From: Auraticoccus cholistanensis
GTDB taxonomy: Bacteria > Actinomycetota > Actinomycetes > Propionibacteriales > Propionibacteriaceae
Direction of reading: 5' to 3'
Length of the DNA: 64,000 nt
NCBI RefSeq assembly: GCF_009742705.1
Contig: NZ_WPCU01000002.1
Location: 33,177 to 97,176 of the forward strand
Part shown: piece after piece, positions 1 to 64,000 of the stretch
Layout of the letters: each line of letters starts with the position of its first letter
Numbering within the stretch: position 1 is the first letter of the stretch
Notes under the pieces: generated by a model
The model's input: the letters and a program-made list of their open reading frames with translations, nothing else
Databases searched by the model: none
What the model was told of the DNA's origin: nothing
Position numbers and translations under genes: made by a program

Positions 1-2
1 GC

Positions 3-2327
3 TGGGACGACAACGGCCTGCCGACCGAGCGCCGGGTGCAGAACTACTTCGGCGTCCGCTGCGACCCGACCCTGCCCTACGACCCCGACTTCACCCCGCC
101 GGAGAAGCCGGACCCGAAGCGCCAGCTGCCGGTCAGCCGGCGGAACTTCGTCGAGCTCTGCCACCAGCTGACGGCCCTGGACGAGCAGACCTTCGAGGCG
201 CTGTGGCGCCAGGTCGGCCTCAGCGTGGACTGGTCGACGCTCTACACCACCATCTCCGACGACTCGGTCGCGGTGGCGCAGAAGGCGTTCCTGCGCAACG
301 TGGTCCGCGGCGAGGCCTACCTGTCCGAGGCCCCCACGCTGTGGGACGTCACCTTCCAGACCGCGGTCGCGCAGGCCGAGCTCGAGGCCCGCGACTACCC
401 GGGCGCCTACCACCGTGTCGGCTTCCACCCCGTCGGCGGCGGGGAGCCGGTGCTGATCGAGACCACCCGGCCGGAGCTGATCGCGGCCTGCGTGGCGCTG
501 ATCGCCCACCCCGACGACGAGCGCTACGCGTCCCTGGTGGGCACCAGCGTGACCAGCCCCGTCTTCGGCGTCGAGCTGCCCGTGCTGGCCCACCCGGCCG
601 CCGAGCCGGACAAGGGCTCGGGCCTGGTGATGTGCTGCACCTTCGGCGACCTCACCGACGTCACCTGGTGGCGCGAGCTGCAGCTGCCGGCCCGGGTCGT
701 CATCGGCCGCGACGGCCGGCTGCTGCGCGACACCCCCGGCTGGATCACCAGCGAGGCGGGGGCCGCGGCCTACGCCGAGCTGGGCGGCAAGACCGTCTTC
801 AGCGCGCGGGAGGCGATGGTGTCGCTGCTGCGCGGGTCCGGCGACCTGCACGGCGAGCCGACCTCGACCGAGCGGAAGGCGAACTTCTACGAGAAGGGCG
901 ACAAGCCGCTGGAGATCGTCTCCACCCGGCAGTGGTACATCCGCAACGGCGGGCGCGACCCCGAGCTCAAGGAGCAGATGCTGCGGCGCGGCGAGGAGCT
1001 CGCCTGGGTGCCCGACCACATGCGCCACCGCTACGAGAACTGGGTCGGCGGGCTCAACGGCGACTGGCTGATCAGCCGTCAGCGCTACTTCGGGGTGCCG
1101 TTCCCGGTCTGGTACCCCGTCGACGCCGACGGCCAGCCGGTGCACTCCCAGCCCATCCTGGCCGCCGAGGACACCCTGCCGGTGGACCCGAGCAGCCAGT
1201 GCCCGCCCGGCTACACCGAGGAGCAGCGCAACCAGCCCGGCGGCTTCGTCGGCGACCCCGACGTGATGGACACCTGGGCGACCTCCTCGCTCAGCCCGCA
1301 CATCGTCTGCGGCTGGGAGCGGGACCCGGAGCTGTTCGCGGCCACCTTCCCGATGGACCTCAACACCCACGCCCACGAGATCATCCGCACCTGGTTGTTC
1401 TCCCGCGTGGTGCGCGCCCACTTCGAGAACGGCTCGCTGCCCTGGTACCGGTCCATGATCAGCGGCTTCGTCGTCGACCCGGACCGCAAGAAGATGAGCA
1501 AGTCCAAGGGCAACGTCGTGGTGCCCAAGGACATCCTCGACCGGTACGGCTCCGACGCCGTCCGCTGGCGGGCCGCGATGGCCCGGCCCGGCCTGGACTC
1601 GCCCTTCGACGAGACCCAGATGAAGGTCGGACGCCGGCTGGCCATGAAGGTGCTGAACGCGAGCAAGTTCGTGCTGGCCGACCCCGAGGCCTACGGCCTG
1701 GGCGCCGACGTCAGCCAGATGGACCCCGCGCTGGTGACCGAGGCCATCGACCGGGCCCTGCTGACCCGGCTCGCCGGTGTGGTCACCCAGGCCACCGAGG
1801 CCTTCGAGGCCTACGACTACACCAGCGCGCTCGAGCACGCCGAGCGGTTCTTCTGGGACTTCTGCGACGACTACCTCGAGCTGGTCAAGAGCCGGGCCCG
1901 GGGCGAGGACGCCGCCGCCGCGTCGGCGCGGGCCACCTTCGTGCTGGCGCTGTCCACCCAGCTGCGGCTGCTCGCCCCGTTCCTGCCCTTCGTCACCGAG
2001 GAGGTGTGGTCGTGGTGGCAGCAGGGCTCCATCCACCGCGCCCCCTGGCCCACCCCGGACGAGCTGGGCCACGAGCCCGGTGACGCGGCGGTGCTCGGCA
2101 CCGCCAGCGAGGTCGTGGCCCAGGTCCGCGGCGCCAAGTCCTCGGCCAAGGTCAGCCAGCGCACCGAGGTGTCGGGGCTGCGGGTCAGCGGCACCGAGGA
2201 GGCGCTGGCCGCGTTCACGCTGGCCCTGGACGACGTGCGGGCCGCGGGCAACGTCACCGGCGAGGTCGTGACCGACGTCGTCCCCGACGGCACGGTGCAG
2301 GTGCAGGTGGAGCTCGCGGGCGTCTGA
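3..2327 (+). CDS. valS: Valine--tRNA ligase, 5' end outside the window
   Basis: Charges tRNA-Val with valine in the cytoplasm. The reading frame is open from base 3, beginning [17 protein letters not shown], a block typical of the actinobacterial/archaeal-type ValRS. The HIGH motif and the first part of the Rossmann fold therefore lie before the window. The connective editing region follows, then the second class I signature KMSKS at nt 1491-1505. An anticodon-binding domain begins near nt 1720, and a short C-terminal tail ends at the TGA. The family is usually about 850-880 residues, so I estimate 80-100 N-terminal residues are missing. The GTG at 36 is internal and not a start. Family assignment is firm; only the start is unseen. 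Confidence 0.96.
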
Positions 2328-2346
2328 CCACGGGTCGGTCCCTGCC

Positions 2347-2366
2347 GGCGCGGACCTTCCCGCGCC
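2347..2366 (+). terminator. Possible terminator hairpin after valS
   Basis: A 7-bp GC stem (GGCGCGG / CCGCGCC) with a 6-nt loop begins 20 nt after the valS stop. No U-tract follows, as is common in high-GC actinobacteria, so this is a structural suggestion only. Confidence 0.4.
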
Positions 2367-2515
2367 AGCCGGAACCGGTATATCTTCTGGCGCGAGGACC
2401 GACTGCCCCGGCAGCGGGGTCGGACCGGCACGGCAGGGGGGAGCCGCCGTCGAGCGAGACCTCCCTCACCCATGCCACCCCGAGCGCCCGCGGGCGCCCT
2501 CCTCGAAGGAACCCC

Positions 2516-3280
2516 ATGGACACCCCTCCGATGCGCGCCGTGCTCGGCGCTGAGTTCCTCGGCACCTTCTGGCTGGTGCTGGCCGGCTGCGGCAGCGCCG
2601 TGCTGGCCGCCAAGTTCCTCACCCCCGACGACGGCACCCAGCTGGGGATCGGCTTCGTCGGCGTCTCCCTCGCCTTCGGCCTCGCCGTGCTGACCATGGC
2701 CTACGCCGTGGGGCACATCTCCGGCGGCCACTTCAACCCCGCCGTCACCGTCGGTCTGGCGGTCGCGGGCCGGATCGGCTGGCGTCTCGTCCCGAGCTAC
2801 GTGATCACCCAGGTCGTGGCGGCCTCGGTGGCCGGCGCGGTGCTGCTGGCCATCGCCTCCGGTACCGGCGGCTTCGACGCGGTCGAGAGCGGCTTCGCCA
2901 GCAACGGCTACGGCGAGCGGTCGCCCGGCGGCTACGGCCTGGTGGCCGCCCTGGTGACCGAGGTCGTCTTCACCGCCATGTTCCTCTACATCATCCTCGG
3001 CGCCACCGACGACCGCGCCCCCAAGGGGTTCGCCCCGATCGCCATCGGGCTCGGCCTCACCCTGATCCACCTGGTCACCATCCCGGTCACCAACACCTCG
3101 GTGAACCCGGCCCGCTCGCTGGGCGTGGCCTGGTTCGCCGGCGGGGACGCCCTCTCCCAGGTCTGGCTGTTCGTGGTCGCCCCGCTGGTCGGTGCGGCGA
3201 TCGCCGGCGCCTCCTACGCCGCCATCACCGGGCTGCGGAAGGCTCCTCGGGTCACCGAGGGCATCGCCAACAACCCCTGA
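2516..3280 (+). CDS. aqpZ: Aquaporin Z-type water channel
   Basis: Inner-membrane MIP-family channel of 254 residues, normal for AqpZ. It has six hydrophobic helices and both half-helix NPA motifs: [11 protein letters not shown] (Asn about residue 74) and SVNPARSLG (Asn about residue 197). The first residues ([20 protein letters not shown]) match the AqpZ N-terminus. No glycerol-facilitator signatures were noticed, so water is the likelier substrate. The ATG is preceded by AAGGA at 2506-2510 with good spacing. The gene stands alone after valS, with a 188-nt leader in which I see no clear promoter. Confidence 0.93.
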
Positions 3281-3353
3281 CGACCGACCACCCGCACACC
3301 GGGACGCGACGCCAGCGGGGGTGGCTGCGTCCTCCGTCCCCGAGGAGCCTCTC

Positions 3354-5171
3354 GTGCCGGCCCCCGTCCCGCGCCGCCGGTCGGTCGTGGCGTGCCTGGT
3401 CGCCGCCGCCGCCGTGCTGCTGCCCGCCGCCGGCAGCGGCCCGGCCGCGGCGATCACCACGACCGCCGGCCAGGGCCGCCCGGGCGAGGTCGTCGCGGTG
3501 GAGCTCGTCACCGAGCGGGACCAGGGCCGGGCGACCTGGGTGGTCCAGGCCCCTCCGGGCACCAGCTTCACCCGGGCCCCCCGCACCGACGAGGGTCCGG
3601 GGGCGTCCGGCTCGAGCTGCCCGCTGGTCAGCGCCACGGAGGCACGCTGCGAGCCCCGGACCGGGTGGCCCGCGGGCACCCGGCTCCGGGCGGAGCTGAC
3701 CATCGCGGCCACCGCCCCCGCCGGGACGACCACCGGCACCAGCTCGGTCGGCGACGAGTCGAGCGGGTGGAGCCTCACCGTGCTGCCCCCGCCGGCGCCC
3801 ACCCTGACCGCGCCCGCGGTGACGCGGGACCGCACCCCCGAGCTGCGCGGGACCCGAGACGTCGTGCCCGGGCCGGAGCGGCTGGGCCACGCGGTGACGG
3901 TGAGCGACGACCAGGGGCGGCTGGTGTGCTCGGTGCCGGCCGCGGCCGAGACGTCGTGGCGCTGCACGCCGGACGAGCTCCCCGTCGGGGAGAGCGTCCT
4001 GCTGGCCCGCCAGACCAGCCCCGGCGGCAGCACCTCACCGGCCAGCACGCCCCAGGTGGTGCGGGTGGTCGCCCCGGTGACCGTCGACCGGCCCCTGGAC
4101 GGCGCCACCGTCTCCTCCGGCGACGTCGCCGTGACCGGCACCGCCGATCCCGGCTCCCCGGTGCGGGTGCGGGTGGGTGAGGAGCGGCGCACGGTGCCGA
4201 CGGACGAGCGCGGGCGCTTCGCGACCGTGCTCACCGACCTGCGTCCGGGACGGCACCGGATCACCGCCCAGCAGCAGGTGGCCGGGGCGGCCACGTCGAG
4301 CGACACCGTCACGGTCGTCGTGCCCGCGCCCCCCGCCGTGCCTCCGGCCCCTCGCCCGCAGCCGACGGAGCGTCCCGACCCGACCCCGTCCCGCCCGGCC
4401 GGCGACCCCGAGGCGGCGGAGCCGGCCGGTCCCGCAGCCGCACCGCCGACCGCTCCCGGAGGCCGTCAGCCCTCGGCTCCGCCGGTCCCCGCCGGCAGCG
4501 CGCCCGACCGGACCGACGAGGACGAGGACGGCGAGGACGAGGACAGCCGGGGCGAGGACGGCGAGCACGAGGGCAGGGGAGCCAGCGGGCAGGACCAGGA
4601 CCGTGGCGCCGGTCGCTCGGTCACCGGCGGCCGCGGCGCCGCGCCCGGTGGTGGAGGCCCGTGGACACCCGAGCGGCTGGTGCCCGTGTCGCTGTCCGCC
4701 GCCTCGCTGGAGCTCGTGCCCGGGGCCGGGTCCCGGCTGACCGGGCGGGTCGGCCCCAACCCCAGCGACGAGGCCGTCACCGTCACGGTGGAGGGCCTGC
4801 TCGGGCGGGGGGTGCGGTACCGGGCGGTCACCCTGGCTGAGGAGGGCGGCTGCAGCGTCACCGCCACCCGCTTCCGCTGCCGCGCCGAGCTGGCGCCGCA
4901 GCAGGGGGCGACGCTGACCGTCCACCTGCTCGCCGACGCCGCCAGCCCCTCCCCACGGGCCGTGCACCGGCTGCTGGTCAGCGGCGAGGGCGCCGCCACC
5001 GGACCCGGCGCGGTGAACGCGGTCACCAGCGTCCTCGACCTCACCTCGGACACCCCCTCCGACACCGACACCCTCAGCACCCAGGTCTCGGACGTCCCGG
5101 GCCCTCTCGTCGTGGTGCTCGCCCTGTTCCTGTTCGCCCTGGCGGCCACGGTGGCCGAGCGCGGGCGCTGA
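3354..5171 (+). CDS. Secreted, C-terminally anchored protein with an Ig-like domain
   Basis: Unrecognised surface protein of about 605 residues. It starts with basic residues and a hydrophobic stretch ending PAAA, a signal peptide. An Ig/Big-like module lies at about residues 243-324 (TVDRPLDGATVSSGDVAVTG onwards). A Pro/Ala-rich spacer and a very acidic Asp/Glu/Gly stretch at about 385-420 follow, then a second beta-rich domain with paired Cys. A single C-terminal hydrophobic helix (VVVLALFLFALAAT) and a short basic tail finish it. I chose GTG 3354 because GAGGAG precedes it at about 7 nt; an earlier GTG at 3321 lacks such a site. The next gene follows 18 nt later and encodes a DUF4436 membrane protein, so the two probably work together in the envelope. 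Function unknown. Confidence 0.8.
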   Translation: MPAPVPRRRSVVACLVAAAAVLLPAAGSGPAAAITTTAGQGRPGEVVAVELVTERDQGRATWVVQAPPGTSFTRAPRTDEGPGASGSSCPLVSATEARCEPRTGWPAGTRLRAELTIAATAPAGTTTGTSSVGDESSGWSLTVLPPPAPTLTAPAVTRDRTPELRGTRDVVPGPERLGHAVTVSDDQGRLVCSVPAAAETSWRCTPDELPVGESVLLARQTSPGGSTSPASTPQVVRVVAPVTVDRPLDGATVSSGDVAVTGTADPGSPVRVRVGEERRTVPTDERGRFATVLTDLRPGRHRITAQQQVAGAATSSDTVTVVVPAPPAVPPAPRPQPTERPDPTPSRPAGDPEAAEPAGPAAAPPTAPGGRQPSAPPVPAGSAPDRTDEDEDGEDEDSRGEDGEHEGRGASGQDQDRGAGRSVTGGRGAAPGGGGPWTPERLVPVSLSAASLELVPGAGSRLTGRVGPNPSDEAVTVTVEGLLGRGVRYRAVTLAEEGGCSVTATRFRCRAELAPQQGATLTVHLLADAASPSPRAVHRLLVSGEGAATGPGAVNAVTSVLDLTSDTPSDTDTLSTQVSDVPGPLVVVLALFLFALAATVAERGR

Positions 5172-5189
5172 GTCGAGGAGAAGCTGCTG

Positions 5190-6191
5190 ATGTCCCACCC
5201 GTCCCCGCACGCGTCGTCGTCGGAGCAGGAGCGGAGGAGGCGCCGCAACCCGGCGCCGGCGATCCTGCTCGCCGTCGCGGCGCTGCTGGCCGCCTACTAC
5301 GTCGTGGTGGGCGTCTCGGGGGTGCTGCAGACCACGACCACGGTCCCGCTCCACGGCAGCCAGACCCCGGGCGGCGACTACGTCACGCTGGCCATGCGCA
5401 CCGAGGACGTGGACCTGACCAACCGGGTCATCCAGGCCAGCGTGCTGCCGTCCCCCCACGGCGCGTTGGTGGGGGAGAAGGCCGGCGAGATCTCCCAGAG
5501 CCTGCGGATCGAGGTGCTGAGCGGCGGGCTGACGAGCTCGGTGGTGACCGTCCCCGGGGAGTCGGTCGTCGACCCCACGGCCGTGTCCCTGAGCCTGGAC
5601 CGGGGGGACGCCGCCTACCCCTTCGACGAGCCGTTCACCGACTTCCAGATCTCGGTCACCAACGACACCACCGGTGAGAACGTCCCCTTCGAGGTGGTGA
5701 TGGAGAACTCGGCCCGGCCCTGGGTGCTCAGCGGTGAGGTCAGCCCACCGCAGCTGCAGGGCGGGAAGGCGGTCTCGTCGCTGACCCTGGAGGGGGCACG
5801 GGACCCGCTCAGCGTCGTGCTGGTGCTGTTCTACGTGCTCGCCATCCTGCTCACCACCCTGATGGCGGTGGTCACCGTCGGCACCGCCCTGGTGAAGAAG
5901 GAGCTGGAGTTCAGCAACGTCATCTGGCTCTCGGCCACGATGCTGTCCTTCCCCGCGCTGCGCAGTGCGATGCCCGGCGCCCCGCCGATCGGGACGGCGC
6001 TGGACTACATCGTCTTCTTCCCGTGCATGTGCCTGATCGCCCTGCTGCTGGTGTGGACCGGGTTCCACCTGCTCTGGCGGGAGAGCGCCCTGCTGCGGCG
6101 CCGGCACCTGGACGAGGACGAGACGCACCAGCAGCAGGAGGCGGGTCAGCAGCAGGAGGAGGCCGTCGCGGCGGCGACCGGCGGCCGGTAA
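5190..6191 (+). CDS. DUF4436 family membrane protein
   Basis: A 333-residue actinobacterial envelope protein of unknown function. It has a basic N-terminus, one transmembrane helix at about residues 25-47, and an extracellular beta-rich region of roughly 160 residues that includes the DUF4436-type stretch FDEPFTDFQISVTNDTTGEN. Three to four C-terminal membrane helices and a Gln/Glu-rich cytoplasmic tail follow. ATG is preceded by GAGGAG at 5175-5180. It sits 18 nt after the anchored Ig-like protein, suggesting a two-gene operon. The family call rests on overall layout and sequence feel, not a search. Confidence 0.75.
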   Translation: MSHPSPHASSSEQERRRRRNPAPAILLAVAALLAAYYVVVGVSGVLQTTTTVPLHGSQTPGGDYVTLAMRTEDVDLTNRVIQASVLPSPHGALVGEKAGEISQSLRIEVLSGGLTSSVVTVPGESVVDPTAVSLSLDRGDAAYPFDEPFTDFQISVTNDTTGENVPFEVVMENSARPWVLSGEVSPPQLQGGKAVSSLTLEGARDPLSVVLVLFYVLAILLTTLMAVVTVGTALVKKELEFSNVIWLSATMLSFPALRSAMPGAPPIGTALDYIVFFPCMCLIALLLVWTGFHLLWRESALLRRRHLDEDETHQQQEAGQQQEEAVAAATGGR

Positions 6192-6279
6192 GTCCGGTGG
6201 CGCCGGGCGCGGGGTTGCCTAGACTGGCTCGCGCAAGCGGCCGCACCGACGGCTGGGCGCCGAGGGAGGAGGGACGTCG

Positions 6280-6897
6280 ATGACGCAGCTGCAGCCGACC
6301 GACTTCCCCGAGGCGCAGGTCCGCGGCTGGGCCACGGTGCCCAACGCGATCACCCTGGTGCGCCTGGTGGTGTGCGTCCCGCTGATCGCCTGGCTGGTGC
6401 TCGGCACCGACCAGCGGCTGTGGACGGCCGTGGCGCTGGTCGTCTTCGGCGCCACCGACTGGGTCGACGGCTTCCTCGCCCGCCGCACCGGGACGGTCTC
6501 CGACGTCGGCATCTGGCTGGACCCGCTGGCGGACCGGCTCGGCATCCTCGTCGTGCTGGCGGCGATGGTGCTCGCCGACCTGCTGCCCTGGTGGATGCTG
6601 GCGGTCATCCTGGTCGTCGACGCCGCCGTGTTCGTGGTCGGCCTGGTGGGACGCAGCCGGATGGGGCTGATGCGCGCGTCCTGGGCGGGCAAGGCACGCA
6701 CCGCCCTCATCATGGTCGCCCTCCCGGCCCTGCTGCTCGGCGACTCCCCGGTCACCGGGGCCGACGTGCTGGAGGTCGTGGGCACCCTCACCTTCGGGGT
6801 GGGCTGCCTGCTGCACCTGGTGGCCGGGGTCGGCTACATGCTCCGGCTCGCCGGGCACCGCGGGGACGAGCTCACCACCCGCACGCCGCTCGTCTGA
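6280..6897 (+). CDS. CDP-alcohol phosphatidyltransferase family protein
   Basis: Integral membrane enzyme (205 residues) that transfers a phosphatidyl group from CDP-diacylglycerol to an alcohol in phospholipid synthesis. The complete family signature D-x2-DG-x2-AR-x8-G-x3-D-x3-D is visible as DWVDGFLARRTGTVSDVGIW followed by LDPLAD, at about residues 66-91, so the metal and CDP site is intact. About six hydrophobic helices surround it. GAGGAGGG stands just before the ATG. The acceptor (glycerol phosphate, inositol phosphate or other) cannot be read from the motif; a PgsA-like role is only one option. Confidence 0.85.
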   Translation: MTQLQPTDFPEAQVRGWATVPNAITLVRLVVCVPLIAWLVLGTDQRLWTAVALVVFGATDWVDGFLARRTGTVSDVGIWLDPLADRLGILVVLAAMVLADLLPWWMLAVILVVDAAVFVVGLVGRSRMGLMRASWAGKARTALIMVALPALLLGDSPVTGADVLEVVGTLTFGVGCLLHLVAGVGYMLRLAGHRGDELTTRTPLV

Positions 6898-6940
6898 ACG
6901 CGGCGGCGGGGGGCGGCTGGGCGGTGCCATCCTGGGCGCC

Positions 6941-7405
6941 GTGACCGACATCCGCGACGCCGACCTGGACGACCCGGCCCTGCTGCGCTTCCTGCAGGCC
7001 CACCTCGACGACCTGGCCCCCACCGCCCCGCCCGAGAGCCGGCACGCCCTGGACGTCACGGGGCTGCGGGCTCCGGGGGTGCGGCTGTGGGTGGCCCGCG
7101 AGGAGCCCGACGTCGTGCTGGGCACGGTCGCGCTGGCGGCGGTGGCGCCCGGGCACGAGGAGCTCAAGAGCATGCGGACCGACCCGGCGCACCGCGGCCG
7201 CGGGATCGCCTCGCGGCTGCTGCGTCACGCGCTCGTCGACGCCCGCCGGCGCGGGGTGGCCCGGGTGTCGCTGGAGACCGGCAGCATGGACTTCTTCGCC
7301 CCGGCCCGGGCGCTGTACCGCAAGCACGGCTTCGTCGGGTGCGGGCCGTTCGGCTCCTACCGGCCGGACCCGAACAGCACCTTCATGACCCTCGAGCTGG
7401 GCTGA
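6941..7405 (+). CDS. GNAT family N-acetyltransferase
   Basis: A 154-residue single-domain acyl-CoA-dependent acetyltransferase with unknown substrate. The acetyl-CoA pyrophosphate loop is seen as RGRGIASRL at about residue 86, after the beta-4 strand ELKSMRTDP. The C-terminal half ends with YRKHGFVGCGPFG and a FMTLEL strand, the usual GNAT layout. GTG 6941 is the first in-frame start that gives a full beta-1 strand (TDIRDADL). It lies 43 nt after the phosphatidyltransferase and may be cotranscribed. Confidence 0.85.
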   Translation: MTDIRDADLDDPALLRFLQAHLDDLAPTAPPESRHALDVTGLRAPGVRLWVAREEPDVVLGTVALAAVAPGHEELKSMRTDPAHRGRGIASRLLRHALVDARRRGVARVSLETGSMDFFAPARALYRKHGFVGCGPFGSYRPDPNSTFMTLELG

Positions 7406-7445
7406 GCGGGACCCGCACTCCCGCGCCCCCCCTGCGGCCGTGCGG

Positions 7446-8090
7446 TCAGCCGGGCGCGCCCTGCAGGTGGGTCAGCACGGCGAGCACGCGCCGGTTGTCG
7501 TCGCCGGACTGCGGCAGACCCAGCTTGGTGAAGATGTGGGCGATGTGCTTCCCGACGGCCTTCTCGGTGACGAACAGCTGCGCGGCGATGGCGGCGTTGG
7601 AGCGACCGCGGGCCATCAGCTCCAGCACCTCCCGCTCCCTGGGGGTGAGCTGCTCCAGCGGGGTGCGGTGCCGTGCCAGCAGCCGGGTGACGACCTCGGG
7701 GTCCATCACGGTGCCTCCGGCGGCGACGGTGCGGACGGCGTCGACGAAGTCGCGCACGTGGCTGATGCGGTCCTTCAGCAGGTAGCCGACGGCTCCCTCG
7801 GCCGAGGCCAGGAGCTCGCGGGCGTACAGCTGCTCGACGTACTGGGAGACCACCAGGATCGGCAGCCGCCGCCGTCGCCGGACCGCGACCGCCGCCCGCA
7901 GCCCCTCGTCGGTCCCGGTGGGCGGCAGCCGGACGTCGAGCACCGCGACGTCGAGGTCGTCGCGTTCCAGCGCCCGCAGCAGGTGGGGCTCGTCGGCGAC
8001 GGCCTCGACGACGTGGATGTCGTGCGCCTCCAGCAGCCGGATCAGGCCGTCTCGAAGGAGGGCGTGGTCCTCGGCGACGAGAGCTCGCAC
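7446..8090 (-). CDS. NarL/LuxR-family two-component response regulator
   Basis: DNA-binding response regulator of 214 residues. The receiver domain opens VRALVAEDHALLRDGL, with acidic pocket ED, phospho-acceptor Asp about residue 52 in VAVLDVRLPP, and the conserved Lys in YLLKDR near residue 103. A LuxR-type helix-turn-helix (LTPREREVLELMARGRSNAAI) follows near residue 150. The open frame extends far upstream, but the real start is GTG 8090, preceded by GGAG and overlapping the end of the histidine kinase gene by 49 nt. This is a cognate, translationally linked pair. The signal is unknown. Confidence 0.92.
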   Translation of the reverse strand: MRALVAEDHALLRDGLIRLLEAHDIHVVEAVADEPHLLRALERDDLDVAVLDVRLPPTGTDEGLRAAVAVRRRRRLPILVVSQYVEQLYARELLASAEGAVGYLLKDRISHVRDFVDAVRTVAAGGTVMDPEVVTRLLARHRTPLEQLTPREREVLELMARGRSNAAIAAQLFVTEKAVGKHIAHIFTKLGLPQSGDDNRRVLAVLTHLQGAPG

Positions 8091-9319
8091 GGGATCTCCA
8101 TGGTGACGTGGGTGGGACCCCCGGCGGGGCTGGTCAGGCTGAGTATCCCATCGAAGGCCTCCACGCGACGGCTGATGCCGGCCAGCCCGGAGCCGTCGAC
8201 GAGGCTCGCCCCGCCGACGCCGTCGTCGCTGACCACCACCTGCAGCCGGCTGCCGTCGTGGGCGAGCAGGATGTCGACCCGCGTCGCGCCGGCGTGCTTG
8301 AGGGTGTTGGCCAGCGCCTCGGCGACGGTGAAGTAGGCGCAGGCCTCGACCGGGGCCGGCAGCCGGTGCCGCTCGTCGGCGCCGAAGCCCTCCACCGCCA
8401 CGGAGGTGCGCAGCGGGGCGTCCAGCGCCAGGGCGCGGACGGCACCCACCAGCCCGCGGTCGGCGAGCACCGGCGGGTGGATCCCGCGGACCAGCGCCCG
8501 CAGCTCCTCCAGGGTCAGGCTGGTCGCGTCGGCCGCCTCGCCCAGCAGCTGGCGGGCCCGGACGGGGTCGGTGGCCATCAGCTCCTCGGCCAGCCCGAGC
8601 GTCATTCCCATCGAGGCCAGCCGCACCTGCACGCCGTCGTGCAGGTCGCGCTCGATCCGTCGCAGCTCCGCGGCAGCGCTGTCGCGGGTCTCGGCGCGGC
8701 TCGCCGACAGGGTCTCCACCCGGCCGGCCAGCACCGCCGCCCGGGTGGGGCCGAGCAGGGCCGCGGTCAGCCGGGCCCAGGCGCCGAGCAGCAGCGGGGT
8801 CGCCACCCACCAGACACCCAGCGCCGCCACGCCGAGGGGCACCACCGCGAAGGCCTGCACCCAGCCGTCCAGCTGGATGAACCCGAACAGGGTGTCGAAC
8901 ACGCCCGCCGGGGTGACGGCGACCAGCAGCGGGTAGACCAGGAAGTGCAGCGACCCGGCGAGCAGGACGACGGCCAGCAGGCCGAGGGTGAGGCCGGCCA
9001 CGCAGTTGAGCAGCACCCACAGCAGGTCGCGCCAGGTGGCCGGGTCGGTGAGCACCCACCGCAGCCGTCCCCACCAGGGACCTCCGGTGCGGGCCCGGTA
9101 GGGCCGCGGGATGTCGCGCTGCAGCACCCAGCCGGCCCAGTGGCGGCCGGCCCGGGCCAGCACGCGGACCAGCAGGGTGGCCAGCAGGAACAGCGGCATG
9201 CCGACCCAGACCACGAAGAGCGGCAGGGCCACCACGGACAGCACCCAGGGGGCGAGGCCCACCATGCTGAGGCAGGCCAGCGCGAGGCCCAGGAGGGTGA
9301 GACGCAGACGTCGGTTCAT
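8042..9319 (-). CDS. Sensor histidine kinase (HisKA_3 / NarX type)
   Basis: Membrane sensor kinase of 425 residues. The first about 190 residues hold several hydrophobic helices without a large extracellular domain, so it probably senses the membrane or a small molecule. The dimerisation and phospho-acceptor motif is ERDLHDGVQVRLASMGMTLG, with His near residue 227. The HATPase_c domain shows VVSDDGVGG and GSGLAGISRRVEAFDG. ATG start. Its 3' end overlaps the response regulator gene by 49 nt. Confidence 0.92.
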   Translation of the reverse strand: MNRRLRLTLLGLALACLSMVGLAPWVLSVVALPLFVVWVGMPLFLLATLLVRVLARAGRHWAGWVLQRDIPRPYRARTGGPWWGRLRWVLTDPATWRDLLWVLLNCVAGLTLGLLAVVLLAGSLHFLVYPLLVAVTPAGVFDTLFGFIQLDGWVQAFAVVPLGVAALGVWWVATPLLLGAWARLTAALLGPTRAAVLAGRVETLSASRAETRDSAAAELRRIERDLHDGVQVRLASMGMTLGLAEELMATDPVRARQLLGEAADATSLTLEELRALVRGIHPPVLADRGLVGAVRALALDAPLRTSVAVEGFGADERHRLPAPVEACAYFTVAEALANTLKHAGATRVDILLAHDGSRLQVVVSDDGVGGASLVDGSGLAGISRRVEAFDGILSLTSPAGGPTHVTMEIPCELSSPRTTPSFETA

Positions 9320-9354
9320 GGCTCCATCGTCGCGGTGCCGGGCGCCGGCGCCCA

Positions 9355-9380
9355 GGGGGAAAACCCCCCTCCTCGAGGGG
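9355..9380 (-). terminator. Alternative hairpins after the sugar ABC operon
   Basis: GGGGG-AAAA-CCCCC (9355-9368) and an overlapping CCCCT-CCTCG-AGGGG (9366-9380) are mutually exclusive small hairpins. They lie 37-62 nt downstream of the last permease gene and upstream of the histidine kinase. They could end the ABC operon; overlap of the two stems also allows an attenuator, but that is speculative. Confidence 0.4.
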
Positions 9381-9416
9381 TCCCCGGCCCACCCCCGGCG
9401 GGAAGCGGCGGGCGGG

Positions 9417-10355
9417 TCAGCCCTTGACGCCGACCGAGGCGACGCCCTCGACGAAGTACCGCTGGCCGAAGGCGAACACGGCGATCATGGGCAGGGTGAC
9501 CAGCAGCGAGGCCACCATCACGTACTGGTAGTCGCCGTGGCCGCCGTTGGTCGGGCTGTAGACGCTCATCGCGTGGGCGATCCCGAGCGGCACCGTGAAG
9601 TTCTCCACGCCGGTGCTGTTGAGGTAGATCAGCGGCCCGGTGAAGTTGTTCCAGGAGGCCTGGAACTCGAAGATGAACACGATCACCGAGGCAGGCAGCG
9701 CCAGCGGGAAGGCGATCCGGGTGAACAGCCCCAACGCCGAGCAGCCGTCGACCCGGGCCGCCTCGAACAGCTCCTTGGGCAGCGACAGGTAGAACTGGCG
9801 CATCAGGAAGATGTAGAACCCGGAGCCGAACAGCGCGGCTCCCCACAGCGGCACCGAGGTGCCCAGCCAGCCCAGGTAGCGCCAGATGAGGTAGTTCGGG
9901 ATCAGCGTCACCGCCCCGGGCAGCATCATCGAGGCCAGCAGCAGCCGGAACAGCCAGGCCTTGCCGGGGAAGCGGAAGTAGGCGAACCCGAAGGCCACCA
10001 GCGAGCTGGAGATGGTCATCAGCCCCGCCGAGAGCAGCGCGATCACCACCGAGTTCGCCATCCACGACAGCAGCGGCAGCTGGTTGAAGACCTCGACGTA
10101 GTTGTCCCACACCACGGTGAGCGGGATCAGCCGGTTGTCGAAGATCTCCCCGCGCGGCTTCAGGCTGGCCGACAGCAGCCAGACGAAGGGGTAGAGGAAG
10201 AGCAGCGAGAAGGCGCCCAGCAGCGTCCACTGCACCACGTCGGCGGCGAGCGCCGCGACGCGGTGCCGCGGCGGCCCGGCCCACTGCGCGCTGTCGGCGC
10301 GGGGCGCGCTGCTGGCGGGGGTGACGATCCGCTCGGAGACGACGTCGGTGGCCAT
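9417..10355 (-). CDS. Carbohydrate ABC transporter permease, MalG type
   Basis: Second inner-membrane permease of a CUT1-type sugar importer, 312 residues. It has about six membrane helices and the cytoplasmic EAA loop that contacts the ATPase, seen as EAARVDGCSALGLFTRIAFP. The start is ATG 10355, overlapping the stop of the MalF-type gene by one base; a longer open frame upstream is the other gene in a different phase. No ATP-binding subunit is encoded nearby, so a shared MsiK/UgpC-like ATPase elsewhere is likely, as known in actinobacteria. Confidence 0.92.
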   Translation of the reverse strand: MATDVVSERIVTPASSAPRADSAQWAGPPRHRVAALAADVVQWTLLGAFSLLFLYPFVWLLSASLKPRGEIFDNRLIPLTVVWDNYVEVFNQLPLLSWMANSVVIALLSAGLMTISSSLVAFGFAYFRFPGKAWLFRLLLASMMLPGAVTLIPNYLIWRYLGWLGTSVPLWGAALFGSGFYIFLMRQFYLSLPKELFEAARVDGCSALGLFTRIAFPLALPASVIVFIFEFQASWNNFTGPLIYLNSTGVENFTVPLGIAHAMSVYSPTNGGHGDYQYVMVASLLVTLPMIAVFAFGQRYFVEGVASVGVKG

Positions 10356-11338
10356 CAGCGACCTCCCTCGTAGTGGACGGTCCGGTTGCCGACGAGCATC
10401 TGCACCGCCGTGATCCCGAGGATGATCACGAACAGCAGCCACGCCATCGCGGCGGCCAGGCCGAAGTTGAACTGCTGGAAGGCCTGCTGGAACAGGTACA
10501 CCCCGTAGAACAGGGCGGCGTCGGGGGCGTTGCTGTTCCCGTCGCGGTAGAACAGCAGGTAGGCCTGGTCGAAGACCTGCAGCGCGGCGATGGTGTTGAC
10601 CACCACCACGAAGAACACCGTGGGGGAGATCATCGGCACGGTGATGCGGAAGAACCGGGCGGCCGAGCCGGCGCCGTCCACCGCGGCGGCCTCCTGCAGC
10701 TCGCGGGGGACGTTGCGCAACGCGGCCAGCAGCAGCACCATCGAGCCGCCGACGCCCCACAGCCCCATCACCACGATGGACGGCTTGACCCAGTCGGGGT
10801 CGGACAGCCACTGCGGTCCGGGCAGCCCGAAGAACTCCAGCACCGCGTTGATCGCCCCGTCGTTGCCGTTGAGCAGCAGCAGGAAGACCGCGGCAGTGGC
10901 CACCGCCGGGGTCATCTTGGGCAGGTACAGCAGCGTGCGGAACAGCCCCGAGCCCCGGCGGACGTTGTTGAGCAGCAGCGCCAGCACCATGGCCAGCACC
11001 AGCTCCAGCGGCACCGAGAGCACCACGAAGACGAAGGTGTTGAGCAGCGAGGTGACGACCTTGGGGTCCTCCACCACCAGCGCGTAGTTCTCGAACCCGA
11101 CCGGCGTCTGCCGGCCGGTGGCGAGGTTGTAGTCGGTGAAGGAGAGCACCAGGCTCCAGGTCATCGAGATCACCGTGAAGGTGAGGAACCCGATGAGCCA
11201 GGGGCTGATGAACAGGTACCCCGCCAGCGACTCCCGCCAGCTGTACTTCTCGCGGACCTTCCGTGGCCGCCGGCGGCGGGCGGGCTGGGGGCTGTCGGTG
11301 AGCTCGGCTGCGGCGCGGACGGTGTGCGCCGCGCTCAC
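10355..11338 (-). CDS. Carbohydrate ABC transporter permease, MalF type
   Basis: First inner-membrane permease of the same importer, 327 residues. It begins with a short basic cytoplasmic tail (RRRRPRKVREKYSW), then six helices, with the EAA loop EAAAVDGAGSAARFFRITVP. I chose GTG 11338 because it overlaps the stop of the binding-protein gene in a GTGA junction. A start at 11362 would also be open but overlaps more. Operon order is binding protein, MalF-type, MalG-type. Confidence 0.92.
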   Translation of the reverse strand: MSAAHTVRAAAELTDSPQPARRRRPRKVREKYSWRESLAGYLFISPWLIGFLTFTVISMTWSLVLSFTDYNLATGRQTPVGFENYALVVEDPKVVTSLLNTFVFVVLSVPLELVLAMVLALLLNNVRRGSGLFRTLLYLPKMTPAVATAAVFLLLLNGNDGAINAVLEFFGLPGPQWLSDPDWVKPSIVVMGLWGVGGSMVLLLAALRNVPRELQEAAAVDGAGSAARFFRITVPMISPTVFFVVVVNTIAALQVFDQAYLLFYRDGNSNAPDAALFYGVYLFQQAFQQFNFGLAAAMAWLLFVIILGITAVQMLVGNRTVHYEGGR

Positions 11339-12786
11339 GAACCGGCCCTCGACTGCTCCCACGCGCGCATCGACGACGCCTGGGCCTCAGCCAGAGCCTC
11401 CTCCGGGGTGCTCTCGTCGGACAGCGTCACGATCACGGCGTTCTCGAGGTCGTTGCCGATCTGCTCCCCGACGGCCGAGGCGCCGCGGGTGCGCGGGTTG
11501 GCCAGCACGTCGTAGTAGGTGGAGATGACCTGGTCGAACTGCTCGCTGCCGCTGTCGCCGACGTGGGCCTCGCGGACGGCCTGGTCGGCCACCGGGGAGC
11601 CGGTGAAGAGGCCGGTGTTGATGGCGTCCTCCTCCTCGACGGTGGCGGCGCGGGCGTCACCGGCGGCCATCCAGGCCTCCTGGGAGGTGACGGAGACCGC
11701 CCAGGCGCAGGCGGCGGCGGGGTTGGCGGCGGCCGCCGGGATGGCGAAGGCGCTGCCGCCGGCCATCGCGAAGGGCTGCCCGGTGGCGTCGGTGATCGGC
11801 ACCGCGGCGAGCTCGATGTCCTCGGCGTAGTCCGAGAGCACGTTCACGTACCACTGCGCCCAGGTGCCGATGGCCACCTCGTCGGCGGAGTAGGGGTTCT
11901 CCTCGCCGAACACGTCCTGGGAGTCCTTGAAGCTCTTGATCGCCGGGTAGCCGCCCTGGGCGTCCATCAGCTCCTTCATCCAGGTCAGCGTCGCGACGTT
12001 CTCGGGGCTGTCCAGGGCGGGACGGCCGTCGGCCTCCTGCACCTTGCCGCCCCGCAGCACCATCCACATCGCGGCCGAGCCGGGCAGGTCGGCGTCGAAG
12101 CCCAGGCGCTTCGGGGTGCCGCCGTCGACCTCGCTCAGCCGCTCGGCCAGCGACACCATCGCCGCCGGGTCGGCGGTGCTCACCTCGTCCAGCCCGACCC
12201 CGGCCTCGTCCAGCACCCGGGTGTTGACCAGCAGGGCGCTGGGCTGGAAGAACTCCGGCACCCCGTAGACCGCGCCGTCGTAGGTGACGTCGTCGATCGT
12301 GGCGGGGTAGAAGTACTCGCGCGGCTGGACGCCCTTGGCGGCGTAGCACTCGTCGATCGGCATGATCAGCTCCTGGTCGGCCAGGGTGGCGATCAGGTTC
12401 CGGTCGGCCCGGATCAGGTCCGGGACGTCGCCGGAGGCCGCCTGCGCGGCGAACTTCTGGGTGTCGAAGCTGGTGGTGTCCAGCTTGATGTCGACGTCGG
12501 CCAGCTGGCTCTCGGCGTGGTCGGCGCGGGCCTGGGCGACGTCGTCGGAGGGGTTGTAGCCGCTGATGGCCAGCGCGCCGGTGGGGGCGGCGGCGAAGTC
12601 GATGCCGCCCTCCTCCTCGGCCGGCGCGGGGGCCTGCTGGGCGGCGGGGTTGCAGGCCGCCACCAGCAGGCTCAGGCCGAGCACGGAGGCCGCCAGCACG
12701 CGCCGGTGCCTCCTCCCGCGCAGTGCGGTGCTGAAGGCGACCGGGCCCCGGGGCTGCTCGGTGCGGTGGTTCGGCGTCTGGCTCAT
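11335..12786 (-). CDS. Extracellular sugar-binding lipoprotein of an ABC importer
   Basis: Solute-binding protein of 483 residues, family SBP_bac_1, lipid-anchored outside the membrane. The N-terminus has basic residues (RGRRHRRVL), a hydrophobic segment and a lipobox LLVAAC with the modified Cys near residue 45. A Pro/Ala/Glu-rich linker precedes the periplasmic-binding fold. ATG is preceded by GAGGAGG. It is the first gene of the importer operon and sits directly behind a LacI-type palindrome at 12844-12855, so sugar-dependent derepression is likely. The ligand cannot be told from sequence; the shared operator suggests the substrate of the genes at 44-49 kb. Confidence 0.92.
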   Translation of the reverse strand: MSQTPNHRTEQPRGPVAFSTALRGRRHRRVLAASVLGLSLLVAACNPAAQQAPAPAEEEGGIDFAAAPTGALAISGYNPSDDVAQARADHAESQLADVDIKLDTTSFDTQKFAAQAASGDVPDLIRADRNLIATLADQELIMPIDECYAAKGVQPREYFYPATIDDVTYDGAVYGVPEFFQPSALLVNTRVLDEAGVGLDEVSTADPAAMVSLAERLSEVDGGTPKRLGFDADLPGSAAMWMVLRGGKVQEADGRPALDSPENVATLTWMKELMDAQGGYPAIKSFKDSQDVFGEENPYSADEVAIGTWAQWYVNVLSDYAEDIELAAVPITDATGQPFAMAGGSAFAIPAAAANPAAACAWAVSVTSQEAWMAAGDARAATVEEEDAINTGLFTGSPVADQAVREAHVGDSGSEQFDQVISTYYDVLANPRTRGASAVGEQIGNDLENAVIVTLSDESTPEEALAEAQASSMRAWEQSRAGS

Positions 12787-12831
12787 GTGTCCTCCTCGGG
12801 GCGCGGTGCGCCGTCGGCAACCGCTGACTCA

Positions 12832-12857
12832 CTTCTACCCCGGAGAAGCGCTTCTAG
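12832..12857. promoter_or_regulatory. LacI-family operator before the sugar ABC operon
   Basis: A perfect 12-bp palindrome AGAAGCGCTTCT (12844-12855) with a central CG, the classic LacI/GalR operator format, lies 58-69 nt before the binding-protein start. An overlapping second dyad CTTCT-N7-AGAAG spans 12832-12848, so three half-sites are stacked. The core AAGCGCTT recurs between the lacI and Gfo genes at 45994-46001. Confidence 0.65.
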
Positions 12858-12925
12858 CCAACGGCTCGCCGCACCTCCTCCGGCAGGCGGTCCGCGGGCT
12901 TCGCGTCAGGTGCTGTGATGGGTGC

Positions 12926-13318
12926 GTGGACGACACCGGCGCGGAGGTCTGGGTGGTCGACGGGGCCAACGTCGTGGGCAGCCGCCCGGACGGCTGGTGG
13001 CGGGACCGGCCCGGGGCGGCACGGCGGCTGCACACCCGGCTCGCCGCCCTGCCCGCCGCGGCCGAGCTGGTGCTGGTGCTGGAGGGAGCCGCCCGCGGGG
13101 GCGTGCCCGAGGGGGTGCTGGACGGCGTCCGCGTGGTGCACGCCCCCCGCGACGGCGACGCCACCGTCGTGGCCGAGACCGCCCGGGCCCGGAAGGCGGG
13201 CCGGACGGTGCACGTGGTCACCGCGGACCGGGAGCTGCGGGCACGGGTGCTGGCGCTGGGCGCGCAGGTGCAGGGGCCGTCGTGGCTGCCCGACCCCGAG
13301 GGGGACGGGCAGCCGTGA
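12926..13318 (+). CDS. Small NYN/PIN-like protein
   Basis: A 130-residue protein whose whole length resembles a NYN (YacP-like PIN) domain, a fold used by RNA nucleases. Acidic positions expected for metal binding are VVDGANVVG near residue 10, the Glu in LVLEG, and Asp residues in DGDATVV and VTADREL. The arrangement of alternating strands and helices is consistent. GTG 12926 is the start that places the first strand at the N-terminus; the much longer open frame upstream runs through the ABC operon promoter. No clear Shine-Dalgarno. Nuclease activity is inferred from the fold only. Confidence 0.6.
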   Translation: MDDTGAEVWVVDGANVVGSRPDGWWRDRPGAARRLHTRLAALPAAAELVLVLEGAARGGVPEGVLDGVRVVHAPRDGDATVVAETARARKAGRTVHVVTADRELRARVLALGAQVQGPSWLPDPEGDGQP

Positions 13319-13354
13319 CCGGGCGCGGTGCCGCCGGGGACTCGGGGGTGGGGC

Positions 13355-14341
13355 TCAGCCGGCGGCGGCGCGCAGCTTCTCCAGCAGCGGCTCGGCGGCC
13401 TGCTCGAGGAACTCCTGCTGGCCCTCGTCGCCCACCTGCACCAGCGCGACGTCGGTGAACCCGGCCTCCCAGTAGGGGCGGATCTTCTCCACGATGGCGT
13501 CGAGGTCGGGACCGCAGGCGATCTGCTCGGCGACGTCCTCGGGCCGGACGAACTGGGTGGCGCCGGCGAAGCCCGCCGGGGTGGGCAGGTCCGCATTCAC
13601 GGCCCAGCCGCCGGCGAACCAGCGGAACTGGTCGTGGGCCTTCGCCACCGCGGCCTCCTCGTCCGGGCCCCAGCAGATCGGCACCTGCCCGATGGTGCGG
13701 CTGGGCTCGGTGATGCCCGCCTGCTGCCGGGCCGAGGACCAGCCCTGCACCAGGTCGGCGTCGGGCTCGACCGCCACCAGGTGGTGGCCCAGCGGCGCGA
13801 AGCGGGAGACCGACTTCTCACCCGACACGGCCAGGGCCAGCGGCACCCGCGTCTCGGGCAGGTCCCAGATCCGGGCCGAGTCGACCCGGAAGTACTCGCC
13901 GTCGTAGGTGACCAGGTCGCCGTCGTGGAGGGCGGAGATGATCTCGACGGCCTCGACGAACATGGCCTGGCGCTGGTCGACGGCCGGCCAGCCCTCACCG
14001 ACGACGTGCTCGTTGAGGTTCTCGCCGCTGCCCAGGCCGAGGGTGAAACGGCCCTCGGAGAGGATCTGCAGGGTCGCCGCCTTCTGGGCCACCACGGCAG
14101 GGTGGTAGCGGCGGATGGGGCTGGTGACGTAGGTCATCAGCTCGACGCGCTCGGTGACCTGGCTGACCGCGCCGAGCACCGTCCAGGCGTAGGAGGCGTG
14201 GCCCTGGCTGGTCAGCCAGGGCGAGTAGTGGTCGCTGCTGACCTCGAAGTCGAAGCCGCGGCGCTCGGCCTCGGCGGCGTAGCGCACCAGCTCGCGCGGG
14301 CCGGACTGCTCGGTCATCAAGGTGTAGCCGAAGTTCGTCAT
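13355..14341 (-). CDS. LLM-class F420-dependent oxidoreductase
   Basis: Luciferase-like TIM-barrel protein of 328 residues. The sequence matches the subgroup related to F420-dependent glucose-6-phosphate dehydrogenase: FGYTLMTEQ at the start, FDFEVSSDHYSPW near residue 30, TYVTSPIRRYHPAVVAQKAA near 90, and GRFTLGLGSGENLNEH near 115. It uses deazaflavin F420, which actinobacteria make, for hydride transfer; the substrate is unknown. It converges on the NYN-like gene with a 36-nt gap. Confidence 0.88.
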   Translation of the reverse strand: MTNFGYTLMTEQSGPRELVRYAAEAERRGFDFEVSSDHYSPWLTSQGHASYAWTVLGAVSQVTERVELMTYVTSPIRRYHPAVVAQKAATLQILSEGRFTLGLGSGENLNEHVVGEGWPAVDQRQAMFVEAVEIISALHDGDLVTYDGEYFRVDSARIWDLPETRVPLALAVSGEKSVSRFAPLGHHLVAVEPDADLVQGWSSARQQAGITEPSRTIGQVPICWGPDEEAAVAKAHDQFRWFAGGWAVNADLPTPAGFAGATQFVRPEDVAEQIACGPDLDAIVEKIRPYWEAGFTDVALVQVGDEGQQEFLEQAAEPLLEKLRAAAG

Positions 14342-14372
14342 GCCGGCTCCCTACCCCGCGACCGGGCAGGGC

Positions 14373-14615
14373 TCACGAGTCGGAGTCGCGCAGCCGGTCG
14401 ATGTGCTGGGAGGCCTCGGCCTTGGTCATGTCGGCGGGGAGCTCCTCGCCGGCCTGCTTGGCCAGCGTGTCGAGGTAGCTGCGCTGGGCCTCGGTCATCG
14501 GGTCGTCGCCGCTCACCCACTCGCTGGGGTCGCGCTGCAGCCCCTCCTGCTGGCCGGGGGAGGAGGCGCCGATCGTCTCGTCGTTCTGGCCTGGGTTCTG
14601 GTCGGTTCCGCTCAT
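14373..14615 (-). CDS. DUF3072 domain protein
   Basis: An 80-residue soluble protein. The N-terminal 35 residues are Gly/Gln/Ser-rich and probably disordered. The DUF3072 core is DPMTEAQRSYLDTLAKQAG followed by LTKAEAS-like MTKAEASQHIDRL, a helical module seen in actinobacteria and proteobacteria and resembling SAP-like or Rho-N-like helices. Function unknown. It lies 31 nt before the LLM gene on the same strand. Confidence 0.8.
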   Translation of the reverse strand: MSGTDQNPGQNDETIGASSPGQQEGLQRDPSEWVSGDDPMTEAQRSYLDTLAKQAGEELPADMTKAEASQHIDRLRDSDS

Positions 14616-14633
14616 GCCGTCAGCCTAGGTCGG

Positions 14634-14788
14634 GGCTGTGACAGGTCTGCGGCCGGGCGGCTCACCTCCACCCGCCGCCGCTCCACAGCCGCAGCGGTGC
14701 CTTCACAGCCCTTCCGATCGCGCCTCACAGCCGCAGCGGTGCCTTCACAGCCGTTGCAGCGGCTGTGAGGCAGGCGGACGGGCTGTGA
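14634..14788. repeat. Cluster of TCACAGCC repeats in both orientations
   Basis: This noncoding stretch holds the octamer TCACAGCC at 14703, 14725 and 14745, and its reverse complement GGCTGTGA at 14634, 14761 and 14781. A near copy CCACAGCC is at 14683. A 27-nt unit (CACAGCCGCAGCGG then TGCCTTCACAGCC) is repeated exactly at 14684-14710 and 14726-14752, offset 42. The copies at 14746-14767 form an 8-bp hairpin with a 6-nt loop. It lies between DUF3072 and the Ala-rich gene; a terminator or protein-binding array are both possible. Confidence 0.75.
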
Positions 14789-14851
14789 AGCCGGGGGTGT
14801 GAAGCCGGGGGGAGCGGGGACGAGGGGGAGGGCGGGGCGGACGGCGGGGGG

Positions 14852-15238
14852 TCAGCCGCAGTCGGACGGGCCGGCGGTGATCCCGGGGCCGGTGCTGACG
14901 TGCGGCACGGTGGGACGGCGGGGGACGTTGACCCCGAACGAGCCGACGTTGCTGCGCTCCAGCGAGGCGGCGATCGCCGCGGCCCGCTCGCGGGTGGCCT
15001 CGCCCTCGGCCCGGCGGCGGACCTCACCGGCCACCGTGGCCAGCAGCCCCGACAGCACCTGCGGCGGCATCGCCTCGAGCGGCTCGGCCGCCAGCGCGGC
15101 GGTCACCTCGGGGTGCTCGCCGGTGTCCGCGTGCCCGTCGGGTGCGGCTGCCGCCGCGGGAGCGTCGGGCGCGGCTGCCGCCGTGGGACTGTCGGGCGCG
15201 GCTGCCGCCGTGGGGCGTTCGTCGTGCTGCTCGTCCAC
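14852..15238 (-). CDS. Ala/Pro-rich small protein, possible relic of an anti-sigma factor
   Basis: A 128-residue protein I do not firmly recognise. GGAGGA precedes the GTG start well. Residues about 9-36 are three copies of a 9-residue (T/A)AAAAPD-xx unit. A helical part follows (ALAAEPLEAMPPQVLSGLLA), then VAGEVRRRAEGEATRERAAA and a Gly/Pro-rich tail. The pattern PLEAMPPQVLSGLLATVAGE recalls the cytoplasmic segment of SigM-associated RsmA-like anti-sigma factors, and the gene is two genes downstream of sigM. It has no membrane helix. That link is my inference. Confidence 0.55.
   Translation of the reverse strand: MDEQHDERPTAAAAPDSPTAAAAPDAPAAAAAPDGHADTGEHPEVTAALAAEPLEAMPPQVLSGLLATVAGEVRRRAEGEATRERAAAIAASLERSNVGSFGVNVPRRPTVPHVSTGPGITAGPSDCG
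15131..15211 (-). repeat. Three tandem 27-nt coding repeats
   Basis: Units 15131-15157, 15158-15184 and 15185-15211 are near-identical in-frame 27-mers that encode the repeated AAAAAPD-type segment of the Ala/Pro-rich protein. Such repeats can change copy number by slippage, altering linker length without frameshift. Confidence 0.75.
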
Positions 15239-15381
15239 CAGGGTTCCTCCGATCGGCCGGGCTGCGGGTCAGGGTCGGGGGGCGGGGCCGGGTACGGGGC
15301 CGTACCTGGCCGGTCGCCCGCTTGGACGCAGGCGCCCGCCCTCCGGTTCCACCGGATCGCGGTCCCAGCGTACGTGCGTGC

Positions 15382-15882
15382 TCACCGCTCGATCAGCCCG
15401 CGCTCGCGGACCACCTGCAGCGTGCGTCGGGTGCCCTTGTCCAGCTCGGGCTCGCGGCCGTGGGCGAGCAGCCAGTCGAAGAAGGCGGAGTGCCCGCGTC
15501 GCACCCGCGAGGCCGGCACGACGACGCGGCGGCCGCCGGCCTGCAGCACGAAGTCGGGACCGTGCTGGGTGAGTCGCTGGCGGACCGCGGTGACCTCGGC
15601 CGCCTCGACGCGGTGCACGTCGCGCCAGCGCCGCACGGTCAGGGTGCTGCCCGAGACCGCCATCCGGGCCCGGGTCCGCAGCCACACCACCAGCAGGTAG
15701 ACGGCCAGCAGGGCCAGCACCAGCAGCACCACCACACCCCAGCCGGGAGCTCTCTCCCGCACCAGCAGCAGGGTCATCACCACCGCGGCGGTGCTGGCCA
15801 CCACCACCGGCGGCTGCCAGCGCACCGAGCTGTCCAGCTCTCCCGGCCAGCGCTGCTGCCCGGCGGCGGCGCGGCCGGTCAC
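15382..15882 (-). CDS. Two-helix membrane protein with a PH-like domain
   Basis: A 166-residue protein with two adjacent transmembrane helices at about residues 24-42 and 48-66, then a soluble bacterial-PH-like domain (MAVSGSTLTVRRWRDVHRVE onwards) and a C-terminal helix. This layout is common in actinobacterial proteins of unknown function. The start GTG 15882 overlaps the sigM stop as GTGA, so translation is coupled to the sigma factor. In mycobacteria this slot holds the anti-sigma factor RsmA; this protein does not look like one, but coupling makes a SigM partner role possible. Confidence 0.72.
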   Translation of the reverse strand: MTGRAAAGQQRWPGELDSSVRWQPPVVVASTAAVVMTLLLVRERAPGWGVVVLLVLALLAVYLLVVWLRTRARMAVSGSTLTVRRWRDVHRVEAAEVTAVRQRLTQHGPDFVLQAGGRRVVVPASRVRRGHSAFFDWLLAHGREPELDKGTRRTLQVVRERGLIER

Positions 15883-16469
15883 CGGACGTCCTGCGGGGTG
15901 GGGTCGAGGTGGGCCAGCAGCGGCGCGAGCCGGGCACGTCCGCGGGCGCAGCGGCTCTTCACCGTGCCTGGCGCGCACCCCAGGATCCGGGCCGCCTCGT
16001 CGACGCTGTAGCCCTCCATGTCGACCAGCACCAGGGCGGCCCGCTGGTCGGCGTTCAACCGGCCGAGGGCGTCCTGGACGTCCATCCGGACCAGCCCGGT
16101 GTCGGCCTCGTCCACGGTGCCGCCGCCGGCGGCCAGCTCGGTGTCGGTGCGCTCGGGCAGCGGCTCGGCGCGGCGGGCCTGGTTGCGGCGGATGCGGTCC
16201 AGGCAGGCGTTGACCACCACCCGGTGCAGCCAGGTGGTCACCGCGGAGTCGCCCCGGAAGGACTCCGCCCGGCGGAAGGCCGAGATCAGCGCCTCCTGCA
16301 GGGCGTCCTCGGCGTCCTGGTGGTTGCGCACGGTCCGCAGGGCCAGCGACCACAGCCGGTCGGAGTGCCGGCGCACCAGCTCGGCGAAGGCGTGCTCGTC
16401 GCCGTCGACGTGCGCGCGCAGCAGCTCGTGGTCGCTGCGGGGGTCGGTGGTCGGGTCCGCGGCGCTCAC
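15879..16469 (-). CDS. sigM: ECF RNA polymerase sigma factor SigM
   Basis: Extracytoplasmic-function sigma factor of 196 residues. Region 2 runs from about residue 22 (DEHAFAELVRRHSDRLWSLA) through DAEDALQEALISAFRRAESF, and region 4 from about residue 130 (LNADQRAALVLVDMEGYSVDEA, then GCAPGTVKSRCARGRARLAP). Identity as SigM rests on locus order: it follows murJ-pseudokinase and the DUF6049-like gene as in mycobacteria. Start GTG 16469 overlaps the murJ stop as GTGA; the open frame continues upstream but is murJ in another phase. The trxB and trxA genes found downstream in mycobacteria are absent here. Confidence 0.87.
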   Translation of the reverse strand: MSAADPTTDPRSDHELLRAHVDGDEHAFAELVRRHSDRLWSLALRTVRNHQDAEDALQEALISAFRRAESFRGDSAVTTWLHRVVVNACLDRIRRNQARRAEPLPERTDTELAAGGGTVDEADTGLVRMDVQDALGRLNADQRAALVLVDMEGYSVDEAARILGCAPGTVKSRCARGRARLAPLLAHLDPTPQDVR

Positions 16470-19400
16470 CCCTGGACCTCGACCTCGTAGACGTAGCCGC
16501 GGTAGCTGGAGCCCTCCGGCGGCAGCTCGGTGAGGTAGAGCAGCAGGTAGCGGGTGGTGACCGGCTCGGTGAGCTCGAAGCCCGCCTCGCCGGCGGCCTC
16601 CTCGTCCTCGGCCAGCACCTCCCAGTCGGCGTCGCTCGTCATCGGGGCCTCGGCGGCGGCGCGGTCCGCCGGCGCCAGCACCTGCACCGCGGTGGGGTCC
16701 TCGGGCAGCACCACGTCGAGCCGGCTCACCTCGGTGGCCTCGCCCAGGTCGAGCACCAGCCCCACCCCGCGCTTGAGGCCGCCCAGCTCCGGGTTGCCCC
16801 GGTAGGCCAGGGTCTGCCAGGCCGTCTCCGGGTCGCCGTCGACCGCCAGCGGGGCGAGGTCGTTGTTCTCGTCGTTGGGGACGTCGCCCTGGGGGTCGAA
16901 GACCAGGACGTCGGCCACCTCCACCGGCTGCGGGGCGGTGTCGGTGCTCGCCTGGTCGCCGGGTGCGTTGCCGGTGAACCGGGCCTGGTTCTGCACGAAC
17001 ACGCCGATGAGCCCGACCACCAGCGCCAGCAGCAGCAGCGCCACCAGCACGCCCAGCCACCGGCGCCGCACCGGCTGCGTCGGGTCGACGACCCGCACCG
17101 TGGGAGGCGCGGCCTCCGCCTCGGGGGTGAGGGCGCTGACCGGCGGGCGCACCGGGTCGGGAGCGACCGCGCTGACCGGGGAGGCCGCCGGCGACATCGC
17201 CACCGTGGCGGGCCCGGAGCCCACCACGGGCACGGGCTGGCGCACCCGCCGCTCCAGGTCGTGGGAGGCGTCGGCGGTGCCGAGCACCGTGCTCAGCGCC
17301 TGCGCCACCTCCGCCGCCGTGCGCAGCGGCTCCTCGTGGTGGCGCGGGACCGGGGACAGGATGCGGTCGGTGATGCGGTCCAGCGCCGGGGAGACGCCGT
17401 GGCGGACCTGGCGCGGGGTCAGCAGCCGGCCGCCGTCGGTGGGTGCGCGGTCGAGGCCGTAGCGGGCCGCGCCGGGCCAGCGCGAGACCAGGGCGGCGTA
17501 GAGCAGCCGGCCCAGGTCGCGGACGTCCTGGGCCTCCGGGTCGTCGGTGCGGCGGACGGGCAGGGTGACCGTGGGGTCGTCGGCGGAGCTGCCGGCCTCC
17601 AGGATCTCCCCGCCGTCGGGCTCGTCGGCGTCGTCGGGGACGATCGCGGCCTCCAGCAGGAAACCGGTGATCTTGAGGTTGCCCGCCGGGGTGATCGTGA
17701 TGGCGTCGGGGCCGAGGTGGCGGTGGTGCAGCCCCATGGCGTGCATGCCGGCCAGCGCGTCGGCCACCTCGCGGACCAGCCAGGCGGCCTCCAGCGCCGA
17801 CAGCGGTCCCTGGGCCAGCATCACCTCCAGCGTCTGCCCCGGGCTGAACTCGGTGACGATGTAGGAGCCGACCTCGGGGTCGTTGCTCTCCACCGCGTCC
17901 AGCACCCGCAGGAACCGGGAGTCGGTGGCCACCGCCGAGGCGCGGGCCGCCTCGAGCAGGGCGGGCGAGCGGGGGTCGTCGGGGGGCAGCACCTGCACCA
18001 GCACCGAGCGGGACAGCACCTGGTCGAAGGCCCGCCAGGTGTGGGCGTCCGCGCGGCCGGCCACGACCTCCTCCAGGCGGTAGCGCCGACCCAGGACGTC
18101 CCCGGCCCGCTGCCGGCTGCGGCGCAGCACGTCCGGGTCGGTGCTGGGGGTGGCGAGCACGCCGGAGCCCATCTCCTCCTCCGGCGAGGGACGCGAGCTG
18201 CCGCGCCAGGCGTCCTGGGGGGCCTCCTCGGCCGCGGCGGCCGGGTCCAGCGGGTGCCCGTCGGGGCCTAGCGCCGACATCGGCTGGGTCTCCAGCTCGG
18301 CGTGCTCGGGCCCGGGCGCGGACGGCCGCTCCTCACCCGCGCTGCCCTGCACCGCGTCTCCTTCCCGTCCGGGTGCCGCCGCGGGGTCGCCCGCGGGGGC
18401 TGCGCCCTCCACCGGGGCGCTGTCGTCGGAGCCGGCGACCCCTCGTCGGCGTCGCAGCACCGTGCCCACGATCTCATCCATCTCGCGCAGGTGCAGCAAC
18501 CGGGCCGCGGCGACGTACGCGCCGACCGCCACGACCCCCGCCAGCGCGAGCCCCAGCGCGGAGGCCACCCGGCCCTCGGTCAGCCGGTGCTGCAGCCAGG
18601 TGATGAGCCAGGCCAGCCCCGCGGCCGGGAGCACCGCCAGCGTGACCCGGACCAGGTGGCGTCCGACCGCGCGCGCCGAGAGCCCGGGCAGCGAGGACTG
18701 CAGCCGGCGGAAGGCGACCACCACGCCGACGGCGTAGGACAGCGAGTAGGCCAGCGCCAGCGCGGTGGCGACCAGCGAGGGGTCGGCCACGAGGCGCACC
18801 AGCAGCACCGCGAACCCGGCGTTGAGCCCGGCGATCAGCGCCTGCAGCAGGAAGGGGGTGCGGGTGTCCTCCAGGGCGTAGAAGGCGCGCAGCAGCACGT
18901 AGTGGATCGTGAAGGGCACGAGCCCCAGCGCGAAGGCCTGCAGCGCCAGGGCCAGCACCGGGTAGTCCGAGGCGCCCACCCCGTAGCCGAACGCCAGCCG
19001 GGCGATCGGGGTGGCCAGCACCAGGAACGCGACCGCCGCCGGCAGCAGCACGGTGGTGGTGAGCCGGATGGTGCGTGCGGTCTCCCGCGAGACCCCGCCC
19101 AGGTCGCCGTCGGCGGCCAGCTTCGAGGCCGAGGTCACCATGGCGGTGGCCAGCGACACCGTGATCACCGAGTGGGGCAGGATCCACACCAGGTAGGCGT
19201 TGTTGTAGACGGTGAGGCCGCCGCCGTTCTCGGCGCCGGCGGTGGCGCTGCTGGCCAGCCGGTTCACCGCCACCAGCGCGAGCTGTGTGACGGCCACGAA
19301 GCCCAGCGTCCACTTGGCCAGCGAGAAGGTGCGGCCCAGGCCGGTGCCGCGCAGGTCGAAGCGGGGCCGGTAGACGAACCCGGCGCGGCGCAGGAAGGGC

Positions 19401-20077
19401 AGCAGGATCGCCGCCTGCACCAGGATGCCGGCGGTGGCCCCGAGCCCCAGCACCAGCTCCTGGGCGGTGCTGAAGGGGGCGCCGTGGTCGACGTCGGTGC
19501 CGAAGACCAGCAGGTAGCCGACGAAGACGGCGATCGAGACCACGTTGTTGGCGATCGGGGCCCACATCATCGGCCCGAACCGGCCGCGGGCGTTGAGCAC
19601 CTGGCCGGCGAGGAAGAAGGCCCCGTAGAAGAAGACCTGCGGCAGGCACAGGTAGGTCAGCGTCAGCATCGAGCGGTACTGCTCCGACAGCTCCGGGTCG
19701 CGCCAGCCGGCGTCGGTGTAGATCCGCAGCACCAGCGGGGCCGCCAGCAGCAGCACCACCGTGACCCCGGCGATGATGGCCAGGAAGGCGGTCATGATCC
19801 GGTTGGTGTAGGCCTCGCCGCCGTCCTCGTCGGAGGAGGTGGCGCGGACGATCTGGGGCACCAGCACCGTGTTCAGGGCGCCGCCGGCGAAGAGGATGTA
19901 GAGGCTGGTCGGGATGGTGTTGGCCAGGGTGAACATGTCGGCCTGGCGGGTGGTGTTGCCCAGGACCATGGCGATGACGACCGCCCGCGCGAAGCCGAGC
20001 ACCCGGGACAGCAGGGTGCCGGCGGCCATCAGCGCCCCGGCCGAGACCAGGGAGCTGCTGCGGGTGTCGACGCTCAT
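16466..20077 (-). CDS. murJ: MurJ lipid II flippase fused to a pseudokinase and an extracellular domain
   Basis: Polytopic protein of 1203 residues that should flip lipid II for peptidoglycan synthesis. Residues 1 to about 540 are the 14-helix MviN/MurJ domain (start SAGALMAAGTLLSRVLGFAR). An acidic, Pro-rich cytoplasmic linker follows. A kinase fold begins near 664 (GRRYRLEEVVAG) but is dead by motif: HRD is replaced by HRHLGPD near 784, and no DFG is seen. A single helix near 1010 (WLGVLVALLLLALVVGLIGV) leads to an extracellular beta-sandwich at about 1045-1203. Mycobacterial MviN has the same layout, and its pseudokinase binds FhaA when phosphorylated. Start ATG 20077 overlaps the previous stop as ATGA. 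Confidence 0.92.
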   Translation of the reverse strand: MSVDTRSSSLVSAGALMAAGTLLSRVLGFARAVVIAMVLGNTTRQADMFTLANTIPTSLYILFAGGALNTVLVPQIVRATSSDEDGGEAYTNRIMTAFLAIIAGVTVVLLLAAPLVLRIYTDAGWRDPELSEQYRSMLTLTYLCLPQVFFYGAFFLAGQVLNARGRFGPMMWAPIANNVVSIAVFVGYLLVFGTDVDHGAPFSTAQELVLGLGATAGILVQAAILLPFLRRAGFVYRPRFDLRGTGLGRTFSLAKWTLGFVAVTQLALVAVNRLASSATAGAENGGGLTVYNNAYLVWILPHSVITVSLATAMVTSASKLAADGDLGGVSRETARTIRLTTTVLLPAAVAFLVLATPIARLAFGYGVGASDYPVLALALQAFALGLVPFTIHYVLLRAFYALEDTRTPFLLQALIAGLNAGFAVLLVRLVADPSLVATALALAYSLSYAVGVVVAFRRLQSSLPGLSARAVGRHLVRVTLAVLPAAGLAWLITWLQHRLTEGRVASALGLALAGVVAVGAYVAAARLLHLREMDEIVGTVLRRRRGVAGSDDSAPVEGAAPAGDPAAAPGREGDAVQGSAGEERPSAPGPEHAELETQPMSALGPDGHPLDPAAAAEEAPQDAWRGSSRPSPEEEMGSGVLATPSTDPDVLRRSRQRAGDVLGRRYRLEEVVAGRADAHTWRAFDQVLSRSVLVQVLPPDDPRSPALLEAARASAVATDSRFLRVLDAVESNDPEVGSYIVTEFSPGQTLEVMLAQGPLSALEAAWLVREVADALAGMHAMGLHHRHLGPDAITITPAGNLKITGFLLEAAIVPDDADEPDGGEILEAGSSADDPTVTLPVRRTDDPEAQDVRDLGRLLYAALVSRWPGAARYGLDRAPTDGGRLLTPRQVRHGVSPALDRITDRILSPVPRHHEEPLRTAAEVAQALSTVLGTADASHDLERRVRQPVPVVGSGPATVAMSPAASPVSAVAPDPVRPPVSALTPEAEAAPPTVRVVDPTQPVRRRWLGVLVALLLLALVVGLIGVFVQNQARFTGNAPGDQASTDTAPQPVEVADVLVFDPQGDVPNDENNDLAPLAVDGDPETAWQTLAYRGNPELGGLKRGVGLVLDLGEATEVSRLDVVLPEDPTAVQVLAPADRAAAEAPMTSDADWEVLAEDEEAAGEAGFELTEPVTTRYLLLYLTELPPEGSSYRGYVYEVEVQG

Positions 20078-22191
20078 CGCGCTGCCTCGTTCCGGGGGCT
20101 GGGGGTCGGGTCGGGCGCGGCTGCGGCCCGGGCCTGCTGGCGGCGCACCTGGCGGACCCGCAGCACCGTGCCGCCGACCAGCACGATGCCGGAGCCGATG
20201 ACGATCACCCAGCCGGCGCGGCCGATGTCGCTGGCCTCGATCCGCACCTCGCGGCTGGGGCCGAGCTCGCGGCCGGAGACGGTGGCCAGCCGGGCGGTGG
20301 CGTTGAAGCTGCCGTTGGCACGGGCCCGCGGGGCGGCGGTGGTGGTGACGGTCTGACCGGGGCGGACCACGACCTCGGGGATGGCGGGGATGCTGATCCG
20401 GCCCGGGTTGTCGGTGGAGAAGACGACCCGGACCCGGACCGCCTGGTCCAGCCGGTTGGTGATGCTGACCGGGAACTGCCCGCTGCGGGCCGACATGGCC
20501 ACGTTCTGGGCGACGCTGAGCTGCAGCCCGCGGCCGCCGAGCAGCTGGTCCAGCGCGTCGCGGCGTGGGCCCAGCCAGGCCTCCCGCTGCTCGGCCGCGG
20601 CACCGGCGCGCCACCAGCTGCTGAGCGCCGCCGAGGTGGTGCGGTCGGCGTCCTGGCTCTCCCCGGGGTCGGTCAGCAGCTCCTGGGCGGTCTGCAGGTC
20701 GCTCCGCAGCTCGGCGGCGGAGTCGAGCACGGAGGGGTCCAGCTGAGCCTCCAGGTCGGCGGCGGGGTCGTCCACCGGGCCGCTCCAGGGGGTGGGCTCG
20801 GCGGCCAGCAGCTCCGCCAGCGGCAGCCGGCGCTGCCAGCCCGGGGCCTCGACCGCGTCGGCGGCGGCCCGCTCGGCGCTGTCGACCACCCGCACCTGGG
20901 GTGCCGGGGACAGCCCGCGCCCCTGCGCGGTGAGGCTCTCGACGAGGGTGCTGGTCAGCAGGTGCTGCGCGACCTGCGGTGCCGACGCGCGCGGGTCGGG
21001 GCCGAGCTGGGGGTCGAAGGCCTCGACCGACACGTCCACCAGGGCGGCGGCGTCGGGTCGGCTGTGCACGGCCGACCCGGGCCCGCCGGCCAGCGCGACC
21101 GCGGCCGGCTGCATCCGGTCGGCGAGGTCGAGGGTGGCGGCGTCCACGGTGCCGCCGGCGGGGGCGAGCAGCAGCGGCAGGTCGGCCGCGGCGGAACCCT
21201 GCGGCGGCTGGGCCGCGAGCACCGCCCCGGTCAGCTCCTCCTCGCCGGAGCGGGCGACGGCCAGCAGGTCGGGGACGCCCCAGGGCAGCCGGTAGCCGCG
21301 GGCCCGGTCGAGCTCCTCGAAGCGGGTCAGCCAGCGGGCGGCGTCGGCCTGGTGGCCGCCGGCGGACTCGGCGCCGTCCGCCGCGAGCACCCGGTAGCCG
21401 TCGGCGAGGTCGCCCACCTCCGCCAGCAGCAGCGGGTCGACGGCCCAGCTGACGTCCTCGCGGGCGGCGCTGCCCAGCAGCACGTCGAGCCGCCCGCCGG
21501 GCGCCAGCTGCGCGCCGAGCGACTCCCCGGCGACCACGTCGGCGCGCACCCGGGAGGGTGGGGCCGACATCACCACCACGGAGGCCACCGCCACCGGCGG
21601 GTGGCGCTCCTCGACCACCGGCACCAGGGTCCGCACCCGCCCGACCGTCTCCACGCCGTCCTCGCGGGCCTGGACGCCGACCAGCGCCGCACCGTCGCCG
21701 GGGGGCAGCCCCAGCTCCTCGACGGTGGCGCTGAGCTCGAAGGGCACGCTCTGCCCGGGCCCGAGCTCGGCCGGCAGGTCGCTGGTGTAGGCCGATTCGA
21801 CCAGCACCCGGGCGCCGACGGGGAGGGTGCTGGGGGCGGCGACGAGGTCGTCGAGCTGGGCCTGGTCGGTGTAGAGGGTGCCCTGGTCGCGCCACAGCAG
21901 CAGCTGCAGGTTGCTGACCGGGGTGTCCCGGCTGTTGGTGGCGGTGCCGCGGACGGTCAGCCGGGCGTCGCGGTCGAGCACGGCCGGCTCGACCGACTCC
22001 AGCGCGATCGACACCTGCTGGGGATCGGGCTCCACCGCCCGGGCCGGCAGCACCAGCCCCAGCGGGCCGGCCGCCGGCAGCAGGGCCAGCACGGCGACCA
22101 GGAGGGTCGCGGCGGTCCGGCGGCGGCGTCCCCGGCCTCCCGCCCCCGCGGACGCCGGGCGGGGGCGTCCGGAGGAGGTCGGGGCACTCAC
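20074..22191 (-). CDS. Large secreted DUF6049-like protein of the murJ locus
   Basis: A 705-residue envelope protein in the position of mycobacterial Rv3909. A basic, Gly-rich N-terminus precedes a signal/anchor helix near residues 25-50 (TLLVAVLALLPAAGPLGLV). A long extracellular region with beta-rich parts follows, then a C-terminal membrane helix (AGWVIVIGSGIVLVGGTVL) and a short basic cytoplasmic tail. Function unknown; the tight coupling to murJ (ATGA) suggests a cell-wall role. GTG 22191 is chosen because it is the last start before the signal sequence that keeps a short basic N-terminus; GTG or CTG starts up to 22263 remain possible. Confidence 0.78.
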   Translation of the reverse strand: MSAPTSSGRPRPASAGAGGRGRRRRTAATLLVAVLALLPAAGPLGLVLPARAVEPDPQQVSIALESVEPAVLDRDARLTVRGTATNSRDTPVSNLQLLLWRDQGTLYTDQAQLDDLVAAPSTLPVGARVLVESAYTSDLPAELGPGQSVPFELSATVEELGLPPGDGAALVGVQAREDGVETVGRVRTLVPVVEERHPPVAVASVVVMSAPPSRVRADVVAGESLGAQLAPGGRLDVLLGSAAREDVSWAVDPLLLAEVGDLADGYRVLAADGAESAGGHQADAARWLTRFEELDRARGYRLPWGVPDLLAVARSGEEELTGAVLAAQPPQGSAAADLPLLLAPAGGTVDAATLDLADRMQPAAVALAGGPGSAVHSRPDAAALVDVSVEAFDPQLGPDPRASAPQVAQHLLTSTLVESLTAQGRGLSPAPQVRVVDSAERAAADAVEAPGWQRRLPLAELLAAEPTPWSGPVDDPAADLEAQLDPSVLDSAAELRSDLQTAQELLTDPGESQDADRTTSAALSSWWRAGAAAEQREAWLGPRRDALDQLLGGRGLQLSVAQNVAMSARSGQFPVSITNRLDQAVRVRVVFSTDNPGRISIPAIPEVVVRPGQTVTTTAAPRARANGSFNATARLATVSGRELGPSREVRIEASDIGRAGWVIVIGSGIVLVGGTVLRVRQVRRQQARAAAAPDPTPSPRNEAAR

Positions 22192-22329
22192 CCGGCCATC
22201 GTAGGGGCGCGGCCACGTCGTCCCGGGGACCTGAGGGCGGACCGCCGGGCCCGCGACGGGCACCCGGAGCCTCCTCGGCCGGCTCGCGGACGGGGCGCCG
22301 CGGTGCTGCGCCCGGTAGGCTGGACGGCC

Positions 22330-23781
22330 GTGCCGGACCTGACCTCAGCCCAGTCGAACGCCGTCAGCGAGATGCTGCGCATCACGCCCGTGGTGGGTCG
22401 GCTGGGTCGGCTGTTCGCCGAGGCCGGCCACGAGCTCTACCTGGTGGGCGGCTCGGTCCGCGACGCCCTGCTCGGCGTCCTCGGCCACGACCTCGACTTC
22501 ACCACCTCCGCCCGCCCGGAGGAGATCGAGCGGCTGCTGCACCGCTTCAGCAAGGCGGTGTGGAGCATCGGCAAGGCGTTCGGGACGATCGGCTGCCGCG
22601 TCCGCGACGAGGACGGCACCGACTGGGTCATCGAGGTGACGACCTACCGCAGCGACTCCTACCAGGCGGACAGCCGCAAGCCCGAGGTGCGCTTCGGCAC
22701 CTCCCTGGGCGAGGACCTGGTCCGGCGCGACTTCACCGTCAACGCGATGGCCATCGACGTCACCCGCCCCGGCGGCACGTTCGTCGACCCGCACGAGGGG
22801 CTGGCCGACCTGACCGCCGGGACCATCCGCACCCCCGGCACCCCCGAGCAGTCCTTCAGCGACGACCCGCTGCGGATGATGAGGGCCGCCCGCTTCGCCA
22901 GCCAGCTCGGCTTCCAGGTCGCCCCCGAGGTGGCGGCGGCGATGACGGCGATGGCGGAGCGGATCGAGATCGTCTCCGCCGAGCGGGTCCGCGACGAGCT
23001 CACCAAGCTGCTGCTCACCGACCGCCCGCGGGCCGGCCTGGACCTGCTGGTGCAGACCGGGATCGCCGACCGGGTGCTGCCCGAGCTGCCGGCGCTGCGG
23101 CTCGAGCGCGACGAGCACCACCGGCACAAGGACGTCTACGAGCACAGCCTGACCGTGCTGGAGCAGGCCATCGAGCTCGAGCACCGCCTCGAGGGTGGCC
23201 CGGACCTGGTCAACCGGCTGGCGGCGCTGCTGCACGACGTCGGCAAGCCGGCCACCCGGCGCTTCGAGCCGGGCGGCAAGGTGTCCTTCCACCACCACGA
23301 CGTGGTGGGGGCCAAGCTGGTGCGCCGGCGGATGAAGGCGCTGCACTTCTCCGGCGAGGAGACCAAGGCGGTCAGCCACCTGGTCGAGCTGCACCTGCGC
23401 TTCCACGGCTACCGCGACGGGCAGTGGACCGACTCCGCCGTGCGCCGCTACGTCCGTGACGCCGGCGACCAGCTGGAGCGGCTGCACATCCTCACCCGCG
23501 CCGACTGCACCACCCGCAACCAGCGCAAGGCCGCCCGGCTGCGCGAGGCCTACGACGACCTCGAGGAGCGGATCGCCGAGCTGGCCGAGGCCGAGGAGCT
23601 GGACGCCATCCGTCCCGACCTGGACGGCAACCAGATCATGGCGCTGCTGGGGCTGGCTCCCGGCCGGGAGGTCGGCGAGGCCTACCGCCACATGCTGGAG
23701 TTCCGGATGGAGCACGGGCCGGCCGACCCGGAGACGGCCGAGGCCGAGCTGCGTCGCTGGTGGGCCGAGCGGGCGGGCTGA
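22330..23781 (+). CDS. cca: CCA tRNA nucleotidyltransferase with HD domain
   Basis: Adds or repairs the 3' CCA of tRNAs. It has 483 residues, typical of the actinobacterial enzyme annotated pcnA or cca. The class II nucleotidyltransferase core is seen as LYLVGGSVRDALLG near residue 37, with the metal-binding pair in GHDLDFTTSARP, then the flexible-loop and RRDFTVNAMAID motif. A C-terminal HD domain has LLHDVGKPATR and FHHHDVVGA, which may give phosphatase or phosphodiesterase activity. GTG 22330 starts the conserved sequence. It is divergent from the murJ-sigM block with a 138-nt gap, the same arrangement as in mycobacteria. Confidence 0.94.
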   Translation: MPDLTSAQSNAVSEMLRITPVVGRLGRLFAEAGHELYLVGGSVRDALLGVLGHDLDFTTSARPEEIERLLHRFSKAVWSIGKAFGTIGCRVRDEDGTDWVIEVTTYRSDSYQADSRKPEVRFGTSLGEDLVRRDFTVNAMAIDVTRPGGTFVDPHEGLADLTAGTIRTPGTPEQSFSDDPLRMMRAARFASQLGFQVAPEVAAAMTAMAERIEIVSAERVRDELTKLLLTDRPRAGLDLLVQTGIADRVLPELPALRLERDEHHRHKDVYEHSLTVLEQAIELEHRLEGGPDLVNRLAALLHDVGKPATRRFEPGGKVSFHHHDVVGAKLVRRRMKALHFSGEETKAVSHLVELHLRFHGYRDGQWTDSAVRRYVRDAGDQLERLHILTRADCTTRNQRKAARLREAYDDLEERIAELAEAEELDAIRPDLDGNQIMALLGLAPGREVGEAYRHMLEFRMEHGPADPETAEAELRRWWAERAG

Positions 23782-23841
23782 ACCCGCAGCAGGCGGGCCC
23801 CGAGCAGACGGGCCGCCAGCAGACGGGACCGGAAGCAGAAG

Positions 23842-23868
23842 GGGCCGCGCCCGGAGTGGACGCGGCCC
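23842..23868 (+). terminator. Terminator hairpin after cca
   Basis: Perfect 8-bp stem GGGCCGCG / CGCGGCCC with an 11-nt loop, 61 nt after the cca stop, followed by GTT. It fits an intrinsic terminator of the high-GC type with little U-tract. Confidence 0.6.
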
Positions 23869-23960
23869 GTTCGCCGGGGACCGGTACGGCGGTCGCCTCT
23901 CGGCGAGTGGCGCGAACGCGGCTCCCGTAGGTGTTCCGCGACGGCTGGAGTTGAGGCCCG

Positions 23961-23973
23961 GGGACACTGTCCC
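23961..23973. promoter_or_regulatory. Palindrome before the rhamnosidase gene
   Basis: GGGACA-C-TGTCCC, a perfect 6-bp dyad with one central base, lies 122-134 nt upstream of the start codon. An operator for a sugar-responsive regulator is plausible; no regulator gene is adjacent and I found no second copy, so the call is weak. Confidence 0.35.
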
Positions 23974-24094
23974 GCACCGGTCGAGCAGCACAACCGGACG
24001 GCGGGACGAGATATTCCACGACCCCTGGACACGGTCCGGGCCCCGTCGGGGAAGATGTGTCCCGACCCACCCACACCTCCAACGCAGGAGCACC

Positions 24095-26362
24095 GTGACC
24101 GTCGACTGGACCGCCCGCTTCATCGCCTCCGACTCCGACTTCGACGGGGCCCCGCTGCTGCGGCGGGTCGTCCGTCTCGACGAGGGCCACGGCGCGCCGG
24201 CGCGGGCCACCCTGCGGCTGTCCGCCCTGGGGATCGTCGAGGCCTGGCTGGGCGGACGCCCGGTCTCGCCGGACCTGTTCACCCCCGGCTGGACGAGCTA
24301 CGAGTGGCGGCTGCGCTACGCCGAGCACGACGTCACCTCCCTGCTGACCCAGCCCGAGACCGTGCTGGCGCTGGCGCTGGGCAACGGCTGGTACCGCGGC
24401 CGGATCGGCTGGGGCGAGGGCGCCCGGGTGTACGGCGAGGAGCTGGCGGCGCTGGCCGAGCTGCGCGTCGAGTACGACGACGGCCACGTGCAGGTCGTCG
24501 GCACCGACGGCTCGTGGCGCTCGGGAGCCAGCGACACCACCGCCAACTCCCTCTACGACGGCCAGGACGTCGACGCGCGCCGCCGCCAGCCAGGCTGGAC
24601 CGAGCCCGGGTTCGACGACTCCGGCTGGCAGGGCGTGCACGAGGTCGACTTCGAGCTGTCCCGGCTGGAGCCCTACGTCGGCCCGCCGGTGCGCCGCATC
24701 ACCGAGCTGGTGCCGCAGGAGATCTGGACCAGCCCGCAGGGCCGGGTGCTGGTCGACTTCGGGCAGAACCTGGTCGGCTGGGTGCGTGTGCGGGTGCAGG
24801 GCGAGGCCGGCACCACGGTGACGCTGCGGCACGCCGAGGTGCTCGAGCACGGCGAGCTGGGCACCCGGCCGCTGCGCAGCGCCAAGGCCACCGACCGGTT
24901 CACCCTCAGCGGCGGGGTCGACGTGTTCGAGCCCACCCTCACCTTCCACGGCTTCCGCTACGTGGAGGTCGACGGCTGGCCCGGCGGCGTGGATGCCATC
25001 GACGCCGACGCGCTGACGGCGGTGGCGGTCAGCTCCGACCTGCGGCGGATCGGCTCCTTCTCCTGCTCCGACGAGCTGGTGAACCGGCTGCACGAGAACG
25101 CCGTGTGGGGCATGCGGGGCAACTTCCTCGACGTCCCCACCGACTGCCCGCAGCGCGACGAGCGGCTGGGCTGGACCGGGGACATCGCCGCCTTCGTGCC
25201 CACGGCCGTCCGGCTGGCCGACGCCCAGGGGTTCCTGCGGGACTGGCTGCGCGACCTGGCCCTGGAGCAGAGCCACCAGGACGGCGTCGTCCCCTACGTG
25301 GTGCCCGACGCGATCAAGCGGATGGCCTCCCCGCCCGACCGCCAGCCGGTGGACACCACCGCGGTGTGGAGCGACGCCGCGGTGTGGGTGCCCTGGGCGG
25401 TGTGGCAGGCCTACGGCGACCCGACCGTGCTGGCGGAGGCCTTCGACTCGATGACCTCCCACGTCCGCCGGGTCCGCTCGAAGCTGTCCCCGAACGGCGT
25501 CTGGGACACCGGATTCCAGTTCGGCGACTGGCTGGACCCCGACGCCGACCCCGACCACCCGGCCGACGCCAAGGCCGACCGCGGCGTGGTCGCGACCGCC
25601 TGCGCCTACCGCTCGGCGCGGCTGACCGCCGCCGCGGCGGCGGTGCTGGGCCGCGAGCAGGAGCAGGCCGAGATGACCGAGCTGGCCGACCGGCTGCGGG
25701 CCGCCTTCCACGAGGTCTACGTGTCCGACCGGCAGATCCTCAGCGACTGCACCACGGTGTACTCGCTGGCCCTGGTGTTCGACCTGCTCGACGTCGAGCA
25801 GGAGGTGTGGGCGGGCGAACGGCTGGCCGAGCTGGTCGCCGAGAGCGGGTTCCGCATCTCGACGGGCTTCGCCGGCACGCCGTTCATCGCCGACGCGCTG
25901 ACCCGCACCGGGCACGTCGACGAGGCCTACCGGCTGCTGCTGCAGCGGGAGTGCCCGTCCTGGCTGTACCCGGTCACCATGGGCGCCACGACGATCTGGG
26001 AGCGCTGGGACTCGATGCTGCCCGACGGCTCCATCAACCCCGGTGAGATGACCAGCTTCAACCACTACGCCCTCGGCGCGGTGACCGACTGGCTGCACCG
26101 GGTGGTGGGCGGGCTGTCCGCGCTGGAGCCGGGCTACTCGCGCATCCTGGTGGCGCCCACGCCCGGCCCGGGCCTGGACTGGGCCGAGAGCGTGCTGGAG
26201 ACCCCGCACGGGCGGGCCCGGGTGCGCTGGGAGCGCAGCGGCGGAGGGCTGCGGGTCGAGGCCACCGTGCCGCCGGGGACGTCCGCGCTGGCCCGGGTGC
26301 CGGGTCTGGCCGAGACCGAGCTGACCCCGGGCGAGCACGTGCTGGAGGCGCCGGCGTCCTGA
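24095..26362 (+). CDS. Alpha-L-rhamnosidase, GH78 family
   Basis: Removes terminal L-rhamnose from plant glycans or glycosides. It has 755 residues. The N-terminal beta-sandwich domains (ARFIASDSDFDGAPLLRRV onwards, with GNGWYRGRIGWGEG) precede the (alpha/alpha)6 barrel starting near residue 335. Active-site signatures are DCPQRDERLGWTGD, containing the general-acid Glu, and TTIWERWDS, with the candidate base Glu. No signal peptide, so it acts in the cytoplasm on imported oligosaccharides. GTG 24095 has AGGAG four bases upstream; the open frame before it overlaps cca and is not coding. With the pectate lyase at 60 kb it suggests rhamnose-containing pectin use. Confidence 0.92.
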   Translation: MTVDWTARFIASDSDFDGAPLLRRVVRLDEGHGAPARATLRLSALGIVEAWLGGRPVSPDLFTPGWTSYEWRLRYAEHDVTSLLTQPETVLALALGNGWYRGRIGWGEGARVYGEELAALAELRVEYDDGHVQVVGTDGSWRSGASDTTANSLYDGQDVDARRRQPGWTEPGFDDSGWQGVHEVDFELSRLEPYVGPPVRRITELVPQEIWTSPQGRVLVDFGQNLVGWVRVRVQGEAGTTVTLRHAEVLEHGELGTRPLRSAKATDRFTLSGGVDVFEPTLTFHGFRYVEVDGWPGGVDAIDADALTAVAVSSDLRRIGSFSCSDELVNRLHENAVWGMRGNFLDVPTDCPQRDERLGWTGDIAAFVPTAVRLADAQGFLRDWLRDLALEQSHQDGVVPYVVPDAIKRMASPPDRQPVDTTAVWSDAAVWVPWAVWQAYGDPTVLAEAFDSMTSHVRRVRSKLSPNGVWDTGFQFGDWLDPDADPDHPADAKADRGVVATACAYRSARLTAAAAAVLGREQEQAEMTELADRLRAAFHEVYVSDRQILSDCTTVYSLALVFDLLDVEQEVWAGERLAELVAESGFRISTGFAGTPFIADALTRTGHVDEAYRLLLQRECPSWLYPVTMGATTIWERWDSMLPDGSINPGEMTSFNHYALGAVTDWLHRVVGGLSALEPGYSRILVAPTPGPGLDWAESVLETPHGRARVRWERSGGGLRVEATVPPGTSALARVPGLAETELTPGEHVLEAPAS

Positions 26363-26404
26363 GGCGGCGGTGACGCGCCGGCCACCGGGTGGCAGGCTGG
26401 GGGC

Positions 26405-26704
26405 ATGCTCGTCGCGTTCAGCATCAGCCCGGCCGCCGGGGACGACAGCGGCAGCGTGTCCGAGGCGGTGGCCGAGGCCGTCCGGATCGTCCGCGCCTCT
26501 GGCCTGCCCAACGAGACCAACGCCATGTTCACCAACATCGAGGGCGAGTGGGACGAGGTGATGGGCGTGGTGAAGCAGTGCGTCGACGCCCTCGCCGCCC
26601 GCACGCCCAGGGTCAGCCTGGTGCTCAAGGCCGACATCCGCCCCGGCCACACCGGCCAGCTCACCGCCAAGGTCGAGCGGGTCGAGCAGCGCCTGGCCGA
26701 GTGA
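26405..26704 (+). CDS. Thiamine-binding (MTH1187/YkoF-like) protein
   Basis: A 99-residue ferredoxin-like-fold protein of the family first described as UPF0045/MTH1187, some members of which bind thiamine. The start MLVAFSISPAA, the segment SGLPNETNAMFTNIEGEWDE and the final helix with VERVEQRLAE match the family throughout. The length is normal. It follows the rhamnosidase by 42 nt on the same strand, possibly in one transcript, although no functional link is evident. Confidence 0.85.
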   Translation: MLVAFSISPAAGDDSGSVSEAVAEAVRIVRASGLPNETNAMFTNIEGEWDEVMGVVKQCVDALAARTPRVSLVLKADIRPGHTGQLTAKVERVEQRLAE

Positions 26705-26728
26705 CTCCCCGGGCGGGTGCGCCGGTGC

Positions 26729-27634
26729 TCAGAGCAGGACGACCATGATCGCCACCGGCAGCGCGACCAGGCCGGCGGCGAGCGCGTAGACCGCGGCGCT
26801 CAGCAGCGAGCCGCCGCGGCTGCCGGCCAGCCGGCGGACCCGCTCGACGGTACCGACGTCGCCGGCACCGAGCGCGGCGACGGGGACGTGGCTGCCGGCC
26901 ATCCGCACCAGCGCCCGGGCCACCGGCACCGAGCCCACCCGACGGGTGGCGGCGTCGTCGGCCAGCATCTCGACCAGCAGCCGGCCCTCGTCGAGGGCGA
27001 CGTCGCTGCGCACCACCAGCGGGAAGGCGCGGTGCACCGAGGCGAACCAGTCCAGCACCACGTCGTGTCGGGCCCGCAGGTGCGCCCGTTCGTGGGCCAG
27101 CACGGCGGCCAGCTCGGTGCGGTCCAGCTGCTCCAGGGTGCCGGTGCTGACCACCAGCCGCGACTGCCGCATGCCGGGCAGGCAGTAGGCCATCGGCATC
27201 GCCTCGGCCAGCACCCGCACCCCGGACGCGTCGAGCCCGGTCAGCGCACCGCCGGCGGAGTCCACCTCGGCCAGCAGGTCCACGGCGCGACGGTGCCGGG
27301 CCCGCCGGCTGGCGGTCTGCCGGGCCACGCTGACCACGCCCCACACCAGCCGGACCACCACGTTGAGGGCGAACAGCAGCGCCAGCACCTGCAGCGCGGC
27401 CAGCACCGGGTGGCCGTCACCGAGGTGGCCCAGCTGCCAGGCGGTCACCACGCCGGCGCCGACCGTGGCGACCAGCGCGCTCACCGTGCCGGCCTGCCAG
27501 AGCACGAGTGCGGGACGGGGGACGGAGTGCAGGAACGTCCAGGTGCGCACCCACTGCGGCCCCGGGTTGACCAGGACGAGGGCGAGACAGGCGAGCAGCG
27601 GCCCCGTCAGCAGCCCCGCCATCGCCGTCCCCAC
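26729..27634 (-). CDS. M56-family membrane metalloprotease (BlaR1/HtpX-like)
   Basis: Membrane zinc peptidase of 301 residues. It has N-terminal helices, a cytoplasmic basic loop, and the catalytic site LAHERAHLRARHD with HExxH at about residues 178-182, then more helices and a last hydrophobic segment. Unlike BlaR1 it has no extracellular penicillin-binding sensor domain. M56 proteases paired with BlaI repressors cleave or control the repressor. The frame opens with GTG 27634, one base after the blaI stop; ATG 27622 is the alternative. Confidence 0.88.
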   Translation of the reverse strand: MGTAMAGLLTGPLLACLALVLVNPGPQWVRTWTFLHSVPRPALVLWQAGTVSALVATVGAGVVTAWQLGHLGDGHPVLAALQVLALLFALNVVVRLVWGVVSVARQTASRRARHRRAVDLLAEVDSAGGALTGLDASGVRVLAEAMPMAYCLPGMRQSRLVVSTGTLEQLDRTELAAVLAHERAHLRARHDVVLDWFASVHRAFPLVVRSDVALDEGRLLVEMLADDAATRRVGSVPVARALVRMAGSHVPVAALGAGDVGTVERVRRLAGSRGGSLLSAAVYALAAGLVALPVAIMVVLL

Positions 27635-27635
27635 G

Positions 27636-28025
27636 TCAGCCCCCGTCGGTGCCGTGACCGCGGTGGCGCGCCTCGACCTCGCCCAGCGCCTCGCGGAGCA
27701 GGGCCATCTCGTCGGGACTGACCCGGTCGACGAAGGCCATCAGGGCGGCGCTGCGGTCGAGGTCGCGGTCGTCGAGGGCGGTGTGCATCGCCTCGGCCAC
27801 CATCGACTCCCGGGACTGCGCCGGCCGGTAGATCCAGGCGCGGCCCTCCCGCTCGCGGGTCACCACGGACTTCTTGGCCAGCCGGTCCAGCACGGTCATC
27901 ACGGTCGTGTAGGCGAGGTCGCGCTCGCTGCCGAGCGCGGAGTGCACCTCGCGCACGCTGAGCGGGCGGTCCGCGGCCCACAGCCGTTCCATCACCGCAC
28001 GCTCGAGCTCACCCAGACCAGCCAC
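27636..28025 (-). CDS. BlaI/MecI/CopY-family transcriptional repressor
   Basis: A 129-residue winged-helix repressor. The DNA-binding domain covers residues 1-75: GELERAVMERLWAADRPLSV, then AYTTVMTVLDRLAKKSVVTR and the wing EGRAWIYRPA. The C-terminal dimerisation part contains SREDMV-like SRESMVAEAMHTALD. It is cotranscribed with the M56 protease, a standard signal-transduction pair. In mycobacteria BlaI also controls genes other than beta-lactamase. Target motifs may be those at 28036-28056 and 32411-32433. Confidence 0.92.
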   Translation of the reverse strand: MAGLGELERAVMERLWAADRPLSVREVHSALGSERDLAYTTVMTVLDRLAKKSVVTREREGRAWIYRPAQSRESMVAEAMHTALDDRDLDRSAALMAFVDRVSPDEMALLREALGEVEARHRGHGTDGG

Positions 28026-28035
28026 CCGGCCAGCC

Positions 28036-28056
28036 TACTACGCGCGGGAGTACGAC
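28036..28056. promoter_or_regulatory. Candidate BlaI operator before blaI
   Basis: TACTAC at 28036 and AGTACGAC at 28049 form a dyad with arms TACT/AGTA just upstream of the blaI start (GTG 28025). The octamer AGTACGAC occurs twice more before cydA. Autoregulation is usual for BlaI; the exact site is inferred. Confidence 0.5.
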
Positions 28057-28131
28057 CCAGCGTCATAGTTTCGTGGTCGCAGGAGGTCCTGGTTCTCGCC
28101 GCCTGTCCGCCGGTCAGGAGGGGGCTAGCGT

Positions 28132-28563
28132 GTGCGCGTGCTCAAGAACATCGACCCCCTGCTGACCGGGACGCTGCTGCACCTGCTCGACGAGCTGGGT
28201 CACGGCGACCAGCTGGCTCTCGTGGACCGCAACTTCCCGGCCTACCGCTACCGGGTCCCCGTGGTCGACCTGCGCGGCGCCGACACCGCTGCAGCGGCCG
28301 AGGCGCTGTTCTCGGTCCTCCCGCTGGACGCCTACGTCGAGCACCCGGTGCGGCGGATGGAGGTCGACGGCGAGCCGAACACCGTCCACGCCGCCACCGC
28401 CGCCCTGCAGCGGGCCGCCGACGCGGCCGAGGGCCGTCCGGTCGGCGTCGCCGGGGTCGAGCGTTTCGCGTTCTACGAGCTGACCCGCGAGGCGATGGTG
28501 CTCGTCCAGACCGGGGAGACCATCGGCTACAGCAACTACCTGCTGCGCAAGGGCGTCGTCTGA
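28132..28563 (+). CDS. RbsD/FucU-family sugar mutarotase
   Basis: A 143-residue protein that interconverts sugar anomers before phosphorylation or isomerisation. Family marks are LKNIDPLLTGTLLHLLDELGHGD at the start (too long to be chance), the catalytic His/Asp region in ELGHGDQLALVDRNFPAY, and the C-terminal GETIGYSNYLLRKGVV block typical of FucU. An AGGAGGGGG run ends 7 nt before GTG 28132; GTG 28138 is an alternative. It is divergent from blaI and converges on the catabolic operon at 28681-31099, with which it probably works. Confidence 0.88.
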   Translation: MRVLKNIDPLLTGTLLHLLDELGHGDQLALVDRNFPAYRYRVPVVDLRGADTAAAAEALFSVLPLDAYVEHPVRRMEVDGEPNTVHAATAALQRAADAAEGRPVGVAGVERFAFYELTREAMVLVQTGETIGYSNYLLRKGVV

Positions 28564-28613
28564 GCCTGATCGGTGCTGGTTCCAGAACCTGCTCATGGCG
28601 TGAGGCCGGCGCT

Positions 28614-28633
28614 CATGGGCCGTCGGCCCCATG
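28614..28633. terminator. Possible bidirectional terminator between convergent genes
   Basis: CATGGGCC-GTC-GGCCCCATG forms an 8-bp stem with one bulged C between fucU (+) and the AroE-like gene (-). The octamer GCTCATGG is also repeated at 28591 and 28611. Weak evidence. Confidence 0.35.
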
Positions 28634-28680
28634 CCATGGACAGCTTCTGGTGCTCACTCCCCGCGGGCGGCTCGACGCCG

Positions 28681-29619
28681 CTACTGCCGGTAGGGCTCGG
28701 CCGCCTCGGCCAGCCGGTCCACCAGCTCCTCGGTGAGCGTCAGGTCGAAGACCCGGGCGACCACCTGCGACCAGCCGTGGACGAAGTAGCGCCAGCCGTC
28801 CGCGACCGTGAGCGAGCGGGCGGACTGCTGGGCGCGGGCCTGGTGCAGGAAGTCCAGACCGCCGCGGTAGTTGAACTCCCACACCACCGCCCGCTCGGGG
28901 AAGACCGCGTCGTCGGGCAGCGGGCTGCCGGGGCGGTCCTTGCCCAGCCCGGTGGCGTTGACCACCAGCGACCCCGGCGCGGCTGACGCCACCAGCCGGG
29001 CCGGCTCGTCGGCGTCGCCCACCAGGGCGGTGTGCAGCTCGGTGGCGCCCGCCCGGGGGCCGAGCACGCCGGTGAGGTGGGCCAGCCGCTCGGCGGAGGT
29101 GTCGGTGACGACGATCCGCCGCGGCCGGTCGGCCCGATGCAGCAGGTTCCACGCCAGCGCCAGCCCGGCCCCGCCGGCTCCCAGCACGACCGCCTCGGCG
29201 CCGGGGGAGAAGTGCTCGGGGCCGATCAGCTCCTCCAGGGCCAGTCCGGCGGTGACCGGGTCGAGGGCGTGCGCCACCAGCCGGTCGTCCCGCTTGGTGA
29301 TGGCCGAGACCTCCCCGGCGGCGCGGGCGAAGGCGTCCGCCTCGGCGAAGCGGTCGTGCGCCGCCGCCCACAGGTTCATCTTGTGCGTGGTGACCAGGGC
29401 GCCCCGGTGGGCGGGGTCGGCGGCGATCTCGTCCACCAGGGCCCGGTAGCGCTCGGGACCGGCGTCCAGCGGCAGGTCGTAGCCCACCAGCCGCCGGGTG
29501 GGCAGGTCGAGCAGCTCGGCCCAGACGGGGAAGACCGCCATGATCGACGACGACCCGGTGGTGACCCCGACGAACCCCATCCGCACGGTGCCGGTGAGGT
29601 CGGCGGTCTGCTCAGCCAC
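28681..29619 (-). CDS. Shikimate-dehydrogenase-like protein in a sugar operon
   Basis: A 312-residue AroE-superfamily oxidoreductase. The Rossmann half has the NAD(P) loop VVLGAGGAGLALAW. The catalytic Lys and Asp equivalents can be placed in VTTHKMNLW and ALDPVTAG. The substrate-side motif is GVTTGSSSIMAVFP instead of the usual GxPIxHSxSP, so shikimate is probably not the substrate. It overlaps the aldolase gene start by 8 nt and ends the kinase-aldolase operon, pointing to oxidation or reduction of a sugar acid or polyol. Substrate unknown. Confidence 0.78.
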   Translation of the reverse strand: MAEQTADLTGTVRMGFVGVTTGSSSIMAVFPVWAELLDLPTRRLVGYDLPLDAGPERYRALVDEIAADPAHRGALVTTHKMNLWAAAHDRFAEADAFARAAGEVSAITKRDDRLVAHALDPVTAGLALEELIGPEHFSPGAEAVVLGAGGAGLALAWNLLHRADRPRRIVVTDTSAERLAHLTGVLGPRAGATELHTALVGDADEPARLVASAAPGSLVVNATGLGKDRPGSPLPDDAVFPERAVVWEFNYRGGLDFLHQARAQQSARSLTVADGWRYFVHGWSQVVARVFDLTLTEELVDRLAEAAEPYRQ

Positions 29620-30253
29620 GCCCGACCTCGCGCCAGGCCGCGGCGAACGCGGCGGCGCGCTCGCGGACGACGGCCAGGTCGCCCGAGGCCAGCGCGGCCG
29701 GCGGCACCAGGTCGCTGCCGGCGCCGACGGCCAGCGCCCCGGCCGCCACCCACTCCGACACGTTGTCGGGGGAGACGCCGCCGGTGGGCATCATCACCAC
29801 GTCGGGGAAGGGTCCGCGCAGCGCCTTGAGGAACGCCGGGCCACCCAGCGAGGCGGGGAACAGCTTGCAGACGTCGACGCCCAGCTCGACCGCGGTCATC
29901 ACCTCGCTGGGGGTCAGCACGCCGGACATGGTGACCAGCCCGGTGGCCTTCATCGCCGCGACCACGCCCGGCGACGTGCCGGGGCTGACCAGGAAGCGGG
30001 CTCCGGCGGCGGCCGCCTGCTCGGCCTGCTGCGGGGTGGTGATGGTGCCGGCTCCCAGCACGATGGCGTCGCCGTGCCGGCGGCCGAGCTCGGCGATCAC
30101 CGCGGGGGCGCCGGGGGTGGAGTAGGTGACCTCGACCCCGGTGACGCCGCCGGCGACCAGGGCCTCGACGGCCTCCAGCGCGCTCTGCGCCGAGGGGGCG
30201 CGGAGCACGGCGATGACCCCGGTGCGGGCGAGCTCGTCGAGGGTGGTGGTCAT
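29612..30253 (-). CDS. KDPG/KHG-type 2-keto-3-deoxy acid aldolase
   Basis: Class I aldolase of 213 residues that cleaves a 2-keto-3-deoxy-6-phospho sugar acid to pyruvate and an aldehyde such as glyceraldehyde 3-phosphate. The Schiff-base Lys is in DVCKLFPAS near residue 132. Other family marks are GVTGVEVTYSTPGA near 35, GAGTITTPQQAEQAAAAGA near 70, FLVSPG and MPTGGVSPDNV. It sits 9 nt after the PfkB kinase and overlaps the AroE-like gene, so kinase and aldolase act in sequence, as in the lower Entner-Doudoroff or uronate route. Confidence 0.9.
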   Translation of the reverse strand: MTTTLDELARTGVIAVLRAPSAQSALEAVEALVAGGVTGVEVTYSTPGAPAVIAELGRRHGDAIVLGAGTITTPQQAEQAAAAGARFLVSPGTSPGVVAAMKATGLVTMSGVLTPSEVMTAVELGVDVCKLFPASLGGPAFLKALRGPFPDVVMMPTGGVSPDNVSEWVAAGALAVGAGSDLVPPAALASGDLAVVRERAAAFAAAWREVGRG

Positions 30254-30262
30254 GGCTGCTCC

Positions 30263-31099
30263 TCAGACAGGTGCGGACGGGCTGGGCGGCGGGGGCTGGG
30301 CCCCCGGGTGTCGGACGGTGTCGGCGGCCGCCCGGGAGGCGGCGGTCATCGCGGCGCGCGGGTCGTCGCCCAGCGCGAGGCGGGCGGCCAGGGTGCCGCA
30401 GTAGGCGTCCCCGGCGCCGGTGGTGTCGACCGGCTGCACGACCGGGGCGGGCACCCGGTGCGGGCCCCAGCGGGAGCCCTCGGCACCCACGGTGACGAGC
30501 AGGCTGGGGCACTCCAGGCCGTCGGCCTGCAGCAGCCGGTGCTCGTGCTCGTTGACCACCACCGGGTCGGCGAGGGCGAGCACGTCGGGGGCCAGCGCGG
30601 CGTAGGGAGCCAGGTTGAGGACGACCCGGGCGCCCCGACCGGCCGCGAGCCGGACGGCGGCCTCCACCACCTCGGTGCGCAGCTCCAGCTGCACCAGCAG
30701 CACGTCACCGGGGCCGAGGTCGTCCAGCAGCCGCAGGTCGGGCAGCTCGACGCAGGCGTTGGCCCCCGGGGCCACCACGATCATGTTGTCGTGGTCGGCG
30801 TCGACGTAGACGACCGCCGTGCCGGTGGGGACGCCGGCCGCGGTCAGCAGCCGGCTGGTGTCCACCCCGAACCGGTCCAGCCGGTCGCGGTAGGCCGTGC
30901 CGGGGGCGTCGTCGCCCACCTTGCCGACGAGGACCGTGGGAGCGCCGGCCCGGGCGGCGGCGACGGCCTGGTTGGCGCCCTTGCCGCCGAAGCGGTGCTC
31001 AAGACCGCTCGACATCACCGTCTCCCCGGTCCGGGGGTGGCGGGGCACCTGCAGGTGCAGGTCGGCGTTCACCGAACCCAGCACGACCACGCGGCTCAT
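30263..31099 (-). CDS. PfkB-family sugar kinase, ribokinase-like
   Basis: ATP-dependent sugar kinase of 278 residues. N-terminal VVVLGSVNADLHLQVPRHP and HRFGGKGANQAVAAARAGA are ribokinase-type substrate-side motifs. The catalytic PfkB signature DTTGAGDAYCGTLAA carries the general-base Asp. It is a little shorter than the usual about 300 and ends in a Pro-rich tail. Followed by a KDPG-type aldolase, so phosphorylation of a keto-deoxy sugar acid is as likely as ribose. It leads the operon kinase - aldolase - AroE-like. Confidence 0.88.
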   Translation of the reverse strand: MSRVVVLGSVNADLHLQVPRHPRTGETVMSSGLEHRFGGKGANQAVAAARAGAPTVLVGKVGDDAPGTAYRDRLDRFGVDTSRLLTAAGVPTGTAVVYVDADHDNMIVVAPGANACVELPDLRLLDDLGPGDVLLVQLELRTEVVEAAVRLAAGRGARVVLNLAPYAALAPDVLALADPVVVNEHEHRLLQADGLECPSLLVTVGAEGSRWGPHRVPAPVVQPVDTTGAGDAYCGTLAARLALGDDPRAAMTAASRAAADTVRHPGAQPPPPSPSAPV

Positions 31100-31114
31100 C
31101 GGCGGAGGCCTCCT

Positions 31115-31134
31115 GGTCGGACGTGGGTCGGACG
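31115..31134. promoter_or_regulatory. Direct repeat before the sugar kinase operon
   Basis: GGTCGGACG occurs at 31115-31123 and 31126-31134, an 11-bp period (one helical turn) just upstream of the kinase start at 31099. This may be an activator or repressor site; no adjacent regulator gene is evident. Confidence 0.4.
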
Positions 31135-31243
31135 AGGGCGGTGGGCCGCAGCAGCCGCCGGTCCGCCCCGCTCGTCAGCCTAACGACGTGCCGGCCCGCG
31201 TCCGGGCGATTCGGCGGTGTCGTCCCCTCGTGGCGGCCGGCCG

Positions 31244-32131
31244 TCAGCCGGCGTGCTGCCCGGCGGCGACCAGCCAGCCCCGCATGGTGGCCAGGGCGTG
31301 GCGGGCGAGGTCCTCGGAGTCCTCCCACAGCGTCCGCCAGATCGCCAGGTCGTCCGACAGGCTGCGCATCACCACCGCGTCGGAGAAGCTCTCGAAGGTG
31401 ATCGCCCCGGAGTAGCCGGTGGTGGCCAGCGCCCGGAAGAAGCCGGCGAGGTCGACGTGGCCGGAGCCCAGGTAGCCGCGGTGGTTCTCCCCGACGTGGA
31501 CGTAGCCCAGCCGGTCGCCCACCTCCAGCACCGGGGTCACCAGGTCCGTCTCCTCGATGTTCATGTGGTACGTGTCCAGGTGGATCACCAGGTTGTCCGC
31601 GCCCACGTCGTCGGCCAGCCGCAGCGCGTCCCGGGCGGTGTTGACCACGTTGGTCTCGTAGCGGTTGCAGATCTCCAGCCCCAGGGTCATGCCCAGCCCC
31701 TCGGCCTCGCGGGCCAGCTCGCGCAGGCTGGCCACCACGTTGGCCCGGCCGCGCGCCGACATCGGCGCCGACGCCTTGCCGAAGGCGCTGTAGAGGGCGC
31801 CGGTGAGGACGGTCCCACCCAGCTCCGAGGTCACCCGCAGCGAGTGGACGGCGAGCTCCAGCCCGCGCTGCACGACGGCCGGGTCCTCGCTGGACACGTC
31901 GGCGTCGGCCGACAGCCCGCGCGAACAGGCCACCTGCAGCCCGTGCTGCTCGAGCAGCGCCCGGGTGGCGGCGGTGTCGATCACCGGCTCGCGGTCCGGT
32001 GCGACGTCGTGCAGCGAGAACTCCACCAGGTCGTAGCCGCAGGCGCTGCTGCGCTCGACGACCCGGCGGACGTCGTCCGGGCCGGTGCCGCCGGCCCAGA
32101 CCAGGGCGTGGACGCCCAACGGGTTGCTCAC
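31244..32131 (-). CDS. Sugar epimerase/isomerase, DTE (psicose/tagatose 3-epimerase)-like
   Basis: TIM-barrel metal enzyme of 295 residues of the xylose-isomerase-like family. The metal ligands expected in D-tagatose/D-psicose 3-epimerases are visible: Glu in LGLEICNRYETN, Asp in VIHLDTYHMNIEE, His in YVHVGENHRG and Glu in ITFESFSD. GTG 32131 is preceded by GAGGAGG. It precedes the kinase operon on the same strand by 144 nt. Likely role is to epimerise a free ketose before phosphorylation; substrate unknown. Confidence 0.87.
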   Translation of the reverse strand: MSNPLGVHALVWAGGTGPDDVRRVVERSSACGYDLVEFSLHDVAPDREPVIDTAATRALLEQHGLQVACSRGLSADADVSSEDPAVVQRGLELAVHSLRVTSELGGTVLTGALYSAFGKASAPMSARGRANVVASLRELAREAEGLGMTLGLEICNRYETNVVNTARDALRLADDVGADNLVIHLDTYHMNIEETDLVTPVLEVGDRLGYVHVGENHRGYLGSGHVDLAGFFRALATTGYSGAITFESFSDAVVMRSLSDDLAIWRTLWEDSEDLARHALATMRGWLVAAGQHAG

Positions 32132-32387
32132 AGCGGCCTCCTCGGTCTCGTGATTGCGGCGCCACGCCCGGCCGCCAGCTCCTCGGCGCGGTCCATCAGC
32201 GCGGCGCCGATCCCGCGCCGGCGGTGGCGACCAGACCGCTCCGGGTGCCCGCCGCCTGCTCGGCCAGGTAGCGCTGGAACAGCGAGATCGGCTTCGACCA
32301 GCCGAGCTCGGTGAAGGCGTCGCCCAGCCGGGCCTCGTCGCCGGCTGTCAGCGGCCGGATCGCGGCGGCGGGATCCATGCCGGTCAC
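32128..32387 (-). pseudogene. Decayed GNAT acetyltransferase
   Basis: The frame from ATG 32387 encodes a GNAT N-terminus (AIRPLTAGDEARLGDAFTEL, then LFQRYLAEQAAGTRSGLVAT) but stops at 32196 after 63 residues. In another frame, from about 32230 down to the stop at 32128, the acetyl-CoA loop and following helix continue as RHRRRGIGAALMDRAEELAA. The central strands between them are missing, so an internal deletion with frameshift best explains it. The second frame ends in a TGA that overlaps the epimerase GTG. Confidence 0.72.
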
Positions 32388-32410
32388 GCTAGCCGACGAC
32401 GGGTGTGACG

Positions 32411-32433
32411 AGTACGACAGTCCTTAGTACGAC
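32411..32433. promoter_or_regulatory. AGTACGAC direct repeat in the cydA promoter
   Basis: AGTACGAC at 32411-32418 and 32426-32433 (15-nt period) lies 22-44 nt upstream of the cydA start, where it would overlap a promoter. The same octamer is in the blaI promoter at 28049. A BlaI-controlled bd oxidase is a testable reading. Confidence 0.5.
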
Positions 32434-32454
32434 AAGCAGTAGTAGATTGGCCCC

Positions 32455-33906
32455 ATGGAAGCCGTCGACCTCGCCCGGTGGCAGTTCGCGATCACGACCG
32501 TCTACCACTTCTTCTTCGTCCCGCTGACGATCGGGCTGTCCGCCCTGGTGGCGGTCATGCAGACGGTCTGGGTCCGCACCGGGGCGGAGCGGTGGCTGCG
32601 GCTCACCCGCTTCTTCGGCAAGCTCTTCCTGATCAACTTCATCCTGGGGGTGGTCACCGGTCTGGTGCAGGAGTTCCAGTTCGGCATGAACTGGAGCGAG
32701 TACTCCCGGTTCGTCGGCGACATCTTCGGCGCCCCGCTGGCGCTGGAGGGCCTGCTCGCGTTCTTCCTGGAGTCGACCTTCCTGGGGCTGTGGGTCTTCG
32801 GGTGGGACCGGCTGCCGCAGCGGCTGCACCTGATGTGCATCTGGCTCGCCTCGACCGGCACCGTGTTCAGCGCCTACTTCATCCTGGCGGCCAACTCCTT
32901 CATGCAGAACCCGGTGGGCTTCACGGTCGACGCCGAGCGCGGCCGCGCCGAGCTGACCGACTTCGGCGCCGTGCTGATGAACCCGGTGGCCGTGGTCACC
33001 TTCCCGCACCAGGTCTTCGCCTGCTTCATGGTGGCCGGGGCCTTCGTCGCCGCCGTCGCCGCCTGGCACCTCCTCCGCTCCGCGGCGCGGCCCGCCGGGC
33101 AGCCCGAGGACGGCGACCCCGAGCAGCAGCCGGAGCAGGCCGAGGAGCGGGCCCGCACCTGGCGCGCGGCGCTGCGGCTCGGCGCGGTGACCCTGCTGGT
33201 GGCCGGTGTGGGGGTGGTGCTCACCGGCGACCTGCAGGGCAAGGTGATGTACGACGTCCAGCCGATGAAGATGGCCGCCGCCGAGGCGGCCTGGGAGACC
33301 GAGCAGCCGGCGTCCTTCTCGGTGCTGACCATCGGCACCCTCGACGGCGAGCACGAGCTCTTCTCGATCAAGATCCCCTACGTCCTCAGCTTCCTGGCCA
33401 CCGGCAGCTTCACCGGCGAGGTGGTGGGCATCGACGAGCTGCAGGCCGCCTACGAGGCGACCTGGGGACCGGGCAGCTACACCCCCAACATCCCGCTCGC
33501 GTACTGGTCCTTCCGGCTGATGATGGGTCTGGGGATGGCCTCGCTGGCCGCCGGCGCGCTGCTGCTGTGGGTCACCCGCGGCCGCCGGATCCCCCGGGGC
33601 CGGTGGACGCCGCTGCTGGTCGCCCTGCCGCTGCTGCCGCTGCTGGCCAACTCCTTCGGCTGGATCTTCACCGAGACCGGACGCCAGCCGTGGCTGGTGT
33701 TCGGGCTGCTCCCCACCGCGGCCGGTGTCTCGCCCTCCACCTCGGTGGCCGAGGTGGTGGTGTCTCTGCTCGCCTTCACCGGCGTCTACACCGCGCTGGC
33801 CGTGGTCGAGGTGCGGCTGATGCTGACCTGGATCCGCAAGGGACTCGACGAGGCGCCGCCGCCGCGGGTGCTGGCCGAGGACGAGCCCCTCACCTTCGCC
33901 TACTGA
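32455..33906 (+). CDS. cydA: Cytochrome bd ubiquinol/menaquinol oxidase subunit I
   Basis: Catalytic haem subunit of the bd-type terminal oxidase, 483 residues, nine membrane helices. ARWQFAITTVYHFFFVPLTI includes the N-terminal haem-ligand His near residue 19. GRQPW is present as TGRQPWLVFG. The Q-loop between helices 6 and 7 (around residues 255-330) is of moderate, short-Q length. The quinol in actinobacteria is menaquinol. No strong Shine-Dalgarno is seen before ATG 32455. First gene of the cydAB-cydDC operon. Confidence 0.96.
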   Translation: MEAVDLARWQFAITTVYHFFFVPLTIGLSALVAVMQTVWVRTGAERWLRLTRFFGKLFLINFILGVVTGLVQEFQFGMNWSEYSRFVGDIFGAPLALEGLLAFFLESTFLGLWVFGWDRLPQRLHLMCIWLASTGTVFSAYFILAANSFMQNPVGFTVDAERGRAELTDFGAVLMNPVAVVTFPHQVFACFMVAGAFVAAVAAWHLLRSAARPAGQPEDGDPEQQPEQAEERARTWRAALRLGAVTLLVAGVGVVLTGDLQGKVMYDVQPMKMAAAEAAWETEQPASFSVLTIGTLDGEHELFSIKIPYVLSFLATGSFTGEVVGIDELQAAYEATWGPGSYTPNIPLAYWSFRLMMGLGMASLAAGALLLWVTRGRRIPRGRWTPLLVALPLLPLLANSFGWIFTETGRQPWLVFGLLPTAAGVSPSTSVAEVVVSLLAFTGVYTALAVVEVRLMLTWIRKGLDEAPPPRVLAEDEPLTFAY

Positions 33907-33942
33907 CCGACCGCCCGCCGACCTCATCGACTGGAGCTGACG

Positions 33943-34971
33943 ATGGACCTGCCCCTCCTCTGGTTCGCCATCATCGCGGTGCTGTGGACCGGCTACCTGG
34001 TGCTGGAGGGCTTCGACTTCGGGGTCGGCATGCTGCTGCACCACCTGCCCCGGGACCGCCGCGAGCGCCGGGTGATGATCAACACCATCGGCCCGGTCTT
34101 CGACGCCAACGAGGTCTGGCTGATCACCGCGGTCGGCGCCACCTTCGCCGCCTTCCCCGACTGGTACGCCACCACCTTCTCCGCCTTCTACCTGCCGGTG
34201 CTGGCGGTCCTGGTCGCCCTCATCGTGCGCAACGTGGGCATGGAGTTCCGCCACAAGCGCCCCGACCCGGTCTGGCAGCGGCGCTGGGAGCTGGCCGTGA
34301 CCGCCGGCTCCTGGGTACCGGCCGTGACCTGGGGGATGGTGTTCGCCGCCTGGGTCGAGGGCGTCCCGATCGGCCCCGACGGCAACGTGCTCGGCTCCGC
34401 GCTCGCGGTCGTCAGCCCGTACACGCTGCTGGGCGGTGCGGTCACGGCCAGCCTCTTCCTCACCCACGGCGCGCTGTTCGTGGCCCTGAAGACGGTGGGC
34501 GACCTCCGCCACCGGGCCCGCTCGCTCGCGCTGCGGCTCGGCGCGGTGGCCGGGGCGTCGGCGACGGTGTTCGTGCTGTGGACGGCCCAGGCGTTCTCGG
34601 GCACCCGGCTGACCCTGCTGCTCGGCGCCGCGGTGGTCTGCTCCCTCGCGCTGGGGCTGCTGGCGGCGTGGCGCGGCCGCGAGGGCTGGGCCTTCCTGGG
34701 CACCGCGGTCTCGGTGGCGTCCCTGACCGCGACGGTGTTCTGCACCCTCGTCCCCTCGCTGATGGTCTCCTCGCTCGACCCCGCCTGGAGCCTCACGGTC
34801 AGCAGCGCCGCCTCCAGCGACTACACGCTGCGGATCATGACCTTCGCCGCGGTGGCGGTGACGCCGGTCGTCGTGGGCTACCAGGCCTGGACCTACTGGG
34901 TGTTCCGCCGCCGCCTCGGCACCCACCACATGCCCGACGAGCAGCTCGTCGCCGCCGGACGGCGGGGCTAG
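33943..34971 (+). CDS. cydB: Cytochrome bd oxidase subunit II
   Basis: Partner membrane subunit of the bd oxidase, 342 residues with eight helices. The N-terminus MDLPLLWFAIIAVLWTGYLV and the segment GFDFGVGMLLHHLPRDRRER are family hallmarks, as is GPVFDANEVWLI. TGGAGC precedes the ATG. It lies 36 nt after cydA and 2 nt before cydDC. Confidence 0.96.
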   Translation: MDLPLLWFAIIAVLWTGYLVLEGFDFGVGMLLHHLPRDRRERRVMINTIGPVFDANEVWLITAVGATFAAFPDWYATTFSAFYLPVLAVLVALIVRNVGMEFRHKRPDPVWQRRWELAVTAGSWVPAVTWGMVFAAWVEGVPIGPDGNVLGSALAVVSPYTLLGGAVTASLFLTHGALFVALKTVGDLRHRARSLALRLGAVAGASATVFVLWTAQAFSGTRLTLLLGAAVVCSLALGLLAAWRGREGWAFLGTAVSVASLTATVFCTLVPSLMVSSLDPAWSLTVSSAASSDYTLRIMTFAAVAVTPVVVGYQAWTYWVFRRRLGTHHMPDEQLVAAGRRG

Positions 34972-34973
34972 CC

Positions 34974-37900
34974 GTGGCCGCCCCCCTCGACCCCCGGCTG
35001 CTGCGGCGCAGCCGCGCCACCCGCGGCGCCCTGGCGGTGCTGGTCGCCGTCGGGGTGCTGCAGGCGGCGGCGACCATCGCCCAGGCCTGGCTGCTGGCGC
35101 TGGTGGTCGCCGACCTGGTCGGTGGCGGCGACCTGTCCGCGCAGACCGGACGGCTGGCCCTGCTGGCCGCCTCGCTGGCGCTGCGGGGTCTGCTGGCGGC
35201 GGTCCAGCAGCGGGCCGCCCACCGGGCCGCGGCGGCGGTGAAGTCGCAGCTGCGCGAGGAGCTGCTGCGCGCCCGGCTGCGGCGTCCCTCCGGCACCGAC
35301 ACCTCCGGCGGCGCCTTCGTCGCCCTCGTCACCCGCGGCGTGGAGGCCCTCGACGGCTGGTTCTCCGGCTACCTGCCGCAGCTGGTGCTGGCCGTGGTCG
35401 TGCCGGCGGTGGTCGGGCTGGCCATCGGGCTGGTGGACCTGACCTCGCTCGTCGTGGTGGTGCTCACGCTGCCCCTGATCCCGATGTTCATGGTGCTGGT
35501 CGGCCTGGTCACCCGTGACCGGCTGGACGCCCGCTGGCGGGCCCAGTCCCGGCTGGGGCACCACTTCGCCGACCTGGTCGCCGGGCTGCCGACGCTGCAG
35601 GTGCTGGGACGGGCCCGCGCCCAGGTGGCGGGGCTGCGCCGCATCGAGCGCCGCCACGAGGACGCGACGCTGCAGACGTTGCGGGTGGCCTTCCTCTCCG
35701 CGCTGGTGCTGGAGCTGCTGGCCACCCTGTCGGTGGCGCTGGTGGCGGTCGGCATCGGGCTGCGGGTGGTCGAGGGCGAGCTCAGCCTGCTCACCGGTCT
35801 GGTGGTGCTGGTGCTGGCTCCGGAGGTGTACCTGCCGCTGCGCCAGGTGGGGGCCCGCTACCACGACGCCGCCGACGGCATGGCTGCCGCCGAGCAGGCC
35901 TTCGCGCTGCTGGACGCCCCGGCCCCGGTGGCCGGCTCCCTCGACCCGGGCCGCGGCCCGGGCGTGCTCGAGGTCTCGGGGGTGACCCTGTCCCGCGGCG
36001 AGGGGGTGCTGGTCCGCGACCTCTCCTTCCGGCTGGCACCCGGGGAGGTGGTGGCCCTGGCCGGGCCGAGCGGGGTGGGCAAGACCACCCTGGTGGCCGC
36101 GCTGCTGGGCCACCTGCTGCCCGACGGGGGCCGCATCACCGTCGACGGCGTCCCGCTGGCCGAGCTCGACCCGACCGCCTGGCGGCGGCACGTGGCCTGG
36201 GTCGGCCAGGACGCCGAGCTGTGGCCGTCCACGGTGGGGGAGAACGTCGCCCTGGGGGCGCCCGGGGCGCCGGTCAGCCGGGTTCGCGCCGCCCTCGACC
36301 GCGCCGGCGCGCCGTCGCTGCCGCTGGAGCAGCCGGTGGCCCCCGACGGCACCGGGCTGTCCGCCGGCGAGCAGCGTCGCGTCGCCCTGGCCCGCGCCCT
36401 GCTGGCCATCGACTGCGGCGGCGCCCGGCTGCTGCTGCTCGACGAGCCGACCGCCGGCCTCGACGTCGACACCGAGGCCGACGTCGTCGCCACCCTGCGC
36501 CGCCTCGGCGTCGCCGTCCTCGTCGTCTCCCACCGCACCCCCGTCCTCGCCGCGGCCGACCGCGTCGTCCCCCTCACCCGCGCGACAGCCGTCGCCACCA
36601 CGGCCACCACCGGCGGCCGCGGCGCCGACGGCGAGGGCTCTCCCGACGACGGTCGCGACGCCCTGGTCAGCCAGGAACAGGGCAGCGAGTCACGACCCGA
36701 AGGGAGGGGTCCCGGCCCGGTGTCGGGGAGTGGCGGGCGTTGGGAGAACTCCTCCGAGGAACGAGGAGGAGGCTCGACCGGGCGGGACACCGGGCCGGGA
36801 CCCCGACCGGCGACAGGCCCAGCCACGGCCGAAAGCCCCGGCCCCACCGCAGCGCTGACCGTCCGTGCAGCCGCCCTCGCCGTCGGCGCCGCGGCCGCCG
36901 GCGTGGCCCTGATGGCGACCTCCGCGTGGCTTCTGGCGCGGGCCTCGGAGCACCCGCCCGTGCTGTACCTGCTGGTGGCCGTGACCGGCGTGCGCTTCTT
37001 CGGGCTGAGCCGCGGGGTGCTCCGCTACCTGGACCGGCTGGCCTCGCACCGGCTGGGTCTGCGCCACCAGGCGGCGGCCCGGCTGCAGAGCTACGCCGGT
37101 CTGGTGGGCGCGGACGTGGTCGGGCGCCGGCTGGGCGACCTGGTGGCCCGGCTGGTGGACGACACCGAGGCGGCCCAGGACCGGGTGGTGCGGGTCCGGC
37201 TGCCGCTGCTGGCGGCCTGGGCGGTGGGGCTGGCGGCGGTGGTGGGGTTCGCGCTGCTGGTGCCGGCGGCGGGGCTGGTGCTGCTGGTCCACGTGGTGCT
37301 GGCGGGGGCGGTGTGGCCGGTGCTGGCGGCGCGGGTGTCCGCGCGCAGCGACGCCCGGATCGCGCGGCTGCGCGGCGTGCTCAGCGAGCGGGTGCTGCTG
37401 GCGCACCGGCACGCCCGGCTGCTGCAGGCCACCGGGGCGGAGGCGCTCGCGCTGGAGCCGGCGCGGCAGGCCGACGCCGAGGTCCGCCGGGCCGAGCAGC
37501 GGGCGGCGACCGCCCGCGGGCTGGGTCAGCTGGCGGCCTGGCTGACGCTGGCCGTGGTGGAGGTGGCGCTGCTGGTGGTGGCCGGGCGCGCCGTGGCGGC
37601 GGGCACCCTGGCGCCGATCCTGCTCGCCGTGGTCGCGCTGACCCCGCTGGCGCTGCAGGAGCTGCTGCTGCCGCTGGTGGAGGCGGCGCAGACCCGGCTG
37701 CGGACACGGGCGGCGCTCGTGCGGGTGCGGGAGGTCGCGGAGGGGCCGGCCCTGGACGTCCCGCCGCCGCCGGAGCTGGGCCGTCCGGGGCTGCGGCTGC
37801 GCGGGCTGTCGGTCGGCCGGGACGTGCCGCTGCTGGAGCCCCTCGACCTCGACGTGGGCCCCGGCGCCCGGATCGTGCTGGTGGGCCCGAGCGGGGTGGG

Positions 37901-38402
37901 CAAGTCGACCCTGGTGGCCACGCTGCTGGGAAGGCTCGCGCCGCTCGGCGGATCGCTGGCCGTCGGCGGCCCGGTCGGCTGCCTGACCCAGGACGCGCAC
38001 CTGTTCGACACCACGGTGGCCGAGAACGTCCGGCTGGGACGCCCCGGGGCGAGCGAGCAGGAGGTCCGGCAGGCGCTGGCGGCGGTCGGGCTGGCGCTCG
38101 AGCCGGACCGGATGATCGGCGAGCACGGGTCCCGGTTGTCGGGCGGAGAGGCGCGCCGTGTCGCCCTTGCACGCCTTCTGCTGGCCGCGCCCGCTACGGT
38201 GATTCTCGATGAGCCCACTGAACACCTGGACGCCGGCACGGCACGGGCTCTGCTGTGCGACGTCGACGTGGTCTGGTCATCGGCACCGGTCGTGGCGGTC
38301 AGTCACCAGCCCGAGGTCTTCCTCGACGCCTGGGGCGGTACCGTCCAGATCGTGGCGGTGACTCCGACGGGGTCGTCGTTGACCAGTGTTGGCACCTCCT
38401 AG
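34974..38402 (+). CDS. cydDC: Fused CydD-CydC thiol ABC exporter
   Basis: Heterodimeric-type exporter of glutathione/cysteine or related thiols needed to assemble the bd oxidase, here as one chain of 1142 residues. The CydD half has six helices, Walker A GPSGVGKTTL near residue 364, signature LSAGEQRRVALARALL and LLLLDEPTAGLD. A hydrophilic Gly/Arg/Glu-rich linker spans about 545-620. The CydC half has Walker A GPSGVGKSTL near 970, signature LSGGEARRVALARLLL and ILDEPTEHLD. GTG 34974 starts 2 nt after cydB. The linker DNA contains a long inverted repeat (see that entry). Fusion is known in actinobacteria. Confidence 0.94.
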   Translation: MAAPLDPRLLRRSRATRGALAVLVAVGVLQAAATIAQAWLLALVVADLVGGGDLSAQTGRLALLAASLALRGLLAAVQQRAAHRAAAAVKSQLREELLRARLRRPSGTDTSGGAFVALVTRGVEALDGWFSGYLPQLVLAVVVPAVVGLAIGLVDLTSLVVVVLTLPLIPMFMVLVGLVTRDRLDARWRAQSRLGHHFADLVAGLPTLQVLGRARAQVAGLRRIERRHEDATLQTLRVAFLSALVLELLATLSVALVAVGIGLRVVEGELSLLTGLVVLVLAPEVYLPLRQVGARYHDAADGMAAAEQAFALLDAPAPVAGSLDPGRGPGVLEVSGVTLSRGEGVLVRDLSFRLAPGEVVALAGPSGVGKTTLVAALLGHLLPDGGRITVDGVPLAELDPTAWRRHVAWVGQDAELWPSTVGENVALGAPGAPVSRVRAALDRAGAPSLPLEQPVAPDGTGLSAGEQRRVALARALLAIDCGGARLLLLDEPTAGLDVDTEADVVATLRRLGVAVLVVSHRTPVLAAADRVVPLTRATAVATTATTGGRGADGEGSPDDGRDALVSQEQGSESRPEGRGPGPVSGSGGRWENSSEERGGGSTGRDTGPGPRPATGPATAESPGPTAALTVRAAALAVGAAAAGVALMATSAWLLARASEHPPVLYLLVAVTGVRFFGLSRGVLRYLDRLASHRLGLRHQAAARLQSYAGLVGADVVGRRLGDLVARLVDDTEAAQDRVVRVRLPLLAAWAVGLAAVVGFALLVPAAGLVLLVHVVLAGAVWPVLAARVSARSDARIARLRGVLSERVLLAHRHARLLQATGAEALALEPARQADAEVRRAEQRAATARGLGQLAAWLTLAVVEVALLVVAGRAVAAGTLAPILLAVVALTPLALQELLLPLVEAAQTRLRTRAALVRVREVAEGPALDVPPPPELGRPGLRLRGLSVGRDVPLLEPLDLDVGPGARIVLVGPSGVGKSTLVATLLGRLAPLGGSLAVGGPVGCLTQDAHLFDTTVAENVRLGRPGASEQEVRQALAAVGLALEPDRMIGEHGSRLSGGEARRVALARLLLAAPATVILDEPTEHLDAGTARALLCDVDVVWSSAPVVAVSHQPEVFLDAWGGTVQIVAVTPTGSSLTSVGTS
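36706..36804. repeat. 99-bp palindromic element inside the cydDC linker
   Basis: Perfect 19-bp arms (36706-36724 and 36786-36804; left arm GGGGTCCCGGCCCGGTGTC) enclose 61 bp with an inner CTCCTC-N8-GAGGAG hairpin at 36749-36768. The unit is exactly 33 codons long and lies wholly in the linker between CydD and CydC. It looks like a small insertion of a REP- or MITE-like unit, but no target duplication or second copy is visible here. Confidence 0.7.
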
Positions 38403-38417
38403 GAGTAAGGATCCCCC

Positions 38418-38693
38418 ATGAGCAAGAAGAACATCGTCGCCGCCGTGGCCCAGAGCACCGGCATGACCCAGGGCGACGCCGACAAGGCGCTGTCCGCCGC
38501 CCTCGACGCCATCGCCGCCGAGCTGGCCAAGGGCGAGAAGGTGTCGCTGCCCGGCTTCGGCACCTTCGAGGTCCGCGACCGCGCCGCGCGCACCGGCCGC
38601 AACCCGCAGACCGGCGAGGAGATCAGCATCGCCGCCAGCAAGGTGCCCGCCTTCAAGGCCGGCACCCAGCTCAAGAAGACCATCGCCGGCTGA
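38418..38693 (+). CDS. HU-family nucleoid protein, short form
   Basis: Histone-like DNA-bending protein of 91 residues. MSKKNIVAAVAQSTGMTQGD and LPGFGTFEVRDRAARTGRNP, followed by TGEEISIAASKVPAFKAGTQ, give the full HU fold with the DNA-binding arm. It lacks the Lys/Ala-rich C-terminal tail of actinobacterial HupB, so it is a HupA/HimA-like short form. AGGAG overlaps the cydDC stop and AAGGA is at 38407. It may be read through from cydDC or have its own promoter inside it. Confidence 0.94.
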   Translation: MSKKNIVAAVAQSTGMTQGDADKALSAALDAIAAELAKGEKVSLPGFGTFEVRDRAARTGRNPQTGEEISIAASKVPAFKAGTQLKKTIAG

Positions 38694-38750
38694 GCCCGGC
38701 CCACCGCCGCGGGGCACCACGCCCCAGCACGTGACGGCGCAGCACGGGAA

Positions 38751-38784
38751 CGGGGCCCGACCGGAGCGATCCGGTCGGGCCCCG
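38751..38784. terminator. Strong bidirectional terminator between HU and MFS genes
   Basis: A perfect 14-bp stem (CGGGGCCCGACCGG / CCGGTCGGGCCCCG) with loop AGCGAT lies between convergent genes. It is the most stable hairpin noticed in the window. TGCCGCGTCCG is repeated three times just after it (38785-38830). Confidence 0.85.
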
Positions 38785-38830
38785 TGCCGCGTCCGACACA
38801 TGCCGCGTCCGGGGCGTGCCGCGTCCGGGG

Positions 38831-40261
38831 CTAGGAGCGCGCCGCGGGGGCGGCCAGCAGGTCCTCGGTGCCGCGCTCGAACAGCTCGGCGCCGATGCGG
38901 CGGCTGCGCACCGCGAACAGCACCGCCACCAGCGCGAAGGACACCGCCACGGCGAGCAGGACCGGCAGCGACACCCCGCTCGGCGGCAGCAGCAGGGCGG
39001 CGAGGACCGCGGCCAGCACCTGCGTGGTGTTGAAGACCATGTCGTAGAGGACGAACACCCGACCCTTGTACTCGTCCTCGACGTGGGCCTGGACGAGGGT
39101 GTCGACGCAGATCTTGAGCGACTGGGCCGCGACCCCGAGCAGGAACCCGGAGGCCACCAGGGTGGGCTGGGTGACGATGCTGCCCGGCACCAGCTGCACG
39201 ACCGCGGCCAGCGCGAGCAGCAGCACCACCCAGCGCCGCAGCCCGGTGCGGGCGGTGACGAAGGGGGTCACCACCGCCGCCAGCACGAACCCGGCGCCGG
39301 TCGCCCCGGCCCACAGCCCGAGCGCGGCGATGGCCGGGGTCGCCTCCTCCACCGTGTAGAAGGTGTTGCGGTAGATCACGATGACCGCCACCGTGACCAC
39401 GCCGTAGGCGATCCGCTGCAGCCCGATGGTGACCAGCCCGAGCCCGGCCGGACGGTGCTCGCGCAGGTGCCCGAGGGCGTCGCGAAGCCCGCTCAGCACG
39501 TCACGGACGACGGCGTCGGTCTGCCGGGAGCGGGCCTCGGCGCGCTCGCGGGCGTCCGGGCCGAGGGCACCGCGGGGGATCAGCAGCGCCAGCACCACGC
39601 TCACCGCGAAGCCGAGCGCGCAGGCGAGGAAGACCAGGGCGTCGGCGGCGGTGACCCCCAGCAGCGGACCTAGCAGGGTGCGGATGCCCAGCGCGGTGCC
39701 GGCTCCGACGATCACCCCGGCCGGTCCGACGGTCGGCATCACCGAGCTGGCCACCAGGTACTCGTCGGGGTCCACGGTGTGCGGCAGCGCGGCCGACATG
39801 CCGGCCATCACGAAGCGGTTGATGCTCATCGCCACCAGCACGGTGACGTAGAACGCGCTCATCGCCCAGGCCCGGTCGGTGCCGGCCAGCACCAGGGCGG
39901 CGAGCACCAGCCCGAGCCCGATCCGCAGCGCGTCGGCCACCAGCACCACCTGGCGGCGGTCCCAGCGGTCGAGGATGCCGCTGACGAAGGGGCCGACGAC
40001 CGAGAACGGCAGCAGGGTGATGGCGAGCACGCCGGCGATGGCCCAGGCGCTGGTCTGCGTCTGCGGGTTGAACAGCAGGTAGGAGGCCATCCCGACCTGC
40101 AGGATGCCGTCGCTGGCCTGGGTGGCGATCCGCACCGCCAGCAGCCGGCGGAACAACTGGTGGCGCCACAACCGGCGCAACGCCTGCACGAACTCCAAGA
40201 CCCACCCGTTCTCCGCGACCAGCCCGACCGACGCCACCCGGCCGTCCGGCCACGGGGCCAC
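38831..40261 (-). CDS. Major facilitator superfamily transporter
   Basis: Twelve-helix transporter of about 476 residues. The loop 2-3 signature is visible as GILDRWDRRQVVLVADALR, and a counterpart in the second half precedes FVTARTGLRRWVVLLLALA. This resembles MFS drug-exporter-like proteins of actinobacteria. The frame opens with MAPWPDGRV, but the conserved part begins near LEFVQALRRLWRHQLFRRL, so the true start may be a downstream GTG. Substrate unknown. Confidence 0.85.
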   Translation of the reverse strand: MAPWPDGRVASVGLVAENGWVLEFVQALRRLWRHQLFRRLLAVRIATQASDGILQVGMASYLLFNPQTQTSAWAIAGVLAITLLPFSVVGPFVSGILDRWDRRQVVLVADALRIGLGLVLAALVLAGTDRAWAMSAFYVTVLVAMSINRFVMAGMSAALPHTVDPDEYLVASSVMPTVGPAGVIVGAGTALGIRTLLGPLLGVTAADALVFLACALGFAVSVVLALLIPRGALGPDARERAEARSRQTDAVVRDVLSGLRDALGHLREHRPAGLGLVTIGLQRIAYGVVTVAVIVIYRNTFYTVEEATPAIAALGLWAGATGAGFVLAAVVTPFVTARTGLRRWVVLLLALAAVVQLVPGSIVTQPTLVASGFLLGVAAQSLKICVDTLVQAHVEDEYKGRVFVLYDMVFNTTQVLAAVLAALLLPPSGVSLPVLLAVAVSFALVAVLFAVRSRRIGAELFERGTEDLLAAPAARS

Positions 40262-40304
40262 TCGACTCTACGCGACCCCGCGCCGGGCGCGGTGGAGCCC
40301 GATC

Positions 40305-41909
40305 TCAGGGGATGCGGATGCCGACGCCCGGGCCGACGTCGAGCCCGGTGAAGTAGAACAGCGCCAGCACGGCGGCCCACGCCAGCCAGAACGGCACCAC
40401 GAAGGGCAGCATCCGGGCGATGACGGTGCCCAGCCCGGCGTCGGGCTCGTAGCGCTTGACCATCATCAGCAGCACGAACACGTAGGGGTTCATCGGCGTG
40501 ATGACCTGCGTGGCGGAGTCGCCCACCCGGAAGGCGGCCTGCACGAAGCCGGGCTCGAAGCCGAGCAGGGCGAACATCGGCACGAACACCGCCCCGACCA
40601 GCGTCCACATCGACGAGCCGCTGACGATGAACAGGTTCAGCAGCGAGCACAGCACCATGAAGCCGAGGATCGCCGGGAAGCCGACCAGCCCCACCGCCTC
40701 GAGCCCACGGGCGCCGTTGACCGCCAGCACCGAGCCGACGTTGGTCCAGTTGAACAGCGCGATGAACTGGCCGAGCATGAAGGCCAGCACCACGAACGAG
40801 GCCATGTCCTTGATGCCCTGACCCATCACCCGCGGCACGTCGGCGCTGGTGCGCAGGCTGCCCGAGACGAAGCCGTAGACCAGCCCGGGGGCCAGGAACA
40901 ACGCGAAGACGATGAACACCACCGAGTCCAGCAGCGGCGACTCGGGCAGGAACCCGCCCTCGGCGTTGCGCCACGGGGAGCCGGGGACGAGGGCCACCAC
41001 GGCCATCAGCACGGCCAGCACCGCGGTGACCAGGGCGGCGGCCAGGAGCCCCCGCCTCTCCCGCCCGGTCAGCGTGGCCTCCATCGGCTGCGCCGAGCGG
41101 AGCGCGGCGGCGGTGTCGGCGTCGGAGCTGGTGGCCGGGGTGTCGTCGTCCTCGGGCAGCTCCTCGGTGGGGACGTCCTGGCGCACCATCCGCGGCTCGA
41201 TCACCCGGTCGATCAGGAACCCGGCCAGCACGGCCAGCACCAGCGAGGACGCGACGTTGAAGTAGTAGTTCGACACCGGGGTGACGGTGGCGCCGGCCGC
41301 CGGCAGGGTCGCCGTGACGCTGTTGGTGATGCCGGCGAAGAGGGCGTCGAGGCTGGTGACCAGCAGCGACGTGGAGTAGCCGGCGCCCGCGGCGGCGAAG
41401 CCGCCGATCAGCCCCGCCATCGGGTGGCGTCCGGCGGCTTTGAAGACCATGGCGGCCAGCGGCGGCACCACGATCATGCAGGCGTCGGCCATCACCGAGG
41501 AGGTGACGCCGACGACGCCCACCGCGTACGGCAGCGCCCACCGCGGCGCGGAGCCGAGCAGCAGCCGGATGCCGGCGCCCAGGAACCCGGTCCGCTCGGC
41601 CACGGTGACGGCGAGCAGGATGGTCAGCACCGTCTGCAGCGGCGGGAAGCCGATGAAGTTCTCGCCGAGGGAGGTGGTGAACCAGGTCAGCCCCTGCGCG
41701 GTGAACAGGCCGCGGACGGCGCGGGACTCGTCGTCGCCGGGGATGGTGACCGAGGTGCCGGCCAGCTGCAGCAGGGTCGAGACCAGCCCGACGAGCAGGA
41801 ACAGCCCGAGGAACAGGATGAAGGGGTCGGGGAGCTTGTTGCCGGCCCGTTCCACGCCGGCCAGCAGCCGGTCGGTCCGGGTGACGGGGGCGGTCGAGGT
41901 GGCGGTCAT
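40305..41909 (-). CDS. AbgT-family transporter
   Basis: Membrane transporter of 534 residues of the AbgT family, members of which import p-aminobenzoyl-glutamate or export antimetabolites. Family stretches include NKLPDPFILFLGLFLLVGL near residue 24, VTVAERTGFLGAGIRLLL, and NPYVFVLLMMVKRYEPDAGL near the end. It is 69 nt after an M20 amidohydrolase on the same strand, the same pairing as abgT with abgAB in E. coli, which supports use of p-aminobenzoyl-glutamate or another N-acyl amino acid. Confidence 0.9.
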   Translation of the reverse strand: MTATSTAPVTRTDRLLAGVERAGNKLPDPFILFLGLFLLVGLVSTLLQLAGTSVTIPGDDESRAVRGLFTAQGLTWFTTSLGENFIGFPPLQTVLTILLAVTVAERTGFLGAGIRLLLGSAPRWALPYAVGVVGVTSSVMADACMIVVPPLAAMVFKAAGRHPMAGLIGGFAAAGAGYSTSLLVTSLDALFAGITNSVTATLPAAGATVTPVSNYYFNVASSLVLAVLAGFLIDRVIEPRMVRQDVPTEELPEDDDTPATSSDADTAAALRSAQPMEATLTGRERRGLLAAALVTAVLAVLMAVVALVPGSPWRNAEGGFLPESPLLDSVVFIVFALFLAPGLVYGFVSGSLRTSADVPRVMGQGIKDMASFVVLAFMLGQFIALFNWTNVGSVLAVNGARGLEAVGLVGFPAILGFMVLCSLLNLFIVSGSSMWTLVGAVFVPMFALLGFEPGFVQAAFRVGDSATQVITPMNPYVFVLLMMVKRYEPDAGLGTVIARMLPFVVPFWLAWAAVLALFYFTGLDVGPGVGIRIP

Positions 41910-41978
41910 CGCGGCTCCTGCGGGAGAGGGGCGGAGGTCGGCCGGACCCTCGGCCCGGCCCTCACGCGGCTCCGGCGG

Positions 41979-43298
41979 TCAGTCGAAGTAGGAGGGGACG
42001 TCGAGGGCGCCGCCGGCGGCGGCGAAGTCCTCGGCGACGTGGGCGCGCAGCTCGGGGTCGCAGAGCCAGTCCAGGGCCACCGCGGCCAGCCCGTAGCTGG
42101 CGTCGGCGACCACCCGGTCGGCCTCGGGGGTGACCGCGGCCGCGGCGAACTCGCGGGTGTGCAGCGAGAGGTCGCCGTCGCTGATCTTCACCATGGCGTG
42201 CAGCCCGGGCACGCGGTAGGAGACGTTGCCGAAGTCGGTGGAGCCGGCGAAGGTGCTGGGCACCACGTCCGGCGGCAGCACCCGGCGGCCGCGCTCGCCG
42301 TAGCGGCGGTTCCAGCTGAGCGCGAGCGGCTGGTTGGTGCGCAGCGGCAGGTAGGGCGGCGCCTCGTCCCAGGCCATCTCGACGGTGCAGCCGGTCATCA
42401 GCGCGGCCCCCCGGGCGATGTCGGCCAGCCGCTCGCTCAGGATCTTCAGGCTCTCGGGGTACTGGCTGCGCAGGTAGAACAGCATCTCGGCGTGCTCGGG
42501 GATGACGTTGGGGCGCTCCCCGCCGGCGGTGACGATGCCGTGCACCCGGTCGGTGGGCGGCATCTGCTGGCGGTGCAGCCCCACCCCGGTGTACATCAGG
42601 TTGACCGCGTCGAGGGCGTTGCGGCCCATGAACGGCTGCGCCGAGGCGTGGGAGGTGATGCCGGTGAAGCTGGCCCGCAGCTGGCGCCGGCCGAGGAACA
42701 CCGAGTCGGACAGGTCGTGGGTGAAGGGGTGCACCATCAGCGCGGCGTCGACGTCGTCGAAGGCGCCGTCGCGGGCCATCAGCTCCTTGCCCGAGCCGCC
42801 CTCCTCGGCCGGGGTGCCCAGCCACACCACCCGCCCGGGCAGCCGCTCGCCCAGCCGGGCCAGCGCCAGGAAGGCGCCCAGGCCGGTGACGGCGATGATG
42901 TTGTGCCCGCAGCCGTGCCCGATGCCGGGCAGCGCGTCGTACTCCGACAGCACCGCGACCGTCGGCCCGCCCGGGTCGCCGACCTCCGCCCGCAGCGCGG
43001 TGGGCACGCCGTGGGCCGCCCGGGTCACGGCGATGCCGTGCTGCTCGACGACCCGGGCCAGCGTCTCGGCCGAGCGGTGCTCCTCGAAGGCGACCTCGGG
43101 GTGCTCGGAGAGGTCGTGGGAGAGCCCGACCAGCGTCTCGGACAGCCCGCCGACGGCCGCCTCGACCGCGGCCAGCAGCTCGGCCGGCGCGCCCTCGGCG
43201 CCGGACAGCGGGGCGGTGACCCGCTGCGCCTTGGCCTCGGTCTCGGCGCGCAGCTGGCGCAGCAGGAACGGGTCGACGGGGACGGGTCGGTCGTTCAT
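41979..43298 (-). CDS. M20D-family amidohydrolase, AbgB-like
   Basis: Zinc-dependent amide hydrolase of 439 residues. Metal-binding and catalytic segments are SEYDALPGIGHGCGHN near residue 140, with the Cys typical of the M20D branch, GTPAEEGGSGKELMA near 185, and MVHPFTHD. A lid/dimerisation domain (RASFTGITSHASAQPFMGRN) is present. Likely cleaves an imported N-acyl amino acid such as p-aminobenzoyl-glutamate. It heads a two-gene operon with the AbgT transporter. Confidence 0.9.
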   Translation of the reverse strand: MNDRPVPVDPFLLRQLRAETEAKAQRVTAPLSGAEGAPAELLAAVEAAVGGLSETLVGLSHDLSEHPEVAFEEHRSAETLARVVEQHGIAVTRAAHGVPTALRAEVGDPGGPTVAVLSEYDALPGIGHGCGHNIIAVTGLGAFLALARLGERLPGRVVWLGTPAEEGGSGKELMARDGAFDDVDAALMVHPFTHDLSDSVFLGRRQLRASFTGITSHASAQPFMGRNALDAVNLMYTGVGLHRQQMPPTDRVHGIVTAGGERPNVIPEHAEMLFYLRSQYPESLKILSERLADIARGAALMTGCTVEMAWDEAPPYLPLRTNQPLALSWNRRYGERGRRVLPPDVVPSTFAGSTDFGNVSYRVPGLHAMVKISDGDLSLHTREFAAAAVTPEADRVVADASYGLAAVALDWLCDPELRAHVAEDFAAAGGALDVPSYFD

Positions 43299-43362
43299 CG
43301 GGCCTCCGGGGGGTGCGGGTGCTCCAGTTCTGGCACCGTAGCAGCCGCCCTCGGGGCGACGG

Positions 43363-43740
43363 TCAGGCAGCGCCGCTGAGGCGGGCCCAGGCCACGAACA
43401 GGCAGCCGGCCAGCAGCACCGCCGGCGTCACCACCCAGGCCAGCTCCCGGCGACGGGCGTGGACGACGACGGCTCCGAGCATGGTGACCGCGAGAGCCAG
43501 CGCGGCGACCGGGGTCAGCCAGGGCAGCACGCCGGTGAGCCGGGGCAGGGTCAGCCCGAGGGCGCCGAGCACCTCGGCGACGCCGATGAGGGTGATCTGG
43601 CGCTCGGAGAACTGCTCGGTCCAGGCCATCCCCGGCGAGCTCGCCCGCAGCTGCTCCTTCGACCGGAGGGCCTTGGTCAGGCCGGCGATGAGCATGAAGG
43701 CGGCCAGCACGTACTGGGCGATGGTGGCAGCGGTGTCCAT
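43363..43740 (-). CDS. DoxX-like small membrane protein
   Basis: A 125-residue protein with four helices, beginning with TAATIAQYVLAAFMLIAGLT and containing QITLIGVAEVLGALGLTLP, the usual DoxX-like layout. Members are linked to quinone or thiol redox systems, but the role here is open. The pattern KALRSKEQL after helix 1 also fits. It is 64 nt upstream of the M20 gene on the same strand. Confidence 0.82.
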   Translation of the reverse strand: MDTAATIAQYVLAAFMLIAGLTKALRSKEQLRASSPGMAWTEQFSERQITLIGVAEVLGALGLTLPRLTGVLPWLTPVAALALAVTMLGAVVVHARRRELAWVVTPAVLLAGCLFVAWARLSGAA

Positions 43741-43807
43741 GCCGGACAGGGTGTCGCCTCCACCGCCCGAGCACCACCCGGAACTCCCCTGGGTCCGACC
43801 CCGAGGT

Positions 43808-44080
43808 TCAGCGGCCGGGCCAGCTGCCGGTGATCTTCTGGAACGCGACGGCGCCGCCGCGGTCGACGGCCGCCTTCACCACCGAGAAGATGAGCCCCTG
43901 GATCGCCGCGGCGAGCAGAACCTGGCCGAAGGTGTACTCCGACTGCAGCGCGTCGGGGGCGTCCCCCTCGTCGGCGACCCGCTTCCAGACCTGCTTGAAG
44001 AGCATGCCGGAGAGGGCGCCGGCCGCGAGGCCGCTGGCCAGGCCCAGGGGGCGGTAGACGATCTGGGCGAGCTTCGCCAT
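43808..44080 (-). CDS. DUF4235 membrane protein
   Basis: A 90-residue two-helix membrane protein common in actinobacteria, function unknown. MAKLAQIVYRPLGLASGLAA is the conserved start; GMLFKQVWKRV and QGLIFSVVKAAVDRGGAVAF are family-typical. ATG 44080 has AAGGAAC just upstream. The longer open frame before it crosses the G-rich repeat and is not coding. Confidence 0.85.
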   Translation of the reverse strand: MAKLAQIVYRPLGLASGLAAGALSGMLFKQVWKRVADEGDAPDALQSEYTFGQVLLAAAIQGLIFSVVKAAVDRGGAVAFQKITGSWPGR

Positions 44081-44142
44081 CGGGTTCCTTTCCTCGGTGT
44101 GGTTCTCCTTCCCGCACGGAGCCGCGTCAAACCGGGTCCCGC

Positions 44143-44166
44143 GGGGGAGGGGGAGGGGGAGGGGGA
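44143..44166 (+). repeat. Four GGGGGA hexamers, possible G-quadruplex
   Basis: Four perfect tandem GGGGGA units lie 10 bp beyond the 3' end of the ThuA-like gene and 63 bp before the DUF4235 start. Four runs of five G with 1-nt loops meet the quadruplex pattern on the + strand. It could stall polymerase on the template of the leftward ThuA transcript. Confidence 0.7.
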
Positions 44167-44175
44167 GCGGGGCGG

Positions 44176-44862
44176 TCAGGTCAGCAGCCAGTCCAGGCCC
44201 TGGTGCAGCAGCCGGCGGTGGCCGGGGGAGTCGTAGGAGCGCTCGTCGTGGCCCAGGGCGTCGAAGAGCACCTTGCCGCCGTCGTGGCGCGCCCACACCA
44301 CCGGGTGCTGCTCGCCCGCGTGGCGCTGCTGGGCCAGCACGGTGATGTCGTCCTCGGTGTGCAGCCAGCTGTACCGCTCGTCGGTGACGGCGAAGTCCTC
44401 CAGCCCGGCGGTGACCGGGTGGTCCTGGGTGACCACCTGCACGGTGCACGCGTCCAGCGGCGGGTGCATGGTCCGGCCCCGGATCCAGCGTCCGCCGAGC
44501 AGCCGCGACCACCCGGGCACGGCGCCCAGCGGGGTGCAGCTGGAGTGCACGGCGAGCAGCGCGCCGCCGCGGTGCAGGTGGTCCTGGACGGCGGCCGCCA
44601 CGGCCTCCAGCACGGGCAGCGTGGGCGGATCGCCCAGCTCGGCCGCGGGCAGGTCGGGGGAGGGGCCGTCGTTGTTGCCGATGTTGAGCACCAGCAGGTC
44701 GACGTGCCCCATGCCGACCAGGGCGTCCTCGACGTCCTCGCGCAGGTCCACCTCCAGCCCGTGCTCGGTCAGCAGCTCGCGCAGCCGCGCCGACGTGGCC
44801 GGGAAGGGGTGCCAGGGGTCGGCCCAGTGGCCGGACCCGCTGACGAGCAGTGCGGTGGGCAC
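44176..44862 (-). CDS. ThuA-like domain protein
   Basis: A 228-residue protein with a class-I glutamine-amidotransferase-like fold, named after Rhizobium ThuA of trehalose/maltitol use. It opens with PTALLVSGSGHWADPWHPF, has LLAVHSSCTPLGAVPGWSRL, and ends with HDGGKVLFDALGHDERSYDS. ThuA-like proteins accompany Gfo/Idh/MocA dehydrogenases in 3-keto-sugar pathways. It starts 4 nt after lacI, so the two form an operon divergent from the Gfo operon. Confidence 0.85.
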   Translation of the reverse strand: MPTALLVSGSGHWADPWHPFPATSARLRELLTEHGLEVDLREDVEDALVGMGHVDLLVLNIGNNDGPSPDLPAAELGDPPTLPVLEAVAAAVQDHLHRGGALLAVHSSCTPLGAVPGWSRLLGGRWIRGRTMHPPLDACTVQVVTQDHPVTAGLEDFAVTDERYSWLHTEDDITVLAQQRHAGEQHPVVWARHDGGKVLFDALGHDERSYDSPGHRRLLHQGLDWLLT

Positions 44863-44866
44863 GACG

Positions 44867-45892
44867 TCACTCCTGGGGTGGTGGGGCGGTGGACTCGCGG
44901 GTGATGAGCTGGTGGTCCACCCGGCGCCGGCGCGCCTCGCCCGACGGCGGGGTGAGCACCAGCTGCAGCGCCTCCCGGCCCATCTCGGTGAGCGGGAAGC
45001 GGGTGGTGGTGAGGCTGGGTGAGAGCTGGGCGGCCACGGCGACGTCGTCGAAGCCGGCGACCGACACCTGCTCGGGCACCCGCACGCCGCGCCGGCGCAG
45101 CGTGTCGAGCACGCCGATGGCCATGGCGTCGTTGAGGGCGAGCACGGCGGTGGTGCGCGGCCAGCGCTCCACCACCTCGACGGCGGCCGTGGCGGCGCCG
45201 TCGCGGGTGAAGTCGGTCTCCAGCACGTGCAGCTCGACGTCCTCGCGGCCGTCGAGCACGGAGTGGATGCCGGCCAGCCGGTCCTGCACGGTGGTCAGCC
45301 CCGGCGGCCCGCCCAGCACGGCGATGCGCCGGTGGCCCAGCTCGAGCAGGTGGCGGGCGAGGGTGGCGCCGGCGCCGGTGTTGTCGGGCAGCAGGGCGTC
45401 GCTCTCCAGGTGGCGGCGGCCGATGGCGACCACGTGGCCGCCGCGGGCGGTGAAGCCGTCGAGCAGGGCGCGCAGGTCGGCGTCCACCTCGGGGTCGGTG
45501 TGCCCGGAGCCGGCCAGCACGACGGCCCGGACGCGGTGCGCGACCAGCGAGCGCACCTGCTTGAGCTCCCGGCCGGGGTCGCGGCCGGCGTGGCAGACCT
45601 GCACCAGCAGGTCGTTCTGCTCGGCCGCCTCGACCAGCCCGCCGGCGATCTCGGTGAAGTAGGGGTCGCCGATCTCGTGCACGACCAGCCCGATGACGGT
45701 GGTGGTGCCGCCGGCCAGGGTGCGGGCGTGCACGTTGGCGACGTAACCCATCTCGGCGGCCGTCCGGCGCACCCGCTCGGCGACCTCGCTGCTCACCCCC
45801 GCCTTGCCGCTGAGGGCGCGGGAGACCGTCGCGGTGGAGACGCCGAGCGCGCGGGCGACGTCGTCCAGTCGGGTGACGTGGCCGAGCTCCAT
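44867..45892 (-). CDS. LacI-family transcriptional regulator
   Basis: A 341-residue repressor. The HTH is VTRLDDVARALGVSTATVSR followed by the hinge helix region ALSGKAGVSSEVAERVRR. The sugar-binding domain includes TVIGLVVHEIGDPYFTEIAG, GHRRIAVLGG and VSVAGFDDV. ATG 45892 is preceded by AGGAG; the long open frame upstream is the Gfo gene's other strand. It is divergent from the Gfo - DUF993 - isomerase operon with palindrome 45991-46004 between, and probably represses that operon and, by shared operator core, the sugar importer at 9-13 kb. Confidence 0.93.
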   Translation of the reverse strand: MELGHVTRLDDVARALGVSTATVSRALSGKAGVSSEVAERVRRTAAEMGYVANVHARTLAGGTTTVIGLVVHEIGDPYFTEIAGGLVEAAEQNDLLVQVCHAGRDPGRELKQVRSLVAHRVRAVVLAGSGHTDPEVDADLRALLDGFTARGGHVVAIGRRHLESDALLPDNTGAGATLARHLLELGHRRIAVLGGPPGLTTVQDRLAGIHSVLDGREDVELHVLETDFTRDGAATAAVEVVERWPRTTAVLALNDAMAIGVLDTLRRRGVRVPEQVSVAGFDDVAVAAQLSPSLTTTRFPLTEMGREALQLVLTPPSGEARRRRVDHQLITRESTAPPPQE

Positions 45893-45990
45893 GCGGCGCG
45901 CTCCTGTTGGCGGGAAGGGCCGGGCGCGGCACCCGGCGAGGTGGCCGGCACGCCGAGGTTGCCGACCGGAGTGGTCTCTGCCTACCATAA

Positions 45991-46004
45991 CGCAAGCGCT
46001 TACG
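45991..46004. promoter_or_regulatory. LacI-type operator between lacI and the Gfo gene
   Basis: CGCAAGCGCTTACG is a near-perfect palindrome around AAGCGCTT with a central CG. It lies 33-46 nt before the Gfo start and 99-112 nt before the lacI start, so it could control both directions. The core equals that of the importer operator at 12844-12855. Confidence 0.7.
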
Positions 46005-46036
46005 GACAGCGCGCCGAGCAAAGGAGCGACACGACC

Positions 46037-47194
46037 ATGGCCGAGCGGACCATCAGGATCGTCATGAACGGCATCACCGGACGGATGGGGTACCGCCAGC
46101 ACCTGCTGCGCTCCATCCTCGCCATCCGCGACGACGGCGGCGTGGCGCTGCCGAACGGCGACCGCCTGCAGGTGGAGCCCGTGCTGGTGGGCCGCAACGC
46201 CGAGAAGCTGGCCAAGATCGCCAAGGACCACGCGGTCGCGGACTGGACCACCGACCTCTCCGCCGCGCTGGCCGACGACAGCGCCAGCGTCTACTTCGAC
46301 GCCCAGGTGACCTCCGGTCGCAAGGACGCCATCCTGGCCGCGATGGCCCGCGGCAAGCACATCTTCACCGAGAAGCCGATCGCCGAGACCGTCGCCGACG
46401 GCATCGAGCTGGTCGAGGCCGCCGAGGCCGCCGGGGTGACCACCGGCGTGGTGCACGACAAGCTGTACCTGCCCGGGCTGCTCAAGCTGAAGCGGCTCAT
46501 CGACTCCGGCTTCTTCGGCCGCATCCTCTCGGTGCGCGGCGAGTTCGGCTACTGGGTCTTCGAGGGCGACATCATCCCCGCCCAGCGCCCCAGCTGGAAC
46601 TACCGCGCCGAGGACGGCGGCGGCATGGTGCTGGACATGTTCTGCCACTGGAACTACGTGATGGAGAACCTGTTCGGACGGGTGGAGGCGGTCACCGCCA
46701 AGGCCGTCACCCACATCCCCGAGCGCTGGGACGAGCAGGGCAACAAGTACACCGCCACCGCCGACGACGCCGCCTACGGCATCTTCGAGCTCGAGGGCGG
46801 CATCATCGCCCAGATCAACTCCTCCTGGGCCGTCCGCGTCGACCGCGGCGAGCTCGTCGAGTTCCAGGTCGACGGCACCCACGGCTCGGCCGTGGCCGGG
46901 CTGTTCGGCTGCCGCATCCAGCACCGGGTGCGCACCCCGAAGCCGGTGTGGAACCCCGACCTGCCCACCGACCAGGACTTCCGCGCGCAGTGGGAGCAGG
47001 TGCCGGACAACACCGAGTTCACCAACGGCTTCCGCGCCCAGTGGGAGCAGTTCCTGACCGACCTCGACGCGGGCCGTCCGCACCCCTACGACCTGGCCGC
47101 CGGCGTCCGCGGGCTGCAGCTGGTCGACGCCGGGCTGCAGTCCTCGAACGAGGGTCGCCGCGTGGAGATCCAGCAGTTCGGAGGTGCTGCGTGA
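46037..47194 (+). CDS. Gfo/Idh/MocA-family sugar dehydrogenase
   Basis: NAD(P)-dependent oxidoreductase of 385 residues. The Rossmann domain starts IRIVMNGITGRMGYRQHLLR, and the EKP motif is present as KHIFTEKPIAETVADG. The C-terminal substrate domain has GGGMVLDMFCHW, with a candidate catalytic Asp/His pair. AAGGAG stands 10 nt before ATG 46037. Such enzymes oxidise sugar hydroxyls, often at C3 of glucosides or in inositol-like substrates. It is first in a tightly coupled three-gene operon behind a LacI operator. Confidence 0.92.
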   Translation: MAERTIRIVMNGITGRMGYRQHLLRSILAIRDDGGVALPNGDRLQVEPVLVGRNAEKLAKIAKDHAVADWTTDLSAALADDSASVYFDAQVTSGRKDAILAAMARGKHIFTEKPIAETVADGIELVEAAEAAGVTTGVVHDKLYLPGLLKLKRLIDSGFFGRILSVRGEFGYWVFEGDIIPAQRPSWNYRAEDGGGMVLDMFCHWNYVMENLFGRVEAVTAKAVTHIPERWDEQGNKYTATADDAAYGIFELEGGIIAQINSSWAVRVDRGELVEFQVDGTHGSAVAGLFGCRIQHRVRTPKPVWNPDLPTDQDFRAQWEQVPDNTEFTNGFRAQWEQFLTDLDAGRPHPYDLAAGVRGLQLVDAGLQSSNEGRRVEIQQFGGAA

Positions 47195-48396
47195 GCACGG
47201 CCGTGACCAGCCCGGACGCCGTCCCCGGCACCGGCGACAGCATCCGCCTGCCCGACGCCGACGGCGGCTGGCGCACCGTCGAGCTGGCCGTCCCGCGCGA
47301 CTGGCAGCCGCACCCGGTGCCCCACACCAGCCGGATCGCCTTCGCCGCCGCCCACGTCATCGTGGACCCGCGGCTGGAGAACGTCCCCGGCGCGCCGGCC
47401 GGCGTCGACTGGGAGGCCACCCTGGCCTTCCGGCGCCACCTGTTCGCCCACGGGCTCGGGGTCGCCGAGGCGATGGACACCGCCCAGCGCAACATGGGTC
47501 TGGACTGGCCGGCCGCGGCCGAGCTGATCACCCGCAGCGCCGCGCAGGCCCGCGAGCACGGCGCCCGGATCGCCTCCGGCGCCGGCACCGACCACCTCGC
47601 CGCCGGTGCGCAGGTGCCCCTGGAGCAGGTGACCCAGGCCTACCTCGAGCAGGTGGCCCACGTCGAGGGCGCCGGCTCGCAGGTCATCGTGATGGCCTCC
47701 CGGCACCTGGCGGCGGCCGCCACCAGCGCCGAGGACTACCTGGGCGTCTACACCACGATCCTGGAGCAGGTGTCGGAGCCGGTCGTCCTGCACTGGCTGG
47801 GCGAGGCCTTCGACCCGAACCTGGCCGGCTACTGGGGCAGCAGCGACGTCACCGTGGCCACCGAGACCTTCCTCGGGCTGGTGCGCCAGCACGCGGCCAA
47901 GGTCGACGGGGTCAAGGTCTCGCTGCTCTCGGCCGAGCACGAGCGGGGGCTGCGGGCCGCGCTGCCGGAGGGTGTGCGGCTCTACACCGGCGACGACTTC
48001 AACTACCCCGAGCTGATCGAGGGCGACGGCACCCACCACTCCGACGCCCTGCTCGGCGCCTTCGCCGCCATCGCCCCGGCGGCCTCGGCCGCGCTGACGG
48101 CCCTCGAGTCGGGCGACGTGGACACCTACCGCGCGGAGATGGCCCCGACGCTGCCGCTGTCGCGGACGATCTTCGAGGCGCCCACCTTCCACTACAAGAC
48201 CGGGATCGCGTTCGTCTCGTGGCTCTCGGGCCTGCAGGACGGCTTCGCCATGGTCGGCGGGCTGCAGTCGGCGCGCTCGCCGCTGCACCTGGCGCGGGTG
48301 TTCGAGCTGGCCAACGCGGCCCGGCTGCTGCCGGACCCGGACCTGGCCGCCGCCCGGATGCGGCTCGTGCTGGACCTGGCGGGGCTGCGCGCGTGA
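47191..48396 (+). CDS. DUF993 family TIM-barrel protein (DapA-like)
   Basis: A 401-residue protein that I place in DUF993, a family related to dihydrodipicolinate-synthase-type aldolases but without an assigned reaction. Recognisable parts are PHTSRIAFAAAHVIVDPRLE near residue 45, QVIVMASRHLAAAA near 167, LHWLGEAFDPNLAGYWG near 195 and KVSLLSAEHERGLR, where the Lys after KVDGV could be the Schiff-base residue. Start GTG 47191 overlaps the Gfo stop as GTGA. Between a dehydrogenase and an isomerase it probably performs a C-C bond step, which is inference. Confidence 0.82.
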   Translation: MSTAVTSPDAVPGTGDSIRLPDADGGWRTVELAVPRDWQPHPVPHTSRIAFAAAHVIVDPRLENVPGAPAGVDWEATLAFRRHLFAHGLGVAEAMDTAQRNMGLDWPAAAELITRSAAQAREHGARIASGAGTDHLAAGAQVPLEQVTQAYLEQVAHVEGAGSQVIVMASRHLAAAATSAEDYLGVYTTILEQVSEPVVLHWLGEAFDPNLAGYWGSSDVTVATETFLGLVRQHAAKVDGVKVSLLSAEHERGLRAALPEGVRLYTGDDFNYPELIEGDGTHHSDALLGAFAAIAPAASAALTALESGDVDTYRAEMAPTLPLSRTIFEAPTFHYKTGIAFVSWLSGLQDGFAMVGGLQSARSPLHLARVFELANAARLLPDPDLAAARMRLVLDLAGLRA

Positions 48397-49286
48397 GCGC
48401 GGTCGACGTCCCCGGCGGAGCCCCGGCCCGGGTGGAGACGCCCGCGCCGGGGGACCCGCGGCTGGCCCGGCTGTCGCTGAACCAGCGCACCACCGCCTCG
48501 TGGGACCTGCGCTCGGCGATCGACGGCTGCCTGGCCGCCGGGCTGCCCAGCATCGGTCTGTGGCGCGAGCCGGTGGCCGAGGTGGGGCTGGAGACGGCCG
48601 TGCGCTGGGTCCAGGAGTCGGGGCTGCGGGTGTCGTCGCTGTGCCGGGGCGGGTTCTTCACCGTCTCCGAGCCGGACGCCGTCGAGCAGGCGTACGCCGA
48701 GAACGTCCGCGCCCTGGACGAGGCGCAGGCGCTCGGCGCCCGCACCCTGGTGCTGGTGCCCGGTGGCCTGCCCGCCGGTGACCGCGACCTGGTCGCCGCC
48801 CGTGAGCGCGCCGCCGCCGCGGTGGAGCGGCTGGTGCCCGAGGCCGAGCAGCGGGGCGTGGTGCTGGGGATCGAGCCGATGAACCCCATCTACGCCGCCG
48901 ACCGCGGGGTCGTCTCCACGCTGGCCCAGGCCCTCGACATCGCCGAGCGGTTCACCCCCGCCCAGGTGGGCGTGGTCGTCGACACCTTCCACCTGTGGTG
49001 GGAGCCCGGGGTGCGCGAGCAGATCCTGCGGGCCGGGGACCGGATCGTCAGCTACCAGGTCTGCGACTGGATCACCCCGCTGCCGGCCGACACGCTGCTG
49101 GCCCGCGGGATGATGGGCGACGGCCACGTCGACTTCGCCAGCTTCACCCGCTGGGTGGCCGAGGCCGGCTACACCGGCGACGCCGAGGTCGAGATCTTCA
49201 ACGCCGACGTCTGGGCCGCACCCGGCGCCGACACCGTGGCCACGCTGGCCCGCCGCTACGTGGAGCTGGTCCAGCCGCACCTCTGA
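48393..49286 (+). CDS. Sugar phosphate isomerase/epimerase family TIM-barrel protein
   Basis: A 297-residue xylose-isomerase-like (AP_endonuc_2 fold) protein. The family pattern is seen in SLNQRTTASWDLRSAIDGCL, LGIEPMNPIYAADRG with metal-ligand Glu, VVDTFHLWWEPGV with Asp/His, MGDGHVDFASF and AEVEIFN with the last Glu. A full metal site is present. Start GTG 48393 overlaps the DUF993 stop as GTGA. It ends the operon and is followed by a long hairpin. The substrate may be a keto-sugar made by the Gfo enzyme. Confidence 0.87.
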   Translation: MSAVDVPGGAPARVETPAPGDPRLARLSLNQRTTASWDLRSAIDGCLAAGLPSIGLWREPVAEVGLETAVRWVQESGLRVSSLCRGGFFTVSEPDAVEQAYAENVRALDEAQALGARTLVLVPGGLPAGDRDLVAARERAAAAVERLVPEAEQRGVVLGIEPMNPIYAADRGVVSTLAQALDIAERFTPAQVGVVVDTFHLWWEPGVREQILRAGDRIVSYQVCDWITPLPADTLLARGMMGDGHVDFASFTRWVAEAGYTGDAEVEIFNADVWAAPGADTVATLARRYVELVQPHL

Positions 49287-49303
49287 GGCCCAGGACGCCT
49301 GGT

Positions 49304-49343
49304 GGAGCCCGTTCCGCTGCGACTACGCAGCCGAACGGGCTCC
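49304..49343 (+). terminator. Terminator of the Gfo-DUF993-isomerase operon
   Basis: Outer 11-bp stem (GGAGCCCGTTC / GAACGGGCTCC) and inner 6-bp stem (GCTGCG / CGCAGC) with loop ACTA, separated by a C-C mismatch, 18 nt after the isomerase stop. Confidence 0.8.
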
Positions 49344-49367
49344 GCTGCGTTCCGGGGCAGCCGTCGC

Positions 49368-49425
49368 TGACCAAAGTTGTCAGAACCATTGCCAATCCAG
49401 CGCACGACTGTGACACTTCCTGTCA
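49368..49425. promoter_or_regulatory. Twin operator dyads for the MurR/RpiR regulator
   Basis: TGAC-N7-GTCA occurs at 49368-49382 and again at 49411-49425, centres 43 bp apart (about four helical turns). The second overlaps the first base of the regulator's start codon. An overlapping TTGTCA-N7-TGCCAA dyad is at 49377-49395. Same half-sites and spacing argue for two dimers of one protein, most simply the RpiR product. Confidence 0.65.
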
Positions 49426-50336
49426 TGTCGTCGACGTCCAGCGCCACCCGACCACCCCTGGTGCTGGCCGAGCTGCGCCGGATCCTGCCGACCCTGCCGG
49501 CCTCGGTGCAGCGCACGGCGGAGACGGTGATCGCCGACCCGGTGGGCAGCGTCTCCGGCACCATCAACGAGCTGGCCGCGGCCAGCGGCACCTCCCCCTC
49601 GGCGGTCTCCCGGCTCTGCCGCCGGCTGGGGGTGGACGGCTACCCGGCGCTGCGGATCGCGGTGCTGGCCGACGCCTCCCGCGGCGAGGCCTCGGCCTGG
49701 GAGCTGGACATCTCCCGCTCCATCAGCGCCGACGACCCGCTGGAGGACGTAGCCGCCATCCTCGGCGCGGCGCAGTCTCGGGCGGTCCACGACACCCTCG
49801 CCGGTCTCGACCTCGACGCCGTCCGCGCCGTCGCCCACCGGGTCGCCGACGCCCGTCGCGTGCACGTCTACGGGGTCAGCGGCAGCGCCATCATGGCGGC
49901 GGAGCTGCAGCTGCGGCTGCAGCGGATCGGGGTGCCGATCTGGGCCTACTCCGACGTCCACGAGGGGCTCACCGCGGCCGCGCTGCTGGGCCCCCGCGAC
50001 GTGGCGGTCGCCATCTCCTGCACCGGCTCCACCGTCGAGACCATCGACATGCTGCGCTGCGCGGCCCAGCACGGCGCGGTCACCGCCGCCATCACCGGGG
50101 CCCGCACCTCCCCGCTCGCCGAGCACGCCCAGCACCTGCTGCTCACCGTCACCGAGGAGACCACCTTCCGCGAGGGGCCGCTGGCCGCCCGGTTCTCCGA
50201 GCTGACCGTGGTCGAGCTGCTCTACCTCGCCGTCGCCCAGCTCAGCGCCGACCACACCGCCGAGCTCCTCACCGCCACCGCCGAGGCCGTCCGCGGCCAC
50301 CACGTGGCTCCCCGCACCCGCACCACCTCCCGCTGA
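49425..50336 (+). CDS. MurR/RpiR-family transcriptional regulator
   Basis: A 303-residue regulator with an N-terminal HTH_6 domain (ASVQRTAETVIADPVGSVSG, then LAAASGTSPSAVSRLCRRLG) and a C-terminal SIS sugar-phosphate sensor domain (VHVYGVSGSAIMAAELQLRL, AISCTGSTVETIDML). ATG 49425 gives the normal N-terminus; an in-frame TTG at 49377 would also be open. No Shine-Dalgarno is seen, so a leaderless message is possible. It leads a set with an exported glycosidase-like protein, a SIS protein and a GlcNAc-kinase-like protein, fitting amino-sugar phosphate sensing. Confidence 0.9.
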   Translation: MSSTSSATRPPLVLAELRRILPTLPASVQRTAETVIADPVGSVSGTINELAAASGTSPSAVSRLCRRLGVDGYPALRIAVLADASRGEASAWELDISRSISADDPLEDVAAILGAAQSRAVHDTLAGLDLDAVRAVAHRVADARRVHVYGVSGSAIMAAELQLRLQRIGVPIWAYSDVHEGLTAAALLGPRDVAVAISCTGSTVETIDMLRCAAQHGAVTAAITGARTSPLAEHAQHLLLTVTEETTFREGPLAARFSELTVVELLYLAVAQLSADHTAELLTATAEAVRGHHVAPRTRTTSR

Positions 50337-50389
50337 ACACCCCACTCACCCCACCAACCGTCGCGCCGCAGCGGCGAACAGGAGGAACC

Positions 50390-52267
50390 ATGTCCGACCT
50401 CACGGTGTCCCGGAAGGGATTCCTGGCCCTCGGCAGCGCGATCGGCGGTGTCCTGGCCAGCACCGGCGCGTTCGGCGCCTCGCGCGCCAGCGCACGTCCC
50501 GCACGGAAGGCGGCCGGCGCCGGCACCGGCGGCCCGCTGCTGGACGGCTCCCGCTTCCCGATCGGCGTCTTCTGGCCGCCGCCGCCGCTGGAGAGCACGG
50601 TCGAGCGCTACCAGCAGATGGTGGACGCCGGCTTCACCTACATGCACACCGGCAACTACGGCTGGGCCGACGTGCAGATCGCCACCCACCAGCTGCGCAC
50701 GGCCCAGCAGGTGGGCCTGCAGGTGCTGGTCGACGACCCCGACATCCGGTGGCTGACCCGCAGCGTGTCGATCTCCGACGACGGCGGCGACTTCACCATC
50801 ACCCGCCGCGAGGCCGAGGCCAAGCTGCGCGAGATCATCGCCCGCTACCAGCCGGTGCGGTGGTGGCGGGTCGAGGACGGCCGGCTGCTGATCAGCGGCG
50901 GCACCGGCAACGGCTCCATCGGCTACAGCACCGAGGGCGAGGACTGGACCGACTACACCCTGTCGTTCAGCACCAGCCCGCGCCCCACCGGCGCCGGCGG
51001 CTACGCCCAGTCCGGCTGGGCCTTCCGCGTCCAGGACGAGGGCAACGCCTACGTCTGGCTGCTCAACAACCAGTCCGGTCCCGGCAACCTCACCAAGGCC
51101 GTCTTCGTCAACGGCGCCCCGCGGGTGAGCGTGGTGCCGCTGGGCTTCGACGTGGTGGCGGGTACCACCTACCGGGTGGAGACCCGGCTGGAGGGCGACA
51201 CCATCACCACCTCCGTCAACGGCAAGGTGGTCGACACCACCACCGACGCCACCTTCGCCTCCGGGCCGGTCGGCTTCCGCCAGGCCGGCAACGAGTCGGC
51301 CTACTACGACGACGTCCGGGTGGTCGACGCCAGCGGCCGCGAGCTGCTCAGCGAGGACTTCTCCGGCGGCCTCGACCAGTGGCGCACCCCCGGCGGCGGC
51401 GGCTTCGAGAGCTTCGCCGGCATCCACCTCTACGACGAGCCGACGGTGCCCAAGCTGGCCGACCTCGGCGCCCTGGCCGAGATCATCCGCTCGATCGACC
51501 CCGACGTGCTGCCCTACATCAACCACTTCCCGGGCTTCGACTACGAGGCGGCGATGGAGCAGACCACGCCGGAGCTGCTGTCCTTCGACCGCTACCCGAT
51601 CCTCTCCTCGGGCGAGGACGTCGGCTACTTCGCCAACTGGGCGGCGGTGCGCGAGGCGGCCCTGCCGACCGACACCCCGACCTGGGCGTTCATCCAGTCC
51701 GTCGGCTACGCCAACCACGCCGTCCCCACCAAGGCCGACCTGTACTGGCAGACCAACATCAGCCTCGCCTACGGCTGCAAGGGCATCCAGTACTTCACCT
51801 ACTGGACCCCCGACCCGGCCCGCGGGGAGGGCTTCCACGACGGCATCGTGCTCGTCGACGGCACCCTCACCCCGCTCTACGACGCCACCCGCGAGGTCAA
51901 CACCGAGTGGCTGGCGCCGGTCGGCCTGCAGCTGCTGCCGCTGCGCTCGGAGGCGGTGCAGGCGGCCAACCTGGCCGACGTTCCGGCGGGTCTGGACACC
52001 TTCGAGGCCGACGACGAGATCGCCTCGGTCTCCGGCGACGCGGTCGTCCTCGGCCGCTTCACCGGGCCCGACGAGCACCGCTACGTCCTGCTCGCCAACT
52101 ACTCCCGCCACGAGGCCGCCACGGTCGAGCTGCGGTGGGGGTCGGCGGTGCAGCGGGTGGCCAGCTTCAACCCCGGCAACGAGAGCTACCGCAACCGCGG
52201 CCGCGGCCGGTTCGTGGTCGAGCTGGGCGCCGGCGAGGCCCACCTGGTCCGGGTGGACCCCCGGTGA
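50390..52267 (+). CDS. Exported glycoside-hydrolase-like protein with a nested beta-sandwich domain
   Basis: A 625-residue protein whose exact family I do not recognise. The N-terminus TVSRKGFLALGSAIGG resembles a Tat signal with RK instead of RR. A TIM-barrel-like part (FPIGVFWPPPPLESTVERYQ) runs to about residue 156 (IIARYQP), is interrupted by about 185 residues of a concanavalin-like/3-keto-disaccharide-hydrolase-like sandwich (TYRVETRLEGDTITTSVNGK), and resumes at about 342 with GIHLYDEPTVPKLADLG, whose Glu is a candidate acid, then LLSFDRYPIL. A final beta domain closes it. GGAGGAACC precedes the ATG. Probably releases sugar for the two following genes. Confidence 0.72.
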   Translation: MSDLTVSRKGFLALGSAIGGVLASTGAFGASRASARPARKAAGAGTGGPLLDGSRFPIGVFWPPPPLESTVERYQQMVDAGFTYMHTGNYGWADVQIATHQLRTAQQVGLQVLVDDPDIRWLTRSVSISDDGGDFTITRREAEAKLREIIARYQPVRWWRVEDGRLLISGGTGNGSIGYSTEGEDWTDYTLSFSTSPRPTGAGGYAQSGWAFRVQDEGNAYVWLLNNQSGPGNLTKAVFVNGAPRVSVVPLGFDVVAGTTYRVETRLEGDTITTSVNGKVVDTTTDATFASGPVGFRQAGNESAYYDDVRVVDASGRELLSEDFSGGLDQWRTPGGGGFESFAGIHLYDEPTVPKLADLGALAEIIRSIDPDVLPYINHFPGFDYEAAMEQTTPELLSFDRYPILSSGEDVGYFANWAAVREAALPTDTPTWAFIQSVGYANHAVPTKADLYWQTNISLAYGCKGIQYFTYWTPDPARGEGFHDGIVLVDGTLTPLYDATREVNTEWLAPVGLQLLPLRSEAVQAANLADVPAGLDTFEADDEIASVSGDAVVLGRFTGPDEHRYVLLANYSRHEAATVELRWGSAVQRVASFNPGNESYRNRGRGRFVVELGAGEAHLVRVDPR

Positions 52268-52308
52268 GGGCCGCGTCCGGGGAGACCGGCGCGGGCAGGG
52301 GGCGCTGA

Positions 52309-53082
52309 GTGACTAGTGTCGCGCCCATGACCGTCGATGCGCCCACGTTCGTCTCCGCCGCCACCGCGACCATGCAGGAGGTGGCCACCACCCAGCTCGA
52401 GGGTGTCCGCGCCGCCGCGGCCCTGCTGCGCCGGTGCCTCGACGCCGACGGGGTGGTGCAGGCCTTCGGGACCGGCCACTCCGAGGCGTTCGCCATGGAG
52501 GTCGCCGGCCGGGCCGGTGGGCTGGTCCCCACCAACCGGCTGACGCTCCGCGACCCGGTCGTGCTGGGGCACTCCCCGGCCGACGTCCTGGGCGACACCC
52601 TGCTGGAGCGCGATCCCGCCACCGCGCACCGCATCTACGAGCTCATCCCGCAGGTGCAGCCGCAGGACGTGTTCGTGATCGCCTCCAACTCCGGCGCCAA
52701 CGGCAGCATCGTCGAGTTCGCCACCCTGGTGAAGGAGAAGGGCCACGACCTGATCGCGGTGACCTCGATGCAGCACACCACCCAGGTGCCGCCGCGTCAC
52801 CCCAGCGGCAAGAAGCTGTACGAGCTGGCCGACGTGGTGCTCGACAACGGGGCGCCGTACGGGGACGCCATCCTGCCGCTGCCCGGCGGCGGGGCGGCCT
52901 GCGGGGTCTCCTCGCTGACCGCGGCGATGCTGGCGCAGATGATGCTGGCCGAGGTGCTGAACGGGATGCTGGCCGACGGGGTCACCCCGCCGGTCTACCT
53001 CTCGGCCAACATCCCCGGCGGCGACGAGCACAACAACGCCCTGGAGGCCCGCTACGCCGGCCGGCTCCGCCGGCTGCCGTGA
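52309..53082 (+). CDS. SIS-domain protein of the UPF0309 type
   Basis: A 257-residue sugar-isomerase-fold protein. The SIS pattern is visible as GVVQAFGTGHSEAFAMEVAG near residue 48 and FVIASNSGANGSIVEFATLV near 125, with AVTSMQHT and a C-terminal HNNALEARYAGRLRRL. Such proteins bind phosphosugars, possibly acting as isomerase, etherase or lyase on GlcNAc/MurNAc phosphates. GTG 52309 has AGGGGG upstream; ATG 52327 is the alternative. It lies 41 nt after the glycosidase-like gene and 7 nt before the kinase. Confidence 0.85.
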   Translation: MTSVAPMTVDAPTFVSAATATMQEVATTQLEGVRAAAALLRRCLDADGVVQAFGTGHSEAFAMEVAGRAGGLVPTNRLTLRDPVVLGHSPADVLGDTLLERDPATAHRIYELIPQVQPQDVFVIASNSGANGSIVEFATLVKEKGHDLIAVTSMQHTTQVPPRHPSGKKLYELADVVLDNGAPYGDAILPLPGGGAACGVSSLTAAMLAQMMLAEVLNGMLADGVTPPVYLSANIPGGDEHNNALEARYAGRLRRLP

Positions 53083-53089
53083 CCCGCAG

Positions 53090-54064
53090 GTGACCTCCTC
53101 CGCCGACCCGACGGCGCTGGTGCTCGGCCTCGACGCCGGCGGCACCAGCACCCGGTGCCTGGTCGTGGACGCCGGCGGTCGCGTCCACGGCCGCGCCCGG
53201 GCCGGCGGTGGCAACCCCATCTCCCGTCCGGTGGCCGAGGCCACCGAGCAGGTCGCGCTCGCCGTCGGCGGGGCGCTCGCCCAGGTGGACGCGGGCCTGG
53301 TGCGCACGGCCGTCCTCGGCGTGGCCGGCTACGGCAACCACCCCGAGACGATCGGGACCCTCTCCGCCGCGCTGGACCGGGCCGGGCTGCGCTGCCCGGT
53401 CCGGGTCTGCGGCGACGCCGAGATCGCCTTCGCCGCCGGCACCCCGGCACGCGAGGGAACGGTGCTGATCGCCGGCACCGGCGCCACCGCCTGCCGGGTG
53501 GTCGACGGCGGCGAGGGACCGACCCACGACGGCTGGGGCTGGCTGCTCGGCGACGAGGGGTCCGGCTTCTGGATCGGCCGCGAGGCGGTCCGGGTGATGC
53601 TGCACGACGCCGAGCGCGGGCTCGCCGGACCGCTGGCCACCGCGGTCTCGCAGGCGGTGGCCGGAGGCTGGGTCAGCGGGCCCGACCTCATCCTCCGGGT
53701 GCACGCGCGTCCGCCGGTGGCGCTGGCCGAGCTGGCTCCGCTGGTGCTGGACGCGGCGGCGGCCGGGGACGTCCAGGCGGGGGAGATCGTGCGGCGGGCG
53801 GTCGAGCTGCTGGTCGCCTCGGTCTCGGAGATCCGCGCACCGGGGGAGCAGACGCCGGTCGTGCTGGCCGGTGGCATCGCCAGCTCGGCCGGGGTGGGCG
53901 GGCCGCTGGCCGCGGCGCTGCACGAGCGCTGGCCCACCGCCTCGCTGCGCACGGTCACCAGCTCCGAGGCGGGGGCGGTGTGGCTGGCGGCGCGCCAGCA
54001 GTGGCCAGGGCTGCCGGAGACCGTCCACGAGCGGCTCTGCCGGCCCCGGCTGCTGGCCGGCTGA
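53090..54064 (+). CDS. N-acetylglucosamine kinase-like protein (BadF/BcrA ATPase family)
   Basis: ASKHA-fold kinase of 324 residues. Phosphate-1 motif VLGLDAGGTSTRCLVVD, phosphate-2 motif LIAGTGATACR, and adenosine motif VVLAGGIASS are all present, as is GWGWLLGDEGSGFWIGREAV, typical of GlcNAc kinases. It should phosphorylate an amino sugar at O-6 or O-1 with ATP. It lies 7 nt after the SIS protein. Together with the RpiR regulator this supports an amino-sugar route, although the exact sugar is not provable. Confidence 0.87.
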   Translation: MTSSADPTALVLGLDAGGTSTRCLVVDAGGRVHGRARAGGGNPISRPVAEATEQVALAVGGALAQVDAGLVRTAVLGVAGYGNHPETIGTLSAALDRAGLRCPVRVCGDAEIAFAAGTPAREGTVLIAGTGATACRVVDGGEGPTHDGWGWLLGDEGSGFWIGREAVRVMLHDAERGLAGPLATAVSQAVAGGWVSGPDLILRVHARPPVALAELAPLVLDAAAAGDVQAGEIVRRAVELLVASVSEIRAPGEQTPVVLAGGIASSAGVGGPLAAALHERWPTASLRTVTSSEAGAVWLAARQQWPGLPETVHERLCRPRLLAG

Positions 54065-54113
54065 ACCGGCTCCGCGCCGGTCGGGGACTTCCCGGCGGGC
54101 CGCCGGCGTTGCG

Positions 54114-55238
54114 GTGTGCGTGGGAGCGGATGCGCAGCAGACCGACGTGGTGGTGATCGGCGCCGGCCAGGCGGGGCTCTCGACCGCCTGGGCGCTGAGC
54201 CGCAGCGACCTCGGCTTCGTGGTGCTGGACCAGAACCCGGCCCCGGGAGGGGCGTGGCAGCACCGCTGGCCCAGCCTGCGGATGGCCACCGTGCACGGCA
54301 TCTTCGGTCTGCCCGGCATGCGGTTCACGCTGCCGTCCCCGCAGCGGCAGGCCCGCGAGGCGGTGCCGGCCTACTTCGCCCGCTACGAGACCGAGATGGG
54401 TCTGCGCGTGCAGCGGCCCGTCACCGTGCGGGCGGTCAGCCGGGCCGGGGACCGGCTGCTGGTGGAGTCCGACCGGGGCAGCTGGGCCGCGCGGGCGGTG
54501 GTCAACGCCACCGGCACGTGGACCCGTCCGTTCTGGCCCCACTACCCCGGTCAGCAGTCCTTCGCCGGTGAGCAGCTGCACGCCGCGGACTACCCCGGAC
54601 CGGAGCGGCTCGCCGGCCGCCGCGTCGTGGTGGTGGGCGGCGGCAGCACGGCGGTGCAGCTGCTGATGGAGCTGGCTGAGGTGGCCGAGACGACCTGGGT
54701 GACCCGACGCCCGCCGGTGTTCCGCGACGCCCCCTTCACCTCCGACTACGGCCGCGAGGTGGTGGCCCGGGTGGACGAACGGGTCCGCGCCGGCCGGCCG
54801 CCGGAGTCGGTGGTCACCGCGACCGCGCTGGTCCGCACCCCCGAGGTGCGCGCGGCCCAGGCCAGCGGGGTGCTGCGCCGGCACCCGGTGTTCGACCGCG
54901 TCGTCCCCGACGGGGTGGTGTGGGACGGACCGCCGGAGGGCCCGCGGCACCTGCCGGCCGACGTCATCCTGTGGTGCACCGGCTGGCGGGCCGCCCTGGA
55001 CCACCTCGCGCCGCTGCGGCTGCGCGGGCCCGGTGGCGGCATCACCATGGACGGCACCAGGGTGGTCGCCGAGCCGCGGCTGCACCTGGTGGGGTACGGA
55101 CCCTCGGCCAGCACCGTCGGGGCGAACCGGGCCGGACGGGCGGCCGTCCGCGAGATCCGCCAGCTGCTCGGCCGGCCGTCCGACGCCGAGCCCTCCCCGG
55201 GCCACGCCGGCGCGGTCGCCGGAGCCCGGGGAGGCTGA
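54114..55238 (+). CDS. FAD-dependent NAD(P)-binding oxidoreductase (flavin monooxygenase-like)
   Basis: A 374-residue two-dinucleotide-binding flavoprotein. The FAD loop is VVVIGAGQAGLSTAWAL near residue 14, and the NAD(P) loop is VVVVGGGSTAVQLLMEL near 173. Between them is FAGEQLHAADY, matching the FxGxxxHxxxY motif of class B monooxygenases. ILWCTGWR is the usual late motif. GTG 54114 or 54120 starts it; there is no clear Shine-Dalgarno. Could oxidise an aldehyde, amine or sulfur compound; substrate unknown. Confidence 0.87.
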   Translation: MCVGADAQQTDVVVIGAGQAGLSTAWALSRSDLGFVVLDQNPAPGGAWQHRWPSLRMATVHGIFGLPGMRFTLPSPQRQAREAVPAYFARYETEMGLRVQRPVTVRAVSRAGDRLLVESDRGSWAARAVVNATGTWTRPFWPHYPGQQSFAGEQLHAADYPGPERLAGRRVVVVGGGSTAVQLLMELAEVAETTWVTRRPPVFRDAPFTSDYGREVVARVDERVRAGRPPESVVTATALVRTPEVRAAQASGVLRRHPVFDRVVPDGVVWDGPPEGPRHLPADVILWCTGWRAALDHLAPLRLRGPGGGITMDGTRVVAEPRLHLVGYGPSASTVGANRAGRAAVREIRQLLGRPSDAEPSPGHAGAVAGARGG

Positions 55239-55244
55239 GAGGCG

Positions 55245-56132
55245 TCAGCCGCCGTAGGCCGCCAGCTCGACGATGCGGGAGTAGTCGCCGTTGTTGCTGC
55301 CGTGGACGACCACCCGCACCGCCTCGGCGGTGGTCCGCTCGAAACGCGAGGTGACCTCGCCCTCGGTGCTGTCGCGCACCTCGGCCACCGTCCGCCACTG
55401 CTCGTCCACGCGGAGCTGGACGTCCCAGTCGGAGATCCCGAACCGCTCCGCGGGGTTGGCGGCCCGGTCCAGCGTCGTCAGCACCACCCGGTCGACCGGG
55501 GCGGGCTCGGAGAGCGCGACCTCGAAGGTGTCGGGGAAGGCGCCGCGGGTGCCGTCGTTCCAGCCGGTGCGCTCCCAGCCGGCCGAGTCCGCGTCGCCGT
55601 CGACGGCGGCGCAGGTGGAGAAGTTGCCGTGGGTGGAGGAGGCGGTGGCCCGCTCACCCAGCAGCAGGTTGTCCCCGGGCCCCTTCTCGGGGGCAGGACG
55701 CACCAGCACCGGCAGCTCCAGCCGGCTCCGGTCCACCTGCAGCTCCAGCGAGTGCTCCCCCGACGGGGTGCCCCGCGGGACGGTGATCCCCACCTCGGCC
55801 GTGACCGGCTGGTCGGGCTCGGCCGCGGGCAGCCAGCTCGAGAACACCTCGCGGGAGAGCTCGACCGGCTCCGGCGCCGACAGCAGCAGGTCGGCGTAGC
55901 GGTCGGTCTCGGAGACGTTGGTCATGGCCACCGACAGCTCGCCCGGCTGGCAGGGCAGGTCGGTCACCGTCACCTGGGACGCGGAGGTGGTCACCTCCAC
56001 CCCGGTCCGGGGCGGGCGCGCCTCCGCGGGCGACGAGGCGCCCGCGACCAGCGCCAGCAGGCAGAGCGCCGCCCCGGCGGCGCCGAGCAGCAGCGGGCGG
56101 GGGACGTGCACGGCACTGTCGTGGTCGGTCAT
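55245..56132 (-). CDS. Secreted protein with discoidin-like C-terminal domain
   Basis: A 295-residue exported protein with a signal sequence (PLLLGAAGAALCLLALVAG). A middle beta domain with SVAMTNVSETDRYADLLLS follows, then a C-terminal F5/8-type or discoidin-like sandwich starting near residue 160 (NLLLGERATASSTHGNFSTC, AAVDGDADSAGWERTGWNDG, GDYSRIVELAAYG), a fold that binds carbohydrate or surface ligands. Start ATG 56132 shares bases with the stop of the PhoD gene, so the two are coupled. It converges on the flavoprotein gene with a 6-nt gap. Confidence 0.8.
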   Translation of the reverse strand: MTDHDSAVHVPRPLLLGAAGAALCLLALVAGASSPAEARPPRTGVEVTTSASQVTVTDLPCQPGELSVAMTNVSETDRYADLLLSAPEPVELSREVFSSWLPAAEPDQPVTAEVGITVPRGTPSGEHSLELQVDRSRLELPVLVRPAPEKGPGDNLLLGERATASSTHGNFSTCAAVDGDADSAGWERTGWNDGTRGAFPDTFEVALSEPAPVDRVVLTTLDRAANPAERFGISDWDVQLRVDEQWRTVAEVRDSTEGEVTSRFERTTAEAVRVVVHGSNNGDYSRIVELAAYGG

Positions 56133-57739
56133 CAGCTCTCCTGGATGCCGGGTCGGCCAGCCTCGACCACGAGCGTGGTGCGGGTGCTGACCTCGCCGTC
56201 GGGGACGGTGACGCGGTCGACGACGCGGTAGTCGGCCTTCCACGTCCGGGGGGTGATGGTGCAGCTGGTGTAGCCGCGCTGGAAGTTGCAGTAGCGGATG
56301 TGCGGGTTCTCGGCGAGCAGCACCGCGCCGCCCGGGTCGAGGTCCTGCCCGTCCAGCCCGGAGGCGATGGAGGTGCCGACGAACTCGCTCGCCATCACCG
56401 GCGAGGAGGGGTCGCTGAAGTCCAGCCGCAGGTCCGAGGCGACGCTGCGGTGCAGGTCGCCGCCGAGGGAGACCACGTTGTCGACGCCGCGCTCGGCGAT
56501 GCCGCCGAGCACCCGCCGGCGGGAGCCCTCGTAGCCGTCCCAGGTGTCCATCGGCACCGCGACATCCGGACCGGCCACCGTGTCCAGGCGGGCCAGCGCG
56601 TTCTGCTGCCCGATCACGTTCCAGGTCGTGCCGGAGCCGGCCATGCCGTCCAGCAGCCACTGCTCCTGACGGTCTCCGGTGAGCGTGCGGCGGGGGTCCT
56701 GGGACTCGGGGTTCGGCGGCTTGCTGCCGTCGCCCATGGCCTGGTCGGAGCGGTACTGCCGGGTGTCGAGCACGTTGACCTCGGCCAGCGAGCCGAAGCG
56801 GAGCCGGCGGTAGAGCTGCATGTCGGGGCCCTGGGGTGCCTGGGCGAGCCGCAGCGGCATGTGCTCCCAGTAGGCCCGGAACCCGTTGGCCCGCCGGACC
56901 AGGAACTGCGCCGCCGGTGCGGAGGGGTGCGCCTCGTCGGCCCAGTTGTCGACCACCTCGTGGTCGTCGAGGGTGACGATCCACGGTGCGGCCGCGTGCG
57001 CCGCCTGCAGGTCGGGGTCGAGCTTGTACTGCGCGTAGCGGTGCCGGTACTCGTCCAGGGTGACGGTCTGGCGGGTGTTCTCGACCGCCGCCGAGTCCGG
57101 CCGCACGCCGCGGTCGATCCCGAACTCGTAGATGTAGTCGCCGAGGAAGAGCACGGCGTCGTGGTCGCGGCGGGCCATGTCGGCGTAGGCGGTGAACCAG
57201 CCCTCCCAGATGGCCTGGCAGGAGGCGACGGCGAGGCTCAGCTCGGCCACCGCCTCACCCGGTGCCGGCGCGGTACGGGTCCGGCCGACCGGGCTCAGCT
57301 GCGACCCGACCCGGAAGCGGTACCAGTAGTGGCGGCGCGGCCGCAGCCCCTGCACGTCCACGTGGACGGTGTGCGCGGACTCGGGCACCGCCCGCGCCGA
57401 CCCGCGGCGGACGACGCGGCGGAAGCGCTCGTCCTCGGCCACCTCCCACTGCACCGGCACCGGACGGGCGGGCATGCCGCCGGTGGGCGAGGTCGGCTCG
57501 GGCGCCAGCCGTGTCCAGATGACCACGGCGTCGGGCAGCGGGTCGCCGGAGGCCACCCCGAGGGTGAACAGCTCGGCGCTGCCGAGGCTGCCGGGGGCCA
57601 GCGCCTCGGCGGGACGGACGCCGGCGAGCTCGCCGGTCAGCGCCAGCGCCGCGGCGGCCCCGGTGGCGGTCAGGAAGCGTCGTCGGGTCGCCTGGGCGGC
57701 GACGAGACCACGCTGCGGGTCGAGTCCTGGGGGTGTCAT
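56132..57739 (-). CDS. phoD: PhoD-family alkaline phosphatase/phosphodiesterase
   Basis: Exported phosphatase of 535 residues. The Tat signal is ATRRRFLTATGAAAALALTG. The PhoD N-terminal domain is followed by the metallophosphatase core with VLFLGDYIYEFG near residue 197, VTLDDHEVVDNWADEAHPSA near 252, NVIGQQNALARLD and VVSLGGDLHRSVASDL. The enzymes use Ca and Fe and release phosphate from mono- and diesters, including teichoic acids. It is the first gene of a two-gene unit with the discoidin-like protein. No Pho box was identified. Confidence 0.92.
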   Translation of the reverse strand: MTPPGLDPQRGLVAAQATRRRFLTATGAAAALALTGELAGVRPAEALAPGSLGSAELFTLGVASGDPLPDAVVIWTRLAPEPTSPTGGMPARPVPVQWEVAEDERFRRVVRRGSARAVPESAHTVHVDVQGLRPRRHYWYRFRVGSQLSPVGRTRTAPAPGEAVAELSLAVASCQAIWEGWFTAYADMARRDHDAVLFLGDYIYEFGIDRGVRPDSAAVENTRQTVTLDEYRHRYAQYKLDPDLQAAHAAAPWIVTLDDHEVVDNWADEAHPSAPAAQFLVRRANGFRAYWEHMPLRLAQAPQGPDMQLYRRLRFGSLAEVNVLDTRQYRSDQAMGDGSKPPNPESQDPRRTLTGDRQEQWLLDGMAGSGTTWNVIGQQNALARLDTVAGPDVAVPMDTWDGYEGSRRRVLGGIAERGVDNVVSLGGDLHRSVASDLRLDFSDPSSPVMASEFVGTSIASGLDGQDLDPGGAVLLAENPHIRYCNFQRGYTSCTITPRTWKADYRVVDRVTVPDGEVSTRTTLVVEAGRPGIQES

Positions 57740-57834
57740 GACCCCCAGCCAAGTTCCGCCGGTCGACGTCCACCCGGCCGCACGGCGGCGTGCGGGTGAT
57801 GCTCAGGTGAACCGTGGCGGTCCTGGGCGTGAGG

Positions 57835-58602
57835 TCAGCCGCGCCAGGCGTAGGGCCCGGCCGCGAGCGCGCCGCCCTCGACGGGCAGGCTGATCCCGGT
57901 CACCCAGGAGGCGTCGTCAGAGGCTAGGTAGGCCACCGCGGCGGCGATGTCCTCCGGCTCGCCGATCCGGCCCAGCGGGTAGCTCTGCGCGAGCCGCTCC
58001 ATGCGGTCGGGCTGGTGGTCCCAGACCCGGGTGCGGATGGTGCCGGGGGCGACCAGGTTGATCCTGACCCCGTGCGGGCCGTACTCCGCGGCCAGGTTGT
58101 GGGTCATGTTCTGCAGCCCCGCCTTGGCCGCCGAGTAGGGCTCTGAGCCGACCGAGACCATCCCGTTGACCGAGCCGATCATGACGGCGTTGCCGCGGGT
58201 CTGCACCAGGTGCGGCAGCGCGGCCCGCAGCGAGCGGACCACGCCCATCAGGTTGAGCTCGAGCTGCTGGTGCCAGTCGTCGTCGGAGGTGCGGAGGAAG
58301 TCGGGGTGCCCCAGCCCGCCGCCGACGGTGTGCACCAGCACGTCCAGCCCGCCCAGCCGCTCGACCGCCTGGGCCACGGCCGCGTCCACCGAGGCGGTGT
58401 CGGTCACGTCGCAGCCCACGGCGGTGGCCTCGACGTCCTTCTCGACCAGCTCGGCCACCACCTTCTCGGCGGCCTCGAGGTCGACGTCGGCGAGCACGAC
58501 GCGGGCCCCCTCGTCGGCGAGGCGGTGGGCGCAGGCACGGCCGATGCCGTGGCCTCCACCGGTGATCAGGGCGCGGCGTCGGGCGAAGCGGTCGGATGGC
58601 AC
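57835..58602 (-). CDS. Short-chain dehydrogenase/reductase
   Basis: A 255-residue classical SDR. The cofactor loop is ALITGGGHGIGRACAHRLA, with DVDLEAAEK after beta-2 (Asp favours NAD). The catalytic Ser, Tyr and Lys are in MIGSVNGMVSVGSEPYSAAK. GRIGEPEDIAAAVAYLASDD and WVTGISLPVEGG close the fold. GTG 58602 is the start in frame; the nearby ATG codons are out of frame. Substrate unknown. Confidence 0.9.
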   Translation of the reverse strand: MPSDRFARRRALITGGGHGIGRACAHRLADEGARVVLADVDLEAAEKVVAELVEKDVEATAVGCDVTDTASVDAAVAQAVERLGGLDVLVHTVGGGLGHPDFLRTSDDDWHQQLELNLMGVVRSLRAALPHLVQTRGNAVMIGSVNGMVSVGSEPYSAAKAGLQNMTHNLAAEYGPHGVRINLVAPGTIRTRVWDHQPDRMERLAQSYPLGRIGEPEDIAAAVAYLASDDASWVTGISLPVEGGALAAGPYAWRG

Positions 58603-58649
58603 GTCGACATCATGCCCGTCCCCTCCGACACGTCCCGCAGGGGGTGCGG

Positions 58650-59063
58650 TCAGCGGGCGGCGAGCCGCTCCAGGGTGAGGGCGAGGAACTCCTTGAGGTC
58701 GCCGGTCTCGCCGTCGCGCCCGCCGCGACCGACCTGCAGCGGCGGCGGCGTCGGCTGCAGCCGGACGCCGCGGATCCGGGTGGTCAGCCCGCCCGGCACG
58801 GTGAGGACGTAGTAGCCGCCGTCGGTGCCGATGGCCAGCGACCGGTTCTGCCGCAGGTACCAGCCCTCCTTGTCGGTCCGCACCGTCGCGCCGGACAGCA
58901 GCCGGGCGACCAGCGGCTCCGGCGGGTGGCCGCGTTCGCGGACGGTGCGGAGGAAGTCGTCGATGAGCCGCTGGGCGGCGACCGACTCGTGCCGCTGCGC
59001 CGCCTGCGAGAGCGCGATGCGGTGGGCGGCGGCTTCGGCGCGGCTCGGTCGCTCCTCGGACAT
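58650..59063 (-). CDS. Conserved-looking hypothetical protein
   Basis: A 137-residue soluble protein I cannot assign. A helical first half (AAQRHESVAAQRLIDDFLRT) is followed by a beta-rich part with GWYLRQNRSLAIGTDGGYYV and LTTRIRGVRLQPTPPPLQVG, then a C-terminal helix. No signal peptide or membrane segment. Codon composition matches its neighbours. It may be cotranscribed with the SDR gene, 47 nt away. Confidence 0.65.
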   Translation of the reverse strand: MSEERPSRAEAAAHRIALSQAAQRHESVAAQRLIDDFLRTVRERGHPPEPLVARLLSGATVRTDKEGWYLRQNRSLAIGTDGGYYVLTVPGGLTTRIRGVRLQPTPPPLQVGRGGRDGETGDLKEFLALTLERLAAR

Positions 59064-59269
59064 GGCAGAAGCCTACGACCGGGCCACCTCCGCCGCGGCC
59101 CGCCGCCGGCGCCGGCCCCTGCGTCGGGGTGGACACCACGGGCGGACGTCCGGACAGCACCGGCGGATCCCGGACAACACCTGCGACAACAGCTCCCCGG
59201 AAGCGTGGGGGCGTGCCGCCACGACCGGGCGGCGGGCGTCGGGAGAGGTTCGGGAAGGAGCGGTGCGAC

Positions 59270-59977
59270 GTGGCCGAGACGGGGGAGCGGGGCCTGCTGG
59301 CCCGGTTGGACGAGGAGTGGGCGGGGACGTCGGCGGTGCCGGTGCCGGCCGTGGCGGGGTGGGCGGCGGCCCTGCCCGAGCTGGCGGGCTGCACCACCCC
59401 CGGCGACGTGCTGGCGGCGGTGCGGCCGTCCCCGGACGCCGTGCTCGGGTTCCTGCTCGGGCGCGCCCAGTCCGAGGGGCCCGACGCCACGCTGGCCGGA
59501 CGGGTGGTGGTGCAGGCGATGCTCGGCAAGATGGTGCTGCTGGCCCGCGCCGACCGGCGCAGCGGGCTCGGCGACTACCTGGCCCAGCTGTGGTGCCAGC
59601 TGCGCTCGTACCCGCTGACCCGCCGCCCGCGTAGCGTGGCGGCCAACCTGTGGATGGACACCCGCAAGGCGGTCCGTCGTGAGCAGGGGCTCGGGGTGGA
59701 GCCGCTGGCGGTCCCGGACACCCTGCTCGACGAGCTGTGGACCCTCAGCCAGCCACCGGCCGACGCGCTGAGCGTCCGGCGGGTCGTGGCCACGGCCCGG
59801 CAGCTGGGGCTGGTCGACGACCTCACCGCCGGGGTGCTGGTCAGCGTCTACGCCGACGGGCTCAGCTCGGCCGAGGCCGGCGAGCGGCACCGGATGAGCA
59901 CCGACGTGGTGCGCTGGCGCTGCTCACGGGCACGTCGGCGGCTGGCCCGTCATGCGGTCGTGCTGGCGGCCGCATGA
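59270..59977 (+). CDS. Hypothetical protein with a sigma region 4-like HTH
   Basis: A 235-residue all-alpha protein. The C-terminal about 60 residues look like a sigma-70 region 4 or LuxR-type helix-turn-helix: DDLTAGVLVSVYADGLSSAE then RHRMSTDVVRWRCSRARRRL. The first part has EWAGTSAVPVPAVAGWAAAL and a basic centre (LTRRPRSVAANLWMDTRKAV). No region 2 is recognisable, so it is not a complete sigma factor. GTG 59270 has GGAAGGAG 9 nt upstream; an earlier GTG at 59129 is open but less supported. Role unknown, perhaps a regulator. Confidence 0.65.
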   Translation: MAETGERGLLARLDEEWAGTSAVPVPAVAGWAAALPELAGCTTPGDVLAAVRPSPDAVLGFLLGRAQSEGPDATLAGRVVVQAMLGKMVLLARADRRSGLGDYLAQLWCQLRSYPLTRRPRSVAANLWMDTRKAVRREQGLGVEPLAVPDTLLDELWTLSQPPADALSVRRVVATARQLGLVDDLTAGVLVSVYADGLSSAEAGERHRMSTDVVRWRCSRARRRLARHAVVLAAA

Positions 59978-60024
59978 GCCGTCGGCCGGGCGGATCGGGG
60001 GATCGCCCGGCCGGCGTGCGTCGC

Positions 60025-61365
60025 TCAGCGGTGGTGCCGCAGCCCCTCCGGCCCCGCGTGGGCCGCCACCAGGGCCGCCACCGCCTGCACCGGGTGGACG
60101 GTGCGCCTGGGCAGGTCGGCCGGTGCGGGGACCTCGGCGATGTCGGGGTCGGAGACGGCGTTGTGCGCGGCCAGCAGGTCCACCCGACGGCCGTTCACGA
60201 CGTTGCCGTCCTCGCTCATCCGGGTGCCGTTGTAGCGCCCGACGACCGACCCGAGCGCGATGTCCGGGGGCAGCGAGAGGTAGTTGCGCTCGGCGACCAG
60301 GTGCGACTCCACCCCGACGCCCCAGGAGTAGACGTAGCCGGCGGAGCTGCCGGGGGTCTGCACGTAGTGGTTGTCGTAGACGTCGACCAGACCGAACCGC
60401 ACCCGGGGGACGCGCTGCCCGAGGTCGCGGAACTCGTTGTGGTGGATGGTGACGCGCAGCTTGCCGCGGTCGGTGGTGCGGGAGTCGCTGGAGCCGATCA
60501 GCATGGTCTTGTCGTGGTCGTGCAGCCGGTTCCACGAGACGGTGACCAGGTCCGAGGCGTTGGTGATGTCGAGCAGGCCGTCGTGCACCTGGTAGGGCCG
60601 GCCGAAGTACTCCGGCTGGGCGGAGTCGGGGTTGTCGCCGTCGCTGAGGTCGTTGTGGTCGAACCAGACGTTGGTCGCACCGGTCAGCGAGACGGCGTCG
60701 TACTCGGAGTTCCAGTTCCCGGTGTCGCCGTCGGTGGGGTCCCACGACGGGAAGCAGTCGGCGGCGTCGGTGAGGGTCAGCCCGCGCACAATCACGTTGG
60801 ACACGCCGTCGAGGCGGAGCGACGCCCCGGTGATCGAGGAGCCCGGCAGGCCGAGCAGCGTCGTGTTGGAGCCGACCCGGATGGTGATGCGGGCGGCCTG
60901 CGCCTGCTGCGAGGCGCGGCGGGCGTCCTCCACCGGTCCCGACGGCTCCTCCTCACGGCCCCACACCTCCGGGTCGTAGGCGGCCAGGTAGCGCTCGAGG
61001 GTGTAGCCGTCGCGGGCGTAGTCGGCGCAGCTCAGCGGACGCCCCGAGGCGTCGGTGTTGGCGTCGACGGCGCCGTCGACGTAGACGATCTTGGGCTCGT
61101 TGCCCGCCACGGCCGCGGCCAGCTCGTCGCGGGTGCTCACGGTGACCACCGCCGACCGGTCGGCGGCCGCGCCGCCGGTGGTCCCCGCGCCGAGGGAGCC
61201 GAACCCGTCACCGGGTGGCAGAGTCTGCCGGGCGACCCGCTCCCGCACGCCCGGCCGGTCACGGGGGCCGGGCTCGGCGGAGGCGGTGGTGGTGCCGGCC
61301 GCCGCCAGGCCGCTGGCGACCAGGGTGGCGGCGGCCAGCACGGCCGTGAGCTTGCGGATGGTCAT
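60025..61365 (-). CDS. Secreted pectate lyase, PL1 family
   Basis: Extracellular beta-helix enzyme of 446 residues that cleaves polygalacturonate by calcium-dependent beta-elimination. A signal peptide ends near ASA at about residue 30. Family marks are GASLRLDGVSNVIVRGLTLT, the calcium-site region VSLTGATNVWFDHNDLSDGD, VSWNRLHDHDKTMLIGSSDS and the catalytic-Arg strand GQRVPRVRFGLVDVYDN. The unsaturated products would feed uronate and KDPG metabolism, matching the aldolase and kinase at 29-31 kb. Confidence 0.9.
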   Translation of the reverse strand: MTIRKLTAVLAAATLVASGLAAAGTTTASAEPGPRDRPGVRERVARQTLPPGDGFGSLGAGTTGGAAADRSAVVTVSTRDELAAAVAGNEPKIVYVDGAVDANTDASGRPLSCADYARDGYTLERYLAAYDPEVWGREEEPSGPVEDARRASQQAQAARITIRVGSNTTLLGLPGSSITGASLRLDGVSNVIVRGLTLTDAADCFPSWDPTDGDTGNWNSEYDAVSLTGATNVWFDHNDLSDGDNPDSAQPEYFGRPYQVHDGLLDITNASDLVTVSWNRLHDHDKTMLIGSSDSRTTDRGKLRVTIHHNEFRDLGQRVPRVRFGLVDVYDNHYVQTPGSSAGYVYSWGVGVESHLVAERNYLSLPPDIALGSVVGRYNGTRMSEDGNVVNGRRVDLLAAHNAVSDPDIAEVPAPADLPRRTVHPVQAVAALVAAHAGPEGLRHHR

Positions 61366-61476
61366 CGTCGGTCCTCCTCGTCGAGGACCCCGTCGGTCGG
61401 GGGGTGGTCCGACGCTACGTCCGCCGCCCGCCCGCGGACAACCGCCCCGACCAGCATGCGGGAGCCCCCGACGGCC

Positions 61477-63999
61477 TCACTCGGCGGCCAGCGCGGTTAC
61501 CGGGGAGGCCGCCGAGGCCCGCCGTCCCGGCAGGACGGAGGCCAGCGCGGCCGCTACCAGGGCGACGGCCAGCACCCCGAGGGTCTGCGGCCACGAGACG
61601 GCGAACTGCACCCCCTCCTGCTCCAGCACGACCATCAGCGCGCTGGCGCCGAGCCAGCCGAAGAAGCAGCCCGCCAGCACCCCGACGACGGCTCCGACCA
61701 CGGCCAGCAGCAGGGCCTCGAGCAGCAGCATCGTGCGCAGCTGGGCCCGCTGCAGCCCGAGCGCCCGCAGCAGCGCCGACTCCCGCGTCCGCTCCACCAC
61801 CGACAGGGCCAGCGTGTTGCCGACCCCGATCAGCGAGATCAGCACCGCGGCGGCGAGCAGGGCGGTGGCGATCAGCACCAGGGTGTCCAGCGCGGTCGTG
61901 TACCCCACCACCTCCCGCAGCGAGCCGGAGTCGACCAGCGTCCCGCCGGAGCCGTCGGTCAGCGAGGTGATGTCGGTGGAGACCCGCTGGATGTCCGCGC
62001 GGGGGTCGACCCGAAGCCAGAGACCGGCGGTGTTGCCGGCGCCGGCCAGGGTGGCGAAGGCCTCCGGGCTGATCAGCGCGTTGCCGTGCGCGCCGTGGCT
62101 GAGCACCGTGGTGAAGGTGCCCGACCGCGACGACGTCACCTCTCCCTGCTCGTCGTACTCCTCCAGCGTCAGGGTCACCCGCTCCCCCGGCTCGACGCCC
62201 GGGCCGGGGGAGACGACGACCGTGGTGGCGTCCAGCCCCGGCAGCGGCTCGGGCAGGAAGGCCGCGGCCCGTTCCGGGTCCACCCCGTAGGCGAAGAGGT
62301 AGCGCTCCTCGCCGGCGAGGGTCAGCCGGGCCTGCGCCGCGGCGACCGGCAGGGCGTCGGTGACGCCCTCCACCGAGCTCAGCCGGCCGACCAGGTCGGC
62401 GTCGAGGTCGTCGGCGTCCACGTCGGCGAGGGAGACGTCCACCGGGTAGCGCTCGCGGATGTCGCCGAGCAGCGTCTGCTGGGTGGTCGCGGCTCCCGTC
62501 TGCAGGGTGACGGTGAGCCCCACCGCCAGCATCAGCGCGACGCAGGTGGCCGCGGCCCGCTGCGGGTTGCGGACGAGGCTGGCCACCGACATCCGGCCCA
62601 CCGGACCGAGCAGCCGCGCCGGCTGACCGGCCAGCCGCAGCAGCGGTCGGACGTACAGCGGGGCCCCGCCGAGCACGCCCAGGGTCAGGCTGACCCCGGC
62701 GCCGATGGCCAGCAGCAGCGGCACCTCGGCCGGCAGCCCGGTGGAGGACGGGTCGAGACCGAGCGCGGCTCCCGCCAGCACCGCCCCGGCCACCAGCAGC
62801 AGGCTGCAGACCACGGCCCGGACGATGCCGATCCGGCGGCTGGCGGCGGGGGTGGCCACCGGTCGCAGGGCCTCGAGCGGGGCGATGGAGGCCGCCCGCC
62901 CGACGGCGGCCAGCGACGCGAGCACGGTCACCACCACCCCGGCGGCGACCGCGCCGAGCGCGGAGCCGAGCGGGAGCCGCAGCCCGGAGCCCAGGGAGCC
63001 GGTCCACCAGGTCACGGCCAGCGTCAGCAGCACGCCGACGGCCAGCCCGGTCAGGGCACCGGCGGCGCCGATCAGCGCCGACTCCAGCACCAGGCCGCCG
63101 CGGAGCTGGCCGGTGCTGCCACCCACGGCCCGCAGCAGCGCGATCTGCCGCCGCCGCTGGACGACGAGGATGGCGAAGGTGTTGGCGACGATCAGCGCCC
63201 CGACGAGCATGGCGATGGAGGCGAAGACCAGCAGCATCACGGTGAGCACGCTGGCGTCGCCGGCCAGGCTGTCCACCGCCGCGGCGGCGGCGGCCTCGGT
63301 GGTGCGGACCGCGCCCTCCTCGAGCTGGGCGCCCGGCAGGGCGCGCAGCGCCGTCTCCAGCGGTGCGACGAGGGTCTGCGGGTCGGTCCCCGGGTCGAGC
63401 AGCACCAGCCACTCCCACGCCGAGAGCTCGGAGCCGCCGGCGGTGAACCACGCCGGTACGGCGTACACCGTCGGGTAGCTGGTGCTCATCAGCCCGGCCG
63501 CAGGGGCGGTCACGCCGACCACCTGCACCGGCAGCAGGTCCCCGCCGTCGGCCGGCGCCATCTCGACCTGCGCACCCACCCCGACCTCGAGGGCCTCGGC
63601 CGTGCCGGCGTCCAGCACCACCTCCTGCGGCGTGGTGGGCCAGCGGCCCTCGCCGAGCTCGGCCGGCCGCAGCCGCGGGTGCTCGCTGACCGGGTGGACG
63701 CTGGCCTGGTTCCCGCGGTCCCCCGACCGCAGGCTCGTCCCACCGCTCCACAGCGGCTCGACCACGTCCACCCCCGGGACGGCGGCGAGCGCCGGTCCCA
63801 CCTGGTCGGGGTCCTCGACGCCGGCCTGGACGACCAGGTCGGAGTCGGCGTACTCGCGCGCCAGGGCGTCCCCGGCGGCGCCGAACTCGGTCTGCACCAC
63901 GCCGACGCTGGCGACCATGAAGGCGACGCTGATCGCCACGGCGACCACCACCGCCCCCAGCCGGCCCGGGTGCTGGCGCAGCTCGGCCAGGCTCAGCCG
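61477..63999 (-). CDS. FtsX-like ABC transporter permease, 5' end outside the window
   Basis: MacB/FtsX-type permease. At least 840 residues are visible and the frame is open to the window edge with LSLAELRQHPGRLGAVVVAV, the typical start of such permeases, so only a few residues are missing. Two FtsX domains are present: helices around IAMLVGALIVANTFAILVVQ with the following RRRQIALLRAVGGSTGQ loop, and a C-terminal set with VLISLIGVGNTLALSVVERT then RESALLRALGL. Large extracytoplasmic domains lie between. The partner ATPase should lie just beyond 64000. Likely exports or extracts a lipid or peptide. Confidence 0.9.
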   Translation of the reverse strand, partial: RLSLAELRQHPGRLGAVVVAVAISVAFMVASVGVVQTEFGAAGDALAREYADSDLVVQAGVEDPDQVGPALAAVPGVDVVEPLWSGGTSLRSGDRGNQASVHPVSEHPRLRPAELGEGRWPTTPQEVVLDAGTAEALEVGVGAQVEMAPADGGDLLPVQVVGVTAPAAGLMSTSYPTVYAVPAWFTAGGSELSAWEWLVLLDPGTDPQTLVAPLETALRALPGAQLEEGAVRTTEAAAAAAVDSLAGDASVLTVMLLVFASIAMLVGALIVANTFAILVVQRRRQIALLRAVGGSTGQLRGGLVLESALIGAAGALTGLAVGVLLTLAVTWWTGSLGSGLRLPLGSALGAVAAGVVVTVLASLAAVGRAASIAPLEALRPVATPAASRRIGIVRAVVCSLLLVAGAVLAGAALGLDPSSTGLPAEVPLLLAIGAGVSLTLGVLGGAPLYVRPLLRLAGQPARLLGPVGRMSVASLVRNPQRAAATCVALMLAVGLTVTLQTGAATTQQTLLGDIRERYPVDVSLADVDADDLDADLVGRLSSVEGVTDALPVAAAQARLTLAGEERYLFAYGVDPERAAAFLPEPLPGLDATTVVVSPGPGVEPGERVTLTLEEYDEQGEVTSSRSGTFTTVLSHGAHGNALISPEAFATLAGAGNTAGLWLRVDPRADIQRVSTDITSLTDGSGGTLVDSGSLREVVGYTTALDTLVLIATALLAAAVLISLIGVGNTLALSVVERTRESALLRALGLQRAQLRTMLLLEALLLAVVGAVVGVLAGCFFGWLGASALMVVLEQEGVQFAVSWPQTLGVLAVALVAAALASVLPGRRASAASPVTALAAE

Positions 64000-64000
64000 C

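Follow-up and report, generated by a model that had tools for sequence, protein, structure and literature searches.

A CBM66-like module nested in a predicted GH42-like barrel of Auraticoccus cholistanensis

A gene of Auraticoccus cholistanensis, found once in its 3.8-Mb genome, encodes a protein in which a CBM66-like, lectin-type module is inserted between α3 and β4 of a TIM barrel, at a site where insert-free relatives carry about two residues. The gene lies in a stretch of 64,000 nucleotides (G+C 74.6%), referred to here as the window (Table 1). With moderate confidence, we read the product as a GH42-like barrel with a nested, permuted CBM66-like module; the protein would be exported by the Tat pathway and would release an amino sugar by substrate-assisted catalysis. 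A literature search, mainly of titles and abstract openings and with thin coverage of subscription journals, found no paper that describes the barrel family or the nesting of a permuted CBM66-type module within a barrel.

Table 1. Coordinates of the interrupted-barrel gene, its parts, its neighbours and the two-insert relatives (positions in the window unless a locus is named)
Feature	Position	Strand	Basis
MurR/RpiR-type regulator (helix-turn-helix and SIS), directly upstream	49377..50336	+	Pfam; NCBIfam below equivalog cut-offs
Gene of the 625-residue interrupted-barrel protein (P0001)	50390..52267	+	Translation, homologues, one place in own genome
Tat-like signal (SRKGFL) and leader with low model confidence, residues 1-48	50390..50533	+	Sequence; model
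Barrel, first part, residues 49-153 (β1 to α3)	50534..50848	+	Model; alignment to insert-free relatives
Nested CBM66-like β-sandwich, residues 154-338, probably circularly permuted	50849..51403	+	Foldseek, profile match, rotation tests
Barrel, second part, residues 339-515 (β4 to α8)	51404..51934	+	Model; invariant residues
C-terminal β-sandwich, residues 516-625	51935..52264	+	Model; inside GH42 structure-alignment range
SIS-domain phosphosugar protein (PRK02947 subfamily), downstream	52309..53082	+	Pfam SIS_2, 128 bits; NF002805, 283 bits (cut-off 135)
BadF/BadG-family kinase, distantly NagK-like	53090..54064	+	Pfam PF01869, 90 bits
Two-insert proteins, barrel with modules in the β3-α3 and β5-α5 loops	L063:10684-12795 (704 aa); L065:10881-13016; L071:7204-9963; L187		

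A barrel interrupted between α3 and β4

An earlier note on this DNA had taken the protein for one TIM barrel interrupted by a β-sandwich, and both the comparison with relatives and structure prediction bear this out. Relatives were collected as 79 loci from a scan of genome contigs, covering the best 80 of 185 confirmed stretches. By blastp, nine of these 79 loci (L001-L008 and L016; best 80 of 185 stretches) match across the middle domain; at the remaining loci, the match either breaks off ahead of the insert or where it begins and picks up again where it ends or close by, or else is only partial. In L011, the clearest insert-free case, query residues 4-153 align with subject residues 21-170 and query residues 338-622 with 171-461, so that the two segments are contiguous and query residues 153 and 338 become neighbours. 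Pairwise global alignments were uninformative, as the long gap was broken up and scattered, and a multiple alignment of 62 rows (A1; 12 with the insert and 50 without) was therefore used. The interruption is real and the insertion clean: in place of the 185 residues, the insert-free rows carry two (47 of 50), one (1), three (1) or eight (1). That all homologues carry the middle domain as a consecutive domain fails, since these 50 rows are insert-free. The insert size of about 185 residues in the earlier note holds, and its borders of 156-342 shift to about 154-338, between α3, which ends at Y153, and β4.

An AlphaFold model built from A1 (mean pLDDT 89.2, pTM 0.80; pLDDT <50 for residues 1-45) has the eight barrel strands in order and the sandwich between α3 and β4. 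In the model, β1 spans residues 58-62, β2 84-86, β3 111-114, α3 139-153, β4 342-349, β5 374-379, β6 397-399, β7 431-435 and β8 465-470, with the insert sandwich at about 159-332 and the C-terminal sandwich at 519-624. In VIA-align comparisons of the model, GH42 β-galactosidases were on top (5e9a, Z 28.9, 3.4 Å, 348 residues), with further matches to 4uoz (27.5), 3tts (25.8) and GH164 (24.8). The GH42 β-galactosidases, among them 5e9a, 4uoz and 3tts, share both the TIM barrel and the C-terminal sandwich over 321-352 aligned residues (Z 22.6-28.9), and the architecture predicted for the window protein is a GH42-type (β/α)8 barrel plus C-terminal sandwich. An hhalign comparison of the window family with 13 GH42 proteins, out of 17 GH42 matches in related genomes, gave a probability of 97.2 and an E value of 3.1e-11. 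A phmmer search of the whole protein against the PDB was weak (best E 1.4), as was a search with the profile of A1 (best E 0.14). On the whole protein, Pfam GH42 (PF02449) scores 14.5 bits at residues 362-505 and, once the insert is removed, 15.8 bits, still below the cut-off of 21; PF06439 scores 25.2 bits at 157-311, below its cut-off of 26.8. Pfam and NCBIfam scans of family members gave no name of its own to the barrel family; some relatives pass the GH42 cut-off (L063:6001-7158, 45.6; L063:10684-12795, 29.1; L066, 35.9), and the match is absent in L011, L009 and L072. Unlike GH42 enzymes, the window protein has no Pfam match to the GH42 middle domain and carries the nested module in the α3-β4 loop.

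In a TIM barrel, the α-β loops form the N-terminal, non-catalytic face. Because the insert hangs from the α3-β4 loop, at the N-terminal end of the barrel, it is predicted to lie on the face opposite the active site. E350 stands at the C-terminal end of β4, about eight strand residues from the insert, roughly 25 Å as estimated by standard strand geometry, and on the model the DEP acid is near the insert in sequence only. The earlier suggestion that a sandwich next to this acid could shape substrate access finds no support, as the model places the insert in the α3-β4 loop; given this α-β loop position, a shaping of the active site through closeness to DEP was rejected.

On a barrel tree computed without the insert columns, presence of the insert requires two changes, compared with an average of 11.1 in shuffles, and a tree holding the 12 insert-bearing rows as one clade is not rejected (p-AU 0.106). 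Since a single clade is not rejected, one gain of the insert, with perhaps one loss in L011, is possible; a single capture of the module, in one actinobacterial lineage, is the probable course. The module tree itself is poorly resolved, with 2 of 18 inner branches starred, and is compatible with one donor or with several. In 11 relatives, the insert is 51-73% identical to the window copy, the two barrel parts are 48-87% and 51-88% identical, and the C-terminal sandwich is 35-59% identical, less than the insert in all 11. Being about as conserved as the barrel parts and more so than the C-terminal sandwich, the insert is maintained.

The N terminus carries the Tat-like signal with RK in place of RR that the earlier note had described. 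RK is also found in L081, L001, L008 and L016, and RQ in L002; RR is the rule in most of the other listed relatives with a signal, among them two insert-bearing Mumia proteins. Judged from these N termini, RK in the Tat signal is not peculiar to the window gene. Barrel copies in Nonomuraea (L069, L072, L073, L074 and L076) start close to a SIS gene and have no leader in the open reading frame as listed, which suggests that they may be cytoplasmic versions.

The nested module and its other hosts

Foldseek with the insert returned the CBM66 of levanase (4azz, 4b1l and 4b1m; TMt 0.73-0.77, best 4b1m at 0.77), and a profile of the 12 inserts matched levanase CBM66 with an E value of 8.7e-6 over 131 positions. 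Of the earlier description of the insert as 3-keto-disaccharide-hydrolase/lectin-like, the lectin part is upheld by both comparisons, CBM66 being the nearest solved fold, and the hydrolase name is a Pfam label only. The insert resembles the CBM66 of Bacillus subtilis levanase SacC in its sandwich fold and profile match, and differs from it in sitting within a barrel loop instead of being appended and in a strand order that is probably circularly permuted. Glycosidases usually carry their lectin modules at the ends of the chain. As for ligands of such modules, excerpts of one report describe a Cohnella CBM66 that binds xanthan-lyase-treated xanthan rather than fructan ends (PMC11002231).

Scored on the insert alone, PF06439 (DUF1080) reaches 28.6 bits, with the match beginning at profile position 25. 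When residues 312-340 are moved to the front of the insert, the score rises to 35.0 bits and the match begins at position 11; unlike in PF06439 domains, the opening part of the profile corresponds to the C-terminal end of the insert, and the canonical first strand is placed at residues about 312-338. A control rotation at residue 230 also scores high (34.2 bits, in two stretches), since the same ends are rejoined. Rotation of the related module of L096 raised the PF06439 score from 26.0 to 30.9 bits, and that of L097 brought no gain (40.7 to 39.0 bits). Against CBM66 chains, the rotated profile did not extend into the N-terminal part (best 27.4 versus 28.9 bits).

The profile of the 12 inserts was also applied to 32 loci in both native and rotated form; many of these loci lack a tail match, and there the module order is not readable. 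The window's order, taken as a single match reaching position 180 or beyond, is found in L096, L097, L119, L120, L121, L123, L124 and L130, and likewise in L117, which is the window itself, and L118, which belongs to the family. L139, L141 and L142 differ, the rotated profile being ahead by 6-11 bits; in these GH51-type proteins, typed by Pfam on L139, the CBM66-like module interrupts the C-terminal domain and follows a different circular order again. L137 and L145, both linked to pectate lyase, display the canonical tail-first order in alignments, with the strand ending F..W first, and score about equally with the native and rotated profiles; in L144, the rotated profile scored lower. On the pattern of these matches, the insert is probably a PF06439/CBM66 domain in circularly permuted form. 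In such a permuted module, the two ends would meet, so that it can be spliced into a loop.

The same module recurs in other enzymes, and the insert profile is matched in at least 43 of 246 genomes of the window's class. By Pfam, its hosts include GH78 (L097, L119, L120, L122 and L124), GH95 (L123), GH106 (L130), pectate lyase (L137 and L145), GH51-type (L139) and GH43 (L096) proteins. Those of GH78 (L097, L119, L120 and L124), GH95, GH106 and GH43 have it in the window's head-to-tail order, and the L096 module is 46% identical to the window insert. Unlike in the window protein, the module of the GH78 proteins separates the Ig-like domain from the rhamnosidase N-terminal domain, outside any barrel, and that of the GH51-type protein L139 is differently cut and sits inside a C-terminal domain whose match is interrupted, with 152 profile positions spread over 349 residues. 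Nesting within the GH43 propeller of L096 was considered and is not supported: the GH43 match is neither longer nor higher after module removal (81.9 versus 83.1 bits), and GH43 relatives in 79 genomes match only up to L096 residue 290.

Catalytic-face residues, gene neighbours and candidate chemistry

The second barrel part holds the DEP motif (349-351) on β4, N378 on β5, D400 and Y402 on β6 and Q436 on β7, before β8 and α8. D349, E350, N378, D400, Y402, R421 and the segment I466-W472 are invariant in all 62 A1 rows, in line with the putative acid that the earlier note had seen in DEP. Four positions are acidic throughout A1, namely 116 (60 Asp, 2 Glu), 349, 350 and 400, and in the model they sit at the C-terminal ends of β3 (116), β4 (349 and 350) and β6 (400). 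By contrast with GH42, no A1 row has an acidic residue at 431-438, where Q436 is found in 59 of the 62. The hhalign comparison sets Asp-Glu 349-350 opposite the Asn-Glu at the end of GH42 β4, the Glu being kept and the Asn replaced by Asp in every A1 row, and sets the GH42 β7 nucleophile Glu opposite I435, next to Q436. The family thus shares with the GH42 β-galactosidases of clan GH-A the β4 acid/base Glu and the β6 Asp-x-Tyr-Pro, and differs from them in having Asp-Glu for Asn-Glu and no β7 nucleophile Glu. The same features hold in a second alignment (A6; 28 rows, including 11 two-insert proteins and sharing 17 rows with A1), with Asp-Glu in 28 of 28 rows and Gln at the 436 position in 27.

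The flanking genes encode the regulator, SIS protein and kinase of Table 1; on the kinase, NF046058 (NagK) scores 83 bits, below its cut-off of 370. Within the fetched flanks of the 79 loci (best 80 of 185 stretches; some contigs short), an RpiR homologue is present at 37, a SIS homologue at 12 and SIS together with kinase at 11. The linkage recurs in distant lineages such as Nonomuraea, and at L052 the order is regulator, barrel, SIS, barrel and kinase, with two barrel-family copies flanking the SIS gene. Several points count against an amino-sugar reading of this neighbourhood. Within the same flanks (best 80 of 185 stretches), no RpiR homologue was found at 42 of 79 loci and no SIS homologue at 67. 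The SIS protein is related to NagS/SCO4393 (9eol; E 6.2e-26) but is nearer to 3cvj; in excerpts of PMC12680351, SCO4393 orthologues share 58.7% identity or more, and NagS homologues at 26-36% identity are inactive or nearly so on GlcNAc-6P. This failure of distant NagS homologues, the proximity to 3cvj and the sub-threshold NagK match all weigh on that side. Further upstream, frames 45227-49286 encode Gfo/Idh/MocA, DUF993 and xylose-isomerase-like proteins, another sugar-catabolic set, and an ArsO-like flavin monooxygenase (53871-55238; 323 bits, below the cut-off of 425) is encoded just downstream of the kinase. Among the relatives, L098 (G015, a genome of the window's family) has the first 62 residues, 60% identical, in a short open frame, with an RpiR neighbour 84% identical, and L049, L079 and L087 are family members split over two reading frames by frameshift or sequencing error.

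As the β7 nucleophile position is never acidic in A1, the usual retaining GH-A mechanism is unlikely. Substrate-assisted N-acetylhexosaminidases such as GH20 and GH123 carry an Asp-Glu pair on β4 and use no enzymic nucleophile, and the window family resembles them in its D349-E350 pair (62/62) and the missing β7 acid. Given the absent nucleophile, the invariant β4 Asp-Glu and β6 Asp/Tyr and the RpiR/SIS/NagK-like neighbours, substrate-assisted release of an amino sugar appears to be the likeliest chemistry. To our knowledge, no activity or ligand has been assigned to any barrel-family member; we infer substrate-assisted catalysis from the residue pattern and gene neighbours and put it forward as a testable proposal. 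The protein would be exported by Tat, and the module on the back face would dock on a polysaccharide or glycan and leave catalysis to the open C-terminal face of the barrel. There, a 2-acetamido (amino) sugar would be released; E350 would serve as acid/base, and D349 would orient the acetamido group. After uptake, the kinase would phosphorylate the freed sugar and the SIS protein would process it.

The same architecture might instead serve an ordinary or inverting glycosidase acting on neutral sugars, with E350 as acid, D116 or D400 as base and the amino-sugar neighbours incidental. The acidic residues at 116 and 400 in all 62 rows, at the C-terminal ends of β3 and β6, would suit this chemistry, as would the β-galactosidases and GH164 β-mannosidase that are the closest folds and the β6 Asp and Tyr also present in the aligned GH42 row; however, the retaining GH42 nucleophile is missing in 62/62 rows, and the recurrence of the RpiR/SIS/kinase linkage as far away as Nonomuraea speaks against incidental neighbours, and we hold this alternative possible but doubtful. 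Rather unlikely, in our judgement, is a non-catalytic sugar-binding barrel, or pseudo-glycosidase, with the nested module as a second binding surface. Such a protein would account for a GH42 nucleophile position that is never acidic and for the Nonomuraea relatives that adjoin sugar-phosphate genes and lack a leader in the listed frame, yet binding alone hardly accounts for the invariance of D349, E350, N378, D400 and Y402 at the catalytic face. We consider it improbable that the insert is an enzyme domain (a 3-keto-glycoside hydrolase, PF06439) of a bifunctional protein working with the Gfo/Idh/MocA oxidoreductase encoded upstream (frame 45227-47194): PF06439 does exceed its cut-off on the insert alone (28.6 against 26.8 bits), and single-domain DUF1080 proteins are linked to 3-keto-disaccharide hydrolysis in excerpts of PMC9007349, but the nearest solved structure is the lectin CBM66, and the oxidoreductase linkage is not conserved within the fetched flanks, with a weak match (25%) at one of 79 loci (L077; best 80 of 185 stretches).

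Insertions elsewhere in the barrel family

Other relatives carry a different module in other loops. L063, L065 and L071 encode barrel-family proteins that keep the DEP and Gln features and hold two copies of another module, one between β3 and α3 and one after β5. These Paenibacillaceae proteins differ from the window protein in the type of module and in the two catalytic-face loops that receive it. The module measures about 130 residues; in L063, its two copies are 47% identical, and Pfam found no match for it. An AlphaFold model of the L063 protein (pLDDT 88.5) has a GH42-like barrel (Z 28.1) with the inserts in β-α loops, that is, on the catalytic face; Foldseek with this model gave no clear identity for the inserts, and the list of structure matches was filled by the barrel. 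The genomes of L063, L065, L071, L066 and L077 hold 7 to 35 match pieces each, counted as pieces and not as proteins. In two frames of one genome (G294, C1:5492917-5495625 and C1:6727493-6730243), query residues about 320-450, which comprise the β5-site module, repeat in a row within one open frame, suggesting tandem modules within the barrel. Both inserts are also present in L187, which comes from a genome of the window's class and shares 43% identity with the L063 protein. Insertions seem to have entered this barrel repeatedly.

Combining these observations with the amino-sugar reading preferred above, we tentatively propose a wider scheme, which we consider possible rather than probable. 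A GH42-derived family would have lost its nucleophile, switched to substrate-assisted amino-sugar chemistry and become a serial host of nested lectin modules. A permuted CBM66-type cassette whose ends adjoin, shared with GH78, GH95, GH106 and GH43 proteins, would have entered the back face in actinobacteria. Another module would have gone into two front loops, in Paenibacillaceae and in one actinobacterial relative, and would have multiplied there in tandem. With insert-free and insert-bearing relatives and a defined empty site at hand, domain insertion into an enzyme barrel can be traced stepwise. Adjoining ends in a circularly permuted module would account for the folding of such insertions, and with this residue pattern, a switch of catalytic mechanism inside the GH42 fold would be open to direct testing.
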